Source of the DNA: Pseudomonadota bacterium
GTDB lineage: Bacteria > Pseudomonadota > Alphaproteobacteria > Kiloniellales > JACOMY01
Reading direction: 5' to 3'
DNA length: 40,770 nucleotides
NCBI GenBank assembly: GCA_029781795.1
Contig: JAKOWB010000213.1
Span: 1 to 40,770 of the forward strand
Both the position numbers and the translations under genes were made by a program. Shown here one piece after another: positions 1 to 40,770 of this stretch; the stretch's first letter is position 1, and every line of letters begins with the position of its first letter. The notes beneath the pieces are model-generated. The model saw only the letters and a program-made list of their open reading frames with translations. It did no database searches and was not told the origin of the DNA.

Positions 1-841
<841 letters not shown>

Positions 842-883
842 GGCTCTCTCCAGGTTTCTTGTTGTCGTTAAGTGGGCCGCAGT

Positions 884-1546
884 CTAGGCGGCGGGGGCGG
901 CGAGGCCAAGCGGCCGGGCCTGGCCGAAGACCGGGAGGAAATGCCGCGCCAGGGCGGCGTCCAGCGCCGCCATGTCGGCGCCGGCCCCCAGGTCGGCCAG
1001 CGAGGTGACGCCGAGGCCCGGCGCCGCGATGCCGCAGGGCACGATGCCGTCGAAGTGCTCCAGGCTCGGCGCCAGGTTCACCGCCACGCCATGATAGGTG
1101 ATCCAGTGGCGCACGCGCACGCCGATGGCGGCGATCTTGTCCTCGCGGCCCGCACCACGATCGACCCAGATGCCGACGCGGCCGGCGCGCCGCTCGCCCT
1201 GGATGCCGAAGTCGGCCAGGGCGCGGATGACCCACTCTTCCAGCCGCTCGACGTGGCGGCGCAGGTCGCCGTCGCGCCGCTTCAGGTCGAGCAGCACATA
1301 AGCCACACGCTGGCCGGGGCCATGATAGGTGTACTGGCCGCCGCGGCCGGTCCGGTAGACCGGGAAACGCCCAGGATCGCGCAGGTCGCCCGCCTGGGCC
1401 GAGGTGCCGGCGGTGTAGAGCGGCGGATGCTCCAGCAGCCAGACCAGCTCGTCCGCGGTGCCGGCTCTGATCGCCGCCACGCGCTGCTCCATCGCCTCGA
1501 CGGCGGCGAGGTAGTCGACCGGGGCGCTGCTGGTCTGCCAGTCCAT
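884..1546 (-). CDS. lipB: Octanoyltransferase LipB
   Basis: LipB moves the octanoyl group from octanoyl-ACP to a lysine of lipoate-dependent proteins, the first step of lipoic acid assembly in the cytosol. The 220-residue protein has the usual family length. It carries the core signature [15 protein letters not shown] at about residues 65-79, the catalytic lysine K137 in [10 protein letters not shown], and the acyl-accepting cysteine C171 in IVPCGI. It is transcribed away from maeB, with about 129 bp between the two starts, and is followed by hemB on the same strand. The start is the first methionine of the frame and matches the family N terminus. Confidence 0.96.
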
Positions 1547-1675
1547 CGGCGATAGATGCCGCCTGCAGGGCTGACAGGCAAGGGCTGGAGGCGATCAGGT
1601 GCCTTTCCCGCTTGCCCCTCCGCGCCCGGCGGCCTACCTCTGGCGCTTGCACCGAAACCGGCGGGGACCAGGGCC

Positions 1676-3969
<2,294 letters not shown>

Positions 3970-3973
<4 letters not shown>

Positions 3974-5376
3974 GCGACGCACCCGAGCAGGAAGCCGCCG
4001 CCGCGCCGGCGCCCGACAGCGGCGGCGAGGAGAGCTACGCCCTCCCGCCGGAGCGGGTCTATGCCGTCCGGGAGGCCATCGAGCAGGAGGACGCGGCCGG
4101 CATCGTCGCCCTGGTCGACGAGCTGCACCCCTCGGACCAGGCCGACCTGCTGGAGGCGCTGGACCACGAGGACCGCGCGGCGGTGGTGGCCGCCCTCGCG
4201 GGGGCCTTCGATCCGGAAGTCCTGACCCACCTCGACGCCACGGTGCGCGAGGAGGTCATCGAGCTCATCGGGCCCGACCGCCTGGCGAAGATGCTGTCGG
4301 ATCTGGACTCCGACGACGCGGTCTATCTCTTCGCCGACCTCGACGCCGAGGCGCAGAGCCGCATCCTGGCCAAGCTGCCGCAGGCCTATCGCCGACTGCT
4401 GGTGGAGGGCGCGACCTTCGAGGAAGGGACCGCCGGCCGCCTGATGCAGCGCGAAGTGGTGGCCATCCCCTCGGCCTGGAGCCTTGGCGAGACCATCGAC
4501 TTCCTGCGTTCCGCCGCCGACCTGCCGGACGATTTCTACGACCTCTACGTGGTCAACCCGAAGCACAAGCCGATCGGCGTCATCCCGACCTCGCGCGCGC
4601 TGCGCGTGAAGCGGCCGATGAAGGTGACCGAGGTGATGGATATCGAGCGGATGAAGCCCGTCCCGCTGTCGATGGACCAGGCCGAGGTCGCCGATCTGTT
4701 CCGCCGCTACGGCCTGACCAGCGCGCCGGTGGTCGACGCCGCCGGCCGGCTGATCGGCGTCATCACCGTCGACGACGTGGTCGACGTGATCGACGAGGAG
4801 GCCGAGGACGACCTGCTGCGACTGGGCGGCGTCAGCGAGGGCGACCTTTATCGCGATGTCCTGGACACCACCAAGACGCGGCTGCCCTGGCTGGCGGTGA
4901 ACCTGCTGACCGCGGTCGTGGCCTCGATCGTCATCGGTTTCTTCGAGGACACGCTGGCCCAGGTGGTGGCCTTGGCCGTGCTGATGCCCATCGTCGCCTC
5001 GATGGGCGGCAACGCCGGCACGCAGACCCTGACCGTGGCGGTGCGCGCCCTGGCGATGAAGGACCTCACGGCGGCCAATGCCAAGCGCATCGTCGGCAAG
5101 GAATTGATCGTCGGCACCATCAACGGCATTGCCTTCGCCATCATCATGGGCGCGGTGGCCTGGGCCTGGTTCGACCGGCCGGCCATCGGGCTGGTGATCG
5201 GCGCCGCCATGATCATCAACCTGATGGCCGCCGGCTTCTCTGGCATCATCATCCCGCTGACCCTGGAGCGCCTGAAGATCGACCCGGCCATCGCCTCGAC
5301 CGTGTTCCTGACCACCGTCACGGACGTGGTGGGCTTCTGCGCCTTCCTCGGCTTGGCCACGCTCTTCCTGCTCTGA
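3970..5376 (+). CDS. mgtE: Magnesium transporter MgtE
   Basis: MgtE is an inner-membrane Mg2+ channel gated by cytosolic magnesium. The 468-residue protein shows the expected order: an acidic helical MgtE_N domain at about 45-150, two CBS domains at about 155-285 (the second containing GLTSAPVVDAAGRLIGVITVDDVVDVI), then a transmembrane region from about 300 to the end. That region has the family signature MPIVASMGGNAGTQT. The start codon overlaps the maeB stop, indicating translational coupling. Pairing with a metal-dependent malic enzyme may be only operon convenience. Confidence 0.96.
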
Positions 5377-5383
5377 TCCGGCG

Positions 5384-6052
5384 ATGACGCCCACCCGCCC
5401 CCAGCCGAGCCGCGCCCACCCGAGCCGCCGCTATCTTGACCTGCTGGCGCTCTATCGGCGCATGCACCAGGAGGGCGCCCCCGGCCAGGACCTGCCAGCG
5501 GAGCGGACCTTCGCCGGCACCAGCCTGCGCTTCCACCTGACGGCGATCCGCGCCCTGGCCGAGGCGGTCGGCGCCCGGACCCTGCTGGACTATGGCAGCG
5601 GCAAGGGTCTGCTCTACGAACAGCAACCGCTGCCGCTGCCCGACGGCGGGTCGGCGCCGAGCCTGATGGCATTCTGGGGCCTGGAGCAGGTGCGCTGCTA
5701 CGACCCCGGCTATGAGCCCTTCGCGGAACGGCCGCCGGGCACCTTCGACCTGGTGGTCTGTACCGACGTGCTGGAGCACTGCCCGGAGGAGGACATCGAC
5801 TGGATCCTGGGCGAGATCTTCGGCTTCGCCCGCCGCGCGGTCTTCCTCTGCATCGCCGCCTATCCGGCGAAGAAGACCCTGCCGAACGGCGAGAACGCCC
5901 ATGCCACCGTCCGACCGGCGCGCTGGTGGGCCGAACGCCTGTCGCTCGCCGCCTTGCGCCGGCCCGGCGTGCGCTGGCAGGCGGTGGTGGAGGAGCCGGT
6001 CGAGGGGCGGATCCGCCATTGCCTGCTCGAGGCCGACGCCGCGCCCGGCTGA
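5384..6052 (+). CDS. Class I SAM-dependent methyltransferase, substrate unknown
   Basis: The 222-residue protein has the SAM-binding glycine loop LLDYGSGKG at about residues 65-73 and a post-I/IV segment FDLVVCTDVLEHCPEEDIDWIL at about 123-144, both typical of class I methyltransferases. The stretch between them is short and contains WGLEQVRCYDPGY, where an acidic residue (D) would bind the ribose. No substrate-binding domain is recognisable. It starts 7 nt after the mgtE stop, so it is probably the third gene of the maeB-mgtE transcript. The N terminus is arginine/proline rich and may be disordered. Function cannot be named from sequence alone. Confidence 0.85.
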   Translation: MTPTRPQPSRAHPSRRYLDLLALYRRMHQEGAPGQDLPAERTFAGTSLRFHLTAIRALAEAVGARTLLDYGSGKGLLYEQQPLPLPDGGSAPSLMAFWGLEQVRCYDPGYEPFAERPPGTFDLVVCTDVLEHCPEEDIDWILGEIFGFARRAVFLCIAAYPAKKTLPNGENAHATVRPARWWAERLSLAALRRPGVRWQAVVEEPVEGRIRHCLLEADAAPG

Positions 6053-6089
6053 CCCGCCAGGGAGGCACGCGCCGTGCGCCCAATACTTG

Positions 6090-6105
6090 ACGTTTACGTA
6101 AACGT
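6090..6105. promoter_or_regulatory. Perfect 16-bp palindrome, probable LiuR operator
   Basis: The sequence ACGTTTACGTAAACGT is its own reverse complement and ends 18 bp before the MerR-family start. A -35-like TTGACG (6087-6092) overlaps its left edge, so the palindrome fills the promoter spacer, where MerR-family proteins bind. The core TTTACGTAAA agrees with the operator known for LiuR, the MerR regulator of leucine/isovalerate degradation. The downstream operon encodes both a LiuR-like protein and isovaleryl-CoA dehydrogenase. The -10 element is not obvious. Confidence 0.85.
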
Positions 6106-6123
6106 AAGACAGACTCCACGAGC

Positions 6124-6531
6124 ATGGACGGCAAGCTGACCATCGGCGAACTGACCCGGGAACTCGGCCTGACCCCCCGCACGCTGCGCTTCTGGGAGGA
6201 TCAGGGGCTGATCGAGCCGCAGCGCGTCGGCACCCGGCGGCTCTACGGACCGCGCGAGCGCACCCGGGCGATCCTGGTGCTGCGCGGCCAGCGCCTCGGC
6301 TTCTCGCTGGCCGAGATCCGCAAGATCATCGGGCTCTACGACCGCCCGCCGGAGCAGGGCGGCGGCGAGGGCAAGCAGCTCGAGCTGCTGCTGGAAAAGA
6401 TCGCCGCGCGCAAGGCCGAACTGCTGCAGAAGCGCGCCGACATCGAGGCGACGCTGAAGGAACTGGCGGAGGTGGCAGCCGGCTGCCATGCGCGCCTGGA
6501 CCAGTTGGGAAGGAAGGCGAGACGGGCATGA
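6124..6531 (+). CDS. liuR: MerR-family transcriptional regulator, LiuR-like
   Basis: This 135-residue protein is probably the local activator/repressor of branched-chain acyl-CoA breakdown. The winged helix-turn-helix covers about residues 6-75 (TIGELTRELGLTPRTLRFWEDQGL, then a wing with RVGTRRLY, then RGQRLGFSLAEIRKIIGLYD). A coiled-coil dimerisation helix follows at about 85-125. There is no cysteine pattern for metal sensing; the only cysteine is near the C terminus. The RTLRFWEDQGL and RLGFSLAEI features and the company of isovaleryl-CoA dehydrogenase fit LiuR rather than CueR or SoxR types. The stop overlaps the next start (ATGA). Autoregulation through the palindrome at 6090-6105 is likely. 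Confidence 0.85.
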   Translation: MDGKLTIGELTRELGLTPRTLRFWEDQGLIEPQRVGTRRLYGPRERTRAILVLRGQRLGFSLAEIRKIIGLYDRPPEQGGGEGKQLELLLEKIAARKAELLQKRADIEATLKELAEVAAGCHARLDQLGRKARRA

Positions 6532-6986
6532 GCTTCCAGGCGGCGGACCCCGGCTACGAGGCGCGCATCCGCGAGTCCTTCGCGCGGCAGACGGTCATGG
6601 CGACCCTCGGTGCCAGCCTGTCCAGCGTGTCGCCGGGTCAAGTGGAGATCCAACTGCCCTTTCGCGCCGATCTCTGCCAGCAGCATGGCTTCTTCCACGC
6701 CGGTATCACCGCGACCATCGCCGACTCGGCCGCCGGCTACGCCTCCTATTCGCTCTTCCCGGCCGACTCCTCGGTGCTGACCAGCGAGTTCAAACTGCAC
6801 CTGCTGGCGCCGGCCGATGGCGAGCGGCTGCGCGCCGTCGGCCGGGTGCTGAAGCCGGGCCGCACCCTGACCATCGCCGAGGCCGAGGTCTTTGCCCTGA
6901 AGGGCGGGCGCGAGAAGCTCTGCGCCAAGCTGATTGGCACGCTGGTGACGCTGCAGGGCCGCAGCGACCTGCCGGCGGCCGGCTGA
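6528..6986 (+). CDS. PaaI-type hotdog-fold acyl-CoA thioesterase
   Basis: The 152-residue protein has the single hotdog domain typical of PaaI/YdiI thioesterases. The active-site stretch is QQHGFFHAGITATIADSAAGYAS at about residues 45-67, where the HG turn and the downstream aspartate correspond to the family's catalytic region. A central strand EFKLHLLAPADGERLRAVGRVLKPGRT follows. It would hydrolyse acyl-CoA esters in the cytosol. Translational coupling to the LiuR-like regulator and nearness to isovaleryl-CoA dehydrogenase suggest it relieves CoA trapping during branched-chain acyl-CoA breakdown; that role is inferred from context. Confidence 0.9.
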   Translation: MSFQAADPGYEARIRESFARQTVMATLGASLSSVSPGQVEIQLPFRADLCQQHGFFHAGITATIADSAAGYASYSLFPADSSVLTSEFKLHLLAPADGERLRAVGRVLKPGRTLTIAEAEVFALKGGREKLCAKLIGTLVTLQGRSDLPAAG

Positions 6987-7052
6987 CCCCATGCTTGCCC
7001 CTGGGCGCCCCGCGGCCGACACTCCCCGGCCCGACAGAGCCACGAGGCGCGC

Positions 7053-7688
7053 ATGACCTTCACCCTCTTCTGGCGCGAGCGCAGCAGCTCCTTCGCGCCG
7101 CACGCCCTGCTGATCGAGCTGGCGCTGCCCTTCACCGCCGTGCGGGTCGACAGCAAGGCCGGCGACAACCAGAAGCCGGCCTACCTGGCACTCAACCCCA
7201 CGGGCCGCATTCCGACGCTGGCACTGCCCGACAGCACCGTGATGACCGAGAGCGCGGCCATGGTCCTGCACCTGGCCGAAAGCCGGCCGGAGGCCAACCT
7301 GCTGCCGCCGGCCGGGAGCAGCCAGAAGGCGACGCTGCTGCGCTGGCTCTTCTTCAGCGTCTCCAGCCTCTACGAGACCGACCTGCGCTACAGCTATCCC
7401 GACCGCTACACCGCCGACCCCAAGGGCGCGGAGGGCGTCAGGCAGGCCGGCATCCGCGACGTCGACCGCTTCTGGGCGATGATCGCCGCGGCCTATGGCG
7501 AGGGACCCTATTTCTTCGGCCGCTACACCGTGCTCGACCTCTACGTCGCGCCGCAGGCCGCCTGGCACTATGCGCCGAAGCAGCTCTTCGCCCGCCATCC
7601 GGTCCTGGGGCGCCTGGTGGATGCGGTGCGTGCTCGGCCGGCCATCGCCGAACTCTGGAAGAGCTACAACTTCGACCGCGATCTCTGA
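7053..7688 (+). CDS. Glutathione S-transferase family protein
   Basis: The 211-residue protein has an N-terminal thioredoxin-like half at about 1-80, with the cis-proline motif [13 protein letters not shown] followed by [14 protein letters not shown], the usual glutathione gamma-glutamyl-binding Glu-Ser pair. An all-helical C-terminal half follows. The catalytic position near residue 10 is serine-rich (RERSSSFAP), as in beta/theta-like bacterial classes. It sits between the thioesterase and isovaleryl-CoA dehydrogenase, 20 bp before the latter, so it is probably in the LiuR-controlled transcript. A detoxifying role for a reactive enoyl intermediate is a guess from position only. Confidence 0.88.
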
Positions 7689-7707
7689 TCTCCAAGGAGC
7701 ACCCGAG

Positions 7708-8880
7708 ATGATCCCCAACCGTCTGCCCGACTTCGACTTCGGCCTCGGCGAGACCGCCGACATGCTGCGGGATTCGGTGCGCAGCTTCGCCGCCAACGAG
7801 ATCGCCCCGCTGGCGGCCGAGATCGACAGGACCGACCAGTTCCCGCGCCAGCTCTGGCCGAAGATGGGCGAGCTCGGCCTGCACGGCCTGACGGTGGAGG
7901 AGGAGTACGGCGGCGCCGGCCTCGGCTACCTGGAGCACTGCATCGCGATGGAGGAGGTGAGCCGCGCCTCGGGCTCGGTCGGCCTCTCCTACGGCGCGCA
8001 CTCCAACCTCTGCGTCAACCAGATCCGCCGCAACGGCACGGCGGCGCAGAAGCAGCGCTACCTGCCGAAGCTGATCTCGGGCGAGCACGTCGGGGCGCTG
8101 GCCATGTCCGAGCCGGGCGCCGGTTCGGACGTGGTCTCCATGACCACGCGGGCCGAGAAGAAGGGCGACCGCTGGGTGCTGAACGGCCGCAAGTTCTGGA
8201 TCACCAACTGCACCGAGGCCGACACCTTCGTCATCTATGCCAAGACCGACCCGTCGGCCGGTCCGCGCGGCATCACCGCCTTCCTGGTGGAGAAGGGCTT
8301 CAAGGGCTTCAGCGTGGCGCAGAAGCTGGACAAGCTCGGCATGCGCGGCTCGCCCACCGGCGAGCTGGTCTTCGAGGACGTGGAGGTGCCGGAGGAGAAC
8401 GTGCTGGGCCAGCTCGGCAAGGGCGTGAACGTGCTGATGAGCGGCCTGGACTACGAGCGCGCGGTGCTGGCGGCCGGCCCCATCGGCATCATGCAGGCGG
8501 CGCTCGACGTGGTGGTGCCCTATGTCCACGAGCGCAAGCAGTTCGGCCAGCCGATCGGCAGCTTCCAGCTGATGCAGGGCAAGCTGGCCGACATGTACAC
8601 CACGCTGAACGCCAGCCGCGCCTACGTCTATGCCGTCGCCAAGGCCTGCGACCGCGGCCAGACCACGCGCAAGGACGCCGCCGGCGCCATCCTCTACGCC
8701 GCCGAGAAGGCGACGCAGGTGGCGCTCGACGCCATCCAGTGCTTGGGCGGCATGGGCTACATCAACGACAGCCCGACGGGCCGCCTGCTGCGCGACGCCA
8801 AGCTCTACGAGATCGGCGCCGGGACGAGCGAAATCCGCCGCTGGCTGATCGGCCGCGAGCTCTTCGAGGAGACGAAGTAG
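7708..8880 (+). CDS. liuA: Isovaleryl-CoA dehydrogenase
   Basis: This FAD enzyme oxidises isovaleryl-CoA to 3-methylcrotonyl-CoA in leucine degradation. The 390-residue protein has the acyl-CoA dehydrogenase order: helical N-terminal domain, flavin motif [16 protein letters not shown] and KFWITN, then a C-terminal helical domain ending [19 protein letters not shown]. The catalytic base is the glutamate of [16 protein letters not shown] (E250). Isovaleryl-CoA dehydrogenases place the base in this helix, not in the later loop, where this protein has IGAGTSEIR. The ATG follows a good AAGGAG. The frame is open further upstream, but that part overlaps the GST gene. Only 3 nt separate its stop from the convergent gntR-type gene. 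Confidence 0.95.
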
Positions 8881-8883
8881 CCG

Positions 8884-9636
8884 CTACTCGTCACCCACCG
8901 GGTCCAGGGTCGAGCGGGTGAAGGCCTCGAAGTAGTCCATCAGGGCGTCGGCGGCGGCGCTGGCGTCCTTGGCGCTGCCTTCGGCGATGGCGTTGGCGAT
9001 GTTGGCGTGGAGCTGCGCCACATAGACCATGTCGCCGATGCGGTGATGGAACCAGAAGCGCCGCGACAGCGCCTGGATCGAGTTGATCGCGGCGCGGGCG
9101 AACTGGTTGCGCGTCGCCGCCGCCACCAGCTTGTTGAACTCGTTGTCGAGGGCGAGGAAGCCCTTGTCGTTGCCGGCCGCGGTGGCGAGCACCATGTCGT
9201 TCGCCAGGGCGCGCAGGCGCGCGCGCTGGTCGGGCGAGGCACGCAGTGCCGCCAGCCGGGCCACCAGCCGTTCCAGCTCGCGCCTGAGCTCGATCACCTT
9301 GAGCTGTTCGCCGACGTTGATGTCGCAGACCATGACGCCGCGGTGCGGCACGATGGTCACCAGGTGCTCGCGCGCCAGGCGCTGCAGCGCCTCGCGGATC
9401 GGCGTGCGGCCGATGCCCAGGGACTGGCTGAGTTCGGTTTCCGACACCACGCTGCCCGGGGCGAGGCGCAGCATGACGATCTGCTCCTCGATCCGGCGGT
9501 AGGCCTGCTCGGTCAGGCGGGTCTTGCCGTCGCCCTGCTCGCCGCCCGCCGTGGCCGCGCCGCCCGCCTTGCGACGGGCGCCGCGCGGCGGCTTCGCGGC
9601 GGCCTTCCTGCCGGTCGGCTTGCGTGGTGTGGCCAT
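8884..9636 (-). CDS. GntR-family regulator with FCD effector domain
   Basis: The 250-residue protein begins with a Lys/Arg/Ala-rich tail (about 1-38), then a winged helix at about 40-105 containing VSETELSQSLGIGRTPIREALQRLA, then a helical FCD ligand-binding domain. In metal-binding FCD proteins the ligands are Asp and three His. Here D164 and H210 can be placed, but the position after D-x3 is N168 and the last His seems absent (MDYFEAF), so ligand sensing may not use a metal. The start at 9636 follows a G-rich ribosome site; longer frames reach 9813 but would overlap the dioxygenase gene. It is divergent from the PhyH gene and probably controls it. Confidence 0.88.
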   Translation of the reverse strand: MATPRKPTGRKAAAKPPRGARRKAGGAATAGGEQGDGKTRLTEQAYRRIEEQIVMLRLAPGSVVSETELSQSLGIGRTPIREALQRLAREHLVTIVPHRGVMVCDINVGEQLKVIELRRELERLVARLAALRASPDQRARLRALANDMVLATAAGNDKGFLALDNEFNKLVAAATRNQFARAAINSIQALSRRFWFHHRIGDMVYVAQLHANIANAIAEGSAKDASAAADALMDYFEAFTRSTLDPVGDE

Positions 9637-9718
9637 GGTCCCCCCCTTGTCCAGCGACGCCTTGGCACCTAGCAGCGGGCGCTTCCGCTGTCGAGCGGGA
9701 AGGCGATACAGCGGCAAT

Positions 9719-9733
9719 ATATCAGTTGAATAT
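9719..9733. promoter_or_regulatory. ATAT-N7-ATAT motif, candidate GntR operator (site 1)
   Basis: In the 169-bp divergent region between the GntR regulator and the PhyH gene lies ATATCAGTTGAATAT, an AT-rich island in very GC-rich DNA with ATAT arms 7 bp apart. A 15-bp sequence matching at 12 positions occurs upstream of the TRAP operon at 12452-12466. The spacing of the arms and the place suggest a dimeric regulator site; binding by the adjacent GntR protein is inferred. Confidence 0.5.
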
Positions 9734-9805
9734 CGCAGGTCGGCGTGCCAGCCTTCCGGCAAGCCGCGCAGCCGTCGCGGCACGCCAGTTCGAGGAGCGT
9801 CCGCC

Positions 9806-10639
9806 ATGACCAAGGCCCTGTCCCCCGAGGCCGTCGAGCAATATCGCCGCGACGGCTTCCTGTTTCCCGTGCCGGCCCTGGAGCGCGCCGAGGCCCTGGC
9901 CTGCCGGCGCGAACTGGAGGCCTACGAGGCGGCGCACGGCGGCCCCTTGAAGGGCAACATGCGACACAAGGTGCATCTGCTCTTCCCCTGGGCGGCGAAC
10001 CTGATCCGCCACCCGCGCATCCTCGACGCGGTCGAGGACATCCTGGGCCCCGACATCCTCTGCTGGGCCACCAATCTTTTCACCAAGGAGCCGCACGACC
10101 CGGCCTTCGTTTCGTTCCACCAGGACTCGACCTACTGGGGGCTCGATCCCGCCGACGTCATGACCGCCTGGATCGCGCTGTCCGACTGCCCGGCCAACAG
10201 CGGGCCGATGAAGTTCGTCGCCGGCACGCACAAGAGCCAGCAGCCGCACCGCGATACCTTCCACGAGAAGAACCTGCTGACCCGGGGGCAGGAGATCGAG
10301 GTGGCGGTCGACGAGTCCAAGGCCGCGACCGTGGTGCTGAAGGCGGGCGAGATGTCGCTGCATCATGTCATGGTGGTGCACGGCTCGGGCCCGAACGAGA
10401 GCGACGACCGCCGCATCGGCCTCGCCATCCGCTACATCCCGGCCTATGTGCGCCAGGTGAAGATGCGCGATACCGCCACCCTGGTGCGCGGCCAGGACCG
10501 CTTCGGCAACTTCGACCTGGAGCCGGCGCCCAAGGCACCCGCCGACGCCGAGGCGCTGGCGGCGCACAAGTGGGCGATGGATCGCCAGGTGGCCGTGCTC
10601 TACCAGGGCACCGGCCACAAGGGCGAGATGCGCAACTAG
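9806..10639 (+). CDS. Phytanoyl-CoA dioxygenase (PhyH) family Fe(II)/2-oxoglutarate oxygenase
   Basis: The 277-residue protein has the PhyH double-stranded beta-helix. The iron ligands are H105 and D107 in VSFHQDSTYW and the distal H192 in VVHGSGPN. R203 lies 11 residues after H192, the position of the 2-oxoglutarate-binding arginine in PhyH. It therefore looks catalytically complete and should hydroxylate or otherwise oxidise a small substrate with 2-oxoglutarate and O2. The substrate is unknown; PhyH-family bacterial enzymes act on many acids and natural products. The ATG follows GAGGAGCG. It starts a run with a PanB-like protein and a hydrolase, divergent from the GntR regulator. Confidence 0.9.
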   Translation: MTKALSPEAVEQYRRDGFLFPVPALERAEALACRRELEAYEAAHGGPLKGNMRHKVHLLFPWAANLIRHPRILDAVEDILGPDILCWATNLFTKEPHDPAFVSFHQDSTYWGLDPADVMTAWIALSDCPANSGPMKFVAGTHKSQQPHRDTFHEKNLLTRGQEIEVAVDESKAATVVLKAGEMSLHHVMVVHGSGPNESDDRRIGLAIRYIPAYVRQVKMRDTATLVRGQDRFGNFDLEPAPKAPADAEALAAHKWAMDRQVAVLYQGTGHKGEMRN

Positions 10640-10688
10640 CGCGGCCCGCCTCGCCTCGATTCAACCGCCCAAGGAAAGCGACCGACCG

Positions 10689-11546
10689 ATGGAAGAGCGC
10701 AAGAAGCTCACCGTGCCCGACCTCAAGGCCCGCAAGAAGGCGGGCGAGCGCGTGGTGATGGTCTCGGTACCAGACTATCCCATGGCGATCTGGGCAGAGC
10801 GCGCCGGGGTCGACATCGCCGCCGTCGGCGACTCGCTCGGCATGGTGAGCTACGGCCATCCGAACACCCTGCCGGTCACCATCGACATGATGATCCAGCA
10901 TGCCCAGGCGGTGCGCCGCGGCGCGCCCAACTGCATGATCCTGGTGTCGATGACCTATGGCTCCTATGCCACGCCGGAGATCGCCGTGGTCAACGCCCTG
11001 CGACTGATGAAGGAGGGCGGCGCCGACGTGGTGAAGATGCAGGGCGGCCGCGAGAAGGCGCACATCGTCAAGGCCATCGCCGACGCCGGCGTGCCGGTGA
11101 TGAGCCATGTCGGCATGTGCCCGCACTTCGTGCATCAGTACGGCGGCTTCAAGCTGCAGGGCAAGACCGCCGCCGAGGCGCTGGAGATCATCGAGGACGC
11201 CAAGGCGATCGAGGCCGCCGGCGCCGTCGGCTTCGAGATCGAGGCCGTGCCGACCCCGGTGGCCGAGGCGGTCGACAAGGCGGTGGAGATCTTCACCTTC
11301 GGCATCGGCGCCGGCGGCGCCAGCACCGGGCAGCTGCTGCTCGGGATGGATCTGCTCGGCATGTTCGACCAGTTCAAGCCGAAGTTCTCGAAGCGCTTCG
11401 CGCAGATCTCCGACATCGCCACCGAGGCCTTGAAGACCTATGTCGCCGAGGTGCGGGGCAAGTCCTTCCCCGATGCCGACCACAGCTATGGCATGAAGCC
11501 GGAGGAGGCGGCGAAGCTGGCCGCCGCGCTCGCCGCGCGGTCATGA
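10689..11546 (+). CDS. PanB-like protein (ketopantoate hydroxymethyltransferase family) with altered metal site
   Basis: The 285-residue protein follows PanB along its whole length: VGDSLGMVSYGHPNTLPVT, VRRGAPNC, YATPE, GADVVKMQGG, VHQYGGFKLQGKT, FEIEAVP and FGIGAGGASTGQLL. PanB makes ketopantoate from ketoisovalerate and methylene-tetrahydrofolate. E. coli PanB holds Mg2+ with Asp45, Asp84 and Glu114. Here the first is kept (D48), but the second falls on S87 (LVSMTY instead of LADLPF) and the third on Q118 (KMQGG instead of KIEGG). The catalytic glutamate (E185) remains. It is therefore unlikely to be the normal pantothenate enzyme; a different aldolase or lyase role in this catabolic cluster is inferred. 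Its stop overlaps the hydrolase start. Confidence 0.85.
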   Translation: MEERKKLTVPDLKARKKAGERVVMVSVPDYPMAIWAERAGVDIAAVGDSLGMVSYGHPNTLPVTIDMMIQHAQAVRRGAPNCMILVSMTYGSYATPEIAVVNALRLMKEGGADVVKMQGGREKAHIVKAIADAGVPVMSHVGMCPHFVHQYGGFKLQGKTAAEALEIIEDAKAIEAAGAVGFEIEAVPTPVAEAVDKAVEIFTFGIGAGGASTGQLLLGMDLLGMFDQFKPKFSKRFAQISDIATEALKTYVAEVRGKSFPDADHSYGMKPEEAAKLAAALAARS

Positions 11547-12400
11547 ACGCGCTTCCCGCCGGTCTCAGTCACGGCCGTGCCGAGCTCGGCGACGTCTCGC
11601 TGCACTATGTGACGGCGGGCGAGGGTGAGCCGCTGGTCCTGCTGCACGGCTGGCCGCAGACCTGGTTCGAGTGGCGCCACCTGATCCCCGAGCTGGCGCG
11701 CCGCTACCGGGTTATCGCGCCGGACCTGCGCGGCCTCGGCGATTCCTCGCGGCCGGCGGAGGGTTACGACAAGCGGACCATGGCCGCGGACATCCACGGC
11801 CTGCTGGGCTCCCTCGGTGTCGAGCGCTGTTGCCTGGTGGGGCACGACTGGGGCGGACCGGTGGCCTTCGCGCTGGCCGCGCACTATCCCGGCCTGGTGC
11901 GGCGCCTCGCCATTCTCGACGTCGTGATTCCCGGCGACGGCGGCGACTTCTCGCAGGGTGGACGGCGCTGGCACCATGCCTTCCATCAGGTCGCGGGCCT
12001 GCCGGAGGAGCTGGTGCGCGGTCGCGAGCGCGCCTACCTCGGCTGGTTCTATCGCAACTTCGCGCACCGGCCGGACGCCATCGGCGAAGAGGAAATCGCC
12101 GAGTATCTGAGGACCTACAGCGATCCGGCCGCGCTCGCCGCCGGCTTCGCGCTCTATCGCGCGTTGCCGCGGGATCGTGAGGACAATGCCGCCTGGCTGT
12201 CCCGGCACAAGCTCGCCATGCCGGTGCTTGCCGTCGGTGGTGGCGAAAGCTTCGGCCGCCGGCACGAGCCCGAGGAGTCGCTGCGCCGCTGCGCCCAGGA
12301 CGTGACCGGCGCCGTCATCGCCGACAGCGGGCACTGGATCCCGGAAGAGCAGCCGGAACGCCTGCTGGCGCTGCTGCTGGACTTCTTTGCCGGCAACTGA
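11543..12400 (+). CDS. Alpha/beta hydrolase, epoxide hydrolase/haloacid dehalogenase-like
   Basis: The 285-residue protein has the oxyanion motif LLHGWPQTWFEW (about 33-44), the nucleophile elbow VGHDWGGPVAFA with aspartate D102, a helical cap at about 150-210, and a terminal histidine in SGHWIPEEQPE. An aspartate nucleophile with HGWP and HDWGG is the pattern of soluble epoxide hydrolases and relatives. Fluoroacetate dehalogenases have an Arg next to the nucleophile (HDRGG), which is missing here, so epoxide or ester hydrolysis fits better. The ATGA overlap with the PanB-like gene implies coupled translation and a shared pathway. Substrate unknown. Confidence 0.88.
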   Translation: MNALPAGLSHGRAELGDVSLHYVTAGEGEPLVLLHGWPQTWFEWRHLIPELARRYRVIAPDLRGLGDSSRPAEGYDKRTMAADIHGLLGSLGVERCCLVGHDWGGPVAFALAAHYPGLVRRLAILDVVIPGDGGDFSQGGRRWHHAFHQVAGLPEELVRGRERAYLGWFYRNFAHRPDAIGEEEIAEYLRTYSDPAALAAGFALYRALPRDREDNAAWLSRHKLAMPVLAVGGGESFGRRHEPEESLRRCAQDVTGAVIADSGHWIPEEQPERLLALLLDFFAGN

Positions 12401-12451
12401 TCCGGGCGGGCTGCCGTATTCCATTGACAGCCTCTCGATCGCTCAAGCAGC

Positions 12452-12466
12452 ATATCGGTCGTATAT
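12452..12466. promoter_or_regulatory. ATAT-N7-ATAT motif, candidate GntR operator (site 2)
   Basis: ATATCGGTCGTATAT lies 57 bp before the TRAP binding-protein start. It matches the site at 9719-9733 in 12 of 15 positions, including both ATAT arms and their 7-bp spacing. A TTGACA (12424-12429) lies 22 bp upstream, but no well-spaced -10 pairs with it. The match suggests the TRAP-FAD operon belongs to the same regulon as the PhyH-PanB-like-hydrolase operon. Confidence 0.5.
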
Positions 12467-12522
12467 TAGTGAGCCATCACAGAATGGCCGCTGATGGGCA
12501 AGACCCTGGGGAGGGACGCGAC

Positions 12523-13560
12523 ATGACTCAAGCGACATCCAGACGGCGATTCCTGAAGACGGCCGGCGTAGCCTCGGCCGGTGCGATCGCCGCGCCGGCG
12601 ATCGTCGGCGCGGCCGAGACATTCAACTGGCGCTGCCAGTCGATGTGGAGCGCGGCCGAGCTGACCTACAAGGTATTCGAGGAGTTCTGTGCCAACCTGA
12701 CCAAGGCGACCAACGGCCGCCTGGTGATCGAACCCTTCGCCGCCGGATCGGTGACCGGCGTGTTCGAGACCCTGGACGCGGTCTCGGCTGGCCTGTTGCA
12801 GGCGCACTCTTCCTGGCCGGGCTACTTCTCGGGCAAGGATGCCGGTCTGGCGGTGCTGAGCGACTTCGTCTTCGGCTACGACAATCCCTTCCAGGCCGAC
12901 GCCTGGTACCACTATCGCGGCGGCCTCGACCTGCTGCGCGATGCCTACAAGCAGTACAACGTCTATCCCATCGGGGTGAGCTGGTGGGGCGTGGAGAGCC
13001 TTGTCTCGAAGAAGGAGCTGAACACGCTGGCGGACTTCAAGGGCGTGTCGATCCGCTCGCCGCAGGGCATGACGGCCGAGATCTTCACCAAGCTCGGTGC
13101 GAACATCGTCGTGCTACCGGGTGGCGAGGTCTTCTCGGCGCTCGACAAGGGCGTGGTGGACGCCGCCGACTGGGGCACCGTTTCGATGAACGAGCGCATG
13201 GGCTTCTCGTCCGTGGCGCCGCACCCGACCAAGATCTTCCACTCCATGCCGGCGCAGGAGTTCAGCGTCAACATGGATGCCTGGAACGCCCTGCCTGACG
13301 ACCTCAAGGCCCTGGTCGCCACGGCAACGCGCGAATGGACCATCGAGCAGGTGCAGCGGGTGGCGGTCGACGACATCCGCGTCACCAAGGAGCTGGCGGC
13401 CAAGGGCATTACGGTCAACGTCTGGAGCGGCGACCGTATGAAGGCCCTGCGCGACCTGGCGCAGGTCACCTGGGCCGAGTGGTCGCAGAAGACGCCGCTG
13501 GCCAAGGCGGCCTATGATTCGCACCTCGGCTGGCTGAAGGAACTGGGCCAGGTAGCGTGA
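12523..13560 (+). CDS. dctP: TRAP transporter substrate-binding protein (DctP family)
   Basis: The 345-residue protein begins with a Tat-like signal, SRRRFLKTAG followed by a hydrophobic stretch and a likely cleavage near AAETF, so it should be periplasmic. The mature part shows the DctP fold with FKGVSIRSPQG, whose arginine normally binds the substrate carboxylate, and GGEVFSALDKGVVDAADWG. The overall pattern resembles the keto-acid/TakP-like branch. ATG 12523 follows GGGGAGG; a longer frame from 12424 lacks a signal peptide at its start. The TGA overlaps the GTG of the membrane subunit. The substrate is probably an organic acid handled by the neighbouring enzymes. Confidence 0.92.
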   Translation: MTQATSRRRFLKTAGVASAGAIAAPAIVGAAETFNWRCQSMWSAAELTYKVFEEFCANLTKATNGRLVIEPFAAGSVTGVFETLDAVSAGLLQAHSSWPGYFSGKDAGLAVLSDFVFGYDNPFQADAWYHYRGGLDLLRDAYKQYNVYPIGVSWWGVESLVSKKELNTLADFKGVSIRSPQGMTAEIFTKLGANIVVLPGGEVFSALDKGVVDAADWGTVSMNERMGFSSVAPHPTKIFHSMPAQEFSVNMDAWNALPDDLKALVATATREWTIEQVQRVAVDDIRVTKELAAKGITVNVWSGDRMKALRDLAQVTWAEWSQKTPLAKAAYDSHLGWLKELGQVA

Positions 13561-14135
13561 GTTCCGTGACCGACAGCCCGGCGGGCGGCGACATGCCGCC
13601 CGCCGGGCGCCGGCCCTCGCTGGAAGGCTTCTGCCGCGCCGTCGATCGGGTCAATGCCTGGGTCGGGCTGGCTTGGGGCTATGCCATCGTGCTGGTGACG
13701 ATAGCGATCATGATCGAGATCGTCAGCCGCGGCGCCTTCAACCACGGCACGATCTGGGCCAACGAGACGACGATCTATCTCTCGGCGGTCGCCTACCTGA
13801 TCGGCGGCGGCTATGCGCTGCAGTATCGGCGCCACGTTTCCATCGACTTCGTCTATCGCATGTTCAATCGCCGCGTCCGGCGCGGCCTCGACCTCTTCTC
13901 CTTCGTCTTCTTCCTGGCCTACGCCGGCACATTGACTTGGATCGGCGGCAAGATGGCCTGGAAGTCCTACCTGCAGAACGAGGGCACCGGCACGCCGTGG
14001 GACCCGGTCATCTGGCCGGTGAAGATGGCGATACCGCTGGCCGGCCTGCTGCTGCTGCTGCAGGGCATCGTCAACCTGATGCGCGACCTGGGCCTGGCGA
14101 GCGAGCGCCCGGTCGAGACGCCACCTCCGACCTGA
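13557..14135 (+). CDS. dctQ: TRAP transporter small membrane subunit (DctQ family)
   Basis: The 192-residue protein has a proline-rich cytoplasmic start, then four hydrophobic segments at about 38-60, 75-95, 110-130 and 155-175. DctQ features visible are EIVSRGAFNHGTIWANETTIYL and the basic loop YRRHVSIDFVYRMFNRR. The start is GTG inside the sequence GTGA shared with the preceding stop, indicating coupled translation. It pairs with the large subunit DctM to form the sodium-driven permease. Confidence 0.92.
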   Translation: MSSVTDSPAGGDMPPAGRRPSLEGFCRAVDRVNAWVGLAWGYAIVLVTIAIMIEIVSRGAFNHGTIWANETTIYLSAVAYLIGGGYALQYRRHVSIDFVYRMFNRRVRRGLDLFSFVFFLAYAGTLTWIGGKMAWKSYLQNEGTGTPWDPVIWPVKMAIPLAGLLLLLQGIVNLMRDLGLASERPVETPPPT

Positions 14136-14150
14136 AGCCGCGGCGGCGCC

Positions 14151-15467
14151 ATGTCCATCGAGCTCCTGAGCATCCTCTTCGTCGTCGCCTTCATCGTGGT
14201 GCTGCTGAGCGGCCTGCCGCTGGCCTTCGCCACCGGCGCCATCGCCGTGGTCTTCACCTATGCCCAGTTCGGCGAGCCGGGGCTGACGCTGGTCGTCAGC
14301 CGGGTCTTCACGCTGATGGGGAACTACGTCCTGGTTTCGGTGCCGCTGTTCATTTTCATGGCCTGCATCCTGCAACGTGCCGGCATCGCCGAGGCGATCT
14401 TCCGCGCGGTGCACGTCTGGGCCGGGCGCCTGCCGGGCGGCCTGGCGGTGGCGGTGATCATTTCCTGCGCGCTGATGGCGGCGGTGGTCGGCGTGATCGG
14501 CGCCGAGATCGTGACGATGGGCGTGGTGGCGCTACCTGCGATGCTGTCGCGCGGCTACCACAAGAGCCTCGCCCTGGGCTCGATCTGCGCCGGCGGCGGC
14601 CTCGCCACGCTGATTCCGCCGAGCGTCGTCTTCATCATGTATGGCCTGACCGCCGGAGTATCGATCGGCGAGCTCTATGTCGCCGGCATCATTCCGGGCT
14701 TCATCCTGGCCGGCTCCTACATGGCCTATATCGTGGTCCGCTGCCTGCTCAACCCCTCGCTCGCGCCGCGCCCGCCGGCGGAGGAGAGGGACATTCCCCT
14801 GGGGCAGAAGCTGAAGTTGCTGGGCGAGCTGGTGCTGCCGGGGCTGCTGGCCGTCGCCGTGCTGGGCTCGCTCTACCTCGGCATCGCCACCCCGACCGAG
14901 GCGGCCGGCGTCGGCGTCGTCGGCGCGCTGATCACGATGCTGGTGAATCGCAGCTTCTCGTGGCGCGCCATCGCTCAGGCCATCAAGGACACCACGCTGG
15001 TGACCGTGATGCTCTACTGGCTCTTCTTCGGCTCCTCCGCCCTGGTCGGGGTCTATACGCTCGCCGGCGGGACCAAGCTGATCCAGGAGACGCTGACCGC
15101 GCTGCCGGTCGGCCCGATCGGCGTGCTGCTGCTGATCCAGGCGATCTGGATCGTGCTCGGCTGCTTCATCGACTGGATCGGCATCCTGCTGCTCACCGCG
15201 CCGATCTTCGTGCCGGTGGTGGTGGCGCTGGGCTTCGATCCCGTCTGGGTCGGCGTGCTGTTCTGCGTGAACATGCAGATCAGCTACATCTCGCCGCCTT
15301 TCGGCCCGGCCGCCTTCTACCTCAAGGGCGTCGTGCCGGCCGGCATCACGCTGGGCGACATCTTCCGTTCGATCCTGCCTTACCTGGTGTTGCAGTTCAT
15401 CGTCCTCGGCATCCTGATCGCCTTTCCTGGGCTGACGCTGTGGCTGCCCAGCACGATGCGCAACTGA
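14151..15467 (+). CDS. dctM: TRAP transporter large membrane subunit (DctM family)
   Basis: The 438-residue protein is hydrophobic throughout, with about 12 membrane segments, as expected for the translocating subunit. Family features include SGLPLAFATGAIAVVF near the start, SVPLFIFMACIL, GGLATLIPPSVVFIMYGLTAGVSIGELY and ATPTEAAGVGVVGAL. It follows dctQ by 15 bp and precedes the FAD oxidoreductase by 14 bp, so the four genes form one transcript. Confidence 0.94.
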   Translation: MSIELLSILFVVAFIVVLLSGLPLAFATGAIAVVFTYAQFGEPGLTLVVSRVFTLMGNYVLVSVPLFIFMACILQRAGIAEAIFRAVHVWAGRLPGGLAVAVIISCALMAAVVGVIGAEIVTMGVVALPAMLSRGYHKSLALGSICAGGGLATLIPPSVVFIMYGLTAGVSIGELYVAGIIPGFILAGSYMAYIVVRCLLNPSLAPRPPAEERDIPLGQKLKLLGELVLPGLLAVAVLGSLYLGIATPTEAAGVGVVGALITMLVNRSFSWRAIAQAIKDTTLVTVMLYWLFFGSSALVGVYTLAGGTKLIQETLTALPVGPIGVLLLIQAIWIVLGCFIDWIGILLLTAPIFVPVVVALGFDPVWVGVLFCVNMQISYISPPFGPAAFYLKGVVPAGITLGDIFRSILPYLVLQFIVLGILIAFPGLTLWLPSTMRN

Positions 15468-15481
15468 CGGAGCTGCCCGCG

Positions 15482-17317
15482 ATGGAACGCCGGCACGAGA
15501 CGCTGGTCGACGTGATGCGGGTGCCGGTCGATGGCGACGTCGGCGGGGCCCTGTTGCCGACCGGCGGCCGCAGTCCGGCCGTGGTGGAGTGCGAGATCCT
15601 GGTTGCCGGTGGGGGCACCGGCGGCGTCGCCGCCGCGCTGGCCGCGCTGGCCGAGGGGCGGCAGGTCTGCCTGCTGGAGGAGACCGACTGGCTGGGCGGA
15701 CAGTTCACCGCGCAGGGTGTGGCGGCGCTGGACGAGCACGAGCACATCGAGCGCTTCGGTGGCACCGCCAGCTACTACCGCCTGCGCGAGGCGCTCCGCG
15801 ACCACTACCGGCGGCTGGCGCGCGATCCCTCGGCACTCGATCCGTTCAATCCCGGCAACTGCTGGGTCACGCGCCTGGCTTTCGAGCCGCGCGTGGCGGC
15901 CGAGCTGCTGGAGCAGTGGCTGGCACCCTTTGTCGAGAGCGGGCAGCTTCACCTGTTCAAGCGCTGCAAGGTTTCCGCGATCGAGACCGTCGGCGACCGC
16001 ATCGTCGCGGTCGAGGCTCTCGACCTCGAGGGGCCCGGCGCCTGGCGCTTCCGTCCCGCCTACGTCATCGACGCCACGGAACTGGGCGAGCTGCTGCCGC
16101 TGGCCGGTGCCGACTACGTCGTCGGCGCCGAGACCCTCGCCGACACCGGCGAGGCCCATGCCCAGCCGCGCGAGGCCAAGCCGCGCTGCGTGCAGAGCTA
16201 TACCTACATCCCCGGCCTCGAACTGGCGCCGGAAGGCGAGGACCATAGGATCCCGGTGCCGCCACGCTATCGGGAGTTCCGCACCGGACAGCCCTACAGC
16301 CTCACCATCGAGGTGCATGGCGGCGAAATCTACGGCGAGGAGAGCGGCTGGCTGAGCTACCGCACTTTCGAGCGGTTGCCCGGCACCAAGGGCTCGCTCT
16401 GGAGCTACCGTCGCCTGGTCGATCGCGCCCACTTTCCCGGCTATCCGCGCGACCTCTCGATCATCAACTGGCCCGGCAACGACTACCGCGAGGCCAGCCT
16501 GCTCGAGGTGACGCCGCGCCAGCAGGCGCAGGCACTGCAGGACGGCAAGCGCGTCAGCCTGGGCTTCGTCCACTGGCTGCAGACCGAAGGCGAGGCCGCG
16601 GCCGGACGCCACGGGGCGCCGGAACTGCGCCTGCTGCCGGCGATCATGGGCAGCGCCGATGGCCTGTCGAAGTACCCCTATATCCGCGAGGCTCGCCGCA
16701 TCAAGGCGCTGAAGACCGTGGTGGAGCAGGAGGTCTCGACCGAGTTCCAGCCGGGGCCGCGCGCGGCGCCCTTCGCCGATTCCGTCGGCGTCGGCTGGTA
16801 CCCGATCGACATCCACCGCTCCGGCCCGGAGGACGTCGGCCATTCCTGCCGCACGCGGCCCTTCCAGATCCCGCTGGGCGCGCTGATCCCGCGCCGGATT
16901 GTCAATCTGGTGGCGGCGGCGAAGAACATCGGCACGACCCACCTCACCAACGGCTGCTACCGGCTACATCCGGTGGAATGGAACATCGGCGAGGCCGCGG
17001 GCCTGGTCTGCGCGGCCGCGCTCGACCAGGGGGTGACGCCGGCCGCCATCCGCGAAGAGCCGGGCCGGCTGCGGGCCTTCCAGGACCGCCTGCTGGCCCG
17101 CGGTCTGCCCTTCGGCTGGCTGATCGACGTCGGCGTCGGCGACCCGCGCTTCGCCGTGGCGCAGCGGCTGTTCCGTGATGGCCTGCTGCTGCCTGCCGAG
17201 GGCTTGGCGATCGGCCTGGACCGTGAGCTGAGCGCCGCTGAGTGGACGGCCTGGGGCGGGCGGGGGGACATGCCGGCCACCCGCGGCGCCGGCCTGGCGG
17301 CGTTGGCCGCCCGCTAG
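15482..17317 (+). CDS. FAD-dependent oxidoreductase (FAD_oxidored family), cofunctioning with TRAP operon
   Basis: The 611-residue protein has an FAD-binding Rossmann motif ILVAGGGTGGVAAALAAL at about 39-56, followed by LLEETDWLGGQFTAQGV, the signature of the FAD_oxidored (PF12831-like) family. A later PYIREARRIKALKTVVEQEV and the C-terminal LVAAAKNIGTTHLTNGCYRLHPVEWNIGEAAG also fit that family. The reaction is not known for most members. It is the last gene of the TRAP operon, so it may oxidise the imported compound. An upstream extension of the frame through the TRAP genes is only a shadow; ATG 15482 fits the family N terminus. Its TAG shares the tetranucleotide CTAG with the stop of the convergent exporter gene. 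Confidence 0.88.
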   Translation: MERRHETLVDVMRVPVDGDVGGALLPTGGRSPAVVECEILVAGGGTGGVAAALAALAEGRQVCLLEETDWLGGQFTAQGVAALDEHEHIERFGGTASYYRLREALRDHYRRLARDPSALDPFNPGNCWVTRLAFEPRVAAELLEQWLAPFVESGQLHLFKRCKVSAIETVGDRIVAVEALDLEGPGAWRFRPAYVIDATELGELLPLAGADYVVGAETLADTGEAHAQPREAKPRCVQSYTYIPGLELAPEGEDHRIPVPPRYREFRTGQPYSLTIEVHGGEIYGEESGWLSYRTFERLPGTKGSLWSYRRLVDRAHFPGYPRDLSIINWPGNDYREASLLEVTPRQQAQALQDGKRVSLGFVHWLQTEGEAAAGRHGAPELRLLPAIMGSADGLSKYPYIREARRIKALKTVVEQEVSTEFQPGPRAAPFADSVGVGWYPIDIHRSGPEDVGHSCRTRPFQIPLGALIPRRIVNLVAAAKNIGTTHLTNGCYRLHPVEWNIGEAAGLVCAAALDQGVTPAAIREEPGRLRAFQDRLLARGLPFGWLIDVGVGDPRFAVAQRLFRDGLLLPAEGLAIGLDRELSAAEWTAWGGRGDMPATRGAGLAALAAR

Positions 17318-18222
17318 CGCAGGTTCAGCACCAGGCCGATGGCGGCGAGCAGCAGGACGATGCCGAGGATCTCGGCGCGGCGCGGGTGCTCCTTGAAGAA
17401 GAGCACGGCGATGGCGAAGGTGAAGAGCATCTCCACCAGGCCCAGGGTGCGCACGTAGGCTACCTGCTGCAGGGTCATAGCGGTGAACCAGCCGGCCGAA
17501 CCGACGATGCCGGTGACGCCCGAGAGGCCGGCGATCCGCCAGGCCTGGAAGACCTTGGTGAGCTGCCCCGGCTCGCGCAGGCGCAGGTAGGTCGCCATGA
17601 CGACGGTCTGGATCGCCGCCGACCAGAGCAGCGTGAAGCCGGCCGAGACCAGCGGGTTGGGATGGCCCAGCGACAGCGAGCCGGCGCGGAAGCCGACGGC
17701 GGAGACGCCGAAGAGCGCGGCCGAGAGCAGGCCGACCAGCGCCACGCGCTCCATCCAGCCGGTCAGGAAGGCGCGCAGCGGATGGGCGTCCTTCTTCAGC
17801 GAGAAGAGCATGACGCCGACCGTGCCCAGCATGATGGCGAGCGCGCCCAGCCAGGTGATGTGTTCGCCCAGGAAGATCAGGCCGAAGAGTGCGGCCTGCA
17901 CCACTTCGGTCTTGGAGTAGGCGATGCCGACGGCGAAGTTCTTGGTGCGCAGCACGGTCAGCAGCAGCGAGGTGGCCAGGATCTGGCTGATCGAGCCCAT
18001 GCCGGTCCAGGCCCAGAAATGCCAGGTTGGCTGCGGCCAGGCGTTGTCCAGCACCTCGGTCAGCAGCAGCATGTAGAGCGCCGCCAGGGGCAGGCCATAG
18101 CCGAAGCGGGTGAAGGTGGCGCCGTTGGTGGAGAGGCGCTTGGTCAAATGGCGCTGCACCGCCGTCCGCAGCGACTGCAGTAGCGCCGCCATCAGGGTCA
18201 GCGGGATCCAGAGCCAGGTCAT
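17314..18222 (-). CDS. EamA/DMT-superfamily membrane transporter
   Basis: The protein of about 302 residues has ten hydrophobic segments and the two-fold repeat of EamA drug/metabolite exporters, for example LGEHITWLGALAIMLGTVGVMLF closing the first half and FFKEHPRRAEILGIVLLLAAIGLVL closing the second. The start MTWLWIPLTLMAALLQSLR (18222) is preferred over 18270 because it begins directly with the first membrane helix, though neither has a strong ribosome site. It is monocistronic and convergent with the FAD oxidoreductase. Substrate unknown. Confidence 0.85.
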   Translation of the reverse strand: MTWLWIPLTLMAALLQSLRTAVQRHLTKRLSTNGATFTRFGYGLPLAALYMLLLTEVLDNAWPQPTWHFWAWTGMGSISQILATSLLLTVLRTKNFAVGIAYSKTEVVQAALFGLIFLGEHITWLGALAIMLGTVGVMLFSLKKDAHPLRAFLTGWMERVALVGLLSAALFGVSAVGFRAGSLSLGHPNPLVSAGFTLLWSAAIQTVVMATYLRLREPGQLTKVFQAWRIAGLSGVTGIVGSAGWFTAMTLQQVAYVRTLGLVEMLFTFAIAVLFFKEHPRRAEILGIVLLLAAIGLVLNLR

Positions 18223-18317
18223 GACCGGGCAGGCTGACAGGCTGTGCGGCAACGCACAAATGCACCGCACGCAGGGGGGCTTGCAGGCGGGAAGGGCCGG
18301 CGGGCAGACTTTCCGCC

Positions 18318-18743
18318 ATGCTTAGGGGGATCCGGCAATCGATGACGCAGCGCCAGATGGCGCCGGTGGCGCTGCTGGTCGTACTGCTGCTGGCAGGCGT
18401 CGCCTGGTGGCATTTCGCCGTCCGGCCGAGCGCCCTGCCGGCGGCCGAGGTGAAGCCCCTGCTGGCCGACCACACGCTGCTGGGCGCCTGGGGGTCCTCC
18501 AGCCGGCGCTATGTTCTCTACCTCGGGCCCGACGGCGCCGCGACCTATCGCGAGGTCGAGTTGGCCGCGGTGAACGGCAGCTGGCGGCTGGAAGACGACG
18601 GCACGGTCTGCCTTGTGTTCGACGAGATGGCAACCAACTGCTACGGCGTCGGACGCGAGGGCGAAAGCCTGGTCTGGATTCTGCCGGGCGCCGGACGCAC
18701 CTACCCCTTCACCACCCAGCCGGGGCGGATCGAGGGGCTGTAG
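18318..18743 (+). CDS. Hypothetical membrane-anchored protein
   Basis: The 141-residue protein has one N-terminal hydrophobic segment (MAPVALLVVLLLAGVAWWHF, about residues 14-33) followed by a soluble part likely in the periplasm. The soluble part resembles a small beta domain: LLGAWGSSSRRYVLYLGPDGAATYREVE, GSWRLEDDGTVCLVFDEMATNCYGV. Two cysteines about 10 residues apart could form a disulfide. The WRLEDDGTVCL pattern recalls small lipocalin-like domains but I cannot assign a family. A second in-frame ATG at 18342 lies just before the hydrophobic segment and has GGGGGA upstream, so the true start is uncertain. Confidence 0.7.
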   Translation: MLRGIRQSMTQRQMAPVALLVVLLLAGVAWWHFAVRPSALPAAEVKPLLADHTLLGAWGSSSRRYVLYLGPDGAATYREVELAAVNGSWRLEDDGTVCLVFDEMATNCYGVGREGESLVWILPGAGRTYPFTTQPGRIEGL

Positions 18744-18825
18744 CGAACGCCCCCCTGCAGGAAGCGCAATGCTCCGGCGGCCGGCAAATGGGCAGACTGC
18801 CGCGGCACAGCACGGGAGGCACGCC

Positions 18826-19212
18826 ATGGCGCGCAAACTGATCTCCTCCGGGTCGTCCTTCGAGGCGCTGGCCGGCTACAGCCGGGCGGTGGTGGACGGC
18901 GACTTCGTCTTCGTCGCCGGCACCACGGGGTTCGACTACAAGGCCGGTTCTATTTCGCCCGACGTCGCCGAGCAGACCCGCCAGTGTTTCCGCAACATCC
19001 AGGCGGCCCTGGCCCAGGCCGACGCCAGCCTGGCCGACGTGGTACGGGTCGTGGTCTATCTGGCGCGGCGCGAGGACTTCGCCGTGGTGGCGCCGATCTT
19101 CGGCGAGCATCTGAAGGACATCCGCCCGGCCAACACCACGGTCATCGCGCCGCTGATCGACGAGCGCATGCTGATCGAGATCGAGGCCACGGCGAAGCGG
19201 CGGAGCGGCTGA
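18826..19212 (+). CDS. RidA/YjgF/UK114-family protein, arginine-less subgroup
   Basis: The 128-residue protein has the RidA fold markers SSFEALAGYSRAVVDGDFVFVAGTTG, QTRQCFRNIQAALAQADASLADVVRVVVYL and LIEIEATA. True RidA enamine/imine deaminases use an arginine about 10 residues before the final VEIEA motif; here that region reads NTTVIAPLIDERMLIEIE and the expected arginine is replaced. It therefore belongs to a Rid subgroup whose activity is undefined. The ATG follows GGGAGG. The stop overlaps the start of the SDR gene, so the two are coupled. Confidence 0.88.
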   Translation: MARKLISSGSSFEALAGYSRAVVDGDFVFVAGTTGFDYKAGSISPDVAEQTRQCFRNIQAALAQADASLADVVRVVVYLARREDFAVVAPIFGEHLKDIRPANTTVIAPLIDERMLIEIEATAKRRSG

Positions 19213-19892
19213 TGCCCACGGTCCTCATCACCGGCGCCGGACGGGGTCTCGGCCTCGGCTTCGCGCAGCACTATGCCAAGGCCGGCTGGGACCTGCTGGC
19301 CACCTGCCGCGAACCGCGCGAGGCGCCGACCCTGCGGCGCCTGCCCGGCGTGGAGGTGCTGCGTCTCGACATGGCCGACGAGGCCGGGATCGAGCGCATC
19401 GCCGGTGGCCTCTCCGGCCGGCCCATCGACCTGCTGATCAACAACGCCGGCGTGCTGGGGCCGCGCAACATGGCGCTCGGCACCTCGCAGCAGGCCGACT
19501 GGCTGCAGGTGCTGGCCACCAACACCGTGGGCCCCTACCTGCTGGCCGAGCGGGTGGCGGCCAACGTGCTGGCCAGCCAGGGCAAGCGCATCGTCAACAT
19601 TTCCTCCGGCCTCGGCTCGCTGGAGCAGGCCGATACCGAGTGGGCGCCGATCTACTGCGTCTCCAAGGCCGGGCTCAACATGGTGACGCGCCACCTGGCG
19701 CGCCTGCTGGGACCGCGGGGCGGCATCGCCGTCGCGCTCAGCCCGGGCTGGGTGCAGACCGCGATGGGCGGCCCTGGCGCCAGCACCACGGTGGAGGAAG
19801 CCGTGGCTACCATGGCAGCGACGATCGAGCGCCTGACCTCGGCCGACAATGGCCGCTTCCTGCATGCCGACGGCAGCCCCTTGCCCTGGTAG
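19212..19892 (+). CDS. Short-chain dehydrogenase/reductase
   Basis: The 226-residue protein has the cofactor motif ITGAGRGLGLGFAQ at about 6-19, the structural motif LINNAGVLG at about 75-83, the serine of NISSGLGSL and the Y-x3-K pair in YCVSKAGLNM. It resembles the C-factor/sniffer-like group of small SDRs rather than the classical 250-residue dehydrogenases. Its ATG overlaps the RidA stop. A co-translated Rid protein and SDR suggests a shared small-molecule substrate, not identifiable here. Confidence 0.88.
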   Translation: MPTVLITGAGRGLGLGFAQHYAKAGWDLLATCREPREAPTLRRLPGVEVLRLDMADEAGIERIAGGLSGRPIDLLINNAGVLGPRNMALGTSQQADWLQVLATNTVGPYLLAERVAANVLASQGKRIVNISSGLGSLEQADTEWAPIYCVSKAGLNMVTRHLARLLGPRGGIAVALSPGWVQTAMGGPGASTTVEEAVATMAATIERLTSADNGRFLHADGSPLPW

Positions 19893-19961
19893 GCGACTTG
19901 ACGCGGGTTGCGATTGGCAGGCCTCGCGGGGAAGCCTAGGTTCCCGGCGGGAGGATCCGCC

Positions 19962-21092
<1,131 letters not shown>

Positions 21093-21093
21093 G

Positions 21094-22125
21094 TCAGATC
21101 TCCAGGTCCATGACCACCGGGCAGTGGTCGCTGGCCTTCGGGCGGTCCCAGCCGATGCGCGGAAAGCGCGGCACCTGCGAGCGTTCGGCCCGGTAGGGCA
21201 TGCCGCCACGCAGGATCAGCGGCGGGCCGGGATTGCGCGCCGCCAGCTCGGGCGAGAGCAGCAGATAGTCGAGCTGGTTGTAGCTGCGGTCCACGCTGTA
21301 GAAGTGCGTCCAGCGGTCGGTCGGATCGGCGATGCGCTGCGCCGGGTCCACCACCAGGCCGCTGTCGAGCAGCGGCGCCAGGGCGTGTTGCGTGTCGGGC
21401 ACGCCGTCGTTCTCGGTGAAGTCGTTGAGGTCGCCGGCGACGAGGTAGTCGCTCTGGCCGCGTGCCCGGCAGCGCTCGATCACATAGCGCACGGCGAAGG
21501 CCTCGGCGACGCGGAAGGCACGGGTCTGCTGCCGCCCGGCACCGATCGACTTGAAGTGGCAGTTGAACAGCGTCAGCGGCCGGCCTTCGACCGTCATCCG
21601 CACCTCCAGGCAGTCGCGGCGGAAGACGCGGAAGCGCGGATCGCTGAACAGCCGGTCGCGGGCGATGGTGGCGCGACGGATGCCCCAGTCTTCCCAGTCG
21701 AAGCCGGCGGCATAGAGCGGGTCCAGGCCCAGCTCCTTGTGGCTGGTGACGGCCTCCAGCGGCAGGCGCGACATGACGCCGACGTCGATGCCGCGCCCGT
21801 CGTTGCCCTCCAGCACCGCCAGGTGCGGCATGGCCTCGCCGCCGACGCCCAGCAGGTACTTGTCGTGGAAGCGGCGCAGGGCATGCAGCGACTCCACCTC
21901 CTGCAGCAGCGCGACGTCGGGCCGGGCCTGGCGGATCGCCAGGGCGGCGAAGGTACGGATCTCGTCGTCCATCGCCAGGCGCGCCGACTTGGCCAGGGCC
22001 AGGCGGCTGGCCTGGTCCTCGCCCTCCAGCAGGCCGAGGTAATCCTCGATATCCTCCGCCCGCCGGAAATCGAAGCGGGTGAAGAGGTTCTCGACGTTGA
22101 ACGTCATGACGCGCAGCTTTGCCAT
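21094..22125 (-). CDS. Endonuclease/exonuclease/phosphatase family protein
   Basis: The 343-residue protein has the family metal-site motifs in order: MTFNVENLF at the start, ALLQEVES near residue 79, FNCHFKSIG, LVAGDLNDF and the C-terminal ASDHCPVVMDL. These suit a Mg2+-dependent phosphodiesterase acting on nucleic acid, lipid or another phosphoester. There is no signal peptide, so it is cytosolic. The start at 22125 has GAGAGGAG upstream; the longer frame to 22809 is antisense to the next gene and is rejected. It is convergent with the acyl-CoA dehydrogenase, 1 nt between stops. Confidence 0.88.
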   Translation of the reverse strand: MAKLRVMTFNVENLFTRFDFRRAEDIEDYLGLLEGEDQASRLALAKSARLAMDDEIRTFAALAIRQARPDVALLQEVESLHALRRFHDKYLLGVGGEAMPHLAVLEGNDGRGIDVGVMSRLPLEAVTSHKELGLDPLYAAGFDWEDWGIRRATIARDRLFSDPRFRVFRRDCLEVRMTVEGRPLTLFNCHFKSIGAGRQQTRAFRVAEAFAVRYVIERCRARGQSDYLVAGDLNDFTENDGVPDTQHALAPLLDSGLVVDPAQRIADPTDRWTHFYSVDRSYNQLDYLLLSPELAARNPGPPLILRGGMPYRAERSQVPRFPRIGWDRPKASDHCPVVMDLEI

Positions 22126-22200
22126 GCGGCTCCTCTCGTCGCGGCGGCCGCCCATGCTAGCCTCGCGGGCCGAGAGCACGAAACCCGAGGGGGATACCGC

Positions 22201-22803
22201 ATGGCCAAGCCGATCGAGTTCTGGTTCGACTACTCCAGCCCCTATGGTTTCCTGGCCTCGGAGAAGATCGGCGAGATCGCGGCCCGGCACGGCCGCGCGG
22301 TCGACTGGCGCCCCTTCCTGATGGGCGCGGTCTTCAAGGTGACCGGCACCCAGCCACTGGTCGACGTGCCGATGAAGGGCGACTACACCAGGCACGACAT
22401 GGCGCGGGCGGCGCGGGCCCTGGGCATCCGCTTCACCGTGCCGGCCGGCTTTCCCTTCATGTCGGTCGGCGCCTGCCGCGCCAGCTACTGGGCCAAGGAC
22501 CGCGACCCGGTCAAGGCGCAGGCGCTGATGCAGGGTCTCTACCGCAAGGCCTGGTCCGAGGGCGGCGACATTTCCCATCCCGGCGCGGTGGTCGCCCAGG
22601 CGGAGGCGGCCGGTTTCGACGGCCAGGAGGTTGAAGCGGCGATGAACGACGCGGCGGTGAAGGACCGCCTGCGCGCCGAGGTCGACGCCGGCATGGCCAA
22701 GGGCGTCTTCGGCTCGCCCTTCTTCTTCGTCGACGGCGAGCCCTTCTGGGGCCACGACCGCCTGGCCATGGTCGACCGCTGGCTGGCGACGGGCGGGTGG
22801 TAG
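22201..22803 (+). CDS. 2-hydroxychromene-2-carboxylate isomerase/GST-kappa family (DsbA fold)
   Basis: The 200-residue protein starts EFWFDYSSPYGFLASEKIGEIAARHGR, the kappa-class active-site region in which a serine replaces the DsbA cysteine. It ends with GVFGSPFFFVDGEPFWGHDRLAMVDRWL, the cis-proline and C-terminal signature of the same family. Members isomerise 2-hydroxychromene-2-carboxylate in naphthalene breakdown or act as glutathione transferases. No other aromatic-degradation gene is seen here, so a general glutathione-dependent isomerase is the safer reading. The next SDR begins 5 nt after its stop codon. Confidence 0.9.
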   Translation: MAKPIEFWFDYSSPYGFLASEKIGEIAARHGRAVDWRPFLMGAVFKVTGTQPLVDVPMKGDYTRHDMARAARALGIRFTVPAGFPFMSVGACRASYWAKDRDPVKAQALMQGLYRKAWSEGGDISHPGAVVAQAEAAGFDGQEVEAAMNDAAVKDRLRAEVDAGMAKGVFGSPFFFVDGEPFWGHDRLAMVDRWLATGGW

Positions 22804-22807
22804 GACC

Positions 22808-23644
22808 ATGCTGGAACGCTATCTGGCCGGTCGCACGGCCCTGGTGACCGGCGGCGCCTCGGGGCAGGGGCGGGCCATCGCGCTGGCGCTGGCGGCGCGC
22901 GGCGCCAACGTCGGCGTCGGCTCCTACCTGGCGCTGCACGGCCCGCTGCCGGACAAGACCGACAGCTACTTCCCGCCGCAGCAGGAGCTCGACCAGGTCT
23001 GCGACGAGATCCGGGCGCTGGGGGTCGAGGCGCTGGGCAGCGACCTCGACGTGCGCTCGGCCGATTCGGTCGGCGCTTTCCATGCCGCGCTGACCCAGCG
23101 CTTCGGCCGGGTCGACATCCTGGTGAACGCCGCCGGCATCGCCGCGGAACAGCCGATCGAGGGCCACACGGAAAAGCTCTGGCTCGACATTCTCGACACC
23201 AACCTGAACGGCGCCTATCGCACCATCCGCGCCTGCCTGCCGGGGATGATCCGGGCGAAGTGGGGCCGCATCGTCAACATCGCCTCCACCGCCGCCTCGG
23301 TCGGGGCCAAGGACAACCCGGCCTACTGTGCCTCCAAGTCCGGCCTGCTGGGCCTCACGCGCTGCGTCGCGCTGGAGGGGGCGCCGCACGGCGTCACCTG
23401 CAACGCCATCAGCCCGGGCTTCGTCAACACCCGCATGCTGCGCTCCAGCGTGAAGCGCTGGCTGGCGGCCGAGGGCAACGTGCGGACGGAGGAGGAATAC
23501 ATCGCCGCCATCGCCGCCGGCTATCCGCAGAAGCGCATCATCGAACCGGAGGAGATCGGCGCCGTCGCCGCCTTCCTCTGCCGCGACGAGGCCTTCGGCA
23601 TCGCCGCGCAGGACATCACCGTCGCCGCGGGGTCGCTATGGTAG
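22808..23644 (+). CDS. Short-chain dehydrogenase/reductase
   Basis: The 278-residue protein has the classical SDR motifs: VTGGASGQGRAIALAL at about 13-28, LVNAAGIA at about 108-115, the serine of NIASTAASV and the Y-x3-K pair in YCASKSGLLGLTRC, then NAISPGFVNTRM. An insertion after the second strand (LHGPLPDKTDSYFPPQQ, about 43-60) is longer than usual and may shape the substrate pocket. The last codons overlap the next SDR gene by 7 nt. Substrate unknown; a sugar or hydroxy acid is plausible next to a LacI regulator. Confidence 0.9.
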   Translation: MLERYLAGRTALVTGGASGQGRAIALALAARGANVGVGSYLALHGPLPDKTDSYFPPQQELDQVCDEIRALGVEALGSDLDVRSADSVGAFHAALTQRFGRVDILVNAAGIAAEQPIEGHTEKLWLDILDTNLNGAYRTIRACLPGMIRAKWGRIVNIASTAASVGAKDNPAYCASKSGLLGLTRCVALEGAPHGVTCNAISPGFVNTRMLRSSVKRWLAAEGNVRTEEEYIAAIAAGYPQKRIIEPEEIGAVAAFLCRDEAFGIAAQDITVAAGSLW

Positions 23645-24402
23645 CCAGGGATTTCGAAGGCAAGCGCGTGCTGGTCACCGGCGGCACGCGCGGCATCGGT
23701 CTCGCCACGGTCAAGGCCTTCCGCGCCGCCGGCGCGCGCGTCGCGGTCAACGGCCGCACGGCGGAAAGCGTGGCGAAGGCGCTGGCCGAGCTGGGGCCGG
23801 GGCCGGAGCCGGTCGCCGCGCCGGGCGACGTTTCCACCGTGGCCGGCTGCCGGTCACTGGTGGACGCGGCGTTGGCCGGGCTCGGCGGGCTCGACATCCT
23901 GGTGAACTCCGCCGGCGTCTTCCGCGAGGTCACGGTGGAGGACAGCGACGAGGCCTTCTGGGACCAGGTGATCGACATCAACCTGAAAGGCTGCTTCTTC
24001 GTCACCCGGGCGGCGCTGCCGGCGTTGCGCGACAGCGGCGGCAACGTGGTCAACATCGCCTCGGAATCCGGCCTCCAGGGCAGCCCGCGCTGCACGGTCT
24101 ACTGCGCCTCTAAGGGCGGGGTGGTGCTGATGACCAGGGCCATGGCGCTGGAGCTGGCGCCGCAGGTGCGGGTCAACGCGATCTGCCCCGGCCCGGTCGA
24201 CACGGACATGCTCTGGGGCGGTGCCCCGTCCGGGCAGGCCAGCCAGGCCTACTTCGCCGGGCTGCAATCCTATGCGCCGATGAAGCGGATCGGCCGGGCG
24301 GAGGAGATGGCGGCCGCGGTGCTCTATCTGGCGCATCCCGACGCCGGCTTCATCACCGGCGCGGCGTTGTCGCTCGACGGCGGCTCGACGGCGGGGCGCT
24401 GA
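23638..24402 (+). CDS. Short-chain dehydrogenase/reductase (3-oxoacyl-ACP reductase-like)
   Basis: The 254-residue protein carries VTGGTRGIGLATVKAF, LVNSAGVF, the serine of NIASESGLQ, the YCASKGG active-site pair and the terminal GAALSLDGGSTAGR typical of FabG-like SDRs. The start ATG lies inside the preceding gene, with a 7-nt overlap, indicating tight coupling of two related but distinct reductases. Its last 50 bp overlap the 3' end of the convergent LacI-type gene. Confidence 0.9.
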   Translation: MVARDFEGKRVLVTGGTRGIGLATVKAFRAAGARVAVNGRTAESVAKALAELGPGPEPVAAPGDVSTVAGCRSLVDAALAGLGGLDILVNSAGVFREVTVEDSDEAFWDQVIDINLKGCFFVTRAALPALRDSGGNVVNIASESGLQGSPRCTVYCASKGGVVLMTRAMALELAPQVRVNAICPGPVDTDMLWGGAPSGQASQAYFAGLQSYAPMKRIGRAEEMAAAVLYLAHPDAGFITGAALSLDGGSTAGR

Positions 24403-25426
24403 GCGGCGCGGGGCCGGTGGTGCCGCGCACCACCAGTTCGGAAGTCAGGATGACCTCGCGGGGTTCGGCCGCCGTCGGCGCGCCGATGCGGCCGAGCAGC
24501 AGGTCGGCGGCGCGGGCGCCGAGGTCGCGGCTGTGGGGCCGGACGGTGGTGAGGCCGATCCAGGGCAGCGCGGCGACGAAGATATCGTCGAAGCCGGTGA
24601 CCGAGACGTCCCCTGGCACGGCGAGGCCCCGCTCGCGCAGGCGTTCCATCGCGCCCAGGGCCATGAAGTCGTTGGCCGCGACGATGGCGGTGGGCGGCGC
24701 CGGCAGGACGAGAAAGCGGTCGACCGCCGCGCGCCCCTGTTCGGCGGCGTAGTCGCCGGGGGCGAGCAGGCTCTCGTCCAGGCCGCCGAAGCGGCGCCGC
24801 ATCTCGCCGCGATAGCCGGCCAGCCGCTCGCCGGCGGCGCTGGAGCGCGGCGGGCCCTGGATGAAGGCGATGCGCCGATGGCCGAGGGCGGCGAGGTGGG
24901 CGACGGCGGCCGCCGTGCCGACCGCGTTGTCCATGCCGACGTAGTCCGAGGGTTCGCTGACATGGCGCCGGTTCAGCAGCACGTAGGGCACGCCGAGGCG
25001 TTTCAGGCGCGGGACCTCGTCGCTGTCGCTGGCGGTCGAGGCCAGGATCAGGCCGTCCAGCCGCTTGTCGAGCAGCAGGCGCAGCAGCGCGGTCTCCTTG
25101 TCGGCGTCGTAGTCGGTGCTGCAGATCGCCAGGCTGTAGCCCTCGGCCCAGAGCCGGTCCTCCATGCCGCGCACCAGGTCGGCGAAGAAGGGGTTGGCGA
25201 TGTCGGCGACCAAGGCGCCGACGGTCCAGGTACGCTGCAGGCGCAGGCCGCGCGCCAGTCCCGAGGCGCGATAGCCCAGCCGCTCGGCGGTCCGCTGCAC
25301 CAGCGCGCGGGTTTCCGGCCGCACGACAGCCTTGCCCGCCAGCGCGTTCGACACGGTCGAGGGCGCCAGCCCGCAGGCGCGGGCGACGTCCTTGATCGTG
25401 GCGGGGCGGCCGAGACCATCGGGCAT
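24353..25426 (-). CDS. LacI-family transcriptional regulator
   Basis: The 357-residue protein has the LacI helix-turn-helix ATIKDVARACGLAPSTVSNALAGKAVVRPETRALV with hinge helix RASGLARGLRLQRTWTVGALVADIANPFF. A periplasmic-binding-protein-like effector domain follows, with RRIAFIQGPPRSSAAGERLAGY, TAIVAANDFMALGAMERLRE and VSVTGFDDIFVAALPWIGLTTVRP. The C terminus is extended by about 15 arginine/serine/proline residues that overlap the SDR gene in antisense. The start has GAGAGG upstream. It is divergent from the binding-protein gene and probably represses it through the palindrome at 25463-25492. The effector is likely a sugar or sugar acid. Confidence 0.93.
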   Translation of the reverse strand: MPDGLGRPATIKDVARACGLAPSTVSNALAGKAVVRPETRALVQRTAERLGYRASGLARGLRLQRTWTVGALVADIANPFFADLVRGMEDRLWAEGYSLAICSTDYDADKETALLRLLLDKRLDGLILASTASDSDEVPRLKRLGVPYVLLNRRHVSEPSDYVGMDNAVGTAAAVAHLAALGHRRIAFIQGPPRSSAAGERLAGYRGEMRRRFGGLDESLLAPGDYAAEQGRAAVDRFLVLPAPPTAIVAANDFMALGAMERLRERGLAVPGDVSVTGFDDIFVAALPWIGLTTVRPHSRDLGARAADLLLGRIGAPTAAEPREVILTSELVVRGTTGPAPLSAPPSSRRRATTPRR

Positions 25427-25462
25427 GAGGTTAGACCTCTCACAGGAAGCAGGGGTTGGGCA

Positions 25463-25492
25463 ATAAAAACGATTTTCAAAAATCGTTTTTAT
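25463..25492. promoter_or_regulatory. 30-bp near-perfect palindrome, probable LacI-family operator
   Basis: The 14-nt arm ATAAAAACGATTTT (25463-25476) and its exact reverse complement (25479-25492) are separated by only CA. The element is extremely AT-rich in GC-rich DNA and lies 36 bp before the lacI-type start and 81 bp before the binding-protein start. Each arm contains a central CG flanked by A and T runs, the layout of LacI-family half operators, so two dimers could bind side by side. It should control both divergent genes. Confidence 0.85.
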
Positions 25493-25573
25493 CGACTAGG
25501 CTTCTTCGCTCGATCCGTCAGACGGCAAAGCCGCGGCGGTCGGCAGGGACGCCATCACGCGAGGGAGGAGTTC

Positions 25574-26686
25574 ATGCGGGAGCTGGAATTGCTGGTCGGC
25601 CTGCGTCGCGGCGGTCTGGCGCGGCGCGCGGCGCTGCGCGGCCTGGCGGCGCTCGGCATCGGCGTGGTGTCGCTGCCCTATGTCGTGCGGCGCGCCGCGG
25701 CGGCCAGCCCGCTGACGGTCTTCGACTGGCCGGGCTACGACATTCCCGAACTGCACCAGCCCTACGTCGCCAAGTACGGCGCCTCGCCCGACATCGCGCT
25801 CTACGGCGACGACGAGGAGGCCTACCTCAAGATCAAGGGCGGCTTCGTCTGCGACCTGGTGCACCCGACCAGCTATGCCATCGGCCGCTATCGCGACCAG
25901 GGGCTGCTGAAGCCGATCGACACCACGCGCCTGTCGAACTGGCCCGATGTGATGCCCGAGGTCGCCAACGTCAAAGGCATGACCACCGGCGGCGACCGCT
26001 GGATCGTGCCCTGCGGCTGGGGCCACAACTCGGTGATCTATCGCCACGACATGGTGGAGCCCAAGGAGCAGTCCTGGAACCTGCTGTGGGACGAGCGCTA
26101 CAAGGGCAGGATCGCCAACGCGGTGGAGATGGACGGCTCGGTCATCCCGGCCGCCATGGTGCTGGGCATGCCCGATCCCTATGCGATGGACGAGGCGCAG
26201 CTCGCCCAGGTGCGCGACTTCCTCATCAAGCAGCGCGCGCTGCTGCGCTTCTACTGGACCGACCCGGCGCAGCTTGAGCAGGCCATCGCCTCGGGCGAGG
26301 TCGCCATCGCCTATGCCTGGGCGGCCTCGGCCTCGACGCTGAAGGCGCAGGGCGTCCCGGTCACGTACATGCAGCCCAAGGAGGGCCGCGTGGTCTGGAT
26401 CGACGGCTTCATCATGCTGAAGGCCGGCGAGGGCGAGGAGCAGCGTGCCTACGACTACATCGACGCCTGGCTCTCGCCCGAGACCGGGCGCTACATGCTG
26501 GCCGAGTACGGCTACGGCCACTCCAACCGCAAGGCCTTCGAGCTGGTGCCGAAGGAGCGCCTGGCGGAGATCGAGATCACCTCGCCGGCCGAGGTGCTGG
26601 CCAACGGCGTTTTCCTGCGCGAGATGGACCCGGCGCTGCGCGAAGCCTACGTGCGAATGTACGAGGACGTGCGCGCAGGCTTTTAG
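25574..26686 (+). CDS. Extracellular solute-binding protein (spermidine/putrescine PotD-like), no permease nearby
   Basis: The 370-residue protein has a basic N terminus and hydrophobic segment (RRAALRGLAALGIGVVSLPYVVRRAAAA, about 17-44) that fits a Sec or Tat export signal. The mature part, LTVFDWPGYDIPELHQPYVAKYG with GGFVCDLVHPTSYAIGRYRDQGLLKPID, resembles PotD-type binding proteins of ABC uptake systems. No ATPase or permease gene lies in the window, so either it works with a system elsewhere or it has another role. The ATG follows GAGGGAGGAG; the frame extends to 24533 in antisense of lacI and that part is rejected. The next gene starts 9 nt downstream. Confidence 0.88.
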   Translation: MRELELLVGLRRGGLARRAALRGLAALGIGVVSLPYVVRRAAAASPLTVFDWPGYDIPELHQPYVAKYGASPDIALYGDDEEAYLKIKGGFVCDLVHPTSYAIGRYRDQGLLKPIDTTRLSNWPDVMPEVANVKGMTTGGDRWIVPCGWGHNSVIYRHDMVEPKEQSWNLLWDERYKGRIANAVEMDGSVIPAAMVLGMPDPYAMDEAQLAQVRDFLIKQRALLRFYWTDPAQLEQAIASGEVAIAYAWAASASTLKAQGVPVTYMQPKEGRVVWIDGFIMLKAGEGEEQRAYDYIDAWLSPETGRYMLAEYGYGHSNRKAFELVPKERLAEIEITSPAEVLANGVFLREMDPALREAYVRMYEDVRAGF

Positions 26687-26695
26687 GACGTGTCC

Positions 26696-28405
26696 ATGTC
26701 ACCGGAAGGACCGGGCGGCAACCTGACCGCCGCCGAGCGCTTCGCGCTGGCCTTGAGGCGCCACGGCGTCGAGCTGATCTTCGGCCAGTCGATCCCCTCG
26801 CAGATCCACCTCGCGGCCGAGGCGATGGGCATGACGCAGATCGCCTATCGCACCGAGAACGCGGGCGCGATCATGGCCGACGGCTTCGCCCGGATCTCCG
26901 GCCGCGTCCCGGTGGTCACGGCGCAGAACGGCCCGGCGGCGACGCTGCTGGTGCCGCCGCTGGCCGAGGCCCTGACCGCCTCGATCCCGCTGGTCGCCAT
27001 CGTGCAGGACGTGGCGCGGCCCAACCTCGACCGCAACGCCTTCCAGGAACTGGACCACCTGGAGCTCTTCAAGGGCTGCGCCAAGTGGGTGCGCCGCGTG
27101 CCGGTCAGCGCGCGGATCGAGGACTACGTCGACATGGCCTTCACCGCCGCCGCCAGCGGCCGGCCGGGCCCCGCGGTGCTGCTCTGCCCGCTGGACCTGA
27201 TCGGCGAGGGCGGGCTGCCGGCCGGCGGTCGCGGCGCGACCCTGGGCCGCTATCCGCTGGACCGGACCGTCGCCGATCCGCAGCAGGTGCGCCTGGCGGC
27301 CGCACTGCTGGCCGGCGCGCGGCGGCCGCTCCTGGTGGCTGGCGGCGGGGTGCACAGCTCGGGCGCGGCGGCGGCGCTGGCGCGCCTGCAGCAGGACTGC
27401 CACCTGCCGGTCGCCACCACGGCCATGGGCAAGGGCGCGGTGGACGAAGGCCACCCGCTGTCGCTTGGCGTCGTCGGCTACTTCATGGGCACGGGCGGCA
27501 TGGCGAAGTTTCAGCGCCCGCTGATCGAGGAGGCCGACGTCGTCTGCTTCGTCGGCAGCCGCACCAACCAGAACGGCACCGATTCCTGGACCCTCTTCCC
27601 GCCGGGCGCCAGCTACATCCAGCTCGACGTCGACAGCCTGGAAGTGGGACGCAACTACGAGGCCCTGCGCCTGGTCGGCGACGCGCGCCTGACGCTGGAG
27701 GCGCTGGCCGAGGCGCTGGCGGGCCTGGACCTCGCTCGCCGCCGCGCCGCGCGACCGGCGCTTGAGCAGCGCATCGCCGAAGGCCGCGCGCGCCATGTCG
27801 CCGAAGCGGCGCCGCTGCTGGCCTCACCGGCCACGCCGATCCGGCCCGAGCGCATCATGGCGGCGCTGCGCCAAGTGCTGACGGCCGACACCATCGTCGT
27901 GGCCGATGCCTCCTATGCCTCGATCTGGTGCGCCAACTATCTGCCGGCGCTGCGGGCCGGCATGCGCTTCCTGACGCCGCGCGGCCTTGCCGGCCTCGGC
28001 TGGGGCCTGCCGCTGGCGCTGGGGGCAAAGCTGGCGGCGCCGGCCTCGCCGGTGCTCTGCGTCGCCGGTGACGGCGGCTTCGGCCACGTCTGGTCGGAGC
28101 TGGAGACCAGCCGGCGGCATGGCATCAACCTGGTGGTGACGATCCTCAACAACCAGGTACTGGGCTACCAGAAGCATGCCGAGGACGTGCTGTTCGGCGC
28201 GCACACCACGGCGGTGGACTTCGCACCGGTCGACCACGCCGCCATCGCCCGGGCCTGCGGCCTCCATGGCGAGCGCATCGAGCGGGCCGAGGACTATGCC
28301 CCCGCCCTGGCGCGGGCGCTGGCGGCGGACCGCACCACGGTGCTGGACGTGATCGTCGATCCCGCCGCCTATCCGCCGATTACCTCCTTCGAGGGGCGGC
28401 TCTAG
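26696..28405 (+). CDS. Thiamine diphosphate-dependent enzyme, acetolactate synthase-like
   Basis: The 569-residue protein has the three-domain layout of the acetolactate synthase/benzoylformate decarboxylase superfamily. The catalytic glutamate is E54 in AYRTENAGAIMADGFAR. The central domain contains PLLVAGGGVHSSGAAAAL. The C-terminal ThDP motif starts GDGGFGHVWSELETSRRH and ends NN in VVTILNNQVLG. It therefore appears active. Acetolactate synthase, glyoxylate carboligase and sulfoacetaldehyde acetyltransferase are all possible. I do not see enough specific residues to choose. ATG 26696 is preferred over GTG 26690 because AGGA lies at a better distance. It is co-transcribed with the binding protein. 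Confidence 0.9.
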   Translation: MSPEGPGGNLTAAERFALALRRHGVELIFGQSIPSQIHLAAEAMGMTQIAYRTENAGAIMADGFARISGRVPVVTAQNGPAATLLVPPLAEALTASIPLVAIVQDVARPNLDRNAFQELDHLELFKGCAKWVRRVPVSARIEDYVDMAFTAAASGRPGPAVLLCPLDLIGEGGLPAGGRGATLGRYPLDRTVADPQQVRLAAALLAGARRPLLVAGGGVHSSGAAAALARLQQDCHLPVATTAMGKGAVDEGHPLSLGVVGYFMGTGGMAKFQRPLIEEADVVCFVGSRTNQNGTDSWTLFPPGASYIQLDVDSLEVGRNYEALRLVGDARLTLEALAEALAGLDLARRRAARPALEQRIAEGRARHVAEAAPLLASPATPIRPERIMAALRQVLTADTIVVADASYASIWCANYLPALRAGMRFLTPRGLAGLGWGLPLALGAKLAAPASPVLCVAGDGGFGHVWSELETSRRHGINLVVTILNNQVLGYQKHAEDVLFGAHTTAVDFAPVDHAAIARACGLHGERIERAEDYAPALARALAADRTTVLDVIVDPAAYPPITSFEGRL

Positions 28406-28435
28406 ACTGGCGGCAGGGAAGGGAGGCCGCGGCCC

Positions 28436-29035
28436 ATGATCTATGTCGAGTACATCGAGCGCGACCGCTTCCTGCCCTTCGACATCTTCCGCCATCTGGG
28501 CGACCAGTCGGCCTGGACCGACCCGCAGGACAGGCTTGTCGGCTCCTTCGGCCGCACCATGCGCCTGGGGCCCATGCCGAGCTACCTGGCCTTCTGGGAG
28601 TGCAGCGGCATGCGCCGCATGGACGAGTGGGAGGCACACTTCAACAGCCCGGCGGCGGCGAAGGACCGCGCCGAGCGGGCGACCCACGCCGCCATCCACC
28701 TGCAGCGCGGCGGCTGCTACGACGTGGTGGCGCGCGGCCCGGCGGTGAAGCGCGAGGGGCTGTACCTGATCGAGTACTTCGCCGCTGGTCCCGCGGTGGC
28801 GGACGCGGAGCTGGCTCGCCACTTCAAGGCGCGCGGCAAGGGGCGCAAGGGGGCGACGCTGAACTTCGTGCTGCGTCGGATCGGGCTGCTGGGCCCGCCG
28901 CCGGGCTGCCTCGCGGTCTGGAGCTTCGCCGACTACGCGGCGCTGGAGCCCTTCGAGCGGGCACGCGCGGCTGACGATGCCTTCGCGCCCAGCGAGGCCG
29001 GCGTCTACCGCTGGTTCGGGCGCGAGGTGCTGTAG
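28436..29035 (+). CDS. EthD-like hypothetical protein
   Basis: The 199-residue protein appears to have two ferredoxin-like halves: MIYVEYIERDRFLPFDIFRHLGDQ (1-25) and GLYLIEYFAAGPAVADAELARHF (about 107-129). The first half also has PSYLAFWECSGMRRMDEWEAHF. This arrangement resembles stress-responsive/EthD or DUF-type dimeric alpha-beta barrel proteins, but the match is not strong. It begins 30 bp after the ThDP gene with a good GGGAGG, so it is the last gene of that transcript. A hairpin with a T-run follows. Function not assigned. Confidence 0.75.
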   Translation: MIYVEYIERDRFLPFDIFRHLGDQSAWTDPQDRLVGSFGRTMRLGPMPSYLAFWECSGMRRMDEWEAHFNSPAAAKDRAERATHAAIHLQRGGCYDVVARGPAVKREGLYLIEYFAAGPAVADAELARHFKARGKGRKGATLNFVLRRIGLLGPPPGCLAVWSFADYAALEPFERARAADDAFAPSEAGVYRWFGREVL

Positions 29036-29046
29036 GGGGGAAGGCT

Positions 29047-29091
29047 GCCCGGCGCCGCCACGGCAGGCGCCGGGCCAGAAATCTATTTTTT
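29047..29091 (+). terminator. Likely intrinsic terminator after the ThDP/EthD-like operon
   Basis: GCCCGGCGCC (29047-29056) and its exact reverse complement (29066-29075) form a 10-bp stem with a 9-nt loop. A run of six T (29086-29091) follows after a 10-nt gap. The gap is longer than ideal, so efficiency is uncertain. The T-run is also the antisense of the last two lysine codons of the small minus-strand gene. Confidence 0.5.
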
Positions 29092-29184
29092 CGCCGCCGG
29101 TGCGGCCTTGGCGCCGGCCTTGGCGGTCTTGTCCTGCTTCGGCTTCTTCTTTTCCTTGTTGCTGCGCATCTGGCCCTTGGCCAT
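29083..29184 (-). CDS. Small lysine-rich protein, 33 residues
   Basis: The protein starts MAKGQMRSNKEKKKPKQDK, continues with an alanine/lysine tail and ends KK. It has about one third lysine and no hydrophobic segment, so it should be a basic, cytosolic, probably disordered peptide that could bind nucleic acid or ribosomes. A strong ribosome site GGAGG lies 6 nt before the ATG, better than most in this window. I recall short proteins beginning MAKGQ-x-RSN-x-E-x-KKPK annotated as hypothetical in several proteobacteria, but this is from memory. The function is unknown. It is 74 bp from the start of the AtuA-type operon end. Confidence 0.8.
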   Translation of the reverse strand: MAKGQMRSNKEKKKPKQDKTAKAGAKAAPAAKK

Positions 29185-29257
29185 GGGAGACCTCCGTCAC
29201 GCAACCGCGGGCTCGCTGCCCGCAAGGTCCGATGCTAGGGCGGACTGCAGGAGTCCG

Positions 29258-29611
29258 TTAAGTCCCTTCCGGCGCCGCCGGGTCGTTCAGCACCGTCACC
29301 TCGACCTCCAGCGCCAGGATGAGGAAGGACCAGGCCTTGCCGTGGCTGTCGAGATTGAGGGAGGCATTGACCCCGCCCTCCAGCGCCTCGTGCATGACGA
29401 AGTTGAGGCCGTGCAGCCCCGGCAGCTCGTAGCGTTCGATGGCGCCGCGGAAGAGGTCCGGGTATTCCCGCTTCAGCCGCTCGGGCGTCAGGCTGGCCTT
29501 CACCTCCTCGTAGTGGCGCGGGTCGTAGACCCAGACGCCGACGTTGGAGGTATCGCCCTTGTCACCGGAGCGGGCGGAGGCGATGGCGCGCAAGGGGACG
29601 CGGTGCTTCAT
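29258..29611 (-). CDS. AtuA C-terminal-domain protein
   Basis: The 117-residue protein contains LRAIASARSGDKGDTSNVGVWVYDPRHYEEVKASL, matching the C-terminal domain of AtuA-type (DUF1446) proteins. AtuA is usually one chain of about 590 residues; here this part is a separate gene whose ATG overlaps the upstream stop as ATGA. The two pieces likely form one complex. AtuA is essential in acyclic terpene utilisation in Pseudomonas, but its biochemistry is not settled. The pairing is described further in the larger piece. Confidence 0.85.
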   Translation of the reverse strand: MKHRVPLRAIASARSGDKGDTSNVGVWVYDPRHYEEVKASLTPERLKREYPDLFRGAIERYELPGLHGLNFVMHEALEGGVNASLNLDSHGKAWSFLILALEVEVTVLNDPAAPEGT

Positions 29612-30948
29612 GCGCGGAACACCTCGATCTTCGGACGGATGGTGTCGCGGTCGAGGAACAGCGACTGCGTGGTGACCGAGGGCGTGATGTGCCCACGCAC
29701 GCCGCCGCCGCCCGCCGGCCCGCCCATGTAGAGGTTGTCGACCTCGGCCAGCAGCAACTCGGCCAGCGCGCGGTCGTGGGTGCGCAGCGCCGCGCGCAGG
29801 CGCACGTCCTGCGTCTCGGCCTGCTGGCGGCGGGCCGTGGCGTGCACCGCGTTGACGCCGATCAGGTCGATGCGCAGCGGTCCGGCATAGCCGCGCGCCC
29901 TGGTCATGCGCTGGCGCAGAATCTCGCCGGCCAGCTCGCCGCGCCCGACGGCGCCGGGGCCGGCATAGCTGATCTCGGCCTCGGCCAGCAGGCCGCCGTC
30001 GAAGCCGACCGTGACCTTGAGCTGCCGGGGCCGCTCGCGACCGCTGGCGCCGCTGACGGCGACACGGTCCGGCCCCTGCTGCGCCAGGCGCACGCCGGTG
30101 AAGTCGGCGCTGACGTCGGGTGTCAGGTAGCGGGCAGGGTCGTGCACCTCGTAGAGCAGCTGCTCCTTGACCACGTGCACGGTCACCATGCCGCCGGTGC
30201 CCGGCAACTTGGTGATGACGGCGCTGCCGTCGGCGGCGCACTCGGCCAGCGGAAAGCCGATGTTGGCGAGGTCCGGCACGGCCTTGTAGCCGGGGTCGGC
30301 ATAGGCGCCGCCGGTGACCTGGGTGGAGCATTCCATCAGGTGGCCGATCACCGTGCCGGCGCCGAGCTTCGCCCAGTCGTCCAGCGCCCAGCCGAAGCGC
30401 AGCGCCAGGGGCGAGAGGAAGAGCGCCGGGTCGGCCACCCGCCCGGCGATGGCAACTGTGGGCTCGTGCTGCAGGGCCTGCAGCATCACCTCGGCGCCCA
30501 GGTAGGCGTTGGCGCCGACCACCTTGAGGCCGGCCTCGCCGATGGTCTGGCCGAGCTCGGGCAGCAGCGTGTCCGGTGTCATCAGGGCGGTGACGTCGTC
30601 GCCCTCGATCGTGGCGATCACCGTGCCCTCCAGGCCGAGGCGCCGGGCCGCCGCGGCCGCCGCCCGTCCGGCCGCCGGCACGTTGGCGACGCCGCCATTG
30701 GTGACGATGCCGGTGCCCTGGCGCAGGCAGGCCGGCAGGGTCGCCTCCAGCCGGGCCTCCAGCATGGGGTTGTAGCCCCGGCTGGGATCCTTCATGCGCG
30801 CCAGGTGACCGTGCGCCAGCGTGCGCTCGGCCAGGCATTCGAAGATCAGGAAGTCGAGCGCGCCGCGCTCCGCCAGGTCGGCCGCCGGCTCCACCCGGTC
30901 GGCGGCATAGCCGGCGCCGGTGCCGAGGCGGATGGTCCTCCCGGCCAC
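29608..30948 (-). CDS. AtuA N-terminal-domain protein (DUF1446)
   Basis: The 446-residue protein has the DUF1446 start IRLGTGAGYAADRVEPAADLAERGALDFLIFECLAERTLAHGHL, followed by GTGIVTNGGVANVPAAGR and AIAGRVADPALFLSPLALRFGW. Members occur in catabolic clusters with carboxylases and acyl-CoA enzymes. The start is GTG at 30948, 4 nt after the stop of the lipid-A-type membrane gene, so it may be transcribed with the envelope genes upstream. That is an unusual neighbour for an AtuA. The stop overlaps the next start. Confidence 0.9.
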   Translation of the reverse strand: MAGRTIRLGTGAGYAADRVEPAADLAERGALDFLIFECLAERTLAHGHLARMKDPSRGYNPMLEARLEATLPACLRQGTGIVTNGGVANVPAAGRAAAAAARRLGLEGTVIATIEGDDVTALMTPDTLLPELGQTIGEAGLKVVGANAYLGAEVMLQALQHEPTVAIAGRVADPALFLSPLALRFGWALDDWAKLGAGTVIGHLMECSTQVTGGAYADPGYKAVPDLANIGFPLAECAADGSAVITKLPGTGGMVTVHVVKEQLLYEVHDPARYLTPDVSADFTGVRLAQQGPDRVAVSGASGRERPRQLKVTVGFDGGLLAEAEISYAGPGAVGRGELAGEILRQRMTRARGYAGPLRIDLIGVNAVHATARRQQAETQDVRLRAALRTHDRALAELLLAEVDNLYMGGPAGGGGVRGHITPSVTTQSLFLDRDTIRPKIEVFRA

Positions 30949-30952
30949 CGGA

Positions 30953-31249
30953 TCAGACCGTCCGAGGCGGCTCGGCCTGCCGCGCCGCCTGCCGGCCCTT
31001 CATGATGAAGTGCAGGTTGCGGACATAGATCAGCAGGCCGGCGGCCTGCCCGGCGATGAAGACCGGGTCCTCGCGGTGGATGGCATAGGCGAGCAGGGTC
31101 GCACCGCCGCCCAGCGAGAAGAGCCAGAAGGCGGTCGGCACGATGGAGCGCTTGGCGCGCTCGCTGACGATCCACTGGATCAGGAAACGGGCGGTGAAGA
31201 AGGCCTGCCCGCCGAAGCCGATGATGATCCAGAGCGTCGTGTCATCCAT
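30953..31249 (-). CDS. Lipid-A-disaccharide synthase N-terminal-domain-like small membrane protein
   Basis: The 98-residue protein has three hydrophobic segments and the LAB_N signature: IGFGGQAFFTARFLIQWIVSERAKRSIVPTAFWLFSLGGGATLLAYAIHREDPVFIAGQAAGLLIYVRNL. LAB_N proteins stand alone or at the N terminus of LpxB-type proteins, and some act with GT2/ArnT-like lipid modification systems. The glycosyltransferase stop is 5 nt upstream of its start, so the two are co-transcribed. Likely an inner-membrane accessory to lipid-linked sugar transfer. Start 31249 matches the family N terminus; a longer frame to 31348 overlaps the glycosyltransferase. Confidence 0.88.
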   Translation of the reverse strand: MDDTTLWIIIGFGGQAFFTARFLIQWIVSERAKRSIVPTAFWLFSLGGGATLLAYAIHREDPVFIAGQAAGLLIYVRNLHFIMKGRQAARQAEPPRTV

Positions 31250-31254
31250 GTCCG

Positions 31255-32010
31255 TCAGTCCTTGGCGGCCAGCGGCGTGACCGCGCCCGGCTGCCGCCGC
31301 CGGCGCAGCAGCCACCAGATCATCAGCAGGTCGCCGATGCCGACCCACAGGCGGTTCCAGAGGCCATACTTGGTAGTGCCCGCCGCGCGTGGCCGGTGGT
31401 TCACCTCGACCAGCAGCACACGCCGGCCCGTGCCCTTGACCAGGGCGGGCAGGAAGCGGTGCAGGCCGGCGAAGGCGGGCAGGGTGAGGAAGAGGTCGCG
31501 TGGGAAAAGCTTCAAGCCGCAGCCGGTGTCGCGCGTGTCGTCCTGCAGCAGGCTGCGCCGCACCTTGTTGGCGATGCGCGAGGAGAGGCGCTTGCTGAGA
31601 CTGTCGCGCCGCCTGGTGCGCTGGCCGGCGACCAGGCCGACCTCCTCGCGCCTGGGATCGTCGCGCCAGGCGGCATAGAGCTTCGGCAGGTCGCCGCCAT
31701 CGTTCTGCAGGTCGGCGTCCAGCGTAGCGACCAGGGGGGCGCGGGCGCCGCGCACGCCGGTCAGCACCGCGGCGCTCTGTCCGGCGCGGCGCTGGTGGCG
31801 GAGGGCCCGCAGCCGCGGCTCGCCGGCCATCAGCCGCCGCAATTCCTCGTCCGTGCCGTCATCGGACCCATCGTCGACGTAAAGAATCTCGAAAGCCACG
31901 ACGCCCTCCAGCGCCCGGCGGATCTCGTCGATCAGCGGCGCCAGGTTCTCGCGCTCGTTCATCGCCGGGACGACGACGCTGAGGGCGGGGGACGTGGACT
32001 CGAGGGACAT
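31255..32010 (-). CDS. GT2 glycosyltransferase, polyprenyl-phosphate sugar synthase-like
   Basis: The 251-residue protein begins LSVVVPAMNERENLAPLIDEI, the GT2 nucleotide-sugar site, and has ILYVDDGSDDGTDEEL and the metal motif LDADLQND. It resembles dolichyl/undecaprenyl-phosphate mannose or glucose synthases of the ArnC type. Only one possible membrane helix (GIGDLLMIWWLL) is seen near the C terminus, shorter than ArnC. It probably loads a sugar on a polyprenyl carrier for the ArnT-like transferase encoded divergently. The 132-bp intergenic region to that gene should hold the promoters for both. Confidence 0.9.
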   Translation of the reverse strand: MSLESTSPALSVVVPAMNERENLAPLIDEIRRALEGVVAFEILYVDDGSDDGTDEELRRLMAGEPRLRALRHQRRAGQSAAVLTGVRGARAPLVATLDADLQNDGGDLPKLYAAWRDDPRREEVGLVAGQRTRRRDSLSKRLSSRIANKVRRSLLQDDTRDTGCGLKLFPRDLFLTLPAFAGLHRFLPALVKGTGRRVLLVEVNHRPRAAGTTKYGLWNRLWVGIGDLLMIWWLLRRRRQPGAVTPLAAKD

Positions 32011-32142
32011 GGGGCCGGCTCGGGGTGCGAAAGGCGGCGCACCATAGCCCCGGCGGCCTGCGGGTCAAAGCGCGGCCGAAGGCCGCTGGCGCGAGCTTTT
32101 CGCAAGACTCCGCGCCGGGCTGGAATCTGCTATGAGGGACTC

Positions 32143-33831
32143 ATGGGGCCCACCGCCGTCGCCAGCCTGCCGGAGCACGCCGATCCCTGGCTGGCGCGCC
32201 TGTTGCGCTGGCCGGCCGGGCTGCTGCTGGCCGTCGTGCTGCTGGTCGCCGTGGTGCCAGGCATGCTGGCGGTGCCGCCGCTCGACCGCGACGAAGCGCG
32301 CTTCGCCCAGGCCAGCAAGCAGATGCTGGAGAGCGGCGACTTCATCGGCATCTGGTTCCAGGACGAGCCGCGCAACAAGAAGCCGATCGCCGCCTATTGG
32401 ATGCAGGCCGCCTCGGTCTGGCTCTTCTCCTCGGCCGAGGCGAAGGAAATGTGGGCCTATCGCCTGCCGTCGCTGGCCGGCGCCTGGGCGGCCAGCCTGC
32501 TGGCCTTCGCCATCGGCTGCCGGATCTTCCGCCGCGACCTGGCGCTGCTCGGCAGCCTGCTGCTGGCGGGCTCGCTCGGCCTGCACATCGAGGCGCTGGA
32601 GGCCAAGACCGACGCGCTGCTGCTGGCGGCGGTCGTGGCGGCGCAGGGCGCGCTGGCGGCGGTCTGGCTGCGGCGGCGCGACGGCCGGCCGGCCGGGTGG
32701 CGCTGGCCCCTGCTGTTCTGGGCGGGCGAGGGCTTCGCCATCCTGATCAAGGGCCCCGTCGGGCCGATGGTGGCTTGCCTGACGATCCTTGGGCTCGGGC
32801 TGCTCGACCGCCGCTGGCGCTGGCTCGCCGCCTTGCGGCCGCTGGCCGGCGTGCCGCTGATGCTGCTGATCGTGTTGCCCTGGGTGCTGGCCGTGACGCT
32901 CGGCCGCAACAGCGACTTCCTGGCCGAGGCGGCACGGCACGACTTCCTCGCCAAGCTGGTGGGGAGTGAGGAATCGCACGGCATGCCGCCGGGCTTCTAT
33001 TTCCTCTCGCACCTGCTGTTCTTCTGGCCCGGCGCCCTCTTCACCATCCCGGCGGTGGCGGCCGCCTGGCGGATGCGCCGGCGCCTGCCGGGGCCGCTGC
33101 TCTACTGCCTGGCCTGGCTGCTGCCCTCCTGGCTGGCGCTGGAGGCGATCCCGACCAAGCTGCCGAACTATGTGCTGCCACTCTATCCGCCGCTCGCCTT
33201 CCTGGCCGCCTGGGCGGTGCTGGAGGGCGTGCCGGCGCTGACCGGGCGTTTCGCGCGCGGGCAGCTTTGGGTCTTCGTCGGCGGCGCGGTCATCATGGCC
33301 GCGGCTGGTCTCTACATCCCCTTCGCCCTGGGCATCGGCTTCGCCTGGGAGTCGGTGCCCGCCTCGCTGCTGACGCTGGTGGGGGTCGGCGGCGCGGCCT
33401 GGCTGGTCCGGCGCGGCCGGCGGGTGCAGGCCCTGCTTTACGGCGTCGTCGCCGGGGCGATCTGGCTCGGCTGGGGGCTGGGCGCCTTCTTCCCGGCGCT
33501 GACCCCGCTCTATTCCTCGCCGCGCATCGTCGCCGCCTGGCACCGGCTTGCCGGGCCGGAGGCGCCGCCGCTCGGCAGCTCCGGCTACCGCGAGCCCAGC
33601 CTGGTCTTCCTGGCAGGGACCGATACACGGCTGCTGCTGCCGGACGAACTGGCGGACTATCTTGCCACCACGCCGCGTGCACTGGTGCTGGTCACCAACC
33701 GGACGGAGCCGGATTTCCTCGCTGCCGCGGCGGCCCGCGGCATCACGCCCAAGGCGCTGGAAAGCCTGACCGGGTTGAACTACTCCGTAGGCTGGCGCCT
33801 GACCTTCACCTTCTACGGACTGGAACCCTGA
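32143..33831 (+). CDS. ArnT-like/PMT-family lipid-linked glycosyltransferase
   Basis: The 562-residue protein has many membrane helices and the conserved first-loop signature AVPPLDRDEARFAQASKQMLESGDF, whose acidic pair DE is the catalytic site of GT39/GT83 transferases, followed by FQDEPRNKKPIAAYW. This family moves a sugar from a polyprenyl phosphate to lipid A or to protein at the periplasmic face. No lipid-A-specific evidence is seen beyond the neighbours (GT2, LAB_N, PAP2). The C-terminal soluble domain begins near residue 470 (SSPRIVAAWHRLAGP). The next gene begins 5 nt after its stop codon. Confidence 0.9.
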   Translation: MGPTAVASLPEHADPWLARLLRWPAGLLLAVVLLVAVVPGMLAVPPLDRDEARFAQASKQMLESGDFIGIWFQDEPRNKKPIAAYWMQAASVWLFSSAEAKEMWAYRLPSLAGAWAASLLAFAIGCRIFRRDLALLGSLLLAGSLGLHIEALEAKTDALLLAAVVAAQGALAAVWLRRRDGRPAGWRWPLLFWAGEGFAILIKGPVGPMVACLTILGLGLLDRRWRWLAALRPLAGVPLMLLIVLPWVLAVTLGRNSDFLAEAARHDFLAKLVGSEESHGMPPGFYFLSHLLFFWPGALFTIPAVAAAWRMRRRLPGPLLYCLAWLLPSWLALEAIPTKLPNYVLPLYPPLAFLAAWAVLEGVPALTGRFARGQLWVFVGGAVIMAAAGLYIPFALGIGFAWESVPASLLTLVGVGGAAWLVRRGRRVQALLYGVVAGAIWLGWGLGAFFPALTPLYSSPRIVAAWHRLAGPEAPPLGSSGYREPSLVFLAGTDTRLLLPDELADYLATTPRALVLVTNRTEPDFLAAAAARGITPKALESLTGLNYSVGWRLTFTFYGLEP

Positions 33832-33836
33832 TCGCC

Positions 33837-34598
33837 ATGCGGATACGCGCGCTCGACGGCTTCGACCGCTGGATGGCCGGCCATCCGCTGGCCTATGCCA
33901 GCCTGGTCATGGTCGCGGTCTGCGTCGTGCTGGTGCTCTTCGTCGACCTGCCGCTGGCAACGTGGCTGGGCAGTGGCGCCTGGAACCAGACCGACCGGGC
34001 CTTCAAGCTGATCGGCCAGATGGGCCGCGCCGAGGGCTGGGTCGCCGCCGCCGTGCTGGCCTACCTGGCGGCCACCTGGGCGCGCCGCCGCCACCCGAAG
34101 GGCCCACGGGCCGAGTGGTACCGCTGGCTGACGCGGCATCTGAACCTGCTGTTCGGCACGCTCATCGGCACCACGGCCATCATTCACCTGCTGAAGAACG
34201 GCGTCGCGCGCCTGCGCCCCGAGCTCTGGTACCGCCATCGCGAGTACGGCTTCGGCTGGCCTTTCGACGAGGGCTTCCCGGCCGACTCGTTTCCCTCGGG
34301 CCATACGCAGACCGCCTTCGCGGTGGCCGCGGTGGTGGCGCTGATGGCGCCGCGCTGGCGCGCCCCGGCCTTCCTGCTGGCCGGCCTGGTCGCGCTGTCG
34401 CGGCTGGTGAATGGCGCGCACTACCTGTCGGACACGGTGGCCGGCGCCTTTATCGCCATTGCCGTGTGCCACGCGCTGAAGCGCATCGTGCTGGACCCGG
34501 CGCGAAGCTGGCCCGGCGAAAGCGTGATCGACTGGGTGCTGGCCTTCCTGCGCCGCCGCCGTCAGGCGAAGGACTCGCCCGCCAGTACCCGGGCATAG
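33837..34598 (+). CDS. PAP2-family membrane phosphatase
   Basis: The 253-residue protein has the three PAP2 motifs in order: KNGVARLRP, PSGHT and SRLVNGAHYLSD, so the catalytic histidines are intact. Several hydrophobic helices place it in the inner membrane with a periplasmic active site. Such enzymes dephosphorylate undecaprenyl diphosphate or lipid A phosphates. Its position after the ArnT-like gene fits recycling of the polyprenyl carrier or removal of a lipid phosphate. Its last 37 bp overlap the 3' end of the convergent dehydratase gene. Confidence 0.92.
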   Translation: MRIRALDGFDRWMAGHPLAYASLVMVAVCVVLVLFVDLPLATWLGSGAWNQTDRAFKLIGQMGRAEGWVAAAVLAYLAATWARRRHPKGPRAEWYRWLTRHLNLLFGTLIGTTAIIHLLKNGVARLRPELWYRHREYGFGWPFDEGFPADSFPSGHTQTAFAVAAVVALMAPRWRAPAFLLAGLVALSRLVNGAHYLSDTVAGAFIAIAVCHALKRIVLDPARSWPGESVIDWVLAFLRRRRQAKDSPASTRA

Positions 34599-35524
34599 AG
34601 CGTCCGGTCGACGTTCCCGCCGCTCAGCATCAGGCCGATACGCTCGTCCGGCCGCCGCGGCTCCCTCAGCGCCGCCGCCAGGGTGGCGGCCGCCGAGCCC
34701 TCGGCGACATTGTGCGTGGCCGAGAAGAAGAGGCGCATGGCCTCCGCCACCTCGGCGTCGGTCACCGCGACGATGCGCGCCGCGTGCTTCCAGATCGCTT
34801 CCAGCGACTCGGCGTTGGGCGTGCTGCAGGCAAGCCCGTCCGCCAGCCTGGTCGAGACCGGCGAGACCGCGAGCTGCCCGCGCTCGAAGGAGATCTGATA
34901 GGCCAAGGCGTGTGCCGAGACCACGCCGACGATCTCGGTCCTGAGGCCCAGCGCCTCACGCGCGGCGATGGCGCCGTTGATGCCGCTGCCCAGGCCGATG
35001 GGCACGTAGAGCCGCGTAAGGTCGGGATGGGCGCTGAAGAGCTCGTATCCCGCCGTGGCGATGCCGCGCACCAGTTCGGCATGGTACGAGGGCATGGCAT
35101 AGAGTCCGCGCTCTCCGGCCAGGCGGCCGGAGAACTCCAGCGCCTCCTGGAAGTCCTGGCCGTGCTCGACCAGCTCGCCGCCGAGGGCGCGCATGGCGGC
35201 GTTCTTCTCTACCGAGTTGCCATGCGGCACGACGATGGTGGCCGTCAGGCCCGCCTGGCGCGCGGCGAAGGCGACCGACTGGCCGTGGTTGCCGCGTGTC
35301 GCGCAGATGACGCCGGTCACCTCCGGTCGCGTCCGTCGCAGCCAATCCATGAAGGTCAAGCCACCACGCAGCTTGAAGGCGCCGAGCGGCGTGTGGTTCT
35401 CGTGCTTCACCACCACCTCGCAGCCCAGGCGCTCGGCCAGCAGCGGCCAGCGATGCTGCGGGGTCGGGGGCAGGCTGCGGTGGACCAGGGTGGCCGCGGC
35501 CTGCAACGCGTCATGGGTGAACAT
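34562..35524 (-). CDS. Threonine/serine dehydratase-like PLP enzyme
   Basis: The 320-residue protein has the fold-type II PLP motifs: lysine K51 in TPLGAFKLRGG, substrate loop ATRGNHGQS and phosphate loop PIGLGSGINGA. The TPLGAFKLRGG variant, rather than TGSFKIRGA, suggests a subgroup close to hydroxyamino-acid dehydratases that includes EutB-like enzymes. There is no C-terminal ACT domain, so it is a catabolic rather than isoleucine-biosynthetic enzyme. It follows the S1P-lyase-like gene (52 bp) in what looks like one transcript and probably deaminates a hydroxyamino acid released by that enzyme. Confidence 0.88.
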   Translation of the reverse strand: MFTHDALQAAATLVHRSLPPTPQHRWPLLAERLGCEVVVKHENHTPLGAFKLRGGLTFMDWLRRTRPEVTGVICATRGNHGQSVAFAARQAGLTATIVVPHGNSVEKNAAMRALGGELVEHGQDFQEALEFSGRLAGERGLYAMPSYHAELVRGIATAGYELFSAHPDLTRLYVPIGLGSGINGAIAAREALGLRTEIVGVVSAHALAYQISFERGQLAVSPVSTRLADGLACSTPNAESLEAIWKHAARIVAVTDAEVAEAMRLFFSATHNVAEGSAAATLAAALREPRRPDERIGLMLSGGNVDRTLYARVLAGESFA

Positions 35525-35576
35525 GGCTGCAGTCTAGCGGGCAGCCCAGCCGGCCACCAACCGCGCCTTTGTCCCG

Positions 35577-36833
35577 CTACATCGAATAGACCGACCTCTT
35601 GCCGCTGCCCTGGCGCCGGCCGGCCTTCAGGTCGTCGACGATACCAGCCAGCGCCGCGGCGAAGGGCTCTGCCATGCCGGCGTGGCCGACGTTTAGCATG
35701 AGCTGGATCGAGGGCGGCCGCTCCAGGCTGCCGATGTACCAGCCGTCCTTGGTCAGGTTCTCGGCCACCGCGAGACTGTCGACCCCCGGTACATGGAAGG
35801 CGAAGTGATAGCCCTGCGGCTGGCCCAGGATGCGCCCGCCGACGCCTTCGATCGCGAGCATGAAGTCGTCGCGGATTGCCAGGGTCTGGCCGACCCTTTC
35901 GACGAAGCCCTGATGGCCAAGATAGCGCATCACCGCCCAGGCCGAAGCCAGCGCGCCGCCCGAGCGGGTGCCGGCGACACCCGGCGTGCCATAGAGGCCG
36001 GCCGGCCAATTGGTGAAGACCGTGCGACCATGGTCGGCGTCGGCCTTGTCGCGCAGCATCAGGGCTGACACGCCCTTGGAGGCCCAGCCGAATTTGTGCA
36101 GGTCGACTGAGACCGACCGCACGCCGGGGAGGCGGAAGTCGAAGGCATCCGCCGGCCTGCCGGCCGCCGCGGCGAATGGCAGGATCATGCCGCCAAGACA
36201 AGCGTCGACGTGCAGCCAGATGTTCCGCTCTACCGCCAGGTCGGAGAGCGCCTGTAGAGGGTCCATCACCCCATAAGGATAGGGCGGGGCGGAGCCGACC
36301 AGCAGCACCGTATCCTCGTCGCAGGCGGATGTCATCCAGGCCACGTCGGCTACTAGTTCGTCCGCCGCCGGCGCACGGCGCACCTCCAGCTGCATGAGCG
36401 CCGCTGCCTTGTCGAGTGCGGGGTGTGCGCTCCACGGCAGGACGATGTTGAAGCGGCGATTGCCGCGGGCCGAGGCCTCGGCGCGGTGCGCCGGTATCCG
36501 CACCGCCAGCATCAGGCTCTCGGTGCCGCCGCTGGTCATCACTCCGCCCGCGGTGGCCGGGCCGTGGAACAGAGTCGCCAGGCTGGTGACGACCTCGTCC
36601 TCGATCTGCCCCAACGCCGGGAAGGAGGTGCGGCTGTAGAGCCAGTTCTCGCTGATGAAGAGGTTGAAGGCCTGCTGTGCGACCTGCAGCACATCGTCGC
36701 CGGCGAAGTAGGATGGCCGGAACATGCGCGGCCCGCGCCAGGGAATGTTTTGGCCCGACTGCTTGCGCTCGCTCAGCAGGGCCAGCACCTCGTCTTTGGG
36801 CCGGCCAGTGCCCAGCAATGCCCCATCCGCCAT
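35577..36833 (-). CDS. Sphingosine-1-phosphate lyase-like PLP-dependent decarboxylase/aldolase family
   Basis: The 418-residue protein has the group II decarboxylase layout: GGVMTSGGTESLMLAVR at about 96-112, IWLHVDACLGGMILPF at about 205-220 and the PLP lysine K247 in SVSVDLHKFGWASKG. The HVDACLGG and DLHKFGW versions are closest to sphingosine-1-phosphate lyases and related bacterial enzymes, which cleave an amino alcohol phosphate by retro-aldol reaction, and less like glutamate decarboxylases. Bacterial members have diverse or unknown substrates. It is paired with a dehydratase and a TRAP importer, so it may process an imported amino compound. ATG 36833 has GGGAGGG upstream. Confidence 0.9.
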   Translation of the reverse strand: MADGALLGTGRPKDEVLALLSERKQSGQNIPWRGPRMFRPSYFAGDDVLQVAQQAFNLFISENWLYSRTSFPALGQIEDEVVTSLATLFHGPATAGGVMTSGGTESLMLAVRIPAHRAEASARGNRRFNIVLPWSAHPALDKAAALMQLEVRRAPAADELVADVAWMTSACDEDTVLLVGSAPPYPYGVMDPLQALSDLAVERNIWLHVDACLGGMILPFAAAAGRPADAFDFRLPGVRSVSVDLHKFGWASKGVSALMLRDKADADHGRTVFTNWPAGLYGTPGVAGTRSGGALASAWAVMRYLGHQGFVERVGQTLAIRDDFMLAIEGVGGRILGQPQGYHFAFHVPGVDSLAVAENLTKDGWYIGSLERPPSIQLMLNVGHAGMAEPFAAALAGIVDDLKAGRRQGSGKRSVYSM

Positions 36834-36874
36834 GTCGCGATTCCCTCCCTAGTGGCGGTGAGAGGGTTGCTCTG

Positions 36875-36892
36875 TATTTTTGTCGATGTCAA
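36875..36892 (-). promoter_or_regulatory. AT-rich promoter/operator region before the S1P-lyase-like gene
   Basis: The 78 bp between the XRE regulator and the S1P-lyase-like gene contains an AT-rich stretch absent from neighbouring coding DNA. On the minus strand it has TTGACA (36892-36887) as a -35-like box. The half-site TATTTTTG (36875-36882, plus strand) resembles TATTTTCG at 37514-37521 in the regulator/TRAP intergenic region. A -10 box is not convincing. It suggests a separate promoter controlled by the same regulator. Confidence 0.4.
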
Positions 36893-36911
36893 ATATTTTA
36901 GTCGTCCAGCG

Positions 36912-37460
36912 TCAGAAGCCTGGCGGCGAGGCGACGAAGATGTACTCGCACTTGTCGTCGAAGATGTTGCGGAAGCGCTGCGTCTGGCCGCCCTTCGCGG
37001 TATAGCCGTCGCCGGTGGAGAGGATGCGCGTCTCGTTGCCGATCGTCGCCTCAATGCGGCCCGACAGGATGAAGCCGATTTCCTCCACCTCCGCGCGGTT
37101 CTGCGTCATGCCGGTGTCGGATCCGGGGTACGCGGTCGCGCGCATGAATTGGAGGTGCGACTGCTTCACCGAGCGGCCGAGCTGGCGGTAGTGAATCGGG
37201 CCCAGCGAAACGTCGACCATCTGCTCGGGCCCGAAGAAGGCGGTGCTGCTTTCGCCGCCCTCGAGCGAGAAGAAATCCGCCAGCGAGATGCCGAGGCAAT
37301 CGAGCAACCGCTTCAAGGTTTCGACCGACGGCGACACCTTTTCCAATTCGATGGCCGAGACCGCGCCCGGACTTTGTCCCGAGCGCCTGGCCAGCTCGCG
37401 CTGGGAGGCCCCGGCCTTTTCCCGCAGCTCGCGCAGGCGGCGGCCCACTCCAATCTCCAT
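36912..37460 (-). CDS. XRE-family regulator with C-terminal cupin domain
   Basis: The 182-residue protein has a helix-turn-helix at about 8-63 (LRELREKAGASQRELARRSGQSPGAVSAIELEKVSPSVETLKRLLDCLGI) and a cupin sensor domain at about 100-178 (EVEEIGFILSGRIEATIG, GDGYTAKGGQTQRFRN). This is the PuuR-like architecture, commonly regulating amine or amino-acid catabolism. It lies between the divergent TRAP operon and the S1P-lyase-like/dehydratase genes, so it is the natural regulator of the whole island. The inverted repeat at 37512-37539, 51 bp before its start, is the candidate binding site. Confidence 0.92.
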   Translation of the reverse strand: MEIGVGRRLRELREKAGASQRELARRSGQSPGAVSAIELEKVSPSVETLKRLLDCLGISLADFFSLEGGESSTAFFGPEQMVDVSLGPIHYRQLGRSVKQSHLQFMRATAYPGSDTGMTQNRAEVEEIGFILSGRIEATIGNETRILSTGDGYTAKGGQTQRFRNIFDDKCEYIFVASPPGF

Positions 37461-37511
37461 CAGCCCTGATCCCCCTCCGATTTCTTATGCAGCCTTCTCT
37501 TGCCAATGTCT

Positions 37512-37539
37512 ATTATTTTCGCCTGCTGATGAAAATAAT
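37512..37539. promoter_or_regulatory. Inverted repeat, candidate operator of the XRE-cupin regulator
   Basis: ATTATTTTC (37512-37520) and its exact reverse complement GAAAATAAT (37531-37539) are separated by 10 bp, giving a centre-to-centre spacing of about two helical turns. The element lies in the 146-bp divergent region between the regulator and the TRAP binding-protein gene, so it can control both. Similar half-sites occur before the S1P-lyase-like gene. Binding is inferred. Confidence 0.65.
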
Positions 37540-37606
37540 GGTCACTTCTCCACCGCGGGCGTGCATAGTCAGCGCGCACAATAACTGTCTTCGGGGAGGC
37601 GTTCAC

Positions 37607-38644
37607 ATGGCTCTCATCAGCATCCTCAACCGCCGCTCGCTCCTGGCCGGTTCCCTGGGTGCGGCGCTGGTCGCCGGCGGCTTCGGCCGCCTCCGTCTCG
37701 CCGCCGCCGCCGATAGCTTCATTCTGGCGCATGCGTTCGTCACCGACCACATCGTCCATCCGGTCTCGCTGAAGTTCGCCGAGCGACTGGCCGCACTGTC
37801 GAACGGCCAGCTTACCGTCGACTACCATCCCGGCGGCGACCTGGGGGACTACATCCAGCAGTTCGAGCAGACGATGCAGGGCGGCCTGCCCATGACTATG
37901 GCTGGCCTGGCGACCGATTTCGATGCGCGACTGAATGTCGGCTACTTGGCCTATGTCGTCGACAACTGGGAAAGCGCGCGGCGGCTTTATGGCCCCGGCG
38001 GCCAGATGGCGGCGATCCTGGACGGCGTGCTGAACGACCTTGGCCTCAAGCTGATCGGCACCATCCCCGGCGGCTTCGGCAGCATCGCCGTGCGCAAGGG
38101 CGTCGACCGGCGCCCCATGGACTTTCCAGAAGACGCCGCCGGCTTCAAGATGCGCGTCCCGCCGTTCGAGATCGGCGTGCGGCGCTTCGAGGCCTGGGGC
38201 TTTTCGCCGGTACCAATTCCTTATTCGGAACTCTACACGGCGCTGCAGCTCGGCACGGTCGACGGCCGCAGCTTCGGCCCGCCGCAAGAGATCTGGGAGA
38301 TGCGCGATGCACTCGGCGCCTACATCCTGACCCGCGACTACTTCGACGTCGCCTTCTGGGTGGCCAACAAGGCCTGGTACGAGGGCTTGGCGGCAGACCA
38401 GCGTGGCTGGATCGACGCGGCGGCGGCCGATGCGGTGAATCTAGGCTGGGACGAAGGGCAGCGGCGCGAGGAAGACCAGCTGCAGAAGCTAAGGGACTAC
38501 GGCATCGAGGTGATGGAACTCACCCCCGACCACCTCGCCAAGGCCAAGGCGATTGTCTACGCCAAGGAATGGCCCTGGATGGAGAGCACGGTCGGCGGCG
38601 AGCTGATGGCGAAGGTTCGTGCAGCCGCCGGCGTGACGCAATAG
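37607..38644 (+). CDS. dctP: TRAP transporter substrate-binding protein (DctP family)
   Basis: The 345-residue protein starts with a Tat-like signal NRRSLLAGSLGAALVAGGFGRLRLAAAADSF, so it is exported. The mature part has LAHAFVTDHIVHPVSLKFAERLAALSNGQLTVDYHPGGDLG, the usual first lobe, and AAGFKMRVPPFEIG, whose arginine normally holds the substrate carboxylate. It shares little with the first TRAP binding protein in this window, so the ligand is probably different. The ATG follows GGGGAGG. A large stem-loop follows the gene, before dctQ. Substrate is likely an amine- or acid-containing compound, judging from the nearby PLP enzymes. Confidence 0.9.
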   Translation: MALISILNRRSLLAGSLGAALVAGGFGRLRLAAAADSFILAHAFVTDHIVHPVSLKFAERLAALSNGQLTVDYHPGGDLGDYIQQFEQTMQGGLPMTMAGLATDFDARLNVGYLAYVVDNWESARRLYGPGGQMAAILDGVLNDLGLKLIGTIPGGFGSIAVRKGVDRRPMDFPEDAAGFKMRVPPFEIGVRRFEAWGFSPVPIPYSELYTALQLGTVDGRSFGPPQEIWEMRDALGAYILTRDYFDVAFWVANKAWYEGLAADQRGWIDAAAADAVNLGWDEGQRREEDQLQKLRDYGIEVMELTPDHLAKAKAIVYAKEWPWMESTVGGELMAKVRAAAGVTQ

Positions 38645-38660
38645 GCTGACCGGAGAAGCA

Positions 38661-38710
38661 GCGGGGCGAACCCTGGGGCGCGCGCTGCGCCGGCCTGCGG
38701 TTCGCCCCGC
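38661..38710. other. Large stem-loop between dctP and dctQ of the second TRAP operon
   Basis: GCGGGGCGAACC (38661-38672) and its exact reverse complement (38699-38710) form a 12-bp perfect stem around a 26-nt loop. The loop holds an inner hairpin GGCGC/GCGCC (38677-38681 and 38687-38691). It lies in the 87 bp between the binding-protein stop and the dctQ start. No T-run follows, so it is not an obvious terminator; it fits a 3' mRNA-stabilising element that raises binding-protein output over the permease. Confidence 0.75.
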
Positions 38711-38731
38711 CTCGCTGCCTGGAGGGCCGGC

Positions 38732-39211
38732 ATGGCGGGACTTCAAGGGTTGGAGCGCGGGCTGCTGCGCCTGCTGCAGGGGCTGCTGGTGCTTTCGGTG
38801 CTGGGCCTCACCGGCGTGATGACGCTGCAGATCGTACTGCGCTACTTGCTGGAATCCTCCTTCGTCGGGGTCGAGGAGATCTCTACGCTCTTCGGCCTCT
38901 GGCTCTACTTCGTCGGCCTTGCCGTGGTGACGGCGCGTAACGAGCATATCCGCGGCGGGTTCGTCGCCAGCCTGCTTCCGCCAGTCGGGCGGGTGATCCT
39001 GGAACGCTGCTTCGCCATAGCCTGCGCCGCGATCTGCGCCTATTTCCTGACGTTGGCGATCGACTACGCCGGGTTCATCGGCGACAACGGCCGGCGCAGC
39101 ACCTTCCTGCGGTGGCCCTCGGTCATCTGGGCCGTGAGCCTATGCCTCGGTCTTGCCCTGTCGGCGATGCTGTTCCTGCTACGCGGCTTGGCGCCGCGTG
39201 CGGAGCACTGA
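38732..39211 (+). CDS. dctQ: TRAP transporter small membrane subunit (DctQ family)
   Basis: The 159-residue protein has four hydrophobic segments (about 14-38, 48-65, 86-112 and 130-150) and the DctQ markers LQIVLRYLLESSFVGVEEISTLFGLWLYFVGLAVVTARNEHIRGG. Its start follows GGAGG. It begins 87 bp after dctP, unlike the overlapping arrangement of the first TRAP operon, with the stem-loop between. The dctM gene begins 3 nt after its stop codon. Confidence 0.9.
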   Translation: MAGLQGLERGLLRLLQGLLVLSVLGLTGVMTLQIVLRYLLESSFVGVEEISTLFGLWLYFVGLAVVTARNEHIRGGFVASLLPPVGRVILERCFAIACAAICAYFLTLAIDYAGFIGDNGRRSTFLRWPSVIWAVSLCLGLALSAMLFLLRGLAPRAEH

Positions 39212-39214
39212 GCC

Positions 39215-40525
39215 ATGGAGGTGACCGGTGCGGGCCTGTCGGCCCTGGTTCTCGTGATCTTGATCCTGGTCGAGTTTCCCATCGCCTTCGCCTTCGCCGC
39301 CGCAGCGATCGTGCTGGCGATCAGCAGCGGACGAGACCTCGCGCTCATCGTGCCCACCGCCCTGTGGCAGACCGGCGGCTTCGCCCTGCTGGCCCTGCCG
39401 CTCTTCATCATTGCCGGCGGGGTGATGCGCGACGCGCAGATCTCCGACCGGCTCGTCGCCTTCATCGAACGCCTGGTTGGCCGCATCACCGGCAGCCTGG
39501 GGGCGGTGACCATCGGCGCCTGCATGCTTTTCGGCGCGATCTCCGGCAGCGGTTCCGCCGCCATCGCCGCCATCGGCAGCGTGATGCTGCCGAAGATGAA
39601 ACAGGCCGGCTACGAACCAGGCTACGCCGCTGCGCTGGTCGCCTGCTCTTCGGTCCTGGCGCTGTTGATCCCGCCCAGCATTCCGATGATCGTGTTCGCG
39701 CTGACGGCGGGGCTGCCGGTATCGGCCTGCTTCCTGTCGACGGTCGGCCCAGGCCTGGCGATCGGCCTGCTGTACGTGCTGTTGAACTGGCGCCACGCGC
39801 GCCGCCGCGACATCGACTCGCCGGCAAAACGGGCGGCCGAACGGCGGCTGAGCCCGCCGCCGCGCGAGACGCTGCTGGGCACGCTGCCAGCGCTCTTCAT
39901 GCCAGTGCTGATGCTCGGCGGAATCTATGCCGGCATCTTCACCCCGACAGAAGCGGCCGCCGTGACACTGGTCTATGCCGTTCTGGTCGGCTTGCTGGTC
40001 TATCGTTCAATGCGCCCCTCCGACGTTGCCCGCACCTTCATCGAGGGCGGCGCCATGACCGCCAGCGTCATCGCCATCCTTTTCTTCCTGCTGATCTACG
40101 GCAAGCTGCTGACCCTGGAAGGGATACCGCGCGACATCGCCGCCTTCGTCGCCGGCCTGTCTGAGGACCGCTATGTCGTGCTGCTGCTGGTCAACCTGGT
40201 ACTGCTGTTGATCGGCATGTTCCTGGACGACATCTCGGGCAGCATCCTGGCAGCGGTGGTGCTGATGCCCGTGGCCAGCCATGTCGGCATCCATCCGATA
40301 CATTTCGCCGCCATCGTCGGCACCAACCTCGGCCTGGGCAACGTCACGCCGCCCTGCGCGCCTCTGCTCTTCGTCGCCGGCAGCGTGGCGCGCCTCAATC
40401 TCAAGGACTTCATCCGGCCCGCGCTGCACTTCATGCTATTGGGCCACCTGCCGGTGGTCCTGCTGGTGACTTACTTGCCCGATCTTGCCCTCTGGCTGCC
40501 GCGGGTCGTGTTGGGGCTGCCCTAA
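39215..40525 (+). CDS. dctM: TRAP transporter large membrane subunit (DctM family)
   Basis: The 436-residue protein is hydrophobic along its length with about 12 membrane segments. Family features include LVEFPIAFAFAAAAIVL, FALLALPLFIIAGGVM, AISGSGSAAIAAIGSVMLP, CSSVLALLIPPSIPMIVFALTAGLPV and FTPTEAAAVTLVY. It completes the second TRAP system and ends 88 bp before the carboxylase gene at the right edge, which has its own ribosome site and probably its own promoter. Confidence 0.93.
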   Translation: MEVTGAGLSALVLVILILVEFPIAFAFAAAAIVLAISSGRDLALIVPTALWQTGGFALLALPLFIIAGGVMRDAQISDRLVAFIERLVGRITGSLGAVTIGACMLFGAISGSGSAAIAAIGSVMLPKMKQAGYEPGYAAALVACSSVLALLIPPSIPMIVFALTAGLPVSACFLSTVGPGLAIGLLYVLLNWRHARRRDIDSPAKRAAERRLSPPPRETLLGTLPALFMPVLMLGGIYAGIFTPTEAAAVTLVYAVLVGLLVYRSMRPSDVARTFIEGGAMTASVIAILFFLLIYGKLLTLEGIPRDIAAFVAGLSEDRYVVLLLVNLVLLLIGMFLDDISGSILAAVVLMPVASHVGIHPIHFAAIVGTNLGLGNVTPPCAPLLFVAGSVARLNLKDFIRPALHFMLLGHLPVVLLVTYLPDLALWLPRVVLGLP

Positions 40526-40613
40526 ACGCCGCCAAGCTTGACGTTGGCCGTCATTGACAGGCGGGCGTGAAGCTGCGGACTCTGGCTGCCGCAGGACCGC
40601 CAGGGGAAGCCCC

Positions 40614-40770
40614 ATGCCCGTGCTGAAGAGCAGCGTGAACACGCGCAGTGCCGAGTTCCAGGCCAACCAGAAGACCATGCAGGCCCTGGTCCAGGAGCTG
40701 CAGGCCAAGGTCGCCAGGGTCAAGGAAGGCGGCGGTGCCGAGGCGCGCGAGAAGCACCTGGCGCGCGGCA
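40614..40770 (+). CDS. liuB: Methylcrotonyl-CoA carboxylase beta subunit, 5' part
   Basis: Only 52 complete codons lie in the window, starting MPVLKSSVNTRSAEFQANQ and continuing KVARVKEGGGAEAREKHLARG. This start, especially the SSVNTRSAEFQAN and the final ARGK-like run, matches the carboxyltransferase (beta) subunit of 3-methylcrotonyl-CoA carboxylase, which acts right after isovaleryl-CoA dehydrogenase in leucine breakdown. A propionyl-CoA or geranyl-CoA carboxylase beta chain cannot be excluded from so short a piece, but the start motif favours methylcrotonyl-CoA. The ATG follows AGGGGAAG. Confidence 0.85.
   Translation, partial: MPVLKSSVNTRSAEFQANQKTMQALVQELQAKVARVKEGGGAEAREKHLARG

Follow-up and report, generated by a model that had tools for sequence, protein, structure and literature searches.

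In E. coli PanB (ketopantoate hydroxymethyltransferase, EC 2.1.2.11), the Mg2+ ligands are Asp45, Asp84 and Glu114, and the catalytic residue is Glu181 (structure 1M3U). The PanB-like protein described here resembles the PEP mutase/isocitrate lyase superfamily, with members such as 2-methylisocitrate lyase and 2,3-dimethylmalate lyase, in having a TIM-barrel fold associated with C-C or C-P chemistry. It was found in a window of 40,770 nucleotides (the whole stretch of DNA that was analysed), and it departs from PanB both in its residues, at Asp84, Glu114, Gln142 (now His) and Val179 (now Glu), and in its context, with oxygenase and TRAP transporter genes as neighbours in place of panC.

A single non-canonical paralogue of PanB is already known, as far as the excerpted text of PMC3082293 goes: RHE_PE00443 of Rhizobium etli CFN42, which keeps 5 of 12 active-site residues and has no detectable metal-binding domain. 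In the same excerpts, a panB mutant of R. etli is auxotrophic despite RHE_PE00443, and expression of the paralogue fails to rescue the mutant, a result given there as data not shown. We found no report of the clade, the residue signature or the oxygenase pairing described below in the open-access literature, where for some queries the best-ranked matches were considered.

The window protein and its locus

The PanB-like reading frame runs from ATG to TGA and encodes a complete protein of 285 residues. It belongs to the PanB sequence family by the Pfam profile PF02548 (304 bits against a cut-off of 28.7), passes the NCBI panB equivalog model TIGR00222 (266.5 against 207.55), and the five solved relatives that were found are all PanB (165-216 bits). 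The protein has the fold of the PEP mutase/isocitrate lyase superfamily, and in sequence and predicted fold it is much nearer PanB than the other enzymes of that superfamily. Its gene, with the codons of interest and the neighbouring genes, is laid out in the window as follows.

8884..9636, minus strand: divergent GntR/FCD regulator (profile match; the start codon at 9636 is our choice)
9806..10639, plus strand: PhyH-family Fe(II)/2-oxoglutarate oxygenase with an HxD motif; 49 bases separate it from the PanB-like gene downstream
10689..11546, plus strand: PanB-like protein of type 1 (D45 kept; D84 to S, E114 to Q, Q142 to H, V179 to E; E181 kept)
10947..10949, plus strand: codon of S87, at the position of E. 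coli PanB Asp84 (by alignment)
11040..11042, plus strand: codon of Q118, at the position of E. coli PanB Glu114 (by alignment)
11124..11126, plus strand: codon of H146, at the canonical Gln142 position (by row comparison)
11235..11243, plus strand: codons of E183-I184-E185, with an extra Glu 2 residues ahead of the Glu181 equivalent
11543..12400, plus strand: alpha/beta hydrolase, nearest to Cif-like epoxide hydrolases; its ATG overlaps the stop codon of the PanB-like gene
12424..13560 (from the ORF start), plus strand: TRAP solute-binding protein DctP, with lactate- and ketoacid-binding proteins among its solved relatives
13557..14135, plus strand: TRAP small subunit DctQ
14151..15467, plus strand: TRAP large subunit DctM
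15482..17317, plus strand: FAD-dependent oxidoreductase (PF12831), conserved in several related loci

The genes from the regulator to the FAD oxidoreductase follow one another in this order with tight spacing. The GntR, PhyH and epoxide-hydrolase-like neighbours are those of the initial annotation, and the TRAP transporter is there too. For DctP, the working start is probably at 12523, ahead of a TAT-like signal. Elsewhere in the window there is a gene for an AtuA family protein (acyclic terpene utilisation; 29611-30948) and one for a thiamine-diphosphate enzyme (26690-28402), both accompanied by acyl-CoA dehydrogenase and SDR genes.

The initial annotation had claimed that two of the three Mg2+ ligand positions are replaced and the catalytic glutamate is kept, and the alignment with E. 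coli K-12 PanB bears this out: Asp45 is retained as D48 and Glu181 as E185, with S87 and Q118 in the places of Asp84 and Glu114. One of the three ligand positions of EC 2.1.2.11 is thus kept, together with its catalytic Glu181. Lys112 and His136 are also retained. Two further changes had been overlooked, Val179 to Glu (E183) and Gln142 to His (H146). E183 and E185 are two residues apart on a single predicted strand (181-185), and would therefore be expected to face the same way; His146 is located in a low-confidence loop (145-149) of the predicted model.

A clade of non-canonical PanB proteins

The substitutions are not particular to the window. Both Gln114 and Glu179 are present in 120 of the 120 closest homologues listed in an E. 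coli-numbered alignment, with Ser (91) or Ala (29) at site 84; Glu181 and Lys112 are invariant across these sequences, and Asp45 and His136 nearly so. This agreement at sites 114 and 179 among the 120 listed homologues rules out chance or sequencing error as the source of the substitutions. The same pair was found in 35 of 36 loci of named genomes, the exception (L041) being canonical and 42% identical.

For the comparisons below, we defined type 1, the group of the window protein, by Gln114, Glu179 and Ser or Ala at site 84; type 2 by Gln114, Glu179 and Cys at site 84; and canonical rows by Asp84 and Glu114. The window protein belongs to the non-canonical clade of types 1 and 2, His142 included. 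Sorting of 95 rows by sites 84, 112, 114 and 179 gave 38 canonical, 35 type 1, 18 type 2, 2 type 3 and 2 other rows, and no intermediate between canonical and types 1/2 was found among them. In a comparison that omitted type 3, two rows with the signature 'SNHEHLE' and L090 (which has Asp84 and Glu114 yet is divergent), site 142 is His in 53/53 type 1/2 rows and Gln in all 37 canonical rows, and site 179 is Glu in 53/53 and Val in 97% of the 37; since the grouping had used sites 84, 114 and 179, these are uniform by definition in the sorted rows and His142 is the only independent site, a restriction that does not extend to the 120 homologues. The two 'SNHEHLE' rows (L092 and L093, from G033 and G014) form a divergent PF02548 group without Asp45, Asp84 and Lys112.

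A tree built without sites 84, 114, 179 and 209, from which 17 of the 95 rows had been omitted (5 long or odd, 12 near-duplicates), divides 47 non-canonical from 31 canonical rows by one split with 100/99 support, and this split was recovered in 200 of 200 bootstrap trees. When type 3 was included, in a tree thinned to 76 rows (nine of them type 3; L094-L096 are absent from the trees), the non-canonical side had 48 rows against 28, with 98/94 support and recovery in 97% of bootstrap trees. The tree analysis gave a long-branch warning for E. coli and L041. Type 3 proteins have Glu at both 179 and 181 in 9/9 rows and group on the non-canonical side. The changes at sites 84 and 114, which the initial annotation had taken to suggest a new member of the fold, are therefore those of a whole clade that is separated from canonical PanB on the tree. 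Two record labels in this material are doubtful: L026, labelled 'Euryarchaeota archaeon', clusters with SAR116 sequences, and L036, labelled 'Bordetella parapertussis', with uncultured Betaproteobacteria.

Two proteins of described organisms can be placed in this scheme. WP_012631254.1 of Methylobacterium nodulans, named 'panB' in RefSeq and carried on pMNOD02, is of type 2, with the same Cys84/Gln114/Glu179 as the second copy in the window's genome; it is 51% identical to the window protein, and its neighbours are a sterol desaturase family gene, DUF6166 and an MFS transporter. RHE_PE00443 of R. etli is like the window protein in being non-canonical, in having Glu at 179 and 181, in its side of the tree and in forming a run with an oxygenase set, but it is far more distant (type 3), has lost Lys112, and differs in its neighbours. 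On p42e, a fatty acid desaturase, a MocE ferredoxin and an FAD oxidoreductase precede a gene annotated as 3-methyl-2-oxobutanoate hydroxymethyltransferase (RHE_RS26335); this gene is presumably RHE_PE00443, as the sole such gene in the stretch read. According to an excerpt of PMC3538637, the mocDEF cluster of R. etli adjoins a LacI-type gene, which is consistent with this place on p42e.

A membrane di-iron hydroxylase or desaturase is near the type 3 gene in 11 of the 12 loci examined. In six other plasmid loci, our selection from 25 listed rows (379 records), a sterol desaturase family gene adjoins the PanB-like gene in 6/6, and in 4/6 it is followed by a 2Fe-2S or Rieske protein and an FAD oxidoreductase. 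In related genomes, a PF04116 hydroxylase or desaturase is near the type 3 gene in 4/5 loci, and none was found near L098.

Neighbouring genes and pantothenate genes across genomes

The most marked feature of the non-canonical genes is the company they keep. With a limit of 6 kb and five kinds of oxygenase counted, 46 of 52 non-canonical copies have an oxygenase gene close by, against 1 of 25 canonical copies (Fisher p 2e-13). The contrast is large in itself, but the p value is overstated, since the oxygenase queries were derived from non-canonical loci, these loci are related to one another and some of the regions are short. Several of these oxygenases are unrelated to one another: they include PhyH, TauD, Rieske and membrane di-iron hydroxylase or desaturase proteins. 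The counts centre on the best-scoring PanB copy, so that three loci listed as type 1 (L015, L035 and L036) were centred on a type 2 copy; recentring leaves the total at 46/52, and by type, centred on the right copy, it divides into 29/34 for type 1 and 17/18 for type 2. No oxygenase was found within 6 kb in the remaining six loci, five of type 1 and one of type 2. The 25 canonical regions were drawn from the 38 canonical rows. PhyH genes are common in the related genomes (at least 20 in the window's genome), and the neighbour counts used the fetched regions instead of genome-wide PhyH and PF04116 listings.

The TRAP gene dctM is near 28 of 52 non-canonical and 2 of 25 canonical copies, and panC is within 6 kb of 0/52 and 14/25, respectively (Fisher p 5e-9, shared descent ignored). 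The initial annotation had noted that the window gene is not with panC and had asked whether homologues co-occur with PhyH and TRAP genes; across the clade there is indeed a link to PhyH, frequently to TRAP genes as well, and none of the 52 copies examined has panC nearby. In 15 of the 36 named loci a PhyH gene of the window's kind (58-64% identical) is directly upstream of the type 1 gene, often with a window-like TRAP system. Elsewhere in type 1 the neighbours vary: VOC, TauD and SDR genes in SAR116 and its relatives, a desaturase with a VanA-type Rieske oxygenase in Ruegeria marina, or PhyH with an aldehyde dehydrogenase. The type 2 loci mostly share GntR, TRAP, DUF6166, a different PhyH and a PF04116 membrane hydroxylase.

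One such type 2 cluster makes a second, parallel system in the window's own genome (L005; G000:C303:20000-39000), with the PanB-like gene, GntR, DUF6166, TRAP, PhyH and membrane hydroxylase genes, then a PEP-mutase family gene and a cupin. The small protein DUF6166 (L005:10224-10520 and L101:9595-9885) travels with type 2 clusters; it was seen in 13 of 21 loci examined, three of which (L010, L011 and L085) showed a type 1 gene only.

The window's genome (G000; 96.6% complete, 7.8% contaminated) has two PF02548 matches only, the window gene and the type 2 copy with Cys84 (G000:C303:29218-30042), which is 52% identical to the window protein. The initial annotation had proposed a search for a second, canonical panB near panC; a second homologue does exist, but it is also non-canonical. 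Profile searches found neither a canonical panB (PF02548) nor panC (PF02569) in this 96.6% complete genome, so pantothenate is probably not made there by the PanB/PanC route. The initial annotation had also held that the lack of another panB, combined with normal ketopantoate synthesis by this protein, would speak against a new function, and the first half of that statement is borne out in that no canonical panB was found.

A survey of the window's genome and 57 others of its order, 58 in all, gives a wider picture. Canonical PanB is present in 35 (a partial gene in G036 and a split gene in G037 included, G007 with L090 left out), and 32 of these 35 have a panC match. Type 1 or 2 copies occur in 14 of the 58, and in ten of the 14 a canonical copy stands beside them. 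Four genomes (G000, G001, G018 and G033) have non-canonical copies only; panC was not found in the first three.

Possible reactions

We tentatively propose that the PanB-like enzyme acts after the neighbouring oxygenase and removes a hydroxymethyl carbon, probably onto tetrahydrofolate, in the catabolism of an imported acid. The TRAP system, judged by homology, would import a 2-hydroxy or 2-oxo acid; the PhyH protein, a predicted hydroxylase on the same grounds, or another oxygenase would hydroxylate a methyl group of this acid to CH2OH; and the PanB-like protein, as an active enzyme working in the releasing direction, would take off the CH2OH carbon by PanB chemistry in reverse, with tetrahydrofolate as the probable acceptor of the one-carbon unit. 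The active site would probably be rebuilt around D45, H136, the new H142 and E179, and E181. We join the two steps because the loci unite a putative methyl-hydroxylating oxygenase with a family that moves hydroxymethyl groups. The more ambitious statement, of a large misnamed PanB branch with oxygenase partners, a rebuilt Glu/His metal site and demethylation to methylene-tetrahydrofolate without free formaldehyde, is rather doubtful as a whole.

The binding protein of the window's TRAP system matches 7e9y, a lactate-binding protein, with 176 bits and 7ug8, a ketoacid-binding protein, with 107 bits, and that of the type 2 cluster matches them with 100 and 115 bits. Such relatives fit with a 2-hydroxy or 2-oxo acid substrate, as in PanB chemistry. 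The best solved match of the type 2 binding protein is 2hzk, which is named a sorbitol/mannitol binder and so counts against this; we take 2hzk to be a 2-oxo acid binder. The loss of two Mg2+ ligands is also unexpected if the substrate remains a chelating 2-oxo acid. Hydroxylation of a gem-dimethyl acid by an oxygenase is known for 2-aminoisobutyrate, where, in the excerpts of PMC7782822, the hydroxymethyl group is oxidised, the acid is decarboxylated and the SHMT-like AibC is without hydroxymethyltransferase activity; the analogy is therefore limited to the first step.

Corrinoid methyl-transfer genes are present in six type 1 loci: L010 and L011 have them together with a methyl-tetrahydrofolate:corrinoid methyltransferase, and L016-L019 have corrinoid proteins. 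These genes indicate one-carbon traffic in the six loci, but the corrinoid part is not general, since the L018 protein has only a partial match in the window's genome (44%, residues 428-638 of 645), on another contig. As substrates, betaine, rhizopine or gem-dimethyl acids were considered. The hints are a corrinoid protein nearest to MtgC models, below their cut-offs, a glycine-betaine type binding protein, proX and proline racemase genes, and the mocDEF-like set; no substrate common to all loci was found from the neighbour genes.

The same neighbours can be read in other ways. An enzyme running in the forward direction would capture formaldehyde or methylene-tetrahydrofolate from a demethylating oxygenase and add it to a 2-oxo acid. 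The demethylase-like neighbours (the VanA-type Rieske protein, the MocD-E-F-like set of R. etli and the corrinoid methyltransferases) would suit it, as would the joining of formaldehyde to various 2-oxo acids by E. coli PanB described in the excerpted part of PMC10127515; with no obvious enzyme for the hydroxymethylated product, and a TRAP transporter and regulator that point to catabolism, we consider it distinctly unlikely. A lyase or aldolase of the PEP-mutase/isocitrate-lyase kind, for which the oxygenase would add a hydroxyl beta to a carbonyl ahead of C-C cleavage without folate to a larger aldehyde or acid, is unlikely in our judgement. It would gain from the aldehyde dehydrogenase immediately downstream in L024, which could be a sign of free aldehyde release and counts against our main proposal, but this arrangement was seen in just one locus, and the window protein matched only PanB among solved entries and is far nearer PanB than any lyase. 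Of the initial annotation, the marked clade, its ties to PhyH and TRAP genes and its distance from panC are supported; the different C-C reaction that it envisaged would be a conjecture, given a sequence and predicted fold that remain PanB-like.

That the window protein is still the ketopantoate synthase of its organism is very improbable, even though it passes the NCBI cut-off and no canonical panB was found in its genome. The case of G033, which has panC and a type 2 copy without canonical PanB, counts against a role outside pantothenate synthesis. Ten genomes, some of them incomplete and one (G028) counted on a weak match, have panC and no PF02548 match. Ketopantoate may thus have another source in this order, and little can be concluded from the lack of a canonical panB. 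We rejected an ordinary PanB on the lack of a panC match in the genome, the coexisting canonical copies and the failure of the distant relative RHE_PE00443 to complement, as far as the excerpts of PMC3082293 report it. With the oxygenase link added to these points, the window protein is very likely not a pantothenate enzyme. The loss of two ligands might also suggest that the protein is a dead PanB, kept for binding or as a scaffold. This is extremely unlikely: the kept residues are invariant or nearly so, the new His and Glu are uniform, and such conservation across Alpha- and Betaproteobacteria would be unlike that of a decaying enzyme.

The existence of this clade has consequences beyond the window. 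Standard models name the non-canonical proteins panB, as RefSeq does in M. nodulans, despite the canonical panB alongside in ten genomes and the failure of the one relative with a published test to replace panB. On the strength of such names, genomes would be wrongly taken for vitamin B5 prototrophs. Should the oxygenase link prove functional, it would mean an unrecognised one-carbon step in a set of catabolic operons of Alpha- and Betaproteobacteria, including those of SAR116 (type 1) and rhizobia (type 3), and the rewiring of the metal site would be a clean natural experiment on how a reaction changes within the PanB fold.
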